DNA of 64,000 nucleotides from Tridacna crocea (lineage: Eukaryota; Mollusca; Bivalvia; Cardiida; Cardiidae): assembly GCA_943736015.1 (NCBI GenBank), contig OX031064.1, positions 39,545,361 through 39,609,360 of the forward strand, given 5' to 3'. Positions 1 through 64,000 of this stretch are shown one piece after another. The notes below the pieces were generated by a model. That model was not told the DNA's origin and made no database searches. It saw nothing but the letters and a program-made list of their open reading frames with translations. Both the position numbers and the translations under genes were made by a program. The first letter of the stretch is position 1. Each line of letters begins with the position of its first letter.

Positions 1-1014
1 TGTAAAATCTTATCATAGCGATGAGCTAAAATTGAGGTCTCATCACTTACGAAACTGTAATATTTTCAATGTTATAAAAAAAGTTTATAAAAACGGTGAC
101 ATGTAAAGGTATCCATCATTTTCTCCTTTTCCTTAACCCGTTTCCCCTTTCTAGGACAATTTTAGTTGTTTTAGTCACCTTCTTATTTATATCATGTGAG
201 CAAATATTTCCATTTTATTGTATTTCGAAGGCTGTCATCTAGTCGAAGTTATGATTAAAATTTGGTTGAATAGGCGAATATTTCTTAAATGATGACAAAA
301 CAAATCCGTAGTTTTACAACTTAAATGGCTTTGGTTTAATTAAAGGTGGCCCTTCAGATATTGGGACAAATATTTTACAAAAATGCACAAAAATTCATCT
401 TTATACCCTCAAAGCCTTATAATTTTCATTCATAAAATCCTAGAAGTCAAAAACCATCCGACAACAAGAGAAATCAGAGATTTACTACTGCCCAGGTCGA
501 CGCCTACGGGAAACAAGGTCTATTTTTACATGAGCAACTTACTCATTTACATACTGGAAATACACAGACAAAGCTTAAAACATAGCATCCGAAGAAGACG
601 TTATGGAAAATAATTACATGTTTGTTATGCTATGGAATTTAAGCCTCATTAGTCACGTGCTAGTCACTTTACATTCCCACAATGCTTTGTTTTTGTTTTT
701 TTGGCGGGAAATTTGAAAATAGCTAAATGGGCTACGTTAGAATACCACCATTTTTTTTTTCTTTAATATTATGAATCTTTTTCTTGCTTCGTTTAGACAA
801 AGACTTGTTGACAGTTACGCGCAAAAGATACACTATGATATAACAAGTTCGTCTAAGTGTGACCATTATCAACACTATAAGTAGTAGTGAAAAGAGAGTT
901 CTGGGGCATGCACGTCGTTTTTTTTTTTTTAAGAAATCGATGAAAATCGTTTAAAGGTCATTGAAGGGTCAAGGTTATCAGATGTAGAGCAATATCTCTG
1001 TAAATTTGAATTAT
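1..1014. other. AT-rich stretch, no gene recognised
   Basis: No coding region, RNA gene or clear repeat is recognisable. The longest ATG-started frame (383-613) resembles no family known to me. Several T-runs occur (near 750 and 920). Confidence 0.5.
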
Positions 1015-1631
1015 GTAATAGTTAAACGCTAAGAAGTCAAAATTAAACGATTTAAACTGCCAAAAGGAGGGAGCGTATTTAACCTTTTACCAAACAATCC
1101 ATTGGGAAGAAAAGTTATATTTGGAAAAGGAGGTTATCAGCATTTTCTCCTTTTCCTACAATATTTTCTACCTTGTCAAAAAACTGAAGTTCATAAATTT
1201 GTTCCACTTTCAAAATTTGACATCTGCCAATCCTTTGAATTTGGAATGGTCTAAAATTTGTCATATGGGAAAGGGTTGAAGAACCTTCATTATCAGCTTC
1301 ATTTCCAGTTCACACTTGACTATCGTTAGTGCTAAACAATGTCAAATAGATCTATGGCAGAATGTGACCTAGATTTTGAGGAAGTAACGACTAGACTCAG
1401 CCTACAGATTTAGAGCTCTACTACAGCATTATTTTTTCTTAAAATTTCAACATACCGCCGATTTACTTCTTAAACCTCGTAACAACAGCTTGTTTCAAGC
1501 TTCAGGTGGTATGTTTAGAGGACAACTGATAGATTCATCGGTCTTTATTACATAAATTGTATCTGTGTTTTACCATTTTTTTCAACAGCGTAACTTGTAG
1601 ATCTACTTGGCATGTGCTACACCTAATTTAA
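1015..1631. repeat. Left arm of a large inverted repeat
   Basis: About 600 bp that reappear in reverse orientation at roughly 6616-7508. The outer end is marked by GTAATAGTTAAACGCTAAG (reverse complement near 7490-7508). The inner end is CCTAATTTAA, also present reversed near 6613-6622. The arms differ by small indels. Together they frame a 6.5-kb foldback that holds a LINE and a MITE. Confidence 0.8.
1079..1280 (+). repeat. Palindromic hairpin repeat (GGAAAAGG family), copy A
   Basis: Starts TTAACCTTTTACC and ends AAAGGGTTGAA, so the ends are roughly inverted. The middle is a self-complementary core around 1122-1157 with TTGGAAAAGG on one side and CTCCTTTTCC on the other. The same architecture recurs across the whole window. 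Confidence 0.7.
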
Positions 1632-1844
1632 GTAATTGTTGAATAGTAATGAGGAGGTAGGGTTTAGGTACGCATGCGCAGTAAATCCAGATAAACTGCG
1701 ACGTTTAAATGGATAGAAAAGTAGGACAAAGACTAAATGTTGAAAAGAACTTTGGCTAACTTAAGATGACCTTATGATTGAAAAAGGCAGACATTTGAAC
1801 ATAGATAGAGAATATAGTTAATTTCCTTATGTCTTAGTTTAGAT

Positions 1845-2060
1845 TTGCATGTCATTGAAGATGAAATGCATTTTTTTCTCGAATGTGTCTCATATGAGCA
1901 AATTCGTGAACAGTATTTTCCGTATGCATGGTTACAGAATAGATCACTTGCTAACTTTTACAAAATTATGTCAACCAAAAATAACCAGAGCATCATATTA
2001 ATGGCAAATTATTTGTTTTGTGCTTTTCAATTCAGAAAGGAGCTACTATCAAATACTTAA
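1845..2060 (+). pseudogene. LINE C-terminal fragment
   Basis: A 71-codon frame with the H-x4-C half of the cysteine/histidine motif seen at the C-terminus of Jockey/I-type LINE proteins (EDEMHFFLECVSYEQIREQ). The minus-strand LINE nearby has the equivalent EDAAHYFFKCSRYHNERLQ. Nothing else of a LINE is visible around it, so it is a fragment captured inside the TTAA MITE. Confidence 0.5.
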
Positions 2061-2167
2061 ATTGACAGTCCTGATGTAGACACTACAGTAGACAATAATT
2101 TCATTACTGCAGAATCTACAATTATTTTCTGCCACATGTCAAAACGTTAGACCCATCCAAATTCACT

Positions 2168-2400
2168 TGCAGGCGACAAATTTCAATGTTGGCTCAGATG
2201 ATGAAACTCAGAGAGCGCTGCAGGAAAAGGAGAAATTGCTGGTTACCAGCGTTTTCTCCTTTTCCCTCAGTGTTTTCAAAATTTCAATGTTGGCTCAAAT
2301 GATGAAACTTTCCTTTGACTGAGCAGAAAGCGCAACGGGAAAAGAAGAAAATGCTGGTTACTAGCGTTTTCTCCTTTTCCCTCAGTGTTTTGAAAAGGCT
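2168..2400 (+). repeat. Tandemly duplicated palindrome
   Basis: A unit of about 115 bp, containing TTTCAATGTTGGCTCA and the hairpin core GGTTACCAGC flanked by GGAAAAGGAG and CTCCTTTTCC, is present twice (cores near 2224-2268 and 2337-2384). It belongs to the window-wide palindromic family. Confidence 0.7.
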
Positions 2401-2880
2401 TCTTGCTAAGGGTCGTAAAAAGTTGGCATTAAGAGGTAAAGAGTTATTCATAGATTTAATCATTATTGTATTTTAGTCTTTGTCCTACTTTTCTATCCAA
2501 TCAGAACGCTCATATTTGAAAATTTTTGACCGTCTATCTTCCATAAACTACCCAACGCAGGTTTATTTTGATCATTTATCCATTTAAACGTCGCAGTTTA
2601 TCTGGAGTTTATCTGGATTTACTGCGCATGCGTACCTAAACCCTACCCCCTCATTAATGTTCAACAATTCTTTAACCCTCTCCCAAACAAGCTAGTTTAG
2701 TTTAAATATATTTTATTGCCATAAGTTCGCACAATACATGTTAACAAATAATCATAAACGGCAAATGGGTTGAGCCACAAGTTCAAAAACTTAAATACGG
2801 CCCTCCCCATAGATCATGAAATAACAATCTTTACTAAAAGGCGGAGAACTGTTTATGGCAATATCACTAAGATGAAAAGC

Positions 2881-2907
2881 AATAATAATAATAATAATAA
2901 TAATAAT
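2881..2907. repeat. (AAT)n microsatellite
   Basis: About nine AAT units in the 3' part of the LINE. Confidence 0.95.
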
Positions 2908-2985
2908 TGTAAGTCAAAGAGCAGACAGAGTGAAAAGATACATTTGTAAAGGGTCAAACATCTGGCATATTACATGGAGTTTAGA

Positions 2986-3001
2986 TGAGAGAGAGAGAGA
3001 G
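2986..3001. repeat. (GA)n microsatellite
   Basis: Short uninterrupted GA run in the LINE 3' region. Confidence 0.9.
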
Positions 3002-3102
3002 GTGGGTATGGGTAACTCATATCAGTTTCTACTCTATTCAGACAATATAGATCAATTAACCATCCTGAAGCGCTTGTAGCAGCTATGTGCTTATGTACTG
3101 TG

Positions 3103-4077
3103 TCAAAAATTAAAATATTTGCTTAAAGGTAATTCGGTATTGCCATGTAATAAAAGATGACAGTTCAAGGGATGAAGATGTCTTAAAGTATTGAATAGCT
3201 GAAGACGTTCATTATGATATCTGGAGCATTTGAAAAAATAATGTGCAGCGTCCTCACCTTCGTCACAAAAAGCACAACTATTTTCGAAAGATATGTGGTT
3301 TAAAAAGAGATCATTTTTTAAGTCACTACAATTGTTTCTTATTCTAGCATGAATTAGTGAAAGGTAGCGCGTTCCATGAGAAAAATATGACGGGACAATA
3401 TTTGTTTGAAACATATAATTCAAGATTTCTCGTTTGAAGGATGAAATAGTAGGTAAATGTCTTAGGTTCAGTGGAAGTTGATTCCAGAGGGAAATTAGAG
3501 ATGGAACACACGAGTTTTCAAACAACGTTGTGCGGCATGGTAGAAGAACAAAGTCATCATTATTTCTCAGATTAAAACTAACAGAGCTCCCAACGTTTTG
3601 CGGGAAAAGACAGCTTAGATATTGCGGGACCATATCATGAGTGATTTTGAAGGCAAGAACAAGCTTTTGATATTTACGTCTGTCTGATAATGTTAGCCAG
3701 CTTAGTTCACGAAAGAGATTATACAAACTGGTTGAACGCGTCAGTCCAGTAACAATTCTTCCAGCTTCAATTTGAATTTTTTCTAATTTATCTTTCTCGT
3801 TAAAAGTGCAGTTGTCCCAAACAACAGAAGCATACTCAAGAATTGGTCTAAGGAAAGAAACATATATCTGATTTAGTGTTTTACGACGAACAGTAAATTT
3901 TAGCTTACGCATTATTCCTAAGAGCTTTGATCCTGAGAGAATTATATTATCTATGTGTTTATGCCATTTACAGTTGTCGCTGAAAGTTAATCCTAAGTGT
4001 TTGTGAGTGTGAGTAACATCTAAAAGCGTGTCATTAAAATTCAAGACTGGTGGTTGTTGATTTCCAAAGAAGAGGAC
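3103..4077 (-). pseudogene. LINE protein, C-terminal part
   Basis: This frame continues the reverse transcriptase after one in-frame stop at 4078-4080. It begins with the thumb-like HLGLTFSDNCKWHKHI segment and includes RPILEYASVVWDNC. It ends with a C-x2-C-x7-H-x4-C motif (CAFC, then H and C in AAHYFFKC) typical of Jockey/I-type LINE proteins. The frame from 4044 is open for 313 codons. It is part of the dead LINE. Confidence 0.85.
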
Positions 4078-5283
4078 TTAAGTTTTAGCAGCATTAAATG
4101 TGACAAGCCATTGCTTTAACCTCTTTGTAATAATGTCCAAATCATGATTAAGAATACTCTCTAGGTCAAGTTCTGTGTTTGAGGTTGTACACGCAAGCGA
4201 CGTGTCATCTGCAAACAGTCTTACAATACTTAGCAGTGATTCGGTAATATCGTTCACATAAATCAAAAACAGTAATGGGCCAAGTACAGAGCCTTGCGGA
4301 ACTCCGGCCAGTATTCTTTCTGTGCGAGAGTAAGAGGTTCCAATGAACACTCGTTGGCTTCTATCATGTAAATAATTTTCAATCCAGTCAAGTAATTGTC
4401 CGCGTATTCCATTTTGCTTTAGTTTGAATACCAACCCTTTGTGCCAAACTCTGTCAAAAGCTTTAGAAATGTCACAAAAGATTACACATGTTTGACTTTT
4501 ATTATCAAAGGATTGAACGAGTTGATGATAAAGTGAAATTAGTTGGTAAACAGTAGAATGACCGGTTAAAAATCCAGATTGATTTGGATATATTACGTTA
4601 TTACTAATAAGGAAGTTGTACATATTATGTTTATATACGCATCTCTCCATTAGTTTGCCTATACAACTAAGTAACGATATGGGGCGGTAATTACTAGGAG
4701 AGCTTTTTTTCGCCTTTTTTGAAAAGTGGCAAAATAAGGGCAGATTTCCATGACTGGGGGAAAATACTTTCACGCAGTGATTTATTGAACAGTCGGGACA
4801 AAGGTTTGGAAATTGAGTATTTAACTCCTTTTAAAACTTTATGTGAGATTAAGTCCGGGCCAACAGCTTTTTTTGCATCTAGAATTTCAATATTTTTTCA
4901 ATTTCTTGTTCTTCTATTTGTATGTGCTCCAAGGACATGTCAACCTTACTCTCAAAAGGAGGGAGATTTGTATTAGTCATCGAGAATAGAAACAGAAGTG
5001 AAATATTCATTCAAACAATTGGCCTTTTCCTGATTAGTGAAATAATACTCATCAATACCATTAATATTACGACTTGGCACAGGGATAGAATCCGCTGACT
5101 CAAAATTATTCACAAGGTCTTTCAATGTTTTCCAATAATTTCTTCTGTTGTTTAAACTGTCGTCTTCTATTCTGCTTTCAATGTGGTCATAAAAGTTTTT
5201 TTTTGCAAATTTCTTCAAATTATTCACTTTGTTACGTAGCTTTCTGTATTTATTCCAACTACTTTCGGTATTTGATTTTAGTG
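4078..5283 (-). pseudogene. LINE reverse transcriptase with linker
   Basis: Residues visible on the minus strand include NYRPISLLSCIGKLMERC (RT block 1), IFCDISKAFDRVWH (block A with catalytic Asp), GVPQGSVLGPLLFLIYVND (block B) and RLFADDTSL (the [F/Y]xDD catalytic pair). All core RT blocks are present in 4078-4773. Upstream, the linker (4973-5227) is in another frame, and the segment between has stops. The enzyme would have copied LINE RNA at the target site; this copy cannot encode it intact. Confidence 0.88.
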
Positions 5284-6346
5284 CTATTTTTCTTGCCTGT
5301 CACGGTAGGTTGTGAAACGTCGTAGCTCTGAGTCATACCAAGGTTTGTCATTTGGTCCAATTGTAACATCTTTTGAAGGAATACAATCTGACATATAATT
5401 CAAAAGAATTTCAGTGAATTTATTACAAGAGTCATCAACAGTAAGAAAGTCAATAAAATCCCAATTTTCATTTTCAATCAATTCATTGAGACGGCCAAAA
5501 TCTGCTCTGTTATAATACCAAACTTTACGTTTCAAACATTCGTGGCTTTCATGACTAGACTTAAGAAAAATAAACGTTGCTCTATGGTCACTCACTGACT
5601 CTTTAACATCATAACAACCAGATCGGTAAAAATCAATATTACTTGAGACGATAATAGGGTCTATGAGTGTAGAGGAATGTTCAGTTATTCTAGTAGGTGT
5701 GTCAATAATGTTCCTTAAATCATTGATAAGCATGATGTTTTTTAAATGTACCAAATTTTCATTTAAGAGATTTTCATTTAAATCGCCCAACAAGATTACA
5801 TTCGGACTAATATCTAAAGCTCTTTCTATGCTAACATTCAAGTCGTCCCAAATTGAAACACGGGAATTAGGGGGCCTATATGTCGAACACAAAAGGAAAG
5901 AATTTGATTGATGCTTTATTTCTAACCAAAATTAATAGACTGCACAGATGGTTTTTCAAGATCGGGTCTACGTTTAGAAAACAAACGATTTGAAACATAA
6001 ACAACGACGCCGCCTGAATGTGCAGATAAGTCTCTCCTATAGAGGGTAAAGTTTGAACACTCATTTAAAAGGTACTATCAGACACTTTATCGTCTAGATG
6101 TGTTTCGGTAAAACATAAAATATCGTGATCAGAAAGATCGGTAAATAAAAGTTCAAGTTTATTACGAATACTTCTAACATTAAGGTGTACAATGCTGATT
6201 ACTTTCAGGTTTTCGTCAGCAAACATTGGTCCAGAGTTAGACTCTATGTCACCCGAGAGTAAAATAATAATTAAGAGTGTCAGATAAAAGTGAAGATGGA
6301 AATAATATACAGTTGGGTAGAAAAAGGAATAAGGCGAAGAGGACAT
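5284..6346 (-). pseudogene. LINE endonuclease (EEP fold)
   Basis: The N-terminal part (6346-6065) has LSGDIESNSGP, HLNVRSIRNKLE and DILCFTETHLDD, the start of the exonuclease/endonuclease/phosphatase domain. The C-terminal part (5892-5284) has STYRPPNS, VILLGDLNENLL (GDLN motif) and SVSDHRATFIF (catalytic SDH). The middle (about 6064-5890) is out of frame, so at least two frameshifts are needed to read through. The domain nicks target DNA to start reverse transcription in active LINEs. Confidence 0.88.
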
Positions 6347-6419
6347 TGTTCTTTAAAATACTGTATCACGAATTTGTAAATTTGAACTGCAGGACCTTCA
6401 GTTAGCCAAACAAGCCCTT

Positions 6420-6615
6420 TTTTTTTTTCGTGTCTGCAGTACACGTCTTGAAAACATTGTGGGAAAAGAAAAAATTGTTTGTAACGAGCAATTTCTCCTT
6501 TTCCCACAGTGTTTTCTGTCCGTTCGGATAATTTTCTGCCATTGTTATTAAAGTTCAAATTGTCGTCTGCAAACTCTTTCAGTTTGGAAGAGTCTGTCGT
6601 TTGGGAAAGGGTTAA
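6420..6615 (-). repeat. Palindromic hairpin repeat, copy D
   Basis: Core around 6455-6515 with TGTGGGAAAAGAAAAAATTG and CTCCTTTTCCCACAG arms. The end is GGGAAAGGGTTAA at the junction with the right arm of the large inverted repeat. Confidence 0.7.
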
Positions 6616-6977
6616 ATTAGGTCTAGCACATGCCAAGTAGATCTACAAGTTACGCCGTTGAAAAAAAGGGCAAAACACAGATACAATTTATGTAATTAAA
6701 GCCGATCAATCTATCTAGATTTATATGGTTGGTTGTCCTCTGAAACATACTACCTGAAGCTTGAAACAAGCTGTTGTTACGAGGTTTATGAAGTAAATCG
6801 ACGATATGTTGAAATTTTAAGAAAAGATAATGCTGTAGTACTTAAATCTGTAGCAATTTTCATAGGCTGAGTCTAGTCATTACTTCCTCACAATCTCAGG
6901 CAAATACTACCATATTTGACATTGTTTAACACTGGCAATAGTCAAGCGTGAACTGGAAATGAAGCCGATAAGGTTCT

Positions 6978-7185
6978 TTAACCCTTACCCATATGACAAA
7001 TCTTTTAGACCATTCAAAATTGAAAGCATTAGCAGACATCAAATTTTGAAAGTGGAACTAATGAAGTTGAGTTTTTTGACAGGGTAGAAAATACTGTAGG
7101 AAAAGGAAAAAATGCCAATAACCAGAATTTTCTCCTTTTCCAAAAATAAGCTTCCTTCCCAATTGATTGTTTGGTAAAGGGTTAA
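6978..7185 (-). repeat. Palindromic hairpin repeat, copy E
   Basis: Mirror partner of copy A inside the inverted arm. Ends are TTAACCCTTACC and GGTAAAGGGTTAA. The core lies around 7098-7143. Confidence 0.7.
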
Positions 7186-7390
7186 ATACCACGTGGTCGT
7201 GTACGACGTTAAGCCCCGATATTCACGTGGAAAGTACGTCATTTTTTAGCGATGATGCAATGATGACGTTTCTTTAGCGAATCAGCCAACTCCATATATG
7301 GGTGAAAGGGCCTTTCTTTGTGAATAGTGGATTCCGTATATGGAACATTATTTTAGCAATGATGTAATGTGGGCGAAAAAAGACTAAGTC

Positions 7391-7502
7391 AGTTAAACGC
7401 TAAGAAGTTCAAAATTAAACGATTTAAACAGCCACAATCGGTCGCTACGCTCCCTCCTTTTGGCTGTTTAAATCGTTTAATTTTGACTTCTTAGCGTTTA
7501 AC
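7391..7502. repeat. Perfect-arm hairpin at the foldback end
   Basis: AGTTAAACGCTAAGAAG at 7391 is answered by its reverse complement ending at 7502, with ATTAAACGATTTAAACAGCC and its complement inside. The loop holds GTCGCTACGC. About 45-bp arms could form a strong stem. Confidence 0.85.
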
Positions 7503-7632
7503 TATTACAAAGTTACTGATGAACTTTCCCAAGCGATAAATTTATTTACTCTTCCAAATTCAAGAGTTGACAGATACACGTCCAAACTCAGCAAAAATAG
7601 TGGAAAATATTTCTGCCCCAAAACGGCTAATT

Positions 7633-7690
7633 TACAACTCTTCCATATTCAAAGAGTTGGCTACAACTCTTCCATATTCAAAGAGTTGGC
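7633..7690 (+). repeat. Two-copy 29-bp tandem repeat
   Basis: TACAACTCTTCCATATTCAA plus AGAGTTGGC occurs twice head to tail. Each unit has internal dyad symmetry (CTCTT and AAGAG). The rest of 7509-7904 shows nothing recognisable. Confidence 0.8.
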
Positions 7691-7904
7691 AGACGACAAT
7701 TTTGTAGGGAGTAAAAACGGAGAAAAGCTCAGTAAAAGTTAGAGGGCGTTTTTGAGAAGGGAGATATTGCTAATTATGAGCGATCCTTTCTTTTCACAAA
7801 CGTTTTTTTCTTTAAAGACCTGTAATTTAGACAGGTGAAAATCTGGGATTTTAGGAAAGAGCTATTCATGTATATGGATTTTATGTATATCAACTTTTCG
7901 TAAA

Positions 7905-8925
7905 TATTGCTGGAACAGATTGACATGAAATAGATGACCTTTGTTATCATATATTACAAACTTGAATTATGTTCGAATTTAGCTTCGGCTAATGTCGTCT
8001 GCATGCGGATTTTAATAGTGCAGGCCTTTTGGCTCTTTATGTGGCTGATCATCTTCGCAAGCCAAGGATACAAACTCCACTTTGTTCGACCTTGGCCGCT
8101 CGCCTCTTTAAAACTCTAAACTCCCGCTGCGCCACCTATCGAATATCACGAGTTGTGTAACTTTTTCTGATATAACTTTTGACCAATCAAAATGACTGTA
8201 ATAAAATTTGTTGGGCTATGCATCAAATATGGCTACGCTTTCGGATTCATCACATCAAAAACAAGACGAACAGACATACGATAATTCGCAATCATTTGGC
8301 TGTGGAACCCGTCCTAATATTTCACATAATTGATCGTAAACTATACAAAAAAAAAAAACTCATTAAATACCGATCATCTACTCTTTTTTTGGCAAATTTT
8401 CGTCACAGACACGACTACTTTCGTTCTTTGATGGGCGCCGCCATTATTGTTTTCTTTTTTGCGAAAGATTTCTAGTTACGGATGGTTTGATTGGACGCGG
8501 TGGGTTTTGATCGCATCCATTGAAATGGCGCAGCGGGAGCTTCGATTTTTAAAGAGGCGAGCGGCCAAGGGTACTACCTTAGTATCCTTGGCTTGCGAAG
8601 ATGGTGGCTGATATATCTACCTTGTCCTTAAAGAATAATGAAAATACTAGAAATCAACATGATTGGTTAAACAGGTAATTCGTGGCCAGTAACATGGATC
8701 TACGTTGTACTTTCCATGTATGTCGTCTGATCTTGGTCTATGTCATTAACAAATGCTCTCATATTTTGACTTAGGCACTGTAGGAGGTCAAACCCGACAT
8801 TTACCATTAATAGAGTTTCGGCACTGTCCAATTGTGCCCGATGGTGTGAATATTTACTTTTTGGTTATTCTTTGCAAGGAGGTCAATTTCAGGTCAGTTT
8901 GTTCAAATAATACCTCTCTCCAAAC
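7905..8925 (+). mobile_element. MITE-1, copy 1 (interrupted)
   Basis: Segments 7905-8049 and 8613-8925 match, in order, the contiguous 28560-29003. Shared landmarks are GGCTAATGTCGTCTGCATGC and GGTCAAACCCGACATTTACC. The ends are imperfect inverted repeats (GATTGACATGAAAT at the left, ATTTCAGGTCAGTTTG at the right). There is no coding capacity. It is split by the 554-bp Mutator-type MITE. Confidence 0.7.
8050..8603. mobile_element. Mutator-type MITE with 9-bp target duplication
   Basis: Begins CATCTTCGCAAGCC and ends with the exact reverse complement. Inverted ends extend about 90 bp with interruptions (CTTGGCCGCTCGCCTCTTTA is shared). It is flanked by GTGGCTGAT at 8041-8049 and again at 8604-8612. 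A perfect 9-bp duplication is the size made by Mutator-like transposases. The insertion interrupts MITE-1, whose sequence resumes after the duplication. The 98-codon frame inside resembles nothing. Confidence 0.88.
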
Positions 8926-9648
8926 TGTGTCATTTAATGTATCATGTTCATTATAGGCCGGAGGCCGAAATTGTGAATAAATTATTTGGATTTGGAATCT
9001 AAATTGCTGATAATTTGTTTTTTTTTTTTTTTTTTTCATCTAAATTTCTGTGATATATGTGTTGTTTTTTCTTTAATTCGGTGTGATGTAAAAACCCTAA
9101 ATACCCACATTTAACACAAAAAAATAGAGTGTGCTTGCTTTGGGAATGAACAATCTCTGTGTATATATCCACTATCTTGTGTCAAATATCGTTTAGTAAA
9201 AGGATGGGACAGATCTGCAAATGAGGCTTGGCGTCATAAGTTTTAACAATTTGGATGTTACACCGATAAAAATATGTAAACAGAAAAAGTACACACATAA
9301 TGAAAGGCATAATTTTTACACGAGTTAATATCTACATTTAAAATGATCTTCAGGTACGAGTATTTGAAGTTTAATGTCTTTAAACAGTTGCAATTTAGCG
9401 CCAGGACAAATTTACCACAAGGACGAACAAGCGAGCGAGAGGATAAAGAGACATCTAATGTACCAACAACCTTTGTTTGTGGGAGTTTAGAATGATATTA
9501 ATAGAAGAAGATTAATAAATGACATTCCTACCATTAAGAGTTTTATAAACCTTGAAAATAAGAGAGTGGGTTGTGGTATATAGGGTCTATAGTTAAACCC
9601 AGTCCTGAACTAATTCGTTTTTAGATTCGAGTAATGTAACTGTATAGT
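8926..9648. other. No gene recognised
   Basis: AT-rich sequence with a T-run (about 9019-9038). No repeat or frame of interest was seen. Confidence 0.5.
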
Positions 9649-9650
9649 TA

Positions 9651-10200
9651 CGAGGGGCATTAAATAAGTAATGCCCCTGACCCACTTTCAGTTGTCTGAT
9701 CTAGCTGAAATTTTGAATGTGTAATGATTTACATCTCTTTGGTTTATGTGGCAAATTACAGCTCTAAACTAATTGTGGTTTCTGATTTACAAGTGTTTTA
9801 ACTGAGTCAGGTGTGTGACTGACATATGATAGAAAAATTGGTAAAAATTACTTCTTGTAACCCAATGGTCATTTAAATTCTAACACAGATTTCCGGCCAT
9901 ATTTGAATTCACGGCGCCAGCGTTTTACAAGGTCATAGGATGGAGCATTATTACCATAAGTAACTTCAATTTCGTCAAAAATCTCCTCTGGTGCGCAATA
10001 ATCAAAGGCTCCCATTTAAGGAATGAATTTGTTGTTGTTAGTATTGAACTTGACAAATTACTTTGGCAAAGCCTACTAAAACGGCTTAAATAGATTTTTT
10101 TTCCTGAAATTATTCCCAATACGTTTTCTACAAAAAAGAAGGTACAATGAAAATTTGACAATCTTCAATTTTAGGACAAGAAATAGAATTGGCCCGTCAA
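9651..10200 (-). mobile_element. Mariner-family relic
   Basis: CGAGGGGCATTAAATAAGTA at 9651, preceded by TA, matches the style of mariner terminal inverted repeats. It is followed at 9880-10020 (minus) by a fragment of the N-terminal DNA-binding region. Only about 250 bp separate the two, so most of the transposase is missing. I could not find the opposite end. Confidence 0.6.
9875..10025 (-). pseudogene. Mariner transposase N-terminal fragment
   Basis: The minus strand reads EEIFDEIEVTYGNNAPSYD followed by LVKRWRREFKYGRKS. This is the second helix-turn-helix region of mariner transposases (the 'APSxxTVxRWxxxFxxGRxS' pattern). A stop follows shortly, and no DD34D catalytic part is present. 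Confidence 0.7.
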
Positions 10201-10949
10201 AATTTTTGAATTATTTTTAGAGTACAGAAAGTATGAAAGTTCTGGTCCCTAAACCCAAATTAACAATACATGCAGTTCTTATTTGCAAATACATATGAGC
10301 AATCTGCTTAAGAAATAAGTAATTCCCACTTGCAGATCTACATTTCGATGGAATAAATTAAAATTCAGCACTTTCACTAATTTCGTATCCTCAAAGTCAG
10401 AAGTCTACGTTCAAAATCCAAATCCACATAGTACGTCGCCCCTATTATTATCAGCTTGGAAAATTCTAGATCAGTCTTCCTAGAAAGATGAAAACAGGTT
10501 GTTTATTGAAATGAATTATTAAACAATTTATTTATTTACTAACAATCTGTATCTAAAGATAACCATAACAATCAATGTATGTTCCAAATGATTATAGAAT
10601 ATTTTGAGTCTAGAGTAAAAGTGAAAAAGGTAACATGTATATTCTACTTACAAAACACTTATCTCTTCTTTGGATAAAATAAAGTTTTAAGAAGTAAACG
10701 TTTCTTTTGTTTGAAGATAGAAAATATTTTTACACATTAACGTACACGAGACCAATACTTTATATATAAAGACAAATGTTAACTATTTACAATTTAAACT
10801 CTAAACTCTAAACAAGGCGTCAGGGATAACATTATTAATATTATCACCACATTTTATGTATAGGATATCCATGTTATATTCTTGTAAGAACGGACTCCAC
10901 CGGAGTAAAGGTTCACTTTTTGTTTTGTCTTATTTTATGTTAAAAAATC
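10201..10949. other. No gene recognised
   Basis: AT-rich, no recognisable element. It may include the 3' end of the gypsy relic to its right, but I cannot place an LTR. Confidence 0.4.
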
Positions 10950-11460
10950 AGCCGCTTACGATCACTATATACAATGACGGGTGCAGTAGCAGAAAATAAA
11001 TCACTGGATAATCTACATCATTACAATCCCCTTGAAGTAAAACACCACCTGCACTTGTATCACTAGCATCTACTGCAATCTTAAATTCTTTTTCAAAATT
11101 TGGAGCTAAAAGAACTTGTTCACTTTTAAGTGCTGCTTTTATTTTATCAAAGGATTTTTTTCAACAAACAATCCAGTGGCTCAGCAATGATATGAAAACT
11201 ATCACAGAATTTCCTGTAGTAGGCTGCCATGCCAAGAAATCACATAAATTATCTTTTGCAAGTACATGTAGGTACATGGAATCAGAGCTTCTACCTGTCC
11301 TCGTCCAACAATATGACCTTAAAATATTAAACTAGCATGACAAAATTCATCTTTAACAATATTAAAAGTTAGCCTGGCTTTACTCAGTCTTCAGGTATTG
11401 ATCCCAATCATCTCTATGAATGATGTTTCATCGATGTAGGCCCTACAGACGTCCAATCTA
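10950..11460 (-). pseudogene. Gypsy RT end and RNase H relic
   Basis: The minus strand gives a degraded YIDD region near 11430, KDEFCHA then GHIVGRGQVEAL near 11300-11350, and a DTSAGG-like RNase H start near 11060. Each has a counterpart in the element at 38540-44530 (EFCHATVTFLGHLVGQGQV and VDASDVGIGAV). Stops and frameshifts are frequent. Confidence 0.75.
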
Positions 11461-11799
11461 GATATTTTAATTTTGATATTTCTCTAGTCTGTCTGTACTT
11501 TTAGTACTTTGATTTATAAATATATTTATTTATTCATTTATTTTTTGTCAATAACTAAATATCTTTAATTATGTGAAAGTTTTTTTTTCTTTTTTTTTAA
11601 TATCTGAATTTCCTAGAATGTCAAAATCCTAAAGTTTTGAACAAATATAGTAAGACAAATCAAAATTCATTTCTTCACGATTCCTGTCTTTATTTTAATG
11701 TGATTTGAGGGACTGAGGAAAACTACATTTATTGGCAAAATATTCGTATTATCCCTATCAACATATTCTTTTGACATATCAATATGGCATAACTGTTTT

Positions 11800-11919
11800 G
11801 CTTTCGCCTGTGAGGAGTTGTTATCATATAATTTAAGTCACTGAACTTTTCTCTACCGTATAAGAACCAAACTTTCTTGCTGGTGGAGGCTTATTAGAAG
11901 TTGGTAAAAACGCTTATAT
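11800..11919 (-). pseudogene. Gypsy integrase GPY/F domain, distal part
   Basis: The minus strand reads FLPTSNKPPPARKFGSYTVE, aligning with LLPIPGRPLQARYFGPYTID of the 42032-43387 frame. It resumes right after the insertion at 11920-12930. Sequence from 11460 to 11800 is AT-rich and probably degraded RT. Confidence 0.7.
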
Positions 11920-12930
11920 CCCCATTCCACTAGGCCGCGATCCACGGCGCTCTCACGGAGCGCCGTAGATCGCCATGCAGAGCGCCAAGAACGCCAAGAA
12001 CTCTAACAGATTTTTAGCGGATCGCCTAGATCGCCACCAGTCTACTCCTTTGCACAAAGATCCGTTGCGCTCTGGACAGAACGCCGTCACATCGCTACTT
12101 AATCGCTTAAATCGCAATCGAAACGCAACTTGAGCGTAAACATCGTCAATGGAGCGCCATCGGATCGCTCAAGAGCGCAAATGTTCCTCCAGTATGCCGG
12201 TCATTGCTCTCCTATGTGATCTGATAGCGACCATTAGAGATGCAGTAGCGCTCCGTTGCGATCAATTGACGATATGATCGCGCTCCCATAGCGCTCTGTT
12301 ACGATCAAGTGGCGATAGGATAGCGCTCCGTTACGATCAAGCGGCGATATTATGGCGCTCCGATCTCGGTTTTGGTGAGGCCCGAGGTTCGATACCTCGC
12401 CTGACCTTTCTGAGACACGTTGTGTTTTCCCCTCAACTGAAGGCTAACTAGTATGGAACCCAGAGATAGCCTTGCGTGTGTCTGTGCTTCACACCGGGCA
12501 GGTTAAGGAACCAAGGAGGTATAGTCGAAGAAGGGCTCGGGGCTTGTACCCGGATTTCCTTGTAGCCGATTCTTTTTCTGTAATGGTCCATACCATATAA
12601 TTATGCCTCGAGCACAGAGGGACCTTAATCCTACAAAGTCTTCATATCATCATTTTGCATTTGGAGAGGGTCAAAGCCTCAAGTCGCGAACGGAGCGACA
12701 ACGGGTCGTATAAGGTCGCACCTCCTAGCGAGGCTACGATAGTGACTATGTACAGTTCAATCGCTATCGGATCTCATTGGTCGTTACTTGATCGCCAGCG
12801 GAGCGTCATCTGGTTGTTATCTGAGCGGGAATGTCCTCATAATCACCAATCCGGCAGCGATCTGAGGCGATCTACGGCGCTCTGTATGAGCGCACAGAGC
12901 GCCGTAGATCGCGGCCTAGTGGAATGGGGG
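11920..12930. mobile_element. 1.0-kb inverted-repeat element, GC-rich, full of GATCGC motifs
   Basis: Ends CCCCATTCCACTAGGCCGCG (left) and its complement with one extra base (right), flanked by TAT at 11917-11919 and 12931-12933. The inside is packed with imperfect GCGATC/GATCGC and GCGCTC motifs, giving it a base composition unlike its surroundings. The ends can also fold on themselves (GGCGCTC...GAGCGCC). It sits inside the integrase of the gypsy relic. The 93-codon frame at 12655-12936 is not convincing. Three-base duplications fit PIF/Harbinger or CACTA types, but no transposase is present. Confidence 0.8.
12365..12650 (+). repeat. SINE-like segment with Pol III B box
   Basis: GAGGTTCGATACCTC near 12383-12397 is a good B box (GGTTCGANNCC consensus). 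It is followed by about 250 bp without GATCGC motifs, so a foreign segment appears inserted in the inverted-repeat element. The A box is not clear, so it may be 5' truncated. Confidence 0.4.
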
Positions 12931-12933
12931 TAT

Positions 12934-13330
12934 TAAACTTTATCTTCTTGCCTAAAATTTCTATTGTTTAGTATTTTTTTTTGTAATATCTTACTTTCAT
13001 TTTACATTGTGTTTTTTCCAAATCTGATTTTGCAACCCCGCAAGCTTTGAATAATTTGTTTCTATAGTCAAAATGTGAACCGAATGTTTCTATTAAACGT
13101 TTTATAGGGCCACAGTCTCTGTGGCCAAAAATAATCTCATAAAGGCTTAAACCAAGATATTCCTGTGCAGACTCTCCTACCACAATGAGTCAAAGACGCA
13201 TATCTTCATTTCAGTCATTTTGTGTGTCAAAGCAGTATGTTTTGATCATACGTTTAAGGGCGTCTTGGCTTCAGGGTGATATGCAGATGACCAACACGTA
13301 TATTCTTTAATTTCCAACTCACGCACCACG
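12934..13330 (-). pseudogene. Gypsy integrase C-terminal fragment
   Basis: The frame at 13183-12968 reads ESAQEYLGLSLYEIIFGHRD and continues to CGVAKSDLEKTQCKMKVRYY. It matches ESVQESLGFSPFELVFGHSV and CEVARSNLKTSQGKMKARYD of the 42032-43387 frame. Upstream to 13330 the integrase SSAYHPE region is visible as WSSAYHPEAKT. The protein is interrupted at both ends by other elements. Confidence 0.85.
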
Positions 13331-13335
13331 TGCTA

Positions 13336-15375
13336 TTAGACATGTGTAATCCGAGATAGAGATAGGAGTTAAAATCGGAGTTCGGAACTTTTTCAGGGGT
13401 TGTCTCAAAACTGATATATATTTTCATTATCCATTTTCGAAGGCGACCAAATGCCTTTCATTATTACCTAGAAGAAACAAATTATTTGTTTGTTTATTTT
13501 ATTATTATTATTATTTTTTTTTTTTCAAGAACAACACAGGAATTTTTAAAATAAAGGTTTCGACGATTGCTCTTTAAGGCCCAATGAATAAGAATGAAAA
13601 ATATTAGGTTCTGATTGTGTGGCTGCAGATGTGGCAACAGTATTTTGTTCGCCTCGAAATTAAGCCACTCGTCACAATTCGGCCGATTCCGTAACATCAT
13701 TATCAGGTTAATTGCATCTGTATCAAGGGAGTTTACAGCTAAAACATACTGCTAGTCTCATTATTTCAAAAATTGCGGCGCCCATACAAATTTATTAGCA
13801 ACGGCAACAACAGCCACCTCGATAAGCAAGCAACCTTGCACCGAAAAATGCCAACGAAATTACGAAATTAATAGACCGAGTAAGAAAATAAATGAACAAC
13901 CTGAAATGCATTTAGACGGTTACCAGAGGAAATTATGACTAGTGTTTTCTTTTATACATGTAAATAGAGTGTTACGGTTTAAAGAACGGTAAAACAGTGT
14001 TTTTCCGGCGAAGACATCTACCATGTGTAGGTGTGTATCAAGCTACGTGATACAGCCGTGAGACGTGATGAGAGGATCACTCTAGGTTTGCAGCAAGTGA
14101 TAAAAGGAATTGTAGGAAAATAGGAGATACGTGATTAAATTCATCACTGAAACAAGAATGAAAATAACGACAAATGGACGAAATTCACCGTTTGAACTGA
14201 TGTCACAGTAAGAGCCTTTTTATCTTATTTCATCAGGGCTGTAAAGTTTTTCAGCCGTTCATCTCGCGACAGAGATGGCTGAATAAAAGCCTCTAGTCTG
14301 GGGCTCCTCTATCTGCTGCAATTCAATTGATTGAGCTGATTATCCGACAAACAGTTGAATTGCAGGCCCAGCCGCCTGCCGATCTGATGGTTGAGCCATC
14401 AGCTTGCTTAAGGCTACTTCTGTTTTGAATCTCTGGAGAGAATCAGAGGGTACATGAACACTACCAATCTCTGAGCAGAGTTGTCGTTCGTTATTCTCAC
14501 CATACATCTCTGCAATGGGCTAAATGACAAGAATCTTGTCAAACCGAGGAAAAGATGTGTTCTTACAGTGTAACTATTTCATGTGTAACATTATAAAGTA
14601 GACAAAGGAAATATGATTCTTGATACATTATAGATGCATTCAAACTGATGAATTTACCTGTATACAATGGAACTATTTTTTTCGAGCTTCTTTACTTATC
14701 AGAATCTTAAGCCAATTTTAACAAAAAATGGGTGCGCCCATGAATGATAACAACAGTTTTGACATGGATATCGTGTCAGACCGTAAACGCAGAATAAGCA
14801 GTTCGAAATCTGATAATTGTTGTGGTTGCAGGGGCGAATCTATTTTGCATTGATTGATTGAAAGACGTTCAAACCGCTTTCAACATAATTTAGGTCATAT
14901 CACGGCGATAGCTCACATATTCATGTATTTCCTTGGTTTCATCAGAACAAAGCTTGGGCTCAAAGGTGTCTCGACCAAGGTCATTTCCCACGCAAAAACC
15001 AGTGGGTCCAGTGAGGCTCGAACTCGGGGCCTCCAGGTTACGAAACCATTTTACGACTGAGCCAGGAAGGACCCCAGTGAAGTCTGTAAACCAGCGCCAA
15101 CATGTCAGATATATATAACAAACTATTTAGTGTTTATGCTTATTCATGAGCGGTCGTTACCCTTAATTCTATTCGTTCTCACAGGTTAGAGATACGAAAA
15201 GTTCTCTTAAAAATGTTGTCTTATCGAATCATTTTCTTGTAAGTGCTCCCAAAAGGTATTCGACTATATTGAATAATGGATAATGATGGTATATGTCAAT
15301 TTTGAGACAACCCCTAATAAAGTTACGAATTCCGATTTCGAACTCCGATCTCCACCTCGGGTTACACATGTCTAA
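13336..15375. mobile_element. 2.0-kb TA-flanked inverted-repeat element
   Basis: Inverted ends of about 100 bp (TTAGACATGTGTAA with CCGAG, then GGGGTTGTCTCAAAA), flanked by TA at 13334-13335 and 15376-15377. It interrupts the gypsy integrase exactly: SVQGPNFISGI lies on one side and VVRELEIKEY on the other. The TA duplication suggests a Tc1/mariner-type mobiliser. No transposase is recognisable inside, so it is non-autonomous. Confidence 0.8.
15000..15075 (-). repeat. Degenerate tRNA-like / SINE head
   Basis: The minus strand starts GGGTCCTTCC and ends CACTGGACCC, which can pair as an acceptor stem. It contains TGGCTCAGTCG (A-box-like) and GAGTTCGAGCC (B box). The anticodon arm is irregular, so a SINE head or dead tRNA copy is more likely than a functional tRNA. 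Confidence 0.5.
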
Positions 15376-15377
15376 TA

Positions 15378-15910
15378 ATGCCAGATATAAAATTTGGCCC
15401 TTGAACGGACTGAACAGATTAAAGGAGTCCTACAAAAATGAAAAAAAAAAAATTCCCAAAGCTTCCACGATTGTTTTAGATTTTCTATTTTCTAAAGGGA
15501 TTGCTTCAGGAAAACAGGTGCACATAATTATATTAGTCAAAAGGTACTCATTACCAGCCTTAGCTTTTGACAAAGGTCCTGCATAATCAATTAAATCCTT
15601 AAAACGCTCATTAAATGCAGGGACAGGTGTAGTTTAGCCTTAGGTAAGATCCAGATGGGTTTGCCTGCCATTTGACAAGTATGACAGGCCAACAATTATC
15701 TGATACAACTGCTTTTAGACCAGGAGAATAAAAATGATTATAAGTTTTGTGATAGGTTTTATTAAAATCTAAATAACCTGAGAGAGATCTTTCATGAGCT
15801 AAGCTAAATGTTTCTTATCTATAAGATTTATGAACGACGACTTGATGATTGGCAAACCCCTCATCATCAACAGAGCTTCAAGAGGGCGCCACTTTATCAT
15901 CAATATTCTA
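15378..15910 (-). pseudogene. Gypsy integrase core relic
   Basis: The minus strand shows LIDYAGPLSKAKAGNEYLLT and CTCFPEAIPLENRKSKTIVE, matching LIDCVGPLPRTKSGNEYLLT and TRFPEAIPLRNIKTKSIVK of the element at 39348-42026. The zinc-binding HHCC part is degraded near 15700-15850. The first catalytic Asp is retained in LIDY. It is cut at 15375 by the TA-flanked element. Confidence 0.85.
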
Positions 15911-15949
15911 TCTCTTATATAAAAACAAAACAAACATGAAAAGATAGCT

Positions 15950-16835
15950 TTTTAGCTCACCTGAGCACAAGGTGTTCAAGGGGAGCTTTTAGGATCACCC
16001 GGTGTCCGTCGTCCGTCGTGCGTTGTGCGGCGTCAACAATTCTTTAAACATCAACTCCTCCACTGGGCCAATTTGGACCAAACTTGGCTGGAATGTTCCT
16101 TGGGAGGTCCTCTTTAACGTTCACAGAATTTGATTCCGTCAAAAACTCTGGTTGCCATGGCAACCAAATGGAATTTTCTAAGAAATTCTTTAAAAATCTT
16201 CTCTGAAACCGCTGGCCGGATTTTAAAATTATTTCAGAGATGTTTCTTGGGTGACCCTTTTTAAAAAGTGTTCACGAAATTTTGATACGTCAAGAAACAT
16301 GGCTCTGGTGAATGGGGGCTACTTGCACTATACAGCAAAGAAGAAATTCTTAAAAACTATTCTTCTGTGAAATGGGTGGTCAGATTTTGAAATAATTTCT
16401 CAGGGATGTTCTTTGGGTGACCCTTTTCAAAAAAAGTTCGCGAAACTTTGATCCGTCAAAAAACGTTGCTCTGGTGAATGGGGGCTATTTGCACTATACA
16501 GCTACGAAGAAATTCTTGAAAATTTTTCTTCTCTTGAACGGCTGGTCAGATTTTGAAATAATTTCTCAGGGATGTTCTTTGGGTGACCCTTTTCAAAAAA
16601 AGTTCGTGAAATTTTGATCCGTCAAGAAACATGGCTCTGGTGAATGAGGCTACTTGCACATTACGGCAAAGAAGAAATTATTCAAAATTCTTCTTCTCTG
16701 AAACCGCTGGTCAGATTTTAAAATAATTTCACAGAGATGGTCTTTGGGTTACCCTTTTAAAAATTTATTCGTGAAATTTCGATCCGTCAAGAATCACGGC
16801 TCTGGTGAATGGGGGGCTACTTGAAAAATATATAT
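15950..16835 (+). repeat. Bivalve-type GTCCGTCGT repeat with about 165-bp tandem units
   Basis: Starts with GCTCACCTGAGCACAAGGTG, then GTGTCCGTCGTCCGTCGTG, a signature of widespread bivalve repeats. From 16178, four imperfect units of about 165 bp follow, each with TCTGGTGAATGGGGGCTACT and GGGTGACCCTTTT. The array is interrupted at 16836 and resumes at 20318. Confidence 0.8.
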
Positions 16836-17227
16836 ATATTAATGAGAAATATAATATGCTTCAACAGTTGAAGTAATAATTTTACTGCGCTTTCGGCATA
16901 CTGCCTTCATCAGGGGTTTTGAATTTACTGATAAACCAACATGGCGTTAGCATGTAAGCGTATTTATCGGATACGCTACAGTGTTCTGAAAGTGTAGCGT
17001 TTTGCCAGAAAAAGTATTCCTTCATAGATTTCGAAAATTTGTTGATGTTATGAAGGGGATCTAATATTTATTGTATTAAACATCGTTTTTGTTGATTCCC
17101 GACGGTTGAACTGTACATAGTCTCCTTATCCAATAGGTTTCACGTTCCTTTCGCTGAACATCATCAAATTTTCGGGTAAAATTATTACTTCAACTGTTGA
17201 AGCATATTATATTTCTCATTAATATTT
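16836..17227. mobile_element. 392-bp inverted-repeat piece made of Penelope 3' sequence
   Basis: Perfect or near-perfect 50-bp inverted ends, ATATTAATGAGAAATATAAT at the left and its complement at the right, each with an internal palindrome TTCAACAGTTGAA. Positions 16960-17160 match 18530-18720, the 3' end of the neighbouring Penelope-like element (GATTCCCGACGGTTGAA shared). It also holds a hammerhead-like core on the minus strand. Confidence 0.75.
16887..16916 (-). ncRNA. Hammerhead-ribozyme-like core
   Basis: The minus strand reads CCCCTGATGAAGGCAGTATG followed by CCGAAAGCGC. This gives the conserved CTGATGA, a short GGC/GCC stem II with a five-base loop, then GAAA. Penelope-like elements are known to carry small hammerhead motifs in their terminal repeats. 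Helices I and III are not convincingly formed here, so activity is unproven. Confidence 0.4.
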
Positions 17228-17309
17228 AATCAAACATTTGTGCTTATGTATCCTCTGGATCCAGTTGTCTTAAAGGAAATTCGTTGATGTTCCTTACTAT
17301 TTTTCACCA

Positions 17310-17311
17310 CT

Positions 17312-17344
<33 letters not shown>

Positions 17345-17345
17345 G
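17310..17345. repeat. (TA)n(CA)n microsatellite
   Basis: TA then CA dinucleotide run at the junction between the small inverted-repeat piece and the Tigger relic. Confidence 0.9.
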
Positions 17346-18525
17346 AGTCGAATCTCTATACCTCGAAGTTCGGGGGACACTCGTAAAAACTTCGACTTAT
17401 AAAAAGTTCGACGTGTAGATCATCGGACTTCTCGAAACTGGGTACGAATCAGATAGGTGGCGAAATACCGGAAGTAAATAGAGGCATCATTTGATTTGTC
17501 TTCATTTGACTAATCGAATACAAAATCGAGTACAAAATAAGACAAAAAAGGTTTTATTATTATTATCTTTTATTCATTTATTAAGAAACATTGTTTTTAT
17601 ACAAATACTACAACTACATGTATATGAAGAACAAACATGAACATTATTTTATTTACAAAAGTACATGTACATATGGTAAGTGTACCCCAAAAACCTCGTA
17701 ACTATAAGTATGACGTTTTTTAATAAACCCATTTCTATGACTCGTATGAAAAAGATATACATGTATGCAGTTTAAAGGTCACGTTTTTCAAGTAAGAACA
17801 TATCTGGTAATGATTTCTGAACATACATTTTCCTTGACAAATCACATTTATTTACAAAATTACTAATGTGGGCCACAGCACTAAAAACACTATCTGGAGC
17901 AGAGTCTTGAGATTCAACAAAGTTTCTAATAATGTCTATGGCACTGACAGTTGTTTGGACACATGGTGTTGGGGTGTCTTTTTCTTGCTCTTCTTCTTCG
18001 ATGTCGCTGTCTTGATTTTCTTGTTGTCGTTGTTGAATGATAGCGTCTACGATGTTCTGTTCTGTAATCTGTTCGTGGGTTGGAACGTTGTCGTCGACGC
18101 TGGCGAATTGTTGTAGAGTTACACCGGAACAGAGGTAGATGAGTGGGATGTCGTCGTCTGGATCGTCGTCGTCTGGGATTGAAGTGGGGGTTGGGTCATC
18201 AGACTTTAGTATAAACCGAGCATGCCTGAAACAGTTAGCGATTGTCTCAGGCTTAGCGTTCGCCCAAGACTGTTGTAGAAGTCTAAGAGCGTCTAGGATA
18301 GAGAGGTGAAACTCGGTTTTGTCGTCCACGCACTTAACTTGTTTTATTAACACAAGTTTTCTATAGTGTGTTTTGAGCGATTGAATAACACCCTGGTCCA
18401 TTGGCTGTGTAACACTTGTTGTGTTGGGTGGAAGAAAGACTAGAGTTATGTACAGCCTTTAGACCATGGACATTAGGGTGTGCGGGACAGTTTTTATCCC
18501 GTATTTATCTAAGACAGCTGATTTT
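17343..18525 (-). mobile_element. Pogo/Tigger element, 3' part
   Basis: The left end CAGAGTCGAATCTCTATACC resembles pogo/Tigger termini. The minus strand encodes the C-terminal part of a jerky/Tigger DDE transposase. The 5' portion is missing where the Penelope-like element begins near 18526. Confidence 0.7.
17772..18490 (-). pseudogene. Tigger/jerky-like transposase, C-terminal part
   Basis: The minus strand has FLPPNTTSVTQPMDQGVIQS then LKTHYRKLVL, the hallmark segment that follows the DDE catalytic region in pogo/Tigger/jerky proteins. The open frame from 18401 covers 209 residues. It ends in an acidic, Gln-rich tail (SDIEEEEQEKD) and VQKSLPDMFLLEKRDL. A stop lies between the TLMSMV and LYITLVFLPP segments upstream, and the catalytic N-terminal half is absent, so this is a fragment. 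Domesticated relatives exist in animals, but nothing here suggests domestication. Confidence 0.8.
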
Positions 18526-20290
18526 ATTTATCGGATACGCTACAGTGTTCTGAAGATGTAGCGTTTTGTCAGAAAAAATATTTCTTCATAGATTTCGAAA
18601 ATTTGTTTAAGTTATGATAGGGATCTAATATTTGTTGTATTAATCATCGTTTTTGTTGATTCCCGACGGTTGAATTGTATACATAGTCTCCTTATCGAAT
18701 AGGTTTCACGTTCCTTTCGCTGTGAGTCAGACCATGTCTCTTTGGCCTCAATTACGCATAGTACTACATCCTCAAAAGAGTGTCCTGCTGCGCTAAAGTG
18801 TTCTGCAACAGGAGATCTGTTAAATTTGCGGGTTTTCCAGTCTGAGCAGTGCAGATTCATCCGCTTATTCAATGCCGGTTTAGTTTCACCTACATACTGC
18901 TTTTTACATTCCCTGCAGGTGATTAGGTAAACAGCATTCATTGATTTGCAACTGAAAGTGCCTTTGTAAGAAGACGTAGCCCCAAGCATAGATTTGAATG
19001 TTTGCAAAGGACGCATAATTTTGCAAGTCTGACAGCGCGATGTATTACACGGACCTGAATGCCCGACAGTGTTTGGATTGGCTTGGGAGTTTAGTTTTGC
19101 TCGCACAAGAATGTCCTTCAGGCTTTTTGGTCTCCTGTAAGCCACCAATGGTTTTTCTGGGAATTTTCGAGGATTCAATTTTTGGCCAGTGTTGTTTAAG
19201 TATTTTGTGTATTTTTGGCATGTCAGGATGGTAAGTGACAACAAAGGGAATTCTGTCAATTTGACTTGGTTTTGTTTTATACTTGAGAAGTTCTTTGCCT
19301 TTGAAATAGCACTGGTGATAGATGTAATATTATATCCTCTGCTCTGGAGCTGTTTTGACAATTCGTTGGCGCGGACTTGGAAATCACATTCTCTAGAACA
19401 TATTCTTCTTATCCGTAGAGCCATACTATAGGGTATGTTTTGGATACAATGTTTTGGATGGCAACTAGAGGGTAAAAGATATTGATGTTTGTCTGTTGGT
19501 TTTGAGTATAGATCTACAATCAGTTTGTCTGACTCGATCCTCGAAACAGTGTCAAGAAAAATATGCTGTTCATTTGATATATCACTGGTAAACTTGATAG
19601 TAGGATGGAAATTACTGGCTATTTCTAAAAAGGTTTGTAAGTTTTGATGCCCATGACACCATTGCATGTGAATGTCGTCAATGAAACGCAGCCAGAGATA
19701 TGGTGTAAGTGGTACAGACATTATTATACGTATCTCCAGGTGTCCAATGAAGAAATTGGCGTATGATGGGGCCATTTTTGTGCCCATTGCTGTGCCTTGT
19801 ATTTGAAGATAGTGTTTTTCATTGAATTCAAAATTGTTACACTTCAATACGAGGAGTAGGAGTTCAATAAGTATTTCTGTTGGAGGGACTTTAGATTCCC
19901 TGCTATCCCAGACCTCTTTGCAGGCTGCTACTCCGTCTTCATGGGGAATATTTGTATATAGAGACGTTACATCAAGTGACACTAGAATTGTTTCGTTTGG
20001 GAGTGGATTAGACTCCACCTATTTCAGGTAATCCGTGGTGTCTTGTACATATGATGGTAGCTCTTCTACAAAAGGTCTCAGATGACGGTCCACAAATTCC
20101 AAAATGCGATCAGTTGGATGACCGTTCGCGGATACAATGGGACGGCCTGGATTACCAGTCTTGTGTATTTATGGGAGAAGGTAGAACCTTCCTGCCTTTG
20201 GTTGTGGTACACAGAGATAGTCAAAATTTTCTTTACTTATGTAACCCAAATTAAGCACTTTATTGAGAGTTTTAGTGACTTTTGATTGAA
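18526..20290 (-). mobile_element. 5'-truncated Penelope-like element
   Basis: The 3' end is shared with 16960-17160. The 5' end is cut at a TA microsatellite near 20290. It encodes an RT followed by a GIY-YIG endonuclease, the defining arrangement of Penelope-like elements. It abuts the Tigger relic without a visible target duplication. Confidence 0.85.
18612..20286 (-). pseudogene. Penelope-like RT plus GIY-YIG endonuclease
   Basis: The main frame (20018-18612) has 468 residues: SLDVTSLYTNIPHEDG (RT block A), GTAMGTKMAPSYANFFIGHL (block B), LRFIDDIHMQW (catalytic pair as IDD), SNEQHIFLDTVSRI, and LYSKPTDKHQYL. The C-terminus has a GPCNTSRCQTC cysteine cluster and AVYLITCRECKKQYVGET, the GIY-YIG module that cuts target DNA. 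Upstream, the same frame continues through VPQPKAGRFYLLP and [20 protein letters not shown] but crosses two stops, and the N-terminus is lost. The M at 20018 is therefore not a real start. Confidence 0.88.
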
Positions 20291-20317
20291 TATATATACA
20301 CTGTGTATATATACACG

Positions 20318-20640
20318 GGAAAGAAGAAATTCTTAAAAATTCTTCTTCTCTGAAACCACTGGTCAGATTTTGAAATAATTTCTCAGGGATGTTCTGTGGG
20401 TGACCCTTTTCAAATAGTGTTCGTGAAATTTTGATTTGTCAAGAAATATGCTCTGGTGAATGGGGGCTACTTGCACTATACGGACATGAGGAAATTCTTG
20501 AAAATTCTTCTTCTCTGAAATGGCTTATCAGATCTTGAAATAATTTCACAGAGATGTTCCTTGGATGACCCTTTTCATCTTGAATTAAGACAAGAGAAGA
20601 AGGCAAAAAAATCATTCGTCGATTCAGTCCCGAGTATAAT
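20318..20640 (+). repeat. GTCCGTCGT-family repeat, continuation
   Basis: After a TA/CA microsatellite (20291-20317) the 165-bp units resume with AAGAAGAAATTCTTAAAAAT and TCTGGTGAATGGGGGCTACT. This shows that 16836-20317 was inserted into the array. Similarity fades near 20580. Confidence 0.75.
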
Positions 20641-22434
20641 GTGTTTGTGATAAAAGATTTACTTAACTATACATTCCTTTAATCTACCTATAACTTGTAC
20701 ACTTATCATCATATATTAGTATGTAATGATATTTAAAGCTATCTTTACATAACTATAAAGTAGCTTTGTCTCTGGAAGTAGGAACATCTCAAGGCTGAGG
20801 GATAAAAACCGACTTGAATTTTTCAAGAATTTTGCTCTGCAACACTGCACAGTTCCTCTTATGTTAGAACATAAAATACCCCTTAGATCTTTGACCTACC
20901 TGAACAAATGACTTAATAATGCTTCCTCTGATTTTTTTTTAATTCCACATGTAAGTGTACTGTAGGTGTTGTAGTCCAGACATGTGTAATTTTACCAGTT
21001 AATCTGCAAGTGACCTTGGACTTACCAGGACAAATTTTTCATGGAACACTTTGTCTCATGAAGGATAAAAATTGAGCCACATTATATTATATCCATCCAT
21101 AAATGGAGGAGTAATGGTTCAGACAAGTTCATTTGAAATTTTGACCTATCAAGACAAACATTATATATGACACTGCGTCACACCAAGGAAAACAATACTT
21201 ATTGTGCAAGTCATTTTGAAATCCATTCAGATTTAAATCGTTACGGTACAACAAAACTCAATGTTGCCATTCTGACCGTAGATGTCTGAATCATAGGTAC
21301 TGTACATCACCTCACTTTGGTGGATATGTACCGGTGATGAAAATGTTTCATATGGTTCAGATCATGGAACTGATAATCAAGTGGTATGGACAGTTGTACA
21401 GATGAACATACCAGTCCTATGATCTCACTCCTGCTTTGATAATAAACATTCAGACTAGTACAAGCCTATTTCACCTTCAGCATCTTGGTATTCGATTGGC
21501 GTTTACCACTGTATCAATAATATTTTTTCTTTTCGTGGCAACAGTTCATTTATCCAGGATTTTTTAACCACTATTTGACTAGTCACTTTCACCTTACAAG
21601 TTGTAATTTTATCCTTTTGATCCCAACTGACCGTGAGGAGAGCCATTACTGCTAAGATTAAAGTCTTTGGTAGGAGCCATCCCACTTCTTTCTATTCACA
21701 AGAAGATTGCTCTATGCAAAAGGCCTCCATGGCTGTCTTTAACATGATTTTGTTTCACTTTTCATATTTTACTTTTGTAAGATCTATAAATGTTTCAGTG
21801 ATAAACAATAAATTGACTAACATTCAGTATTCCCAGGTCAAGGTCTTTCTGTATCGGTCGAATGTAACAAATGGCTTGACCCAAATTACTTTCATCAGCC
21901 AGGAAAGCCGAGGTAAATCCTCCTGTAGGCATAACCAAGTTTTCTAGACTTATTCTGCTGCCAGGTGGGTCCTGAGCAGCTCATAACTGCCACAATCCCT
22001 GAGTTTGGGGTAGGCCTCCTCCAGGGTGTTTTCAAAATCTCCTGTACTTGAGTTTTTAACAAAGGTCAACTTCTTCTCCCCAAGTCCAGCACTGTGCAGT
22101 CGGAACTTTTCCTCTCTATTTGGAACTGTCTCCTACAATATTAAAATAAAACATCCTCAACTAGATCTACATGTATCAGTAATTGTGACAGCACTTTGTC
22201 AGAGGTAATACCAATTTTGTTCCCATGTATTCTATATAGGAGAACATAGGATCTGAAGAATGTGTAGAATGCCCCCAAATTGCACATTCTCTTGCACATG
22301 ATGCATTGTCTTGTTATAATCAGGGATCAAGCTAGCACAGAAATTTAAGGAAAAGTGACTTCTCCCTCCTGAGAATTTAGAGAGAAGTTTTGTGGAGCAA
22401 GGGAGAAGTTTTTCCCTAGCCTGAATTCTTCGTC
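20641..22434. other. No gene recognised; degenerate mollusc-type repeat
   Basis: From about 20870 to 21250 there are phrases such as GACCTTGGACTTACC and TTTTGACCTATCAAG, suggesting a decayed member of the bivalve GACCTTGACC repeats. The rest shows no frame longer than 104 codons and no family resemblance. Confidence 0.45.
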
Positions 22435-22660
22435 AGACAACAAAATTTTAGCCTGGCTCTAATTGAGCGTGGTTTGTCTTCCATGGAATAGAAAACATTG
22501 GAAGAAAAGAAGACAATGTTGATTACTATCAATTTCTTATTTTTCCACAATGTTTTTAAAGACCCTTTTCCTCTAATGCTGAAAAATTGTGACTGTGTGT
22601 TAATAGGAAAAGGAAACCAATGTGTATCTTGAGATATTTTTAATATTGTGAACATTTATG
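22435..22660 (-). repeat. Palindromic hairpin repeat, copy F (weak)
   Basis: Contains AACATTGGAAGAAAAGAAG and TTCTTATTTTTCCACAATG either side of a degraded centre, the layout of the family but with many differences. Confidence 0.45.
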
Positions 22661-22799
22661 CAAAGTTGTATATACCAATAGATCACTTTGTCTTATTCCC
22701 AGATCTAGAATGGAAACAAAAACTGGACAAATGGAATGACTGAAAGACAGACTGACATGTTTTGCAAGTTCTATATGCCCACCTTTGATATCAATGTGT

Positions 22800-23480
22800 T
22801 AATTTATGTACAATTGTATAAAAATGTCTTTATGTGTCTCTGATTAATGGAGTGCAAATGAAATTTTCAAGTTGGCGCGCGACCTTTCTGTGTGACTTTG
22901 ATCTTTCAAGCATGGACTTGGATCTTGTTTGTTACACACTTTCTTTATTTGTTCAAAGCTCACAAAAAAGTCTTCATGCATTTTTCAGTTGTGGGTTGGA
23001 AATGAAATCCCTCCATTTGATTTATATCCTTTAAATGTGACCTTGACCTTTGATGCATGTACTTGGGTTTTGCATGTGACACATTCTTTTCTTGTAGTTA
23101 ATGTATATGCAAAGTTGTATAAGATCCCTTCTAGCATTTCTAAGTTTTTAAGCACTAAAAAAAAACACAGGTCATCCGACTTTGACCTGTGTAATCTTGA
23201 TCTGAGATGCACAGACTTAAATCTTGAGACAGCACATAGTATTGTTGCAGTGAATATCTTTTGCCAAGTTGTACACAGATCCCTTCATGCATTTCCGAGT
23301 TATGGGATGAAAAATGAGAATCCGGATGGACAGATGATGCGATTACTATTGGCCTATCTTCGGGGACATAGATATTCAAAGTGGAGCCAGTCCTGTAATA
23401 CTTGGTTAATCATGATGAAATTGCAGGTGCACGGTAATAAAGATTTCAAAACTTTCTCTGAATCACCAGATCATCTTTAA
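22800..23480 (+). repeat. Degenerate GACCTTGACC-type tandem repeat
   Basis: Three or so units of roughly 150-190 bp with TTCATGCATTT, TGTGACCTTGACCTTTGATG and GATCCCTTCATGCATTTCC phrases. Bivalve genomes carry many such arrays. The 183-codon frame at 22929-23480 arises from the repeat and is not considered a gene. Confidence 0.65.
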
Positions 23481-24178
23481 CTTATAGGAAATGATGATTG
23501 CAAAAGGCCTTACCTATCTATTTCGTACACATTCATCCATAAAGCAGGTTTTGGCATTCGGCCATTTAGTAAACAAACTCTGTACATGTATACAAATGTT
23601 AGACATTTATACTGCATCGAGATTGTTTAAAGGGTGAAATGAACTTCTTCCAACTTTAACAACTGTAGCTCTATAGTGTTCCAAAAGAAATATTTTATAA
23701 TGTTGTAAAAATATTTAGTAAAAACACTTTTTACCTCTTTACACCTGGGAATAACTGAAAATTTGTGTGTCCAGTGGGATACAGCCGCCTCTAAACGACC
23801 AGCTCTTCTGTTGGGTCTCTGAAAGGTCTCATGTTCCGATATGGTCCAAAAAGGCCCCTCGTTGCATTAGAAATCTGTTTCATGTTAGTACTTGTTGCAC
23901 TACTAGTTGTCACACTACATGTAGTTGGAGGATTACTACTGGTTGTTCCTACATCTAATATTGCTGCAGCCTCACGCAGCAAGGCAGCAGCTCTAACTTG
24001 CTGGCTCATACATGTACCTGTTAAAATAACAGCTTTCAATCATTTGTTTACCCATATCCACTTTCTTAATTCAAGGGCATATAACTCCAAGAAAAATAAT
24101 TTTAATACCTAAAATATAACACTGACCATATTTGGTCATTGTTGCTTCATATTTATGCATATTTTTTTAACAATTTTC
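23481..24178. other. No supported gene
   Basis: Contains a small minus-strand frame at 24039-23791 discussed under rejected items. Otherwise nothing was seen. Confidence 0.4.
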
Positions 24179-24183
24179 TTATA

Positions 24184-25164
24184 CACAGTGTAGGACCGGA
24201 AGTGTGCATTGTTTGATACTGTATGTCACTTGGGAGTCTGTACAGTGGCGAAATGTCACTTGATTCTAGAAAACTGTGTTTCCACGGTAAGTGAAGTTAA
24301 TATTTTTTTTTTTTCATCTATTTTTATATTTGATTGAATTCTTTCCATCCGCTTGTACTTTTGATATATATTAAACATGCCAGGCACCTGATCGTGCAAT
24401 GTGCAACCTCCTTATAGCAATAAGAATGTCTTGATCATCTTGATGTGAGAAAATTGAAATGATTTTCGAATACAAAAAATAGCAGAATTTTCGCTTTTGC
24501 GCACACGAGAGAGTTCTTTCTACGATTAAAAGGTCTGCCGATGTGTCTGCTTTCTCTTTTCATCAGCAAGTTCCAAGTTGTGACCTTAAAAGCGATTAAA
24601 ATGAAGAAATTCCAGCATGTCTACCAACAGAATTTTGTACTGTCACTTGTATGAAATATTGTAGATCTCAAGTGACTGTACAACAGCTTATCAAGTGACA
24701 GTACAAATTCCCTATGTTGACATGCCATTTTAAACGAACGATTAGGAGGATTGTAGTCAATTTTGTTACCATTTCTTTACATGTTTTCAAACAAAAGTGA
24801 ATAAAGAAACTGTCTTTACATTTTCCGTTCAGCAAAAAAGCTTTTAAGGATGATTTATCAAACAAAATACCCCGTTGTTTTTAGGCAAAATCATCTGTAT
24901 TTTAGTATGGTTACATGATCAAGGCATCCCCATATCTCCAGGAAAGCTTTTCAGAGCATATGAGTGTTCTTGATACGGTCTTTGATTAACAAACAAACAA
25001 CTGGATATGAAGGTTCTATAATAGCTATCAAAATAAATGAAAAACCACCAGCTTGACTTACCGTGTGTTAGCAATTTTCAACGACCACGTGACATTTCAC
25101 CGCTGTACAGACTCCCAAGTGACATACAATCTCAAACACTGTACACTTCCGGTCCTACATCGTG
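24184..25164. mobile_element. 981-bp inverted-repeat element with TTATA duplication
   Basis: Flanked by TTATA at 24179-24183 and 25165-25169. The ends are CACAGTGTAGGACCGGAAGT (left) and the complement of CACGATGTAGGACCGGAAGT (right). Inverted similarity extends about 85 bp through GTCACTTGGGAGTCTGTACA. CAAGTGAC(A/T)GTAC motifs recur inside near 24635-24710 in both orientations. No transposase, so non-autonomous; superfamily uncertain. Confidence 0.82.
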
Positions 25165-25169
25165 TTATA

Positions 25170-25924
25170 ACCACAGGCCTATAAGTTGGACTGAACCAAT
25201 GTGATTCTCTCAGAACAAAAAACTCGTGATACATAAATGTCATCAACTTTCTAACACAATATGATATGGACTGGTGAAGTAATGAAAATTGCAATAGTGT
25301 AAAGAGACCCAATACAAGCATTTCGCAAATAGCATACAATCTTCACAGAACCTTTTCTGGATGGATGAGTCGGCAGAAAAAATCAAATTACGGATTTTTT
25401 TATGCATACAATCGTTGGTAATGAAAATATACAATCACTTTCAGAAAAAAACGTCATTCTAACTACAATTCAAGATGCAAATTTCCAAACCTCTGCATCC
25501 ACAGAAGCAAAAAAAAAAAAAAATAGCTGGCACTAACACTGCATAGAAAAACGGTAAGCGGAGATAAAAATCGACACAAATACCTAATTATAGATCTATC
25601 TAAATTTGAGGCAAAACCATTGGAATTTGATTACCATGAAGTAGTAACAACTTTTCTGACTGTCAGTCTCGCGCATCCTGAAACAGTCATGGCGAGATTT
25701 AGAAGAAAGTGAATAAAACGTGACAGATTTACACCATAGTTCTGTTTCTTGCATTATGTCATTCACCGTTGATCCCAATACTTTTTAGAAATCGCCCATG
25801 CTTTTCAAATCGAAGAAGGCCACTCCCCTTCTTTCTGAAATCCTAGAACACTAATTAAACTCGCATCTATCTGACTAGTATGGAAACACTAGAGGCACCT
25901 ATCGGTTGTTTATGGATGCAAAAC
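25170..25924. other. No gene recognised
   Basis: AT-rich with an A-run near 25509. No repeat or frame of note. Confidence 0.45.
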
Positions 25925-27015
25925 TATCACACGAGACGGCGCCGATCTGTCAAGCGAATAAAAAACAACTAACGAAGCATTCGATCTTGTTGATCATGAA
26001 ATATTATTATATAAGCTTAAATTACATCATTTCACAGACAAAGCTTGTAAGCTTTTTAATTCTTATTCAAATGGTAGATTGCAAGTTATCAAAAATGGCC
26101 CTGTGGTATCGAAAATGCAACCATCATCTGGTGTTCCTCAAGGCTCGATTTTAGGACCCATCTTATTTTTACTCTACGAGAATGACTTACCTTTAAACCT
26201 TCTATCAAACATAGACATGTATGCAGATGATGCTACTCTATATAAATCAAGTAAATCTCTATCAGAAATTAATGAATTATTACAAAATGACTTATCTAAA
26301 ATTGATACTTGGTCTAAAAATAACAATATGATTATAGGAAGTAAAAGGAGACTTAAGAATCTACCAGAACTTCAATTAAAAGTTTCAAATAATAAAATCG
26401 AGAATGTAAGTGTTCAAAGGGTTCTTGGTTTATATATTGACAATTCGCTATGCTGGAAGATTCATGTTGACAAGGTCTGTTCAAAGGTATCATCAAAAGT
26501 GCAAGGTCTCAAGAGAATAAATAGTTTTCTCACACTGGATATGAAACAACTGTTTTATAATTCATACATTGCTCCTTGTTTTGACTATGGTTGCATTTCA
26601 TGGAGTCAATGTATATCAGCTTTTATAAACAGAATTATCAAGTTACAAAAACGAGCTGCATTTTGAAAAAACCGAGAAAAACATGCTCTACGTCAAATTT
26701 CACCTCATTAAAATGGCTTAGCATTAAAGGTCGCCGCAAATATTTTACAATCCTTATGGTTTATAAAACGCTTCATGGTCTAGCGCTACCTTACATGTCT
26801 AACCTTATAAATTATAGTAGGAATCAATATTACATGCTAAGATCTGAGTTGAATAATGATGTTATGTGTACAAGCCAAAGCATACCTAGAACAGATTTTG
26901 GAAAGTGCGCCTTTTCCTATATTGGGATGCAATATTGGAATTCTTTATAAAATTCCTCGTCGTCAGCCGGCTCAAAGCATGCATCCATTGCTGAATCTAT
27001 CGCTTTAAAGAGCAT
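25925..27015 (+). mobile_element. Truncated CR1/Jockey-type LINE
   Basis: Begins inside the RT (around the A block) and ends soon after the C-terminal GKCAFSYIGMQYWNSL motif, so it is 5' truncated as usual for LINEs. Endonuclease is absent. Confidence 0.75.
25950..26950 (+). pseudogene. LINE reverse transcriptase relic
   Basis: The frame at 26079-26666 contains SGVPQGSILGPILFLLYEND (block B) and DMYADDATLYKS (catalytic YADD), followed by the thumb region VQRVLGLYIDNSLCWKIHVD. A frameshift near 26660 moves the rest into the 26591-26950 frame, with KWLSIKGRRKYFTILMVYKT and FGKCAFSYIGMQYWNSL, the typical C-terminal tail of CR1/Jockey-group proteins. Upstream of 26079, the FDLVDHEILLYKL piece of block A is in another frame. 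Confidence 0.85.
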
Positions 27016-27786
27016 GAAATTCGGCCGATTCCGTACCTACATCTGACCTCGTCCGTATAACGGTCGTTTACATTTGAACTGCGAGTCACGTGATCTTATA
27101 CATGGCGGGCCAGTGTGATTCGTTTAGCAACGACATAAACGACCTCGATGAAGTTATTCACATCTTTCTATCTGTCGGTTAAAACTTCAATCGGAATTGA
27201 TAAAATATTAATCTATCAAGGGTTTGCCATCTGAAATATGGTTCGAAAGATTTCGATAGAAAATTAAAACCCAAGTTTTCTTTTGGAAGAGAACCTGACA
27301 ATTTTCAGAACGGTAAACTGGCATATTTTCGGGCGATGAATGTACCGATCTGCTGCATATCAGTCCACTAGATACAGACGAGGGATATGATGGCTACCAT
27401 CACCTTTGCTATGCCGAATGAGCCTGACTGTGCACAGACAATTGCCCTGAAACTAGTTCAAGGACAACATAAATAATAGTTAACGCCGTACGACTGAAAA
27501 CGCACGTTCGTAAAACCGAAAGATGTATATCGAGAAGTGACGTGATAAAAGATTATCTGTCACAAATTTTCGAAGCCACCATTTTAAATATCTTACGCTG
27601 GAAGAGGTTATGAGGTATTTTCAAGCTCTTTGACCCTAGAGTACCCTATGTGGTACTTGTGACCAAAGTTATATTGTTGTTCTAGTATTGTATTGATTGT
27701 AAAAATATTGTTTTCCTTTCGCGATCGTGTTTTTAAGACCAGCTAACTGTAACTAGGTCAATGTTGTCCCAGAGTACCTGACATGA
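27016..27786. other. No gene recognised
   Basis: Unassigned sequence between the LINE relic and the hairpin. No open frame or repeat of note. Confidence 0.45.
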
Positions 27787-27880
27787 CTGGTATCATACAA
27801 CTCCTCTAGTCTATATAGATATAATAAGAACTTCACTCAAGTCTTAATTATATCTATAAAGAGGGGTTGTATGATACCAG
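27787..27880. repeat. Isolated 35-40-bp stem hairpin
   Basis: TGGTATCATACAACTCCTCT at the left is answered by AGAGGGGTTGTATGATACCA at the right, with AGATATAAT and ATTATATCT inside and a loop of about 20 bases. It lies 65 bp upstream of the miniature LTR array. Confidence 0.85.
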
Positions 27881-27945
27881 ACATATATGTGTTAGAGTGT
27901 CAGATTTAGCACAATCCGGTAACAGACTTTTTGACGTTAATGTAT

Positions 27946-28097
27946 TGTAGCCGGGTATAGGTATTTGGTGATATATCGTGCCGCCATGTCGACATGTGGT
28001 TTGGTAGCTCAGTTGGTTAGAGTGCAGGAACGCTATTCCTGAGACCCTGGGTTCGAATCCCGGTCGAGCCGCGATATATTTTTCACCACCTGTTACA
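27946..28097 (+). repeat. LTR 1 of the miniature array
   Basis: 152 bp, TGTAGCC...TGTTACA. Contains a tRNA-like sequence at 27998-28070. The first variable base of the anticodon region (GCT rather than GGT) distinguishes it from the other three. Confidence 0.85.
27998..28070 (+). tRNA. tRNA-like sequence in LTR 1
   Basis: 73 nt that fold by eye into a full cloverleaf: 7-bp acceptor (GGTTTGG/TCGAGCC with G-U pairs), 4-bp D stem with AGTTGGTTA loop, 5-bp anticodon stem CAGGA/TCCTG, 5-base variable region, and T arm with TTCGAAT loop. A box TAGCTCAGTTGG and B box GGTTCGAATCC are intact. The anticodon position reads GCT. Position 33 is C, not the near-universal U, so a decoding role is doubtful. 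A Pol III promoter role is more likely. Confidence 0.75.
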
Positions 28098-28559
28098 TTT
28101 GGCGCTCACCGTTAAGGTTCATGTAAAGTGTTTATTTTGCTTAATTTCATACGTCAATAATTCTGTAATTATTAAAATTTGTCCAGGAAAACGATATATC
28201 AAATTAAAGCTCTGGATGAGTACAAGCTGTTTTACATAATTATACCTACTGGCCTTGCATAATAAAACTAAAACATTGCAGAAAAAGATGACATCGTTTA
28301 AAACCTACAAAATAATAATGACATAACAAAATTGCTTAAGTTTTGGAGAAAACATAGGCTATGGTACATACCAGGTACTGCTACTACCAAAAATCCTATA
28401 GTTTCTTTAAAAAGGCACATATTTAAGTCAGAAAGTTTGACATTTTTCCCTTATTGAATTGTCAACCATGTTTGACCTACTTTGTTTTAGTAACAGGTAT
28501 GGTGTCTGCACAGGATCAAAATGTACTAGTGGTTGTGTGTAATAAACTTTCATTAGTAT

Positions 28560-29003
28560 TACCTGAACAAATTGACATGAAATAAATGACCTCAGTTACC
28601 ATATATTACACGCTTGATTTATTGTTCTAACTTGGCTCCGGCTAATGTCGTCTGCATGCGGAACTATGTGCATGTTTCTAAAGTCTTTATGCTGCTAATA
28701 GATTTACCGGGTATAGTGTTTTCAAAGAATACTTGAAATACCTGAAATAACCATTATATTGTTGGTTTAAATTGGTAATACATGGTGGGTGACTTAGATC
28801 TATGATGTGCTTTCTGTGTAGCCTGATTTTAATTTATGCCATCCACAAAACCTTTTTATTTTGACTAAGGCGCAGTAAGGGTCAAACCCGACATTTACCG
28901 ATTACAGTTTCTGTACAGTCCGGTTATACCCGATGGTTTAAATATTCACGTTTTAATTACTCTTTGCATAAAGGTCAATTTCAGGTCAATTTATTCCAGT
29001 AAT
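28560..29003 (+). mobile_element. MITE-1, copy 2
   Basis: About 440 bp present only in the left arm of the TTAA element; the right arm reads straight across its position. Matches 7905-8049 plus 8613-8925. Ends ACCTGAACAAATTGACATGA and TCAGGTCAATTTATTCCAGT are imperfectly inverted. Confidence 0.75.
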
Positions 29004-29155
29004 AATTTTAGATAAAAAAAGAATAAAAATGACCTGTACAAGTGAAATTTCCATGTCCACTTACAAACCCTTTCTCAAAAACAGCACCCCACTACCCCAT
29101 CACACACACAAAAAGAACAATGAAAAAAATGCTTATGTCAAAAATTGATTCTAAA

Positions 29156-29213
29156 TCCTATCTACCAGACTGGTGACACCTTAATCCTATCTACCAGACT
29201 GGTGACACCTTTT
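29156..29213 (+). repeat. 29-bp tandem duplication
   Basis: AATCCTATCTACCAGACTGG with TGACACCTT occurs twice in the loop of the TTAA element. Confidence 0.85.
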
Positions 29214-29850
29214 GTAACTGCTGTTTTTGAGAAAGGGTTTGGACGTAGACATGGAAATTTCACTTGTACAGGTCATTTTTATGTTTTATTATCTAAAATT
29301 ACTAATGAAAGTTTATCATGCACAACCACTTGTACATTTTGATCCTGTGGAGACACCATACCTGTTACTAAAACAAAGTAGGTCAAACATGGTTGACAAT
29401 TCAATAAGGGAAAAATGTCAAACTTTCTGACTTAAATATGTGCCTTTTTAAAGAAACTATAGGATTTTTGGTAGTAGCAGTACCTGGTATGTACCATAGC
29501 CTATGTTTTCTCCAAAACTTAAGCAATTTTGTTATGTCATTATTATTTTGTAGGTTTTAAACGATGTCATCTTTTTCTGCAATGTTTTAGTTTTATTATG
29601 TAAGGCCAGTAGGTATAATTATGTAAAACAGCTTGTACTCATCCAGAGCTTTAATTTGATATATGGTTTTCACGGACAAATTTTAATAATTACAGAATTA
29701 TTGACGTATGAAATTAAGCAAAATAAACACTTTACATGAACCTTAATAACCCACGATGTGGATGGCTACTGCTTAGGCACCTCGAGAACATTTCACAAGG
29801 CTTCACTGTCTCCAGAATTCGAGACGAATTTTAAATTTGGAGGGGGTATA

Positions 29851-30002
29851 TGTAGCCGGGTACAGGTATTTGGTGATATATCGTGTAGCTGTATCGACAT
29901 GTGGTTCGGTAGCTCAGTTGGTTAGAGTGCAGGAACGGTATTCCTGAGACCCTGGGTTGGAATCCCGGTCGAGCCGCGATATATTTTTCGCCACCTGTTA
30001 CA
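29851..30002 (+). repeat. LTR 2 of the miniature array
   Basis: 152 bp, same ends as LTR 1. Preceded by TTTGGAGGGGGTATA and followed by TTTGGCGCCCACCGT. Confidence 0.85.
29903..29975 (+). tRNA. tRNA-like sequence in LTR 2
   Basis: 73 nt as in LTR 1 but with acceptor GGTTCGG and anticodon position GGT. The B box is altered (GGTTGGAATCC), which would weaken Pol III initiation. Confidence 0.7.
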
Positions 30003-30118
30003 TTTGGCGCCCACCGTAAATAATCCACGATGTGGATGGCTACTGCTTAGGCACCTCGAGAACGTTTCACAATGTTTCTCTGTCTCCAGAATTCGGGACA
30101 GAATTTGGAGGGGGTATA

Positions 30119-30270
30119 TGTAGCCGGGTATAGGTATTTGGTGATATATCGTGCGGCCATGTCGACATGTGGTTTGGTAGCTCAGTTTGTTAGAGTGCAG
30201 GAACGGTATTCCTGAGACCCTGGGTTCGAATCCCGGTCGAGCCGCGATATATTTTTCACCACCTGTTACA
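30119..30270 (+). repeat. LTR 3 of the miniature array
   Basis: 152 bp, same ends. Followed by TTTGGCGCTCACCGTTAA, the same 18 bases that follow LTR 1. Confidence 0.85.
30171..30243 (+). tRNA. tRNA-like sequence in LTR 3
   Basis: 73 nt cloverleaf with one change in the D loop (AGTTTGTTA). Anticodon position GGT, C at position 33, intact B box GGTTCGAATCC. Confidence 0.72.
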
Positions 30271-30393
30271 TTTGGCGCTCACCGTTAATAACCCACGATG
30301 TGGATGGCTACTGCTTAGGCACCTCGAGAACATTTCACAATGCTTCTCTTGTCACCAGAATTCGGGACGAATTCTAAATTTGGAGGAGGTATA

Positions 30394-30545
30394 TGTAGCC
30401 GGGTACATGTATTTGGTGATACATCGTGCGGCTATGTCGACATGTGGTTCGGTAGCTCAGTTGGTTAGAGTGCAGGAACGGTATTCCTGAGGCCCTGGGT
30501 TCGAATCCCGGTCGAGCCGCGATATATTTTTCACCACCTGTTACA
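30394..30545 (+). repeat. LTR 4 of the miniature array
   Basis: 152 bp, same ends. It is followed by GTAT, the right target duplication. Confidence 0.85.
30446..30518 (+). tRNA. tRNA-like sequence in LTR 4
   Basis: 73 nt cloverleaf with A and B boxes intact, anticodon position GGT and C33. The variable region differs by one base (AGGCC). Confidence 0.74.
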
Positions 30546-30549
30546 GTAT

Positions 30550-31620
30550 GGTAATTCATTGGCGAAAAATGTTTGTTTGTGTAGACAAAATCTTACAAGG
30601 GCGACGATTTTCTCCATATATGCAAATATTGGATGGTAAACGTGACAAAATGAGTCACGTGATCAACAATGTGATTCTTACTGAGTTGTCAAACGATCAC
30701 GTGATTCCTATAAAACAGTTATTGCCGTTCAATGCATTGTGCCCTGCTACAGAAATAACTGGTTTGCGGCGCCATTCATGTTCAGCATCAATATTTTCTT
30801 GTTTGTAGTTTATATTGGTCGCGTAAGCGTAAGTACCGAGAGCATATGACGAGGCAGTCTACTGCCCGATATCTGTTGGCAGTTTCATTTCAGATACAAC
30901 TGGTAGATACTTGATTACCTGTCTATGTATTGGTTAATAACAACTCCTTTTTCAAGAATTTCTGCCATAATTGATACAAAATGATTTTAAACAATGTATA
31001 ATACATGAAATAAGACAGATTATCTTCTTAAGACTTCTACAACTTCGTCATTAGCTAGCTCGTGCGGATGGAACTTTTGAAGATCAAATTATCACCCGCT
31101 AGATGGCATTCTTCGAAGAATATGACATGGGAAGACAACATGTTTACACCGATCGACCTTTGAATTTATTACAGAAAAGACCGAAAATGATGGTTCCGAG
31201 CCGTTTATGCATACAGATTCTTAACCAATTCATACAAATGCTTCTTGCATTCGTCTAGTCAGGTACGCAATAGCGTTATCTATTATTTGGTTAACACAAT
31301 TTAACTCATTCGTTTCTTTATGACATGAAGTACTCGTTTAGTTACAAGTAAATACGTACACGTAGTACTAGTATGAAAATTACGAATGAAACTCTTAGAA
31401 TACTGAAGTTTCTAATATATGACAGAAGTTGAGACAAAGGAGCAATAAAAGCCCCATATACACGTAATGATAGTAGGCAAACATCATTTAACGCACATAG
31501 CAGTTGTCACACCTCTGTATGCGTGTAATAAAAGTATAAATAGACATGTACGCAATGTTGATGGAATATTCATTTACCATAATACCAATGTAAAATGAAT
31601 GCAAGAATGAATCACTTGCA
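30550..31620. other. No gene recognised
   Basis: Short frames only (86 codons at 30548-30808). CACGTGATC occurs twice near 30655-30705. No element identified. Confidence 0.45.
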
Positions 31621-31935
31621 TGGATGGATTTTTTACCTAAATCCCCTTCCATATCCTTGGGTGACTCTTTCCAAAAGTTGTTCGCGAAATTTTGATCCAT
31701 CAAGAAACATGCTCTGGTGAATGGGGACTACTTGCACTATATAGAAATTAATACATTCTTAAAAATTCTTCTTTTCTGAAGCTGATGGTCAGATTTTGAA
31801 TTTACTTTTACAGGTGACCTTTGGAAATTTGCTTGGCAAAATAATGATTTTGCTTCCAATGTTTCAGTTCCTCAAAAAAAGGCTATGGTCCTCTCAAAAA
31901 TTCAGGTGAGCGATCCAGGGCCATCTTGGCCCTCT
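31621..31935 (+). repeat. GTCCGTCGT-family repeat, terminal part
   Basis: Contains GGGTGACTCTTTCC, TCTGGTGAATGGGGACTACT and then CAGGTGAGCGATCCAGGGCC with GGCCCTCTTGT, the opposite end of the family. CAGGTGAGC is the inverse of the GCTCACCTG start seen at 15958, so the family may have inverted ends. Confidence 0.7.
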
Positions 31936-32500
31936 TGTCTAAATAAAGGTGCAAGTTTTGGATCATTGTGTTGGTCATCTCTTCGTTTTGACTTCGACTG
32001 TTTTTGTTTTAACATGTAATGAATATTTCACGAAGAAAATTATCTTTGTCCATAATTTAGACTGTTTTTTGGAGTTGGCATGAAGACACTGGTTATACTT
32101 TTTATTTTGTTTGCTGTTAAGAGAAGTATTAGATTTTACAAAAGCATATTATGCTCCTGCATCTAGTGTCCGTAGGCCCCTATGGGTGATAGAAAATAGT
32201 TAACTGTATCTTTCTTACTTGCCAAAGAATATCAAAACCCTTTTGACCAAGATAGCCCGAAGTGTTCTTTAGTTGAAATCAAACAAAATTTTAGACAAAC
32301 AGGAAAGTTGAAATTTTGGTCATCGTGTAACAACTGGGGTAGGGATTATCTTGGCCAAGCCGTTAATTCAAAGCTAATTCATGTAATAATTTATTGACTT
32401 GTTGTCTTAGAAAGTATTCTGAAAGTCATATAACCTGAAGATTTGTTTGTTTCTCTTCTGCGAACACATTCAGAAATGCAACAATACAATGCAATCGCGT
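31936..32500. other. No gene recognised
   Basis: AT-rich spacer up to the left TAAT of the 5.6-kb transposon. Confidence 0.5.
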
Positions 32501-32888
32501 TAATCGGTCAAATTCAATAAGAGGTTGCAATTCATGAATTTTAATGTCGCGCTTATATTAGATAATTGGCTTTGTAGCAGTTATGCATCTGATGTTATGT
32601 ACGTGGCAGCCAAACAGTATAAAAACGTCATGCAAAAGTTGAAAATGATTGCATGAATACTTTTGTCAGAAATTCTGTTTGTAACCCATAAAATGACAGG
32701 TTCGTTACTGTCGCGATTCTGTAAATTCCCCCTGCAAGTCTTAGCTACGGAATATTTATGACGCAATCAAGTAACTGCGTGTTCTATAAATCTTTGTAGG
32801 TATTACCTAGCCATCTTGATTGTTCCTAAGAATATACTCAGTATATTTTGTACATTTTTAAGAAATATCGTTTGTCCGCAAAGTCGGA

Positions 32889-33603
32889 GAAAGGTTAGTT
32901 ACCAGCGACAGTGTATGGAAGAATGCATCAACTTAAATGGATGATTGCTTTTTATTTTGGTTCATTACATTAACTTGACTGATTTTTCAGATAAGAATAG
33001 CGAGTCTCAGTCTTGGTGCAAGGTCTTGAGTACATTTTTAAACATTAAGTTTGCAAGTATGTAGACACGACTTCAAACGGAAAGGTTTGTTACTTTAATT
33101 TTTTCAAGTAATTAAGGATACTGGGTATCTTTGAAGATGATCACTTCTTCTTTAAGAACCTTGAACTGTATGACCGAGGATGGTTTGCAGATAACCTACT
33201 TTTGTCAACAATGAGTTGAGTCAAAGCTCTCATATGAAAGGTTTGTTACGAAAGGTTTGTTACCTTATGAAAAAAAATCTGCATATTCTGGAAGCTGCAT
33301 TCTACAGGAAGATCCCTCTAAGAACGTGACGTCATTATGATAAAATACGTCATCATTTCGTGGAATTTATCATTGATTTCTGGGAAGTAAACGCCATGCT
33401 GTTTCCAACATAAACATAGCTTCTGCTTAAAGGAGGAAAATTTGTTGGTAAGTTATTTGTTTTTAATACCAAAAGTATAAATGAGAAACAAATTTGTTTA
33501 CTATTTAAAAACAGATTTACCTAAGTACAGATTTTGTTTTTAACCATTTAAAATTGAGGTTAGAATAGATAAAAGGTTCGTTACCAAAGGTAACAAACCT
33601 TTC
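32889..33603. promoter_or_regulatory. Left cluster of GAAAGGTTYGTTACC motifs
   Basis: Copies at 32889-32903 (one mismatch), 33080-33093, 33236-33249 directly followed by 33250-33264, 33571-33585, and an inverted copy at 33589-33603. The last two face each other as a palindrome around CAAAGG. One further inverted copy lies at 33931-33945 inside the predicted intron. Iterated subterminal motifs are typical transposase-binding sites. Confidence 0.8.
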
Positions 33604-33960
33604 GGATTGATGCAGAATCGTTTTTTTTATAAAAAAAACAACAACAGATTTCCAGATCTTTACCAATTATTTCTTGTTTATCATAGATGTCTATCTTAAT
33701 TATATATTTTTGCTTATATCTAATTTCAATTTACTTGCTCGGAGTTTTGTAAGATATTTCCCATCATACTTTCTTGGTATAAAGCTTGATTTTCCCCAAA
33801 TGTATAGATTGCAGCCATTTTAATTTATAATTCGAATTAAAGTGTACCGAAAATTGAAAAATAAACTAAGTGTTCACAGGTAAGTTTATGAATTTGGTGT
33901 TTTTCTATCAATAATGACCCTATATATTTTGGTAACGAACCTTTCATTAATCTATTTCAG
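33448..33960 (+). other. Predicted intron in the 5' part of the transposase gene
   Basis: GGTAAGTTATTTG donor at 33448 and a pyrimidine-rich TCTATTTCAG acceptor ending at 33960, eight bases before the chosen ATG. The open frame upstream of 33968 would then be intronic. Consensus signals only; no transcript evidence. Confidence 0.5.
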
Positions 33961-33967
33961 AGCAAAG

Positions 33968-36448
33968 ATGGTAAAATCTCGAGCTGAGATCCAACGCCAA
34001 TACAGAGAACGCCTTAAACAGAATAAAGAGGCATATGAGGGATATCTCTTGAAGGCAAGACAAAGGAAACAAAAGAATTATGTTCCAGCAGACAAGCTAT
34101 CAAGAAGAGAGAAGCTGAGAAGGAATCTAAAAAATAAAGAGTACCTTCAGAGGCATAGGCTTAAAAAGCGGCTTGTTCAAGCTGATGCCGAACTCTCAGA
34201 CGTACCAGAAACTAGTGGGTACGAAAGTGCCTCAACATCTGAGATGACACCAGGTCCTACTATTGTAAAGATGTCATTTCCAAAGCGCGGAGCTGGGGCA
34301 CGAATGAGAGTGATAAATGCTCTAAATGAAAAGAGAAATGAGTGCAAGAGATTAAAAGAGAGCTATTCAGAGCTGAAGAGAAAGTACAACACAAAGTTAA
34401 GAGCAGTACAGAGAATGAAATTGAAATTACGTGTTCATGCATCAAATACCGAAATGTCAGCAAAAGGTGCGTATATGTCTCCAAGTACCAAAACAAAACA
34501 GCAACTCATTAAAGCAGGACTAAACACAAGGCAAGTATCGATGGTAAAAAAACAACTTCTTCTCGGAAACACAGTATTAAATGAAATAGGTTCAGGTAAG
34601 GTTTCAAAGGGAGATCGCCCTATATCGGTCGTCAGATCATTTTCAAAAAAGCTTTTAAGGAAGTACAGATTAATCCGGAAGTTGAGCCAACACACTGGTA
34701 TGAGTAGAAAAACGCTTACTTTGACCGCAGCAACCAAACTGAAAAGAAGACGAGAAATTGAAAAAAACAAGGAGTCGGTAATTGAATTCTTAAGCAGAGA
34801 TGACGTTTCCAGACAGAACCCAGGTAAGAAAGATAAATTGAAATGCAGTGGAGAAACCCAGCAGACAAGAACACTAAATGACTACCTGAAAAATTTGCAC
34901 AAAAAATATTTGAGCGAAAACCCAAATGTGAAACTGTCCCTTACCTCATTCTCTAGAATTAGACCATCCTACATTAAACTCACATCTTTTACATCGAGAA
35001 GTAGCTGTTTATGTACTAAACATCAGAACATGGCATTATGCATTAAAGCACTCAGGGAAAGTGGGCTTGACATCCCCTTGAATCCGGAAACATTCATTTC
35101 GGAAGATAAGCACAAGGAAACTGTAACTGAAAACGCACCAGATAGCATCAAATATGGCCAATGGAAGAGAGTACCAGTGGAAGAAAAGGGTCGAACAAAA
35201 ATGGTCACAAAAATTGTTGAAAGCGATCTGCCTAAGCAGGAGTTTCTTCAGATCTTTGAAAAGCAAGCTGATGAGTTTGACAAACATGTCAAAAGGGTTA
35301 AACGTCAGTATGGTGAAATAAAAAGGTTAAAAGAAAGTCTAGGTATAGATGAAGTCATTCTACACATGGACTTTGCTGAGAATTATTTGTGTAAAAGTAT
35401 GGATGAGGTGCAATCAGCATACTGGTCACAAACAGCAGTCACACTTCACCCTATTGTAATTTATTTTAGAAAAGAAGGTGAATCAAATCTGAAGCATCAA
35501 AGTATTGTAATAATTTCTGATGAGTTGGGCCATAACTCAACCACAGTAAAAGCCTTTATCAATTCTGTCATACCTGAAGTCAATGCGCTCGTTCCTGACG
35601 TTAAGACGATTCACTACTGGACAGACAGTCCTACCAGTCAGTATCGTAACAAATACATTTTCCAAACCATAGCAAACCATGAAAATTTGTATGGGATGAG
35701 AGCTGTTTGGAATTTCTTCGAGGCCGGCCATGGGAAAGGCCCATGTGACGGACTTGGAGGAATTACCAAACGCCTTGCAGATGAAGCTGTCAGGACTGGC
35801 AAGACAACAATTCAAAATGCACTCGGATTTTTTCAATGGACACAGTCGTCAGCTTGCACAATGTCTAATGTCCGATTCATTTTTATTTCTTCTGATGAAT
35901 GCCAAAGCATAGCTAAAGATGACAAATGCCCTGATTTAAAAGCTGTGAGAGGTACATTGAAATTACATGCAATAGTTGGCAAGTCAAATAATTCGATCTT
36001 AGTGAGTGAAGTAAGCTGCTATTGTGACCAGTGTATTGCAGGAGATTATAGTTGTCCTCAGTGGCGGCTAGAAACACTTATGTCACCACAGCAAGGTAAA
36101 CATTTAAACAATGATAACGAATTAGAATCTGTCAATGAAACTTTCCAAAATACTGAAGAACATTTTGAGGTTGGAAATTTTGTTGCTGCCAAGTACAGCA
36201 AAAAATGGTATATAGGTCAAATTGTAGAGGTCGATGCTGAGGATGAAGAGATCGAGGTTAATTTTATGAAAAGTTCAAAAAATCTCTTTCAGTGGCCTAA
36301 AACAGAAGACAAACTATGGATAGGGTTTTCTGATGTAATCTGTAAGATACCTGAGCCATTACCAACAGGGAAAACAAAGCGTATGTTTAAACTGAATGAG
36401 TATGCTATGAATAGAATCTTGACTGCTGTCATGGAGAGTCCCTGCTAA
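33968..36448 (+). CDS. Transposase-like protein, 826 aa, unassigned DDE-type
   Basis: The start is taken at 33968 because a good acceptor splice site lies just before it and the protein becomes strongly basic there (MVKSRAEIQRQYRERLKQ). Residues 1-60 are Lys/Arg rich. About 115-155 looks coiled-coil. The middle has HMDFAENYLCKSMDE (D468), IHYWTDSPTSQYRNKY (D553) and FFEAGHGKGPCDGLGG (E585, D594), spaced as an RNase-H-like DDE/DDD catalytic core. A cysteine cluster (SCYCDQCIAGDYSC) lies near 683-696. The C-terminus, about 732-794, looks like a Tudor/chromo-type reader (GNFVAAKYSKKWYIGQIVEV). The frame is uninterrupted. It would cut and move the 5.6-kb element. Family naming (Sola-like) is inference; a host-domesticated protein is less likely because termini and duplications are intact. 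Confidence 0.8.
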   Translation: MVKSRAEIQRQYRERLKQNKEAYEGYLLKARQRKQKNYVPADKLSRREKLRRNLKNKEYLQRHRLKKRLVQADAELSDVPETSGYESASTSEMTPGPTIVKMSFPKRGAGARMRVINALNEKRNECKRLKESYSELKRKYNTKLRAVQRMKLKLRVHASNTEMSAKGAYMSPSTKTKQQLIKAGLNTRQVSMVKKQLLLGNTVLNEIGSGKVSKGDRPISVVRSFSKKLLRKYRLIRKLSQHTGMSRKTLTLTAATKLKRRREIEKNKESVIEFLSRDDVSRQNPGKKDKLKCSGETQQTRTLNDYLKNLHKKYLSENPNVKLSLTSFSRIRPSYIKLTSFTSRSSCLCTKHQNMALCIKALRESGLDIPLNPETFISEDKHKETVTENAPDSIKYGQWKRVPVEEKGRTKMVTKIVESDLPKQEFLQIFEKQADEFDKHVKRVKRQYGEIKRLKESLGIDEVILHMDFAENYLCKSMDEVQSAYWSQTAVTLHPIVIYFRKEGESNLKHQSIVIISDELGHNSTTVKAFINSVIPEVNALVPDVKTIHYWTDSPTSQYRNKYIFQTIANHENLYGMRAVWNFFEAGHGKGPCDGLGGITKRLADEAVRTGKTTIQNALGFFQWTQSSACTMSNVRFIFISSDECQSIAKDDKCPDLKAVRGTLKLHAIVGKSNNSILVSEVSCYCDQCIAGDYSCPQWRLETLMSPQQGKHLNNDNELESVNETFQNTEEHFEVGNFVAAKYSKKWYIGQIVEVDAEDEEIEVNFMKSSKNLFQWPKTEDKLWIGFSDVICKIPEPLPTGKTKRMFKLNEYAMNRILTAVMESPC

Positions 36449-36536
36449 AGTAGAATATTTGGTGAAAAAGGTGATGCACTCGTAATGTGTTGTCATATTT
36501 TTCGAAGAATCGACCTGTCTTTCATGAAGCATGGGC

Positions 36537-36559
36537 GGGGGGGGGGGGGGGTGTGGGGG
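36537..36559 (+). repeat. Poly-G run
   Basis: G-rich stretch broken by single T bases, in the 3' part of the transposon. Confidence 0.9.
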
Positions 36560-36868
36560 GAGGGTTTAGTAATACGCGCTTTCATGTAGCAGTGGAGAAA
36601 ATGGCTCTTATCATTACATTTGAGGAAAAATCAGGCCTGTTTTAGCTCCAGATTTCTCGTAACTGCTGATCATAGCAAATGAATTGCACCAGGAAGCGTT
36701 TTATTGAGTAAACGTTTAGTTTGAAAATCAAAGTAACGGTTGTCGCGTAGAAAAGTAGTCCGGTTCTGTACTAAGGATGCCCAAGATAGATAGATGTGTA
36801 TTTGTAGAATGCCATCTAATGAGCAATTTAACTTTTCTGATGAAGTTTTCTGCATTCAGACAGTTGTT

Positions 36869-37097
36869 TAGCCCATTACCACATGATCCAGAATTTTAAT
36901 GAACCCTTGAAGAGAAAGCTATGGATAACATTAGCGGAAAAGAAGAACATGCTGGTAACCAGCATATTCTTCATTTTCTATAATGTTTTCTACCCTTCGT
37001 GATACAAATTTCATCATTTAGGAAGTATAAAAATTTGACGTTTTCGATTGCTTTCAAATTTGATCAATCTAAAATTTTGTCGTATGGTAAAGGGTTA
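36869..37097 (-). repeat. Palindromic hairpin repeat, copy G
   Basis: Core GCTGGTAACCAGC near 36950-36964 with inverted ends resembling CCATTACCACATGA and GTCGTATGGTAAAGGGTTAA. It lies inside the 5.6-kb transposon, so it either inserted there or travels with it. Confidence 0.75.
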
Positions 37098-37226
37098 AAA
37101 CGGAAAGAGTGTTTCTTCTCAGCATTGATAATTCATTAATCTCTTAAAGAAATTCGTACCCGGTGCTTCAAGAAGATTGATGAATTGTCAAACAACAATT
37201 TTCAGAAGTAGATCCAATAAAAATTA

Positions 37227-37934
37227 GAAAGGTTTGTTACTTTCAGCAAAACCGAATATTTGTACATCTGTAAGGATATAGTAACAACAGGTGTTTTTCA
37301 GTCAAAATTGATCATCCATGAATTTCCTGAGACAGTTCGAATCTTCGAGAAAATTTATGAACTATCAATATGACAATTTTTGATAGTGATGAAACTTTAG
37401 AAAGGTTCGTTACCTAGAGACATCCGAATATCGGTACATCTGTCAACTTTTGGAACACGCATCAGAATGTATGTAAATGTTGCATTGCAGATGTAATGTG
37501 GTAAAATAGGTTAAACATGTTTTTTTGTACACGTTTTTTTATGAAAGGTTTGTTACGTTTGCTAGTTAGTTTGTTTATTGTAAATAATAAAACGTAAGTT
37601 CCACTGAAGATTCATAAGACCACTACTCCCTCAGGAATTGCATGAGGCTTGAGACGGGAACATGATTTATGTGGTTTCTTGTTACTAGCTTGAAAACTGT
37701 GAATTAATCAAAATGGTTTGTAAAAAATCTGAAGACAGATGATAAATCTGATTTAATTCTTTTATAAATCTTATATAAATGTTACCTTAAGGCAATGACA
37801 ATTGATGTTTTTCCATGTTTTGTGGTGGTTTTGTATCGTTTCTTTGACTTCCAGTTTTATTAGCACTGAATAAAAGGTTTCTGTTGTTAATATGTAGTCC
37901 AATTGTTTTATATACAAATTGTAACAAACCTTTC
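37227..37934. promoter_or_regulatory. Right cluster of GAAAGGTTYGTTACC motifs
   Basis: Copies at 37227-37240, 37400-37414 and 37543-37556, and an inverted copy at 37921-37934. They lie between the transposase gene and the right inverted end. I noticed no copies elsewhere in the window. Confidence 0.8.
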
Positions 37935-38389
37935 CGACGATTTCATGTAGGCTGCTTGTAACATGAGAAAAAATATGTTTCCAAACTTTGATGATGAAGA
38001 CACTTTGCAAAACATTTCTCGAAGGTTTAATATAAGTTATGTTAAAAGGAAAATGCCAATAAGCAAATGTCTATTTTCATCAAATCTACAATTTGGAATT
38101 GCAACTTTTTATTGAATTTGACCGTAATGAAGTATCAAGGCCAATGGTCCCTGCACAAGATACAAGTATTTCCATGTATGTAAAGAGTGACAAAACGGCT
38201 TAATATAATTATGCTCATCAAAAAAAGAGAAACTTGATACTGAAATTCCAGGTTAGATAACAAACACAACGTTTATGATAGACTAAACAAGGCATGGCTA
38301 AATCATTGTTACAAGATTACTGTACACATTTTAAAAACAATCATCACAGACGAACGGATGGAATCACATACAGAAGTTGCTGAATCCCA

Positions 38390-38535
38390 GAAGGATACAC
38401 TCAGGCATATCTGGTTTGGCTTCCACGAGCGTTGATTACAACTTCGCAACGACGACCCATGGAATTAATCAAGTTATAAATTACACTTTGTGAAATGTTC
38501 TTCCACTCATCCTGAAGCGCCACACCTAGCTGCTG
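38390..38535 (-). pseudogene. Tc1-like transposase, C-terminal end
   Basis: The minus strand reads LQDEWKNISQSVIYNLINSM then GRRCEVVINARGSQTRY, the standard C-terminus of this Tc1-like group in molluscs. The remainder of the gene lies beyond the LTR element at 44535-45500. Confidence 0.85.
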
Positions 38536-38539
38536 AAGT

Positions 38540-39080
38540 TGTTATGTACATACCCAGTTATTCCTAGCTTTGTTCATGTGTGTATCTATTTTTGAATGGT
38601 TTTCCCCTGTTGCTATTTTTAGAACTGGATTCTCTCTTGTGGAATATTGTGCTGGAAGTTTCCAGGCCTTTTTACAATCTGATTACTAGAAATTATGCAA
38701 CTGATTTTAACATGAATTTTCTGGAAGTTTCTCTGTTATTATAAAAGGAAAAGCTCTTTACATCTCGGCGTTCACTAGTTTATACATGATTGCCAGACTA
38801 CAGTGGGGATTATTTTGTGCTTGGATTACATTCAGTTGGATTAGGATCAGACTAGACTAAAGTGAGGATTATTTCATGTGCTTGGATTACATTCAGTTTG
38901 GATCAGGATCAGATTGGAATTAAGACTGGAATAATTTGTCTTTTGAATTTAACGTCTAAGGTATTGTTTTGTACTATTGTAATATTGTCACTGTTTATTT
39001 GATATTTTTGTTAATAAATTCTGTTCATTGTTATCGTTTGTTGCTGGCTTCTTCTTTCTAGTTACGCCTGACTCGTAACA
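38540..39080 (+). repeat. 5' LTR
   Basis: 541 bp. TATAAAAG at 38740-38747 is a likely TATA box and AATAAA at 39013-39018 a likely poly(A) signal. It has about 57 bp near 38594-38650 that are absent from the 3' LTR. Confidence 0.9.
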
Positions 39081-39085
39081 GAAAT

Positions 39086-39103
39086 TGGGGGCTCGTCCGG
39101 GAT
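39086..39103 (+). other. Primer binding site, proline-tRNA type
   Basis: TGGGGGCTCGTCCGGGAT, 18 bases, five bases after the 5' LTR. It equals the proline-tRNA primer site known from gammaretroviruses and other retroelements. Confidence 0.85.
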
Positions 39104-39106
39104 TGG

Positions 39107-39240
39107 AAAATAGACTTACGGGATTGGAAACTAGACTAACGCATTCGTTTTCCTTTTGGGATTAATCATCGATTGGAAAATAGACTGACGCATTCGTTTT
39201 CCTTTTGGGATTAACCATCGATTGGAAAATAAGACATAGA
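39107..39240 (+). repeat. Leader tandem repeats
   Basis: GATTGGAAAATAGACTGACG followed by CATTCGTTTTCCTTTTGGGA occurs in near-identical units of about 67 bp between the primer site and gag. Confidence 0.8.
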
Positions 39241-39347
39241 CGTTTGCTTTTCACAATTTAAAAAAAAATCTAATACATCCTGTTAGTCAAAATTACTAAT
39301 CAGTAATTATAATATAATTTTGTTCTTGAATCCAGCAACAAACATAC

Positions 39348-42026
39348 ATGTCTTTTGACTTAGATAAATTTACGGCTGAACCGTCTGTGGAGTTACTCAA
39401 TGTAGGTAAAAAGACTGATTTGCTTAATCTTGCTAAACACTATGAATTGTCTGAAATAAAATCTTCAATGCTTAAACATGAAATTAAGAACATTTTGGTA
39501 CAATATTTTGTTGATGAGGAGATTTTCAATGAAAATGCTCTTTCCCTGATAGTTGACGTTCAGTCAGTTTCAAGTTCGAAAAAACTTGAATTAAAATTTC
39601 AGATCAGACAATTAGAAATTCAGGAAAGAGAGAAGGAAAGAGAAAGGGAAAGAGAAAGGGAGAGAGAAGAAAGAGAAAGGGAAAGACAGAGAGAAGAAAG
39701 AGAAGAGAGAGAGAAAGAAAGAGAAAGGGAAGAGAGAGAGAAGGAGAGAGAATTTCAATTAAGAATGAGGGAAATAGAAATGCAAGAAAGAGCAAATCAG
39801 CCGAAGCAAAAGATTGAATACAATTTCGATGTTACAAAACATATTAGGCTTGTTCCTCCATTTCAAGAAAAAGAAGTTGATAAATACTTCCTACACTTTG
39901 AAAAAGTTGCAGAAAACTTAAATTGGCCAAGAGAGCACTGGACTTTGCTTCTGCAAAGTGTTTTGATAGGCAAAGCTCGTGAAATTTATACACAACTAGG
40001 TGTTGAACAATGTCATCATTATGAGACTGTTAAAGAACTTATTCTCAAAGGTTATGAGCTGGTCCCAGAAGCATATAGACAAAAATTTAGAAATTGTAAA
40101 AAAGATTCTAACCAGACTCATGTTGAATTTGCTAGAAACAAAGAACAGTTATTTGATAGATGGTGCTGTTCTAAGAAAATAGACCAAAATTATGATAAAC
40201 TAAGACAACTTATGTTAGTTGAAGAATTCAAACGTTGTATTCAATCTGATGTTAAGACATTCTTAGACGAAAAACAAGTTGAAACTTTAGAAGAAGCAGC
40301 TCGTCTGGCTGATAATTACTACCTTACACATAAAGTTTCTTTTATTAATAAACCAAAACCTACTTCCTCACATCCCCAAAATAAATCTATGTCTGGTAAT
40401 TCATCTGGCATGCCCAGTCAATCCAACACACCCAAACCCAATTCTACTAGTGAAACCAAAAGTCAATATCCCTTATCTCGACCCACTTGTAACTATTGTA
40501 AGAAACATGGTCACCTTGTTTCTGAATGTTTGAAATTAAAAAGGAAGTTAGAAAGTGATGAAACCAAACCAACAGGGCTCACCACTCTTAGACCAAGGCC
40601 ACAGTCTTCTGTTAAATCCAATACAATTGACATAGTCACAAAACCCAAGTCTGATTCTACTATGGAGATTTTTGAACCATTTATGTTGAATGGTTTTGTA
40701 TCACTTTCAGGTGATAATTGCCCACCTACCCCTATTAAAATTTTAAGAGACACAGGAGCTTCTCAATCTCTTATTTTAGCAGATATACTGCCTTTTTCTG
40801 AGAAGACTTCTTCCGGTACTAGTGTCCTTATTCAGGGTGTAGAGTGTGGAACTGTTAATATCCCTCTCCATTACGTTAATTTGTCATCAGATTTGGTTAC
40901 TGGGCTTGTGGTTATTGGTATTAAACCTTCCTTACCATTTAAAGGTGTCCATTTATTGCTAGGCAATGACTTAGCTGGAGATAAGGTTGTGGTTAATCCA
41001 CTTGTAACTGACACACTAAATATAGGTCAAACAGATGACCCTATCGAGCAGGAAATTCCTGACTTGTATCCTTCTTGTGCAGTTACCCGAGCTATGGCTA
41101 AAAAGGCCATTTTGAAAAACTCAATCTCTGACATTGACTTGATGGATACTTTTATCGGTCAATATTTTAATAATGAGATTAAAAAGTCTCTTGATCCCAG
41201 TTTGTCTGATACTCAGACATACTCGTCAATGTCTTGTCATTCATCATCACAGTCTATTGACCAAGGTCACGACACGCTGTCAAAGTCACAGCTTATCCAG
41301 GAACAGCAAACTGATCCTGAGATTTCAAAATTAATTTTTAGGGCTTTACCTGAGGATGAAATTTCACAAGTCCCAATGTGTTACTTTATAAAGAATGGGA
41401 TTCTTATGCGAAAATGGCGACCATTTGATGTCCCAGCTGATGATGAATGGGCTGTTTACCACCAAATTGTGGTTCCAAAGTCATATCGCCATGAAATACT
41501 AAGTATAGCCCATGAAAGTCCTATGTCAGGTCATCTAGGTATCAACAAGACCTATCACAAAATTATTAATCATTTTTATTGGCCTGGTCTCAAATCAGAT
41601 GTCTCGAAATATTGTAAAACTTGCCATACATGTCAAATGGTAGGTAAATCCAACCAAACCATTCCCAAAGCTCAATTACAACCTATTCCTGCTTTTGATG
41701 AACCTTTCAGTAGGATACTTATAGATTGTGTTGGTCCTTTACCTCGAACAAAGTCAGGAAATGAGTATCTTTTAACAATTATGTGTACTTCTACACGTTT
41801 TCCTGAAGCTATTCCTTTAAGGAACATAAAAACAAAGTCAATAGTCAAAGCTCTTATAAAATTTTTCACATTTGTTGGCCTTCCAAAATCAGTTCAGTCT
41901 GATCAAGGGTCAAATTTTATGTCTGGTATATTCCAACAGGTTATCCATGAATTAGGGATCAAGCAATATAGGTCATCCGCCTATCACCCTGAAAGTCAAG
42001 GTGCTTTAGAAAGATTTCACCATTAA
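39348..42026 (+). CDS. Gag-protease-integrase frame of the LTR element
   Basis: 892 codons. Residues 1-90 are Gag N-terminus. 93-150 is an almost pure Glu/Arg repeat (EREREREREE). 155-340 is a Gag core with HYETVKELILKGYELVPEAY and EFARNKEQLFDRW. A CCHC knuckle lies near 380 (CNYCKKHGHLVSEC). The protease active site DTGASQSLI is near 466. The integrase has an HHCC zinc-binding part near 721-760 (HESPMSGHLG ... CKTCHTC) and catalytic D (LIDCVGP), D (SDQGSNF) and E (GALERF), the last pair 35 residues apart. The frame stops just after the catalytic Glu because of a small deletion, so integrase is cut from its C-terminal domain. Integrase upstream of RT is the striking feature. Start chosen at the first ATG after the leader. 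Confidence 0.88.
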   Translation: MSFDLDKFTAEPSVELLNVGKKTDLLNLAKHYELSEIKSSMLKHEIKNILVQYFVDEEIFNENALSLIVDVQSVSSSKKLELKFQIRQLEIQEREKEREREREREREERERERQREEREEREKEREREEREKEREFQLRMREIEMQERANQPKQKIEYNFDVTKHIRLVPPFQEKEVDKYFLHFEKVAENLNWPREHWTLLLQSVLIGKAREIYTQLGVEQCHHYETVKELILKGYELVPEAYRQKFRNCKKDSNQTHVEFARNKEQLFDRWCCSKKIDQNYDKLRQLMLVEEFKRCIQSDVKTFLDEKQVETLEEAARLADNYYLTHKVSFINKPKPTSSHPQNKSMSGNSSGMPSQSNTPKPNSTSETKSQYPLSRPTCNYCKKHGHLVSECLKLKRKLESDETKPTGLTTLRPRPQSSVKSNTIDIVTKPKSDSTMEIFEPFMLNGFVSLSGDNCPPTPIKILRDTGASQSLILADILPFSEKTSSGTSVLIQGVECGTVNIPLHYVNLSSDLVTGLVVIGIKPSLPFKGVHLLLGNDLAGDKVVVNPLVTDTLNIGQTDDPIEQEIPDLYPSCAVTRAMAKKAILKNSISDIDLMDTFIGQYFNNEIKKSLDPSLSDTQTYSSMSCHSSSQSIDQGHDTLSKSQLIQEQQTDPEISKLIFRALPEDEISQVPMCYFIKNGILMRKWRPFDVPADDEWAVYHQIVVPKSYRHEILSIAHESPMSGHLGINKTYHKIINHFYWPGLKSDVSKYCKTCHTCQMVGKSNQTIPKAQLQPIPAFDEPFSRILIDCVGPLPRTKSGNEYLLTIMCTSTRFPEAIPLRNIKTKSIVKALIKFFTFVGLPKSVQSDQGSNFMSGIFQQVIHELGIKQYRSSAYHPESQGALERFHH

Positions 42027-42031
42027 AAAAT

Positions 42032-43387
42032 ATGATAAGATCATATTGCTTTGACACTGAAAAAGATTGGGATGAGGGCATCCATTTGTTACTATTTGCA
42101 GCCAGAGAATCCGTACAAGAGTCTCTTGGTTTCAGTCCTTTTGAATTAGTTTTTGGCCATTCTGTTCGTGGACCTTTAAAACTTTTGAAAGAGAAATTTC
42201 TTTCAAATGATGAAACACCTTTGAATTTACTGCAGTATGTTTCTGACTTCAGAAATAGACTGTCTAGGGCATGTGAGGTTGCTAGGTCTAATCTTAAAAC
42301 GTCTCAGGGCAAAATGAAAGCAAGATATGACAATCATGTTATTGATAGAAAATTTAAACCAGGTGACAAAGTCCTTGCTCTTTTGCCAATACCTGGCAGA
42401 CCTCTACAGGCAAGATATTTTGGACCCTACACTATTGACAAGAAAACAAGTGATTTAAACTATGTAATTAATACTCCAGGAGGGCGTAAAAACAAACAAA
42501 TGTGTCATATAAATATGTTAAAGGAATACTTTGACAGAGATAGCTCTATTTCAAAACCAATTACAGTTGTAAACACTGTCCCACAAGAATCAAATGTATC
42601 TGATCTTGAAGTAAATTCGGACTTTATTGATAAATCTGATCCTGGTCCATCTAAACTTGAGAATTCTGATATTTTGAGAAACCTCGACAACAAACTTTCT
42701 CACTTGGAACCATCACAACAGGAAGAGCTGAAACAGTTGATACATGAATATGAACATTTATTTCCTGATATCCCCACAAGAACAGATAAAATCTATCATG
42801 ATGTCATTGTGGAAGATTCTAAACCAATAAAGCAACATCCATATAGGATGAATCCTTTGAAACAGAAATACCTCCAAGATGAAGTAAAATACTTACTGGA
42901 AAATGACTTTATTGAATCTAGCCAGAGTAATTACAGTTCACCATGTATATTAGTACCTAAATCAAATGGAACTTATAGAATGTGTACTGACTATCGTAAA
43001 GTGAACTCTGTGACAAAAACAGACTCTTTTCCAATACCAAGAATTGATGACTGTATTGACAAAGTTGGAAATTCTAAATATGTCACCAAATTTGACCTGC
43101 TAAAAGGATTCTGGCAAGTTCCACTGACAGATAGAGCAAAAGAAGTATCAGCCTTTGCTACTCCAAACGGTCTGTACCAATACAAAGTTATGCCGTTTGG
43201 GATGAAAAATTCTTCTGCAACGTTTCAGCGGCTTATAAACAACGTTATATGTGGATTAGACGGCTGTGATACATATATTGACGACGTCATCATCTACTCA
43301 GACAGTTGGAGTGACCACCTTCAAAGAATCAGGAAGTTCTTCGACAGACTCAGTAAAGCGAAACTGACTGAATCTTGCAAAAACTGA
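42032..43387 (+). pseudogene. Integrase C-terminus plus reverse transcriptase
   Basis: 451 codons. It begins with the end of integrase (ESVQESLGFSPFELVFGHSV), then a GPY/F domain (KPGDKVLALL ... YFGPYTIDKK). From about residue 250 comes the Ty3/gypsy RT: YSSPCILVPKSNGTYRMCTD, KFDLLKGFWQVPL, KVMPFGMKNSSATFQRLIN and the catalytic YIDDVIIY near 413. A two-base loss near 43370 ends the frame before RNase H. It follows the previous frame after only five bases, so one polyprotein was broken by indels. Confidence 0.9.
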
Positions 43388-44020
43388 ATTTTGTCATGCT
43401 ACTGTAACATTTCTAGGACATCTTGTGGGACAGGGTCAAGTTAAACCTTTAGAAGCTAAGGTCAATGCTATCTCTGAGTTTCCTGTGCCTAAATGTAAAA
43501 GACAGCTGATGCGATTTCTTGGTATGGCTGGCCACTATAGGAAATTCTGTAAAAATTTCTCAGGTATTGCTGAACCTTTAACAAATTTACTAAAGAAAAG
43601 CACAAAGTTCAAATGGAATGACAAATGTCAAGATGCATTTGATCGTCTAAAAGCCATACTAAAGAGCGCACCAGTTCTCTTGGCACCTGATTTTGACAAA
43701 TGTTTCAAATTAGCTGTTGATGCAAGTGATGTTGGTATTGGTGCTGTTTTTTTTTACAAGAAGATAATAATGGTATTGATCACCCAGTTTGTTACTTTTC
43801 TAAGAAATTTAACAAACATCAGAAAAATTACTCTACCATAGAAAAAGAGTGTCTTGCTTTAATTCTGGCAATCCAGCAGTTCGAAGTTTATTTAACTTCT
43901 TTAACTTCACCAATCGTTGTATTCAGTGATCATAACCCTTTAAGTTTTCTACACAAACTTAAGAATAAGAATCAAAGATTACTGAGGTGGAGTTATTTCA
44001 TAAGGTTTATTTCATAAACC
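43388..44020 (+). pseudogene. RNase H part of the LTR element
   Basis: Starts TEFCHATVTFLGHLVGQG and runs through RQLMRFLGMAGHYRKFCKNF to the RNase H start KLAVDASDVGIGAV (first catalytic Asp). A T-run expansion near 43745 breaks the frame. Beyond it YSTIEKECLALILAIQQF and VVFSDHNPLSFLHKL are in another frame. The C-terminal part after LLRWSYFIR is short, suggesting a deletion close to the purine tract. Confidence 0.85.
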
Positions 44021-44035
44021 TTTCTTTTTCTTTTC

Positions 44036-44046
44036 AAGGGGGAAAG
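44036..44046 (+). other. Polypurine tract
   Basis: AAGGGGGAAAG directly before the 3' LTR, the usual plus-strand primer position. Confidence 0.85.
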
Positions 44047-44530
44047 TGTTATGTACATACCCAGTTATTCCTAGCTTTGTTCATGTGTGTATCTATTTTT
44101 GAATGAAGTTTCCAGGCCTTTTTACAATCTGATTACTAGAAATTATGCAACTGATTTTAACATGAATTTTCTGGAAGTTTCTCTGTTATTATAAAAGGAA
44201 AAGCTCTTTACATCTCGGCGTTCACTAGTTTATACATGATTGCCAGACTACAGTGGGGATTATTTTGTGCTTGGATTACATTCAGTTGGATTAGGATCAG
44301 ACTAGACTAAAGTGAGGATTATTTCATGTGCTTGGATTACATTCAGTTTGGATCAGGATCAGATTGGAATTAAGACTGGAATAATTTGTCTTTTGAATTT
44401 AACGTCTAAGGTATTGTTTTGTACTATTGTAATATTGTCACTGTTTATTTGATATTTTTGTTAATAAATTCTGTTCATTGTTATTGTTTGTTGCTGGCTT
44501 CTTCTTTCTAGTTACGCCTGACTCGTAACA
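44047..44530 (+). repeat. 3' LTR
   Basis: 484 bp, identical to the 5' LTR in nearly all aligned positions I compared (one T/C difference near 44485) except for the 57-bp segment missing after CTATTTTTGAATG. Confidence 0.9.
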
Positions 44531-44534
44531 AAGT

Positions 44535-45590
44535 GTTTAAGGAGGTAGATTCCTGTTACCCAACTCGTCCCACAGATGCTCAATATGTGACAAATCTGGT
44601 GAGCAAGCCGGTCAAGGTAATGTCTGAACGGTTTAATCTTGCAGGACATCCTGACAAATACGTGCCACATGTGGTCGAGCCTTGTCCTGCTGGAAAAGAC
44701 CACCGTTGACGGCCATAATTATGTGGAATGACGTAAGGTTGCAGGATTTCATCTCTATAACGTACTCCGGTCAGTACCCTATCAACAAGAATAAGAGCCG
44801 TTCTACCAATATGGTGTATATCTGCCTATACCAAGACATTCCATCACCAAAACTTGTTGCGCACGTTTGTGAGCTTAACGTTCGCCTTGACGTCTATACA
44901 CAGGTACGCGTCCATCAGCTCATGCCAAGAGAAAACGTACTTCATATGTGAACAGTACGGTCCTCTATGTCGCACATTGCCATCTGACTCTCTGTTGACA
45001 CCACTGCAGACGTTCAGCCAGGTGAAGTGGAGTCAACACCATACGTCACACTGGTCTTCTTGCGAAAAGTCCTGCCTCCCCCATGCGGTTACAAACTTTC
45101 TGATCGGAGATTCTGCGTAGCCACCGAATTTGAATAGTTGGCGAAGTAGCCGTTGTGGTGCGATCTCGCACGTTGCGCAACTGAATGTTCTGATCCTGAA
45201 CGGCGATGGTTGTCGTGAGGGCGAGTGAGATCGGGATTAACTATCCGATCCCCAGAGAGTAGACTCTTCGTAGGTCCGTTTACTATCGATTCATTTTTAC
45301 TACTACTTCAATTGTTTACAAACAAAAGTGACGTCATCAGTAAAAGGCTAACGTTACGTCAAAGCGCTAAACTTTCCCACATTCCCGACAGTGGTCACTC
45401 TAGGTGTCTGGATACACCAAATTGCCTTGCCACATTGTTCTGAGTTTCTCCTGCTTCTAATTGGCCACTGGCGTTATTACGTTGAGCGTCATTCAAACGT
45501 GCCATTGTTACGTTGTCCATGACGTGATAATGCCATCTGATTGAACCATGTATGTAAAGGCGCCAGCATGCGGAAATACAGGACATAGTG
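44535..45590 (-). pseudogene. Tc1-like transposase, N-terminal and catalytic parts
   Basis: The minus strand starts near 45505 with MARLNDAQRNNASGQLEAGE and TQNNVARQFGVSRH, the paired-like helix-turn-helix. A frameshift and stop follow. The catalytic region survives near 44700-44570 as LFQQDKARPHVARICQDVLQ, then ACSPDLSHIEHLWDELG, with stops between. The Asp of QQDKARPH and the Glu of IEHLWDELG correspond to the second and third catalytic acids of the DD34E family. The C-terminus lies on the far side of the LTR element. Confidence 0.85.
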
Positions 45591-45799
45591 ATGCATCCTA
45601 ATCATGAAGAGTTTTATTTCATCGCTTTGGTAAAAACGTCAATATACACGTCGGTATAAACGAATAGCACATGGTTCTTATGGTGGTGCCAAGAACAATT
45701 GCTCAGTACCTATATATCATTTATAGTTTATTATTTTCTCATGTCATATCATAAAAATTATTGTTTCTTCAAGTCAAGTTTCTTTTGTTGAAGAGCATA

Positions 45800-46680
45800 T
45801 ATATTTATTTTAACAATAAAAGAGAGCAGATAAATTCTGATGACTAAATACCGCTTTCCATTAGAATTAAATGTAATTCCTCAAAGAATATTTCCTCATC
45901 GTAAAACCATCAACTATGTACTTTGATTTTCAAACATTACCGGCATCTTTTTTTTGTGGGGGGGGGGGGGGGTCTTTCTATCGATTTTCAAAATTTTTCC
46001 TTATATTTGCGTAGTAACTTCATTCAAAGAAAATGTAGGCCCTTGAGGGCCTGAAATCGCGCTTCTGGCAGTGAATCTGTTAAAGGAAAAATATAATGTG
46101 TTTTTGCAACTGGACTTGAACCCACTTAGTAGGCAGAGTGAATTTAAAATACAGTGACGAAAATGAAGTCCTTGTTGATTAGAATCTATTCAATTTTCAT
46201 TGGATTACAGTATGTCATGCATTAAACGATTCTGGCAACTTTTCAAATATATGCGAGCAATAATTTGGACTTTTTTTTTAGTAAACGATTCTATCATCAA
46301 ATGGTTTCTTTTCTTGAACGGTTTTCATTGTCTCAACAAGAAATATTCATCTTCAAATTTGAGTGGGTACTTTTTTCCATAGTGATCTTCATATTCTTTT
46401 ATCAAAATCATAACGGTTCAAGCTGTTTCTGATAAAAAGGAAGTGTGCAAGTTTCTAGAACTTACATACATAAATGCTTACATCATCATGTAAACAATAA
46501 ATGGCAATTTTAACTTTAAATGGCTACTTTTCTTTTCTCAAACTTTTCATTGGACTTTTTTTTTATTAATAGCGTGAAGCTACTGATTAGATAAAAAACG
46601 ATATAAGTCTCACAAAAATCTGATTACAAAATGTAGACGTTTATCATTGTTACGAGACAAGCGTAACGAGAAAGAAAACC
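45800..46680. other. No gene recognised
   Basis: AT-rich with a poly-G run at about 45957-45972. Short frames only. Confidence 0.5.
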
Positions 46681-46689
46681 ATATTGTTT

Positions 46690-47150
46690 GACAGGGACAT
46701 GTAAAATCCGTAGTAGCTAAGGCAAAGGGTATTTCTGATTTTCCTCTAACTACATGCAAAATATAGCTAATGAGATTTCTTGGTTTGGCTGGTTACTACA
46801 GAAAATTCTTTGGTAGTTTCTCTGTTATTGCTGAGTCACTGACAAGTCATCTAACTAAACCAAATATACATATTATACTTTCAATAAAGTAAATGACGTA
46901 CTAAAAAGCCAACAAGGTCTGTTACCTCCTAATTTTAAAAAAGAATTTAAAATTGCAGAAGATGCTAGAGATACTTGTATATATGATATTTTACTTCAAG
47001 AAGATTGAAATGGTGCAGATCATCCTGTGACTTAATTTTCTAAAAAGTGTAACAAACAACAGAAAAACTACTCAACAATATAAGAACAGTGTTTCTGTCT
47101 CATTCTTGCCTTTCAGTGTTTCGAAATATATTTGTCGTCTTCTCGATTGT
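46690..47150 (+). pseudogene. Second Gmr1-like RNase H relic
   Basis: Reads GHVKSVVAKAKGISDFPLTT, then LMRFLGLAGYYRKFFGSFSV and IAESLTSHLTKP, matching the 43430-43600 part of the intact element (RFLGMAGHYRKFCKNFSGIA). Further downstream VTNNRKTTQQY matches the KFNKHQKNYSTIE region. Many stops; no LTRs nearby. It is a separate, older copy of the same group. Confidence 0.8.
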
Positions 47151-47159
47151 TAAAGTGGG

Positions 47160-47333
47160 CTAGTTTTGGTCACCAAGTCGGTCTCTGTGACCATTTTTAG
47201 GAAGATATTACATAAACTATAGAGACAATATTTTCGATCAAACGTGTCCTGAAAAAGTTCCCGAATCATGTATTTGTGATTTCTGAGATAACACTGAAAT
47301 GGGTCACATAGGATCAAAGAGTGACAGTCTAAG

Positions 47334-47365
<32 letters not shown>

Positions 47366-47440
47366 GACATCATAAAAGCACTATACGTGAGATTACATGG
47401 ACATGATAATGAAACTATGATAAACTTTATTAAACACAAA
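47160..47440 (+). repeat. Dispersed repeat with GATA microsatellite, copy 1
   Basis: Shares with 49110-49372 the phrases CCCGAATCATGTATTTGTGA, AATGGGTCACATAGGATCAA and ATGACATCATAAAAGCACTA, with a (GATA)n run at about 47334-47365. Confidence 0.8.
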
Positions 47441-48251
47441 GGTTGACGCAAAAAAGGGATTATTAATCCCTTATTTCGATTGTGGTCCTTGAAATGATAA
47501 TAAGGAATACTAAAAGAAGTACTATTAGAGGATATGTCTCATAATTGATAAAATCATAGTGAAAAACGATCGCTGTGTACAGTTTCAACATTTTTTCATA
47601 ACATTCAGAATTTTATGAAACTTTGTTTGGTGAAGGTTTATTACATTGATCTACGAAAATAGGAAATAAAAAGAGGGGGTCACCAGCTCTGGGAAATTTC
47701 TTTAAATATTTCTTTTAGTACACCCTGCATTGCAACAGTTCAGGATGAAATTTCACCGATGAAAACGAAGTCTAGTCATTTTTTTTAAAATGACAACAAT
47801 TATAAACAAATTTAAACTCACTGTACTGATGAAACATCAAATTTAATGAAAAAAATAGAGTGTACTTTGTATCAATATTTAAAGAATAAAAACCTTAACT
47901 TATGGTTAAAACACATTTATTTTGGGAAAAAAAATCTTTTGAAATTATTTTTTTAAATGTTCTAACATTCAGATTTTTTTTTATCTTTTTTTAAATAATA
48001 TTCAGGTACTAAATTAAAGGTTTAGGCTTAAAATAAATACGTCACTGGCCATATTTTTTAAGAAAATGCATTTTAAATTTTTAGATGGGGCACTAACTAA
48101 TGAGTACAAGTAAATGTAGGGTTTTTGAAAGACGAAGACATTATATGAAGTAAATTAGCTCATTTTTTTCAATAATACAGCGATATCCATAAGAATCAAT
48201 AATCATAATATACAAATTCCTGGCATATAAATGTAATACTGGTTTTAGTAT
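47441..48251. other. No gene recognised
   Basis: AT-rich. AAGGGATTATTAATCCCTTA near 47455 is a short palindrome that has a near copy at about 50763 (AGGGGATTATTGATCCCTTA). Confidence 0.5.
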
Positions 48252-48480
48252 TTAACCCATTTCCAAACGAATAATTTTAGACTCTTCTAAATTTAAAGCA
48301 TTTGCAAACGCTATTTAACCAAATCCTGGTATTCATGTATTACAGTTCTTTGATGGGTCAGAAGTCATTTTGCGAAAAAGAGGAATCAATCATTAGGAGC
48401 AGTTTCTCCTTTTGACATCAACGTTTTTAATGTTATCTGCTGCAGACTCATCAAGCTAAAGGCAAACTTGTCAAGGAGTA
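48252..48480. repeat. Palindromic hairpin repeat, copy H (degenerate)
   Basis: TTAACCCATTTCCAAACGA start and a degraded AGAGGAATCA...GTTTCTCCTTTTG core. Confidence 0.45.
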
Positions 48481-49109
48481 AGAGTTATGTGCAGACCCTC
48501 GTTTTCTGCAAGTCTTCACCAAGTGACGTAATTTTGGACTATTCCAAACTGAAAGCATCTGAATCTGAAAGGATGTTTCAGCTCGACGATAGGTCTTCCA
48601 GATAGAGCGCTGGTAGTAGCGTATGTGTCCACATTCCGTTATTCTGTGACGTAGTTAGGTGATTCTCTTTGACTTTAAGTCCTATCTTTTGAAAGCATAA
48701 TTTTGGATTCTTGCCTCACATATAATTATTTGGCTTAATTAGAATACTTTTTCTTCATTTTGCTGACATGAAATGACCCATTTTAGTTCTTGATTTATCC
48801 AGTCTGCAGATATTGTCAGGTGTGGCAGGATCAATTGTGTTAGGCGCTCACCGTTTTTTGATTAAAAGGTGAGCACGATAGTTACACCTAGATAGAGAGA
48901 CCTGGCCATGGATTCAAAAGAGAGGCTCCGATATATTAGTTGCTCCCAGATACTTACATGTAACCGATTCTCTAGCATCAACTGAATGACCTTTGCATAA
49001 GACATTGAGCTTAGGTTTTAAATTTATCTTTGGAACCAAATAGAATGGATTCAGTTTTGCCTAAATGTAGAGAGAGTTTGTTAGCTATTAACTATTCACT
49101 GGCAGTTTG
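48481..49109. other. No gene recognised
   Basis: Contains GTGTTAGGCGCTCACCGTTT near 48839, resembling the junction after the miniature LTRs (TTGGCGCTCACCGTT), but no LTR is attached. Confidence 0.4.
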
Positions 49110-49277
49110 CAATTCAGGCCTGTGTAACGATCTTTTATGTTGTGTGAACTATAGAAACAACACTTTCGAACAATTTTTTCCTCAAAAAGTTCTCGAATCA
49201 TGTATTTGTGATCTCTGAGATAACACTGTAAAATGGGTCACATAGGATCAAAGAGTGGCAATCTTAGACAGACAGAC

Positions 49278-49313
<36 letters not shown>

Positions 49314-49372
49314 GACATCATAAAAGCACTACATGGATATGATAATGAAATCATGACAACTTATATTAATGG
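49110..49372 (+). repeat. Dispersed repeat with GACA/GATA microsatellite, copy 2
   Basis: About 80 percent similar by eye to 47160-47440. The microsatellite is at about 49266-49312, with GACA units before GATA. Confidence 0.8.
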
Positions 49373-49839
49373 CGTTTGGTATAATGTTCGGTGCGCATCC
49401 ATACTGCGCATGTGTATTTCTCACAGATAGTAAAACTATTAGCGCTATTGCATATTTTTCACTCAAATGGCAATAGCAACAGCGGATCGACGGTGCACTT
49501 TTACAAGTAGAACGGATGGTATTAGTACGGTTGCACCAGCCATGGTATTCTACGGTGAAATAAAATGGGGAAGTTTTCATCAAAACGAAGGCTTATTTGT
49601 CGTGGAAAAAGGAAATTGTCAGCCATCCAACGGGGAAAACGATACAGTTTCTGACGTGTTCCTGACAATGACAGGCCAGTTGTCATGCTATCCTTTCAGG
49701 AATAAGGTGATAGCATCAAAACTGGCCTGCGATCGTAGGGATGATATGACTGGTAAAGAACTAACTGGAAAAAGTCCAGTTACACAATTAAACAGGCATA
49801 AAATTTAAGCTGTTGAAGTATACCTATTTCTTGAAGTAT
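49373..49839. other. No supported gene
   Basis: A 113-codon plus frame (49467-49808) and an opposite 84-codon frame resemble no family known to me. Confidence 0.35.
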
Positions 49840-50170
49840 AGCTGTTTCCTTTTGAAAAATACTGTGGGAAAAGGAGAAATTTCTTCTACTTAATAATTTT
49901 TTCCTTTTTCCATCATGTCTGCCGAGCTTTTATCTCATTTTTTTCCACAGACATTTCTTTGTTTTGTATTTCTATGACCCTTATGGCCATAATCGTGTAT
50001 GCAAATTTATATAAAAAAAAAGAACATGTAAACAATGAAGGGTTTTATACGAATTTGAGGTATATATGTTCATTTTTTGAAGGAGTATACGATCCAAAAT
50101 TAATGTGGGAAAAGGAGAAATCACTTTTAATGAGCATAAACAATTTCTTCTTTCCCTCTATGTCTGCTGA
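49840..50170 (+). repeat. Palindromic hairpin repeats, copies I and J
   Basis: Two adjacent cores: TGTGGGAAAAGGAGAAATTT near 49864 with TTTTTTCCTTTTTCCATCAT, and the same pattern near 50105-50163. Both are followed by TGTCTGC(C/T)GAGCTTCT-like text, so this is a 240-bp tandem pair. Confidence 0.7.
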
Positions 50171-50837
50171 GCTTCTACTATATCGTTTTCCTTGGAAAAA
50201 ATTAACTTCCAACGTGACCTTCATCCCTGTTTCCTGGGGAAAGAAGCACGGGTAGGTTACATTCTTATTTTTTCTTATTGTCAAGATTCAAAAGTACTAT
50301 TATTGTGGAAATTTTCAAAAAAAAAATCTGTCCGTTAGAAATATGTTTTTATAAAAGATTAACCCTTAACCCGGTCAAACTATCTCCTTTTTAACTCAAT
50401 GGTCTATATATAAAATGCACATTGGTACATTGCCCATGCTCAGAAACAGGCTTTTTCTTGTTTTTTGTGCAAAACTGAACTATTTTTCTTTAAAGTGATC
50501 TATATTTATATATTCTTCTGGTAATTTTCCTGTTTAATTGACTATCAAAGGAAAATATGTAAAAACCAGTATATGCTGAATTTTGGAACTGTATATACCT
50601 TTTTCAAACGTGAATTTCTCGGAAACGAGCACGGGGACCCCCCTTTTTTTCATTGTAATCTACAAGAGACATGATGAGCTTTGTATGTGCAAAGTTTTAA
50701 AAAAAAATCTGTCCGTCGGAAGAATTTGTCATAAACGTCCTTAAATACATAGGATAACAAAAAAGGGGATTATTGATCCCTTATTTCCATTGCATTGGGT
50801 ATTTTTGCTGCGTGGTAAAGGTTACATTACTTTTATC
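50171..50837. other. No gene recognised
   Basis: AAAATCTGTCCGTYRGAA occurs twice (near 50322 and 50705), a hint of a small dispersed repeat. Nothing else was seen. Confidence 0.45.
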
Positions 50838-50990
50838 TAACCCATTAAAAGGCACACTTTTTTCAGCAAGCAAGATTAAAAACAATTTTGAAAACTTCGT
50901 TAGAGAAAAAGAGATAATGTCAGTAACCAGCGAACTCTTCTTCTCTTCAAATGTTTTCAGCCGAAAGACAATTTAGATCCGTTAACTTAA
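50838..50990 (+). repeat. Palindromic hairpin repeat, copy K
   Basis: Core GTCAGTAACCAGCGAACTC flanked by GAGAAAAAGAG and TTCTTCTCTTC, with TAACCCATTAAAAGG at the start. Confidence 0.5.
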
Positions 50991-52929
50991 TACCAAACTT
51001 AAATTGCTTCGAAATGCAAGCAAGTAAAGTGAATGAAACTTTAAAGCAGATGTTCAAAACTAGAACCTTACCATTCCAAACTTTCAAAAAGACCACAAAT
51101 CTTCTCATCGGATAGTGAAGATCAAGTATCAGACGGCACGTTAGGTGAGGCCAGTGAATCTCACCGAGCAAGTTAAGAGTTTATTATGGATGGACACGCG
51201 AAGTTTGCATTAAAAAAATGGATGGAAAATGAGGAATCCTGATTTCGGCAGTTTCTTCTTTACTCGTGATGTTTGCAAGATATCTTTCCAGGATCGTTAA
51301 ATTTATGAATTATGTGCTTAGGGCTGCATACACGTTGACCAGTGTCTGCATTTGTTTTCAAAAAATCCTTTATTTTTACAGCATAACACGCTTAACTGTT
51401 CACTCGGTAAAAAAGAAAATGTAAAACAAACATCAAAACAATAGTGCACTTCTGTCTAAACTGCTTTTTTAGAAATTTGAGGTTGATCAATGTTAATGGA
51501 GATAGAATGTTATTGCTAGTTGCAAGATTTATTGTATAGTCGTCATGACGCACTCCTGATCATCAAGTGCATAGCCCTTTGTCAAATGAAATTGTTACCC
51601 CTTCTATGACTCCCTCCCATTCTGTCTCGTTCTCAAAATCACCCATTCCTCCCTTTTTCTTGTCTGTTTACCACGCAGCTTTTATAACGGAAGCCGTAGC
51701 AAAGGATGAATTGGGCATTTGCCTCCACGATATACTAATATCATAACTGAAATAATGTTAAAACCGGCAATTAAAGCCACGCAAACAGACATTTAAACAT
51801 TTTCATTCATCAAATTTAATGCACATGACAAACGGCTTAAATATCTCATATAATGTAGATCGTGTAAATCCAAGACGCACACGGTATGCGTCCGATGATC
51901 CTACTGTTTTGCTCGGCCCGCTAACGAAACTAATCAAAGCGTTGAAAACGCTGAAGTGGTATTTGTCAAGGAAACCCATTGTGTAGAATTAATAGTCTGG
52001 AAGAAACAGAGACATATTTTTAAATATTGGCTTAAAAGTCAACCCACTAAGCAAATGAATACCTTTTCGGCTGAAGGGAGAGTATTCATGACAAAGTTTT
52101 GTTTATTTTTGTATAAGTGGTCTCCTTTTGATCATGAAGAAGAAGCAGGAGTAACGCCCCTTGACAGTAGGATGCATGACAAATAGAGAGAAAAATCTTG
52201 TTGATATATCGAACAAAATTAAGTTTGTTCCTGAAAAATATAATTTTGAAATATCTCTAGCCTTTTACATTTACATGTAATTTCCAACATTACAATCAAT
52301 AGACGACAAGGGACATTTCCATTTTATCATAAGCGGCGCACCAGTAGTATCACGTGACACCGGAAACTCAAAGCATTATTTCAGTAACAAATGCCGCACA
52401 GTCAATTTAATGTGACACGTGTGTGCTAATCTGTAAGAAGCAAGTACATTTCAGCTGTTCTAAAGGTCACCCACCCTGTAGTGCGATACTGAGATCAAAG
52501 GAACACCGATTTAACCCTTCACCCATTTTTTTAGTAGGACTTCATTAGATACATATTTTTAATACTCAAAATGAAGCTTAAAAGAAGTTATGGAAGGTCT
52601 GAAATTTGATCTGAAGCCACGTTTCTTTTGTTCATATCTATAACATGAAGTTATTCGTCGATAGGTACATGCCTGAAAGTGCAACGAGGATGTTTGATAA
52701 TGGTGCTTTAAAATCACTAAATGGACTGTTCCTGTCTTTCTGAAGACACTAAATAGCTAATCAACGTTTTACCAAAGTATTTCGAACGACCCGTGTAAAA
52801 AGGGGGCAGACGTGCTGATTTGCCCAACTGTCTGTTATTTGTCTCACTTTCTCAACCTTAACACCACCCCCTTTCAAAAAAACGAAAACTGAAAGTAATC
52901 AATATGTAGTTCAGAAACATCTGTGAAAA
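50991..52929. other. No gene recognised
   Basis: Nearly 2 kb of AT-rich sequence. The best frame (51956-52186, 76 codons) shows no family resemblance. Confidence 0.45.
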
Positions 52930-53060
52930 ATAAATTTTCAAAGTGTGAGAGAAAATATTTGGGGAGAAAAGGAAGGGCTTGCAACATGCATTTTCTCCTG
53001 TTTCAACAATAGTTTTTTGTTTACTTTTTTCAAAGACAATTACAACCATTTGACCCACGT
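52930..53060 (+). repeat. Palindromic hairpin repeat, copy L (weak)
   Basis: GGGGAGAAAAGGAAGGGCTT and GCATTTTCTCCTGTTTCAAC either side of CAACAT. Confidence 0.4.
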
Positions 53061-53159
53061 TTATTTAATCGTCTCCATATGCTAAGTATCTGGACGAGTT
53101 CAAAATATTGTGTCGGGTGAAAACATTCGCAGTAACTATTTAAAACCCTATGCCATATA

Positions 53160-53370
53160 AGCCAAGTTTTTTACGACCCTTAGAAATATAGTTTCTAAAA
53201 ATGTTGTTGAAAACGGATAAAGTTCTAGTAACCAACCTTTTCTCCTTTTCCCTTGCTATCCTTCATAAAGAAAATTTCATTTTTAAGCCACATTCAAAGT
53301 GTTATCTGCAAAGACTTTCAATTTGGGCAAGTCTCAAATTTTTATTTCGTAAAGAGTTGGTGAAAGATTC
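53160..53370 (+). repeat. Palindromic hairpin repeat, copy M
   Basis: AAGTTCTAGTAACCAACCTT core, CTCCTTTTCCC arm, then AGACTTTCAATTTGGGCAAG and TTTCGTAAAGAGTTGG at the end, the family's right-hand half. Confidence 0.6.
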
Positions 53371-54360
53371 AGAGTTGAAAAATAAGGGGTGGGTGGTTGG
53401 GGGGAAAACATCAATATACATGCAGTTGATCTTTCCTATTTTTATGTCTGATTATTCAACCAATGTTCTTCCTGGTGTGATCTGAATCTTTATTGTCTGC
53501 AAAAAGTCATTGAGTCGCACTTAGTACCCAAAGGGTTAATGCAGTCTGCATACAAAAAACTTTATCAACACGCCCGGCAGGAGACAGCGCTTTTGATACC
53601 GCTTTACTCTCTGAAGTCTACCGAAAAATTGATAAAACAACAGTTCTTTCTTTGTGTGTGTCTTCGAAAAAGATAATTGATAAAACTAACTGCACGGCGG
53701 TGTTAGGTTTTTTGTTTTATTTATCGCGTTTAGGGTGTAATCCATTTAAAAATATGACACTTTCACTATTCGAGTACATATATATACAGGATTTGGAAAA
53801 ATTGTCGGATGGAAAGGGAAGTAACTCGTGGTGACACGTCAGTAACATTATTTGGCAAATGGTCTATTACCTCGATCTATAAATATTCATGAGCAATCAA
53901 ATGGAGTAGCGCGCAATCATAGGATAAACAAGCCATGGAACGAATTGGTTTTGGAACGAAAAAGTCCAGGGTCAGTTGGCAAATTTGTATCATTGCGCCA
54001 ATAAAAGGCTATGAGCGAGAGAAGCTAGTTTCAATCAAAAATAAGTATCTCAACGATCGATGGCCTCGCCTAATGTATTTTAATATGCCATTTCAAATTA
54101 CGTTTCTGAGTGCCACCGTAAAAGTCATTTGCCTGAGAAAAAATGAGTTTAACTGGGTTTATTTCCTTCGGCTTTGCACAAAATAAGATACATGTACATG
54201 GTTGTCAAAATTAACTCTTAAACTCATAGTGGTATTGTCTTCGACAAATACCACAAAAATTATCATCCCGAAATATATAACCAGTTGAAGCTACATGTAA
54301 GTGAAATTGTATTTTTTAGTCTCGATTAAACAAAAATATCGGACCACAAGTTTTATAAAC
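53371..54360. other. No gene recognised
   Basis: Only short frames (83 codons at 53935-54186) without family resemblance. Confidence 0.45.
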
Positions 54361-54870
54361 TGCAAAGAATTTTTTCGCGATCTGATAGAATAAAATGTCC
54401 CGGTCATATATATCATGCACCCTGGCAAAACCAACGTAAAAACAGTTTCCCTTTCGGGAGCCCCGTATACATGACTACCACAACATGCCAAACGGCGCGT
54501 CGATCAAGATTTACATCAAGATTATACGCCAGGCTGCACGTTTTAGCACGTATTACCAAGGTTTCAGTGACGTCAGTTTTCAGTCTCGACAGTTTTCATT
54601 GAATTGGGCCACTCATAAGGGAAATTCTACTTCGTCAGTGTAGTCATTTTTTTAAACAAGAAAAAAAAATAACAAACGTTGGCATGGTAATGCTTTGCAG
54701 TATAATAAATTCGTTGTATGGTCAGGTGGTAGAGGACTTGGAACGTGTTCACGGCTTTAGTGGATCATGTCGCCCCGAACCGCTTCGCTCTGAGCCGTAG
54801 CGGGTCGGGGCGACATGCTTCACCACAGCCGTGAACACGTTTCCAAGTCCCCTACCACCTGGCAGTACAA
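54361..54870 (+). repeat. Foldback repeat FB1, copy 1
   Basis: Shares with 57955-58405 a 350-bp body (GCTTTGCAGTATAATAAATT, TCATTGAATTGGGCCACTCA) that ends in a large hairpin (54719-54867). GGTCAGGTGGTAG and GACTTGGAACGTGTTCACGG are answered by CCGTGAACACGTTTCCAAGT and CTACCACCTGGCAG. The loop is GC-rich (CGGGTCGGGGCGACATG). Confidence 0.8.
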
Positions 54871-55857
54871 CTACTAGTGTTCAGTGTTACTTTGCTGTAA
54901 AGCGTCGGCAACAGCCTCCTCTTCCTCCTAATATGGAACAGAAAGAGTTACCAAGTATTACATACAACACTTTATCGAACCTACTGGCTGCTTCCTTCAT
55001 AACATAAACAGGTCGAAATCATGTCAAGAGTATAGGAAAAAATTAATTCTCGCCGTATGGCTATCACAAGACCTGGGAAACTGATTTTGCCGTGATGATG
55101 TTTTACCACACTACCTATAAACTGAAAAGAACTTCTAAACGGCCTATTTTGTTTCTCCTATAAATTTGAGCAAGTAAAAGAAGTGTTAATAAAAACAAAT
55201 TGTGACATATATCTGGACGTTAATCATGGTATTATGATGAAAAAATTCTAGATTTTGTCAACGGAAGGACTCTCTTTTTCAAAAAAGGAAAACTCGTTGT
55301 TTGTGCATGCGTGGTGTCTACCAGCAAAAACAGTATAAAAAGAGTAGCATAGAGTACTGAACTTTTGTAAGCAATAAGAAAAATAAAACGTGACAATTAT
55401 TTTCTATGAAAATAGATTCTATGTAATTAAAAAAAAAATAAGCATGAAGTTTTGAAAAACTAGATTTTTCAATTTAAAATGTTGAGTGAATGAACGACAA
55501 ATAAGTTTCTTCCGCTATAAAAAACTGACTGAATTTTCCTCAGAATTTGGCCCTGGTATGTGTATGTTTTCAGACTGGTCAATTATTCTGCAAAAAAATG
55601 AGACCAAATAAGCTGTCCCTTTTATAGGCAACGGACGTGAGAAAAGGTCCATGGGAAATTGCAGCTCAAAAGCTTTAGAAGTTCGTTTTAGTGTAGAGAA
55701 ATAGCTCATAGCCCATTAACACTAAACTGGAGCAGGGCGAAACCGAGGCAAAAAGGGTGTTTATGTAATTGAAAGTCGTGGTAATTCATTAAAAAAATGT
55801 TTTTTTTTAATATTTTCTAGACAAACAAAATTATAGACTAGTCCATTGTACAAGTAT
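54871..55857. other. No gene recognised
   Basis: AT-rich. No repeats noticed. Confidence 0.45.
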
Positions 55858-56130
55858 TATATGGAGTGCAACACGCGAAAAGGTGCATTCGGACATTTGC
55901 GTAAAGTGTCGTCTCGGATTAGCTTGCGCAATCCGCGCAGGCTAATCCGAGACGGCACTGTACGATTACATGAGATTTTGTGCTACAGTAGACTTGCGTA
56001 AAACAGATAAATCACATAAAATCGGAAAGTGTCGTTTCGGATTAGCCTGCGCGGACTGCGCAGGCTAATCCGAGACGACACTTTACGCAAATGTCCGAAT
56101 GACCCTTTTTGCGTGTTGCACGCCATATAT
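55858..56130. repeat. GGATTAGCCTGCGCAG palindromic MITE, copy 1
   Basis: Ends TGCAACACGCGAAAAGG and CCTTTTTGCGTGTTGCA are inverted. Inside are two head-to-head hairpins, each built from GGATTAGCCTGCGC and its complement, next to ACATTTGCGTAAAGTGTCGT. Repeats of this type are abundant in bivalves. Confidence 0.85.
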
Positions 56131-56449
56131 GACATGTAAACTGTCCTCAATAAGGATGTTTGTCTTTGTATGGGTAGAAAAAAAGTACATGTGATAGGAA
56201 ATGACAGCCAGCTGGATACTAATATTTTCCTCCTTTTTCTTTGATTCATTTCGAAAAGACCTTCTTTATCAGGGTCGGTACAGCACGGTATGGACTGGCA
56301 AAGGATCAATTTTTATTCCCCAGCAAACAAACAAAAACCAAAAACCCTAAAATCAACTTGATGGATATAATCGACTGATGCAGACAGTTGACATCACATG
56401 AGCCACAAATGTACAACTAACCCTGTACCAAATCATGCTGTCTTTAAGA
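56131..56449. other. No gene recognised
   Basis: A 108-codon minus frame (56309-55983) overlaps the MITE and is a chance frame. Confidence 0.45.
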
Positions 56450-56645
56450 GCTATGACAGAGGCTTTGAAAACATTATGGGAAAGGGACAAAATGCTGGTT
56501 TACAGAATATTTTCCTTTTTCCACATTGTCTTTTCGGTATATTTTTCAGTAAAAATGCCATCATTTGTTAAATATTCAAATCGCTATCTGTAGATCCATT
56601 CCATATGGACAAATATGAAATTGTATAGTCATATAAAGGGATTAA
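56450..56645 (+). repeat. Palindromic hairpin repeat, copy N
   Basis: TTTGAAAACATTATGGGAAA on the left, AATATTTTCCTTTTTCCACA on the right of a short core, then TGGACAAATATGAAATTGT and AAAGGGATTAAG at the end. Confidence 0.6.
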
Positions 56646-57399
56646 GTGTTTATGACTTGCATTTTAATGATTATTTTCGATCTATTCGACAACAAAAACT
56701 CGTCTGATAGATTGTCGGTAAAAATAAAAACTATAAAAGCAGCCCATGAATTAACCACATTGGTTGCGTAATGAAACCTTAAATCACTAATTGGTAGTTT
56801 TAATAAAAAAAAAAAAGATAATTGCTAATTCATGCTTTTTTGGAGAACGTTTAATGTTTTCCGACAGAAAATACTCATTAAAAATGACACAGTTTAGCTC
56901 CAAGATCAGACTGTGGGTATAGTGAAAGATCAGACGTAAAGATCGTTGCAGTGTTATCTAGATCTTGATCTTAACCCTTCTCAAAGACATATTTTTTTTT
57001 ATATTCTTATCCTCTAAAATCAAAAACGTTTTACAGTTATTTATCATTAATAATGTTCGCCTTAGAAAAAGTGCATGGGCGGATTAAGCTATGAGATCGA
57101 GGCAGTTTCACATATTGTAACCCTTACTGCACCATTTACAAATTTAGTTGCTTTCTCGGACGGGATTGATCAGGGTCTATGACAGTATGATGTTTAATGC
57201 CGTTTTCAACATTATTTCCCTTTTTGGTGGCGAGCGCACATATACTTGCTTTCGTGGAGTGTCTTTTACCAATTCTCAGAACCATATTCTTTCCAAGCAG
57301 TTGGCTGCTTCCCCACTTAACAGTCATCAAAATAATGGTCAGCGGTGAGAGAATCCTGTCAAAATGATTATCATCAATCGCAAGATATTGGCCGAGCCG
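56646..57399. other. No gene recognised
   Basis: AT-rich, no element identified. Confidence 0.45.
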
Positions 57400-57675
57400 G
57401 TGCAATGCAGAAAAATGACCCTCCCCTACAAAATGACCCGGTTCATTGTTCTACGTAGAGAAATGGCCCCAGAAGACATTTCACTACGCAAAGGAATGAC
57501 CCGGACCATTATTCTACGTAGAAAAATGCACCCAGAGATCCGGGCCATTATTCTACGTAGTGAAATGACTCTCTGGGGTCATTTCTCTACGTAGAATAAT
57601 GACCCAGGTCATTCCTGTATGTAGAATAGTGACCCGGGTCATTTTGTAGGGGAGGGCCATTTCTCTGCATTGTAC
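57400..57675. repeat. Foldback element built of TCTACGTAGA palindromes
   Basis: The outer arms GGTGCAATGCAGAAAAATGA and CTCCCCTACAAAATGACCC are mirrored on the right (GGGTCATTTTGTAGGGGAG). Between them ATTCTACGTAGA-type palindromes and ATGACC/GGTCAT pairs recur about every 40-60 bp in both orientations. The whole 275 bp can fold on itself or into several alternative hairpins. Confidence 0.85.
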
Positions 57676-57954
57676 CAGCGATCCAACTGGTGATCCTATG
57701 GCCGGGACTCAGTTGATGAAGATCAGACTGCAGGAAAATGTAGAGTAAACTCAGATAATAAATTGTCTGACGAGTAAGATTGAATGAGAATAATGTGTTA
57801 TCTCTGATAATACAATATTCGTAGTGCGTTCAGGTGGTAGGGGACTTGAAAACTTGTACATGGCTGTTGTGAATGTCGTTTAGGAAACGGCCAATTATAA
57901 TTATACTCTCTGAGCGCCATTAATAAGCTGTGCATCTTTTTTTTTTTATTATAC

Positions 57955-58405
57955 TGCAAAGAAATTTCTCGTTATCTGATTGGTTACCATGCCGGGAACA
58001 AATATATCATGTTCCCTGGCCAAAATTTCCCTTTTGAGTGCCTCGTAAACAGCACTACACGTGCAACACAACATCCAAAATGCCGGCGTCGATCGATCAC
58101 CAGACTGCACATTTCTGCACCAAAGTGTTCTTTAGCTGTGACACCAGTTTTCATTAAATGGGGGCACTTAGAAAAGAATTTCCATTTCGTCAGCATACTC
58201 GATTCGTGAGATTATAATACAGGAAAATTTAGCTTAACGCCCTTTGAAGGGGTAAAGCTTTGCAGTGTAATATATTCGTTGTACGGTCAGGTGGCAGGGA
58301 CTTGGAAACTTGTTCACGGCTATGGTGTCGAACCATGTCGCTACCTCGCCTTCGGCTTTGGGCGACAAGTTTCCAAGTCCCCTGCCACCTGACCGTACAA
58401 CTAAT
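57955..58405 (+). repeat. Foldback repeat FB1, copy 2
   Basis: Same body and hairpin as 54361-54870, here ending TACGGTCAGGTGGCAGGGAC and its complement (58278-58403), with a loop CTCGCCTTCGGCTTTGGGCG. A related start also appears near 57828-57860 (GTTCAGGTGGTAGGGGACTT). Confidence 0.8.
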
Positions 58406-59203
58406 GATGTCTACAGCCCACTGAGCCTCAGAAAAACTTCATTCTGTAGGCTTGAGTTAACAAGTAAACGGTATAGGTCAAAGATCAAACCGCACGTGAT
58501 GTACCCTCTGATCTTGATTTTAGCTATCCGCAATATTTCGTATGTTTGCTTATGTCTTTGATAAGGTTAAACAATTGGAGCGATGATTACATTAGTATAA
58601 ACTAGATCCGCCCATGCATTTTAATGACGCGTCAGAAAAATGATTGACACGACGCAATATACTCCGTTCTTTCCGCAAATGTTTTGATATGCAGCAGCTG
58701 TAAGTATCCATTTGTGATTTTATCAATAGTCAAAATTTCCTCAAAACATCAAAGGTTTTTTTTTTTAAATAATGTGACATTTATACTATTTACTTAAATG
58801 TGATGACCAGGCATATTTTCACCGTTTCTTTTCAAATCCATATCATTTTAAACACTTATTGACTAAATATGATTTCTTTATTCATATAAAATCGAAATTG
58901 ATTATAGTAATCGCAGGGGTTGTGTCCTGGTATTCTCCGTGGTTAGGTTTTAGAACTAATAATACAGGGATCCTGGCTTTGATTCTCAACGTAGGCTCAA
59001 GAGCTAAATTTCAGTGCTGGCGATACCTCGAAAACCAAGAAACATCCGGGTTGCCAAGGTCAATACAAGATTTTATTTGTAAATGTAGGCCTCTGGCCCA
59101 TAATACAATATGTTATTTACAATGGAAATAACTAAGAGTTAAAAATTACATTTGAGCCATAATCTGTGAAAGAGGAGGCTTCATGGCCTTCATGTGACAT
59201 TAC
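58406..59203. other. No gene recognised
   Basis: The 90-codon frame at 58859-59131 shows no resemblance. AT-rich. Confidence 0.45.
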
Positions 59204-59425
59204 TTAACTCTTTACCAAAGAATCATGGTTTTCACGACCCTGGAGGAGAAGCCTTTTGAAAATATTGCGGGAAAAGGAGAAAATGCTGGAAACCAGCATT
59301 TTCTCCCTTTCCCACAATGTTTTCTATCCTGCTAGAAACAAATTTCATTTTTTTGAGATAGGTTTATTTTGTCATTTGAAAGTGTCTATAGTTTGGACCA
59401 GTCTAAGATTTTGTCGTTTGGTTAA
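59204..59425 (+). repeat. Palindromic hairpin repeat, copy O (good copy)
   Basis: Full-length member: TTAACTCTTTACCAAAG start, GGGAAAAGGAGAAAATGCTG and AACCAGCATTTTCTCCCTTT core (about 59267-59320), then GTTTGGACCAGTCTAAGATT and TTGTCGTTTGGTTAA end. Start and end are inverted. Confidence 0.85.
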
Positions 59426-60060
59426 GGCTTGAGTAAACATCATTGAACCAATCTCGTTCAGTAGTGGGCAATGTAGGACCATAATTATTAAAGAACAACT
59501 TGTTTCCACTACCATGGGAACAAATTATGCTTTATAATGTAGACTTCAATAGCATAGAGTGTGAATTCACGATCTGGCCGAATGTTCTGTGCAGCCAGAT
59601 CTCGATCTATATTGTCTACCTCTAAGTTTTCCGACCAAACGATATGCAAAACTCGCGTAAAAAATCGGACACGACGGATAAAGGTAATGTTTCAAATATG
59701 ATATGATGGCCTTTACCCACATGTGCACTATTTTCAGCTTGGTCTTCGCTTTTGATTGGTCTAAATGTTACGTTAAAATATTCATGAGCCATTCATATAA
59801 AAAAAAGGTTTTCACCGACTGTACCGGTATTTATCTTTAATGTCCTACCAGTTTCGAATGATTTCTATCAACAATTGTAACATTTTGTTGTATTTTTTTT
59901 TTAAGAATATAATAAAAGGAATGTGATGCTGTGCTAAAATAATCCATAGCTTGTATTTGCTTCTCGCTGAGTAAGAAAATTTTCTAATTCCGCTTGACTT
60001 TCTGTCTTGCAAGATATCAATATTTTCGAGCAAATAGAGGCAAATAAAAGCTCAATGAAT
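59426..60060. other. No gene recognised
   Basis: Short frames only. Confidence 0.45.
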
Positions 60061-60365
60061 AGTTAGGATATTCGATAGCGTAAAGGACTGGGTTCTGGGT
60101 TCGATCCCTGGCTACGACCACCGGAGCGGCCAATTTCTTTCCGAGAATTGATGATAGTCACTGCGACGGGATTCATTCCTCTCCCACCGCTGACCATTGT
60201 TTCGACGATAATCATGTAGGAAAGCTGACAGTGGGTTGGAATGAAAACTGTGCAAAGTACTGATAATAGAAGCTCCATGAATACATGGATAGGTGCACTG
60301 GCCGCCGCGATATATCTGAAATAATATGGGAAACGGTGTTAAACACCATACAATCAACCATTCAA
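60061..60365 (+). repeat. tRNA-derived SINE
   Basis: Begins with a tRNA-like head (GATAGCGTAAAGGACTGGG then B box GGGTTCGATCCC, about 60075-60108). A 200-bp body follows, ending CTGAAATAATATGGGAAACG then GTGTTAAACACCA. The GTTAAAC tail followed by short AATCAACC repeats is characteristic of mollusc SINEs. Confidence 0.65.
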
Positions 60366-60593
60366 TGGTTATATACCGTTTATGTTGTTCACAAAGGGAA
60401 ATAAAACCGTTCATTAATGTTAAAACTTGGTGTAATGAAGGAAGCGTTAAATCTTCAAAAGCAATTTTCATAGGGCAAGATCAGAGTACGCAAATGTTGT
60501 ATTCAAATCTCGTGTCCATAATAAACCTATGTAAAGTTCTATTCACAAGGAGGTTTAGGCTTTAACCACACAATTCCGATTTTTAACACCCCT

Positions 60594-60776
60594 TTTAACG
60601 CCCCTGAAAGAAGTCTTTTGAAAACATTGCGGGAAAAGGAGAAAATGCTGGTAACCAGCATTTTCTCCTTTTCCCACAATGTTTGCTTCTCTTCCTAAAA
60701 CAAATTTCAACTCTTTAGTGCATTCATGTTTTCAGTTTGGACCAGTCTAAAATTTTGTTGTTTGGTAAAGAGTTGA
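60594..60776 (+). repeat. Palindromic hairpin repeat, copy P (best copy)
   Basis: The core GGGAAAAGGAGAAAATGCTG plus GTAACC plus AGCATTTTCTCCTTTTCCCA near 60628-60677 is an almost perfect palindrome of about 48 bp. The tail GTTTGGACCAGTCTAAAATT and TTGTTTGGTAAAGAGTTGA matches copy O. Confidence 0.88.
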
Positions 60777-60884
60777 CGCATCTCCGTGGTACGTTATACC
60801 AAGCCATACATCCCATTTTGTCCAACAGCTGATGGAATCATAGGTTAGAATGGTGATTTGACTTACAGAAAATTGACCAATCGC

Positions 60885-60995
60885 AAAACCATTTTGACTC
60901 ATGTCAGCCTGCGCCGACTGCGCAGGCTTATCAGAGACAACACTTTTCGCAAAGGTCTGAATGTCCTTTACCGCGTGTTGCAAGCCGTATAGTAA
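60885..60995. repeat. GGATTAGCCTGCGCAG MITE, half copy
   Basis: GTCAGCCTGCGCCGACTGCG with CAGGCTTATCAGAGAC, then CGCAAAGGTCTGAATG and GCGTGTTGCAAGCC: one hairpin and one end of the MITE. Confidence 0.75.
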
Positions 60996-60999
60996 TGTT

Positions 61000-62250
61000 C
61001 GTAAATCAAAATATAATGTTTCTGCACATCATTTTAGCAATTTCAAGGGAGACAATAACAGACAGTAACTCTTCTCAAAGAAGATACTTGTATATCGTTC
61101 GGACAATACCTTGAATTTCGGATACGGTACATTTCGAAGCGAAGAATGAGTCTACAACATCGACTTAACGGACATTTTGCAAAAAGATCTAAAGGGGAAA
61201 AGATCAGAAGAATACAGGAAAGTTTTCGGCGGTATCGACTTTCTCAGAGACTAGAGTCTACTGAACATGATAGTGCCGATTGGTCTGAGCGCCTAAACGG
61301 TTACTATGGAAACGGCCATTTTACAGAAAATCTAACTCTGCAACATATCTTTTTCTTCTCATTTTTGTACTTACCATTAAATTTTGCTGTATATACCAAA
61401 AAATTAGAAAATTCTATGAAAGGAATTTTCAAAATTTTGAATTAATTGAAGACTAAATGTTGATTTTGCTAATATTTTGGCGAGTCAAGAAATAGGAAAA
61501 ATAGTTTTTTTACAAAGAAAATGAATTCAGATTATTATTTCATTCATACAGAATCAAGAAATAATATATTAAATATGGAAAATAATATTTGCATTGTATA
61601 AAAAACTTTCTATCACTGTATTACTGTCTTTAATGAAGACATAGTTATTTTAGGTGTTTTGATACAAATTTTACCATAGAAACAGCCATTTTGCAGAAAA
61701 TCTAACTCGACAACATACCTTTTTATTGTTATTTTTGAGTTTGCCATTGAATTTTACCCAACATATGAAAGAATTAGAAAATTCTATGAAAGGATTGAAT
61801 TTTCACAAAACTGTAGAAAACGTCTTTATGGTATTACCATCCTAGGGCTTCTAATGCAACATGGGATAAAATTTCTTATTAGCTGATAAATAAGGATTTA
61901 TACTGATATAATATTTTTGAACATTAATTTCTAACCGACCAGAAATTCATTTGTTGTCAATCTTGAAGTTATATGATAGTTTTGTTAGTTTCCTGAAAAG
62001 GGGGGGGGGGGGGGGTTGTAATTATTGTCTCCTTTTGTTTTGAGAACAGAGAGGCTTTAGATTTATAAATGATAATTCTAAGTAAGAAAGAATGAAAAAG
62101 TGGCTCGGTCAAAGCATTATAATAATACTCATTTTCAACCATAGCATTTTTTAGAATAATAATATTGTGGAATAACTGTTTTTCATTAGAATGGTACTAC
62201 TTTAAATGTTGGCTGATGGATGTAAACATTGCACTCGACGACCTCACGAA
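61000..62250. other. No supported gene; imperfect duplication inside
   Basis: A basic 99-codon frame at 61146-61445 (MSLQHRLNGHFAKRSKGEKI) could be a transposon exon remnant but has no partner. Segment 61305-61440 reappears at 61675-61805 (GCCATTTTGCAGAAAATCTA, AATTAGAAAATTCTATGAAA), about 370 bp apart. A poly-G run lies at about 62000-62015. Confidence 0.5.
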
Positions 62251-62254
62251 CACG

Positions 62255-62505
62255 AATCCATTCGGACATTTGCGTAAAGTATCGTCCCGGATTAGCCTGC
62301 GCAATCTGCGCAGGCTAATCCGGGAAGGCACTTTACGACTACATTAGATTTTGTGCTAGAGTAGACTTGCGTAAAACAGAAAATCACATAAAATCGTAAA
62401 GTTTCGTTTCGGATTAGCCTGTACGGACTGCACACGCTGATCTGAGACGACATTTTACTTAAATTTCCGAATGACCCTTTTCGCGTGTTGCAAGCCATAT
62501 TGCTC
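62255..62505. repeat. GGATTAGCCTGCGCAG MITE, copy 3
   Basis: Same two-hairpin structure as 55858-56130, with ATTCGGACATTTGCGTAAAG at the left and CCTTTTCGCGTGTTGCAAGC at the right. The right hairpin is more decayed. A related hairpin fragment (GTCAGCCCGCTCAGGCTGAC) lies at about 62573-62592. Confidence 0.85.
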
Positions 62506-62620
62506 ATAGGCCATCAATGAGCCATACTCCGTGAAATAGGGGCTTAATGCATCTGCGAAGAGCTTGGACAAAGGTCAGCCCGCTCAGGCTGACCTAGACC
62601 AAAACTTTTCGCTATTGAAT

Positions 62621-63087
62621 AACATTTCTGTATGTCTAAGGGTCATTTTACCTCATGATAAAGTCGAATTAAAAAAAAAACGATCGATAAGTATTCAATC
62701 GCTCGCTTGATAAAATGGATTACGGAGATGACTTAACTTGCTGTTATGATATTTTCTGTATGAAAAAAAGGGTCACTCTACTTTGTAATACAATCATTAT
62801 TTAACTATCGTCTATATTGACCTACACTATCTTTGGTCTGTTTTCATCTAATTGATATACAGAATTCCTAGATTGTCCCTTTCCGCGTGATGGGTCAGAT
62901 TTGTTACTTTGACAAGAGAAAATGTCTTTAAGTGTAATGGCATTTGGTAGAAAGTATATATGTCTGCCCAGGTCTTAAAAGCACAGAGTAAAGCCCATGA
63001 TAAGAATGCGCTCGTACAGGAGTTGATTATGGTATGTACTATGCTCGAAACGTGGTAATTAATGACAGATGTGGAAGCAATGAATAA
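62621..63087. other. No gene recognised; 3' flank of the terminal gene
   Basis: Possible 3' untranslated region of the minus-strand gene at 63088. No clear poly(A) signal chosen. Confidence 0.4.
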
Positions 63088-64000
63088 CTAACCGATAATG
63101 GCGGATGTAGTTCCATCGATACGAAAGTTAACTTCGGAACTCTCTCTACCTATTCTATTTACAGAACGAATGCAATAGGAACCCGGATTTAAACTGTCTA
63201 CAGAAATGGTGTCTTTATGTAAAACAACCACCAAATTCCAGACGTCAGCCTCGGACCTATATATAGCCCAGTACATAACGAAAGACCCACGCGACCAACT
63301 GACAGTATTTCCGTTGACCTTAACATTTGTAGGTATAGAAGGTGAAGGTGAAGTAAGCCATGCCATTTCCGGTGTAAGCGCCGGTTGAATGTAAACTTCT
63401 CTTTTAAACATATCGCCAATACTGTCTCGATTCTCAGTAAACTGAACCATGCTAAACTGAATGTTTCCAAGACTGGAGTTGTTTCGAAAATTTCGAGTGA
63501 TTTCAATTTGCTTTTTTATTTCATTCACATTCCAGTGATGTTCTTCAATAGCCGCCGCGAAATTTCCTACATAAATGTGACGTTTCTGAAAATTCTGTTG
63601 CAGCCACCATTCTAGTAGTTGTGGATAGCTCTGATGTGGAGCATCAATTTTCCAGTAGAGTTGTGGCGCCAGGTAGTCCAACAGCCCCATCTGTATCCAT
63701 TTTCTGGAGTCTGCGTACAGTGCGTCAAATGAGCTCAAACCACTTACATTAGAAGGATATCCAGGCTTCCAGATCCCGAATGGACTGATACCAAACTTGA
63801 TATAAGATTTTATACTATGAACTTCAGTTTTCAGCTTCTGTACAAGATTGTCTACGTTTGAACGTCTCCAGTCACTTAAACCTAATTTACCACCTGCGGA
63901 CTTGTAAGCACTGTATGTTTTAGAATCAGGAAACGGGATTCCAGATTTCGGATACGGGTAAAAGTAGTCGTCCATGTGAACCCCGTCTATGTCATAGTGT
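63088..64000 (-). CDS. Glycosyl-hydrolase-like 10 (YngK-type) protein, partial
   Basis: An open minus-strand frame from the window edge to a TAG stop. The N-terminus is outside the window, since HYDIDGVHMDDYFYPYP is read across the first ATG (63975), so that Met is internal. Landmarks: YDIDGVHMDDYFYPYP, KLGLSDWRRSNVDNLV, KFGISPFGIWKPGYP and LLDYLAPQLYWKI, all signatures of the bacterial GHL10/DUF187 family of TIM-barrel hydrolases thought to act on cell-wall or polysaccharide substrates. The last 75 or so residues (from about SIPTNVKVNGNTVSWS) look like a beta-sandwich (FN3-like) appendage, as in bacterial members. About 300 codons with no intron. In an animal genome this suggests acquisition from bacteria; contamination is unlikely because repeats of the same genome lie within 600 bp. 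Confidence 0.88.
   Translation of the reverse strand, partial: HYDIDGVHMDDYFYPYPKSGIPFPDSKTYSAYKSAGGKLGLSDWRRSNVDNLVQKLKTEVHSIKSYIKFGISPFGIWKPGYPSNVSGLSSFDALYADSRKWIQMGLLDYLAPQLYWKIDAPHQSYPQLLEWWLQQNFQKRHIYVGNFAAAIEEHHWNVNEIKKQIEITRNFRNNSSLGNIQFSMVQFTENRDSIGDMFKREVYIQPALTPEMAWLTSPSPSIPTNVKVNGNTVSWSRGSFVMYWAIYRSEADVWNLVVVLHKDTISVDSLNPGSYCIRSVNRIGRESSEVNFRIDGTTSAIIG

Follow-up and report, generated by a model that had tools for sequence, protein, structure and literature searches.

What kind of element places a tRNA-like sequence inside each of four direct repeats, and has an element of this kind been described before? This is the question raised by an array at 27946-30545 of a 64,000-nt stretch of Tridacna crocea DNA (the window, here, means this whole stretch). 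Our answer, given with high confidence, is that the array is a non-autonomous miniature LTR retrotransposon (TRIM) of the Helenus kind (TRIMp3), with four LTRs and three internal domains.

The boundaries of the array are the natural place to begin. An initial sequence-only reading had proposed four LTRs of exactly 152 bp with TGTA...TACA ends, and all four can be placed as such on the (+) strand: LTR1 at 27946-28097, LTR2 at 29851-30002, LTR3 at 30119-30270, and LTR4 at 30394-30545. Compared pairwise, the LTRs differ at 3 to 10 of the 152 positions; the outer pair, LTR1 and LTR4, differs at 8. The same reading had placed a single GTAT duplication around the whole array, and this is borne out by direct reading, since the four bases directly outside LTR1 (27942-27945) are identical to those directly outside LTR4 (30546-30549). 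At the local base composition, two given 4-mers would match by chance with a probability of about 0.005, a figure that here concerns one insertion only. The window has 17 listed open reading frames (ORFs) of 110 aa or more, and all of them lie outside the array.

Internal domains of about 120 bp had also been proposed. This holds for internal 2 (30003-30118, 116 bp) and internal 3 (30271-30393, 123 bp), but internal 1 (28098-29850; all three on the (+) strand) measures 1,753 bp and fits only when an insertion is set aside. Its length is explained by a 1,627-bp element at 28116-29742 that splits a 122-bp unit; once this element is removed, the residual unit aligns with internals 2 and 3, and in internal 3 the TTAA target runs without interruption. 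The inserted element has inverted termini of ~440 bp that are 98% alike, TTAA on both sides, and GG...CC ends, and its longest stop-free stretch is 72 aa. By its sequence it fits a Kolobok-like non-autonomous transposon, following the rule for Kolobok ends (TTAA, GG...CC) in the available part of PMC9587614. Parts of the same element match 7884-8009 (83%) and 8630-8912 (73%).

Each internal domain carries the two priming signals expected of an LTR retrotransposon, as had been claimed, with one reservation about spacing. The motif TGGCGC(C/T)CACCGT lies 2 nt past LTR1, LTR2, and LTR3, and is absent after LTR4, where the outer flank starts. The resulting primer-binding sites on the (+) strand are TGGCGCTCACCGT in internal 1 (28100-28112), TGGCGCCCACCGT in internal 2 (from 30005), and again TGGCGCTCACCGT in internal 3 (from 30273). 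They agree at 11, 12, and 11 of 13 positions, respectively, with the complement of the 3' end of tRNA-Lys-CTT. Near the end of all three internals there is a purine tract, GGAGGGGG or GGAGGAGG, followed by TATA. The tract thus stops 4 nt before the next LTR and does not adjoin it, whereas the purine tract of LTR retrotransposons usually abuts the LTR.

The most distinctive part of each LTR is a 73-nt tRNA-like unit on the (+) strand, at 27998-28070 in LTR1, 29903-29975 in LTR2, 30171-30243 in LTR3, and 30446-30518 in LTR4. ARAGORN calls a tRNA in all four LTRs: Ser GCT in LTR1 (at 27998-28072) and Thr GGT in each of the others. The Rfam tRNA model finds three of the four in a scan of the whole window, missing LTR2; in a more permissive scan of 27900-30600 alone it finds all four, at 52.7, 50.2, 49.7, and 54.8 bits for LTR1 to LTR4 (gathering score 29).

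The units had been described as perfect cloverleaves. Every stem is indeed paired in all four (acceptor 7/7, D 4/4, anticodon 5/5, and T 5/5, making 21 pairs with G-U counted), and each 73-nt unit folds into a cloverleaf by itself, but the word “perfect” goes too far. In none of the four cases is the cloverleaf part of the minimum-energy structure of the whole 152-nt LTR. The B box of LTR2 is broken (GGTTGGA), with loss of the invariant C, and the A box of LTR3 is broken by a change of one G of GG to T, so that each box is intact in three of the four units, and both are intact in LTR1 and LTR4. In addition, all four copies have C at position 33. Elongator tRNAs have U at this position, and a functional elongator tRNA gene can be set aside as an identity for these units, given that the conserved U33 is absent.

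A run of five T residues (T5) resembling a Pol III terminator begins at the ninth base past the tRNA-like unit in every LTR, at 28079-28083 (+) in LTR1 and with starts at 29984, 30252, and 30527 in the other three. The motifs AATAAA, ATTAAA, and TATA(A/T)A do not occur in any of the four LTRs. Taken together, the tRNA fold, the boxes, and T5, with no such poly(A) signal or TATA box, are consistent with a Pol III unit. We also considered whether an inverted repeat flanking the tRNA-like unit (GGTGATATATCG against CGATATAT...TCACC) might act as a hairpin terminator that distinguishes the 3' from the 5' LTR. This candidate is borderline at best: its score was equalled by 21, 12, 11, and 78 of 400 shuffles for LTR1 to LTR4, copies that are not independent of one another, and one of its pairs is broken in LTR4.

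As far as sequence features go, there is good support for reading the array structurally as a TRIM whose LTRs bear a Pol III promoter of the tRNA type, because the equal LTRs, the 4-bp duplication, the primer site, the purine tract, the tRNA stems, the boxes, and T5 all agree. The earlier proposal of a miniature LTR retrotransposon that would be the tRNA counterpart of Cassandra fits every feature that can be tested in the window. Its further suggestion that this type of family was undescribed is wrong: Kojima (2024, PMC10886601) gave the name Helenus, as a twin of Cassandra, to TRIMs with tRNA-derived sequence in their LTRs, known from fungi, animals, and one plant, and including 51 families in five orders of pteriomorph bivalves. 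The kind of element is therefore already known, and our placement of the array goes by this published description rather than by comparison with the catalogued consensus sequences.

The points of likeness are many. As in Helenus, a tRNA-like unit lies inside the LTRs (all four of them here), with A and B boxes, given by Kojima as TRGCY and YGG for box A and GGTTC for box B (PMC10886601), that are both intact in LTR1 and LTR4. The primer site follows just past the 5' LTR, and Lys is among the primers of bivalve Helenus families, which use Lys, His, Ile, Pro, Glu, or Ser (PMC10886601); a purine tract precedes the 3' LTR, here falling 4 nt short of it. Animal Helenus elements generate 4-bp duplications (PMC10886601), as GTAT is here. 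The unit formed by LTR3, internal 3, and LTR4 (30119-30545) is 427 bp long and contains no listed ORF, which compares well with the 311-1263 bp and lack of coding capacity reported for Helenus (PMC10886601). Seven bivalve families are able to encode tRNA-Thr, the call obtained for three of the four units here, and the zebrafish family LTR-11_DR likewise forms tandem arrays (both PMC10886601). No tested feature of the array falls outside the description. For T5, we found no mention of a terminator of this kind for Helenus in the available main text of PMC10886601.

It is worth setting the array beside other TRIMs. Like Cassandra, it is a TRIM whose LTR contains a promoter and a terminator for Pol III (both putative in the array), and like Cassandra it forms tandem arrays of LTRs and internal domains (PMC7215508 and PMC10886601, in the parts available). 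Cassandra differs in being a plant element, in carrying 5S rRNA in place of tRNA, and in its primer site, TGGTATCAGAGC (available part of PMC7215508); membership can be rejected, since the Rfam scans of the array report tRNA but not 5S rRNA. The biv-TRIM elements are also bivalve TRIMs that occur in tandem arrays, but the available text of PMC6934838 gives them terminal repeats of 202-218 bp, internal regions of 77-80 bp, no clear primer site, and, in most, the purine tract GGGGAGA. The 152-bp LTRs, 116-123-bp internals, and tract GGAGGGGG of the present array do not fit, and biv-TRIM membership was rejected as well. Where that source could be searched, no tRNA unit is reported in the terminal repeats, and the term “polymerase III” is absent from its main text. 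Similarly, Ajax of nemerteans (PMC10886601) is a TRIM of animals whose LTR has a small-RNA promoter, and it differs from the array in having a 5S rRNA fragment and a 5-bp duplication.

Scans of collections of viral and prokaryotic contigs gave no relatives of the array; host-type genomes lie outside these collections, and the missing relatives consequently say little. The only match there, in a viral contig (L001), looks by eye like an unrelated ordinary tRNA gene with primer-like letters by chance.

How might such an element be copied? We infer transcription by Pol III, priming by a host tRNA, and a helper element, and the most likely course is one in which Pol III starts in the 5' LTR and ends its transcript at the T5 of an LTR farther on, tRNA-Lys serves as primer, and Gypsy proteins do the remaining work. 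Pol III would be recruited to the 5' LTR by the two boxes (A and B) in its tRNA-like unit and would start near this unit. The polymerase would pass the first T5, cross the primer site and the internal domain, and stop at the T5 of a later LTR, and the repeated R region would consist of the tRNA-like unit plus T5. The minus strand would then be primed by a host tRNA, with tRNA-Lys as the likeliest one, and the plus strand by the purine tract; reverse transcriptase and integrase would come from an unlinked autonomous element, probably Gypsy, and the cDNA would be inserted with a 4-bp duplication. A transcript of this type has a precedent in Cassandra, whose RNA, according to the available part of PMC10886601, begins within the 5' LTR and ends within the 3' LTR.

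Our fuller version of this scheme is tentative, and we hold it with rather less than even confidence. It takes the LTR to be a complete Pol III unit in which T5 would stand in for a poly(A) signal, bypassed in the 5' LTR but obeyed in the 3' one, giving tRNA-like R ends; a discrete RNA of ~90 nt would be produced as well, and arrays would behave as small clusters of tRNA-like genes. The difficulty lies in T5 itself, as its presence in the 5' LTR means that many Pol III transcripts should end at roughly 90 nt. RNA of the full element would call either for read-through of T5 that is frequent enough or for another promoter.

The second of these options leads to the alternative that survives best, although we consider it unlikely: a Helenus-type TRIM that relies on Pol II for its genomic RNA, with the tRNA-like unit as a passenger or as the source of a short, T5-ended Pol III RNA. 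The position of T5, at the ninth base past the unit in four of four LTRs, speaks for this, given the early ending just described. The absence of AATAAA, ATTAAA, and TATA(A/T)A from all four LTRs argues against it, as does the Cassandra route from 5' to 3' LTR. This alternative concerns the transcription step only and is compatible with the identity of the array as Helenus.

Two further alternatives would instead change the identity. The first, which we regard as very improbable, is a satellite array or a cluster of tRNA genes, that is, a tRNA-containing unit of 268-275 bp amplified with no retrotransposon past. TRF does report a 268-bp period with 2.9 copies in the array, and the internal-plus-LTR units do run head to tail. 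However, the array is bounded exactly by LTR ends (TG...CA) and a 4-bp duplication, has an extra terminal LTR, and shows a primer-like site 2 nt past LTRs 1-3 that is missing past LTR4. The second is a tRNA-derived SINE, mobilised by a LINE and repeated by chance; SINEs typically begin with a tRNA-like part that bears both boxes, but we give this reading next to no credence, as by eye the LTRs have no trailing poly(A) or simple-repeat tail, and in four of four copies the tRNA-like unit has 52 nt before it and 27 nt after it, with LTR-type ends. Also on the side of a SINE, Kojima has proposed that Helenus originated by insertion of a SINE2 into the LTR of a TRIM (PMC10886601).

For the array as a Helenus-type TRIM, there is then the question of how four LTRs came to lie in a row. 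Of 14 variable columns in the LTRs, three (13, 40, and 57) divide them two against two, and all three set LTR1 and LTR3 against LTR2 and LTR4. In the internals, the 12 ungapped substitution columns join 1 with 3 in seven cases, 2 with 3 in three, and 1 with 2 in two. This ABAB pattern suggests duplication in place of a two-unit block, and the single outer pair of GTAT suggests one insertion event. Judging from these few columns, the most likely history is that the array arose after one insertion through an unequal exchange that doubled a two-unit block; insertion of a ready-made concatemer is a less likely origin. For Cassandra arrays, both unequal crossing-over and template switching are discussed in the available part of PMC7215508.

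The remainder of the window holds several other features. The one Gypsy-like element examined, at 38655-44530, ~8 kb downstream of the array, has LTR stretches that are 99.8% alike (426 bp) and an integrase upstream of its reverse transcriptase. Its primer site, TGGGGGCTCGTCCGGGAT, which is presumably Pro-like, differs from that of the array, and the element is not a good candidate for the helper. The order of integrase before reverse transcriptase is that of the Gmr1 clade (available part of PMC6238403). Its 5' LTR looks shortened, because the LTR match starts ~58 bp into the 3' LTR, if the latter begins at TGTTATG near 44047.

A profile scan for domains covered 8 of the 17 ORFs. The ORF at 18612-20018 has a GIY-YIG domain together with a reverse transcriptase match of 25.5 bits, under the Pfam cut-off of 29.6, a combination that we take to be as in Penelope-like elements. 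The ORF at 63088-63975 (-), compared with other proteins as 63091-63975, encodes a glycosyl hydrolase-like 10 protein (GHL10, YngK-like), of a family common to bivalves, other animals, and bacteria. Its best match is P0001 at 82% (from the best 120 of 3,472 matches). Among the matches listed, the best of each of 13 bivalve species lies at 46-54%, with Mytilus, Mactra, Mercenaria, and Saccostrea at 53-54%, and some of these bivalves score no differently from amphioxus (47%) or a protein of a cyanobacterium (50%). Taken by itself, this one ORF makes a bivalve host, as in many Helenus families, probable. In a tree of 18 rows, the window protein groups firmly only with P0001 (100/100); support is low at the two deepest forks (32/93), and the tree does not decide between Pteriomorphia and Heterodonta. 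Finally, a tandem repeat of ~166 bp (3.9 copies) occupies 16180-16823, and sequence related to it recurs at 20310-20577 and 31654-31813.

Large numbers of tRNA genes have been reported in bivalves: the available part of PMC9679248 gives 339 tRNA-Thr and 1,019 tRNA-Ser genes in Ostrea edulis, a matter left open there, and 791 tRNA-Thr genes in Mercenaria mercenaria. Helenus may account for some of this excess. Two points in the same partial source count against such an origin: the tRNA-Ser copies of Ostrea edulis are reported to lie outside any repeat, and the over-represented anticodons are AGA and AGU, whereas the units of our array have GCT and GGT. For those who annotate bivalve genomes, it is nevertheless important to bear in mind that LTRs of the Helenus type can inflate counts of tRNA-Thr or tRNA-Ser, because these LTRs score as tRNA genes (four of four by ARAGORN) and yet are without U33. 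The array described here is a clear and independently found example of Helenus, and it backs the 2024 description.
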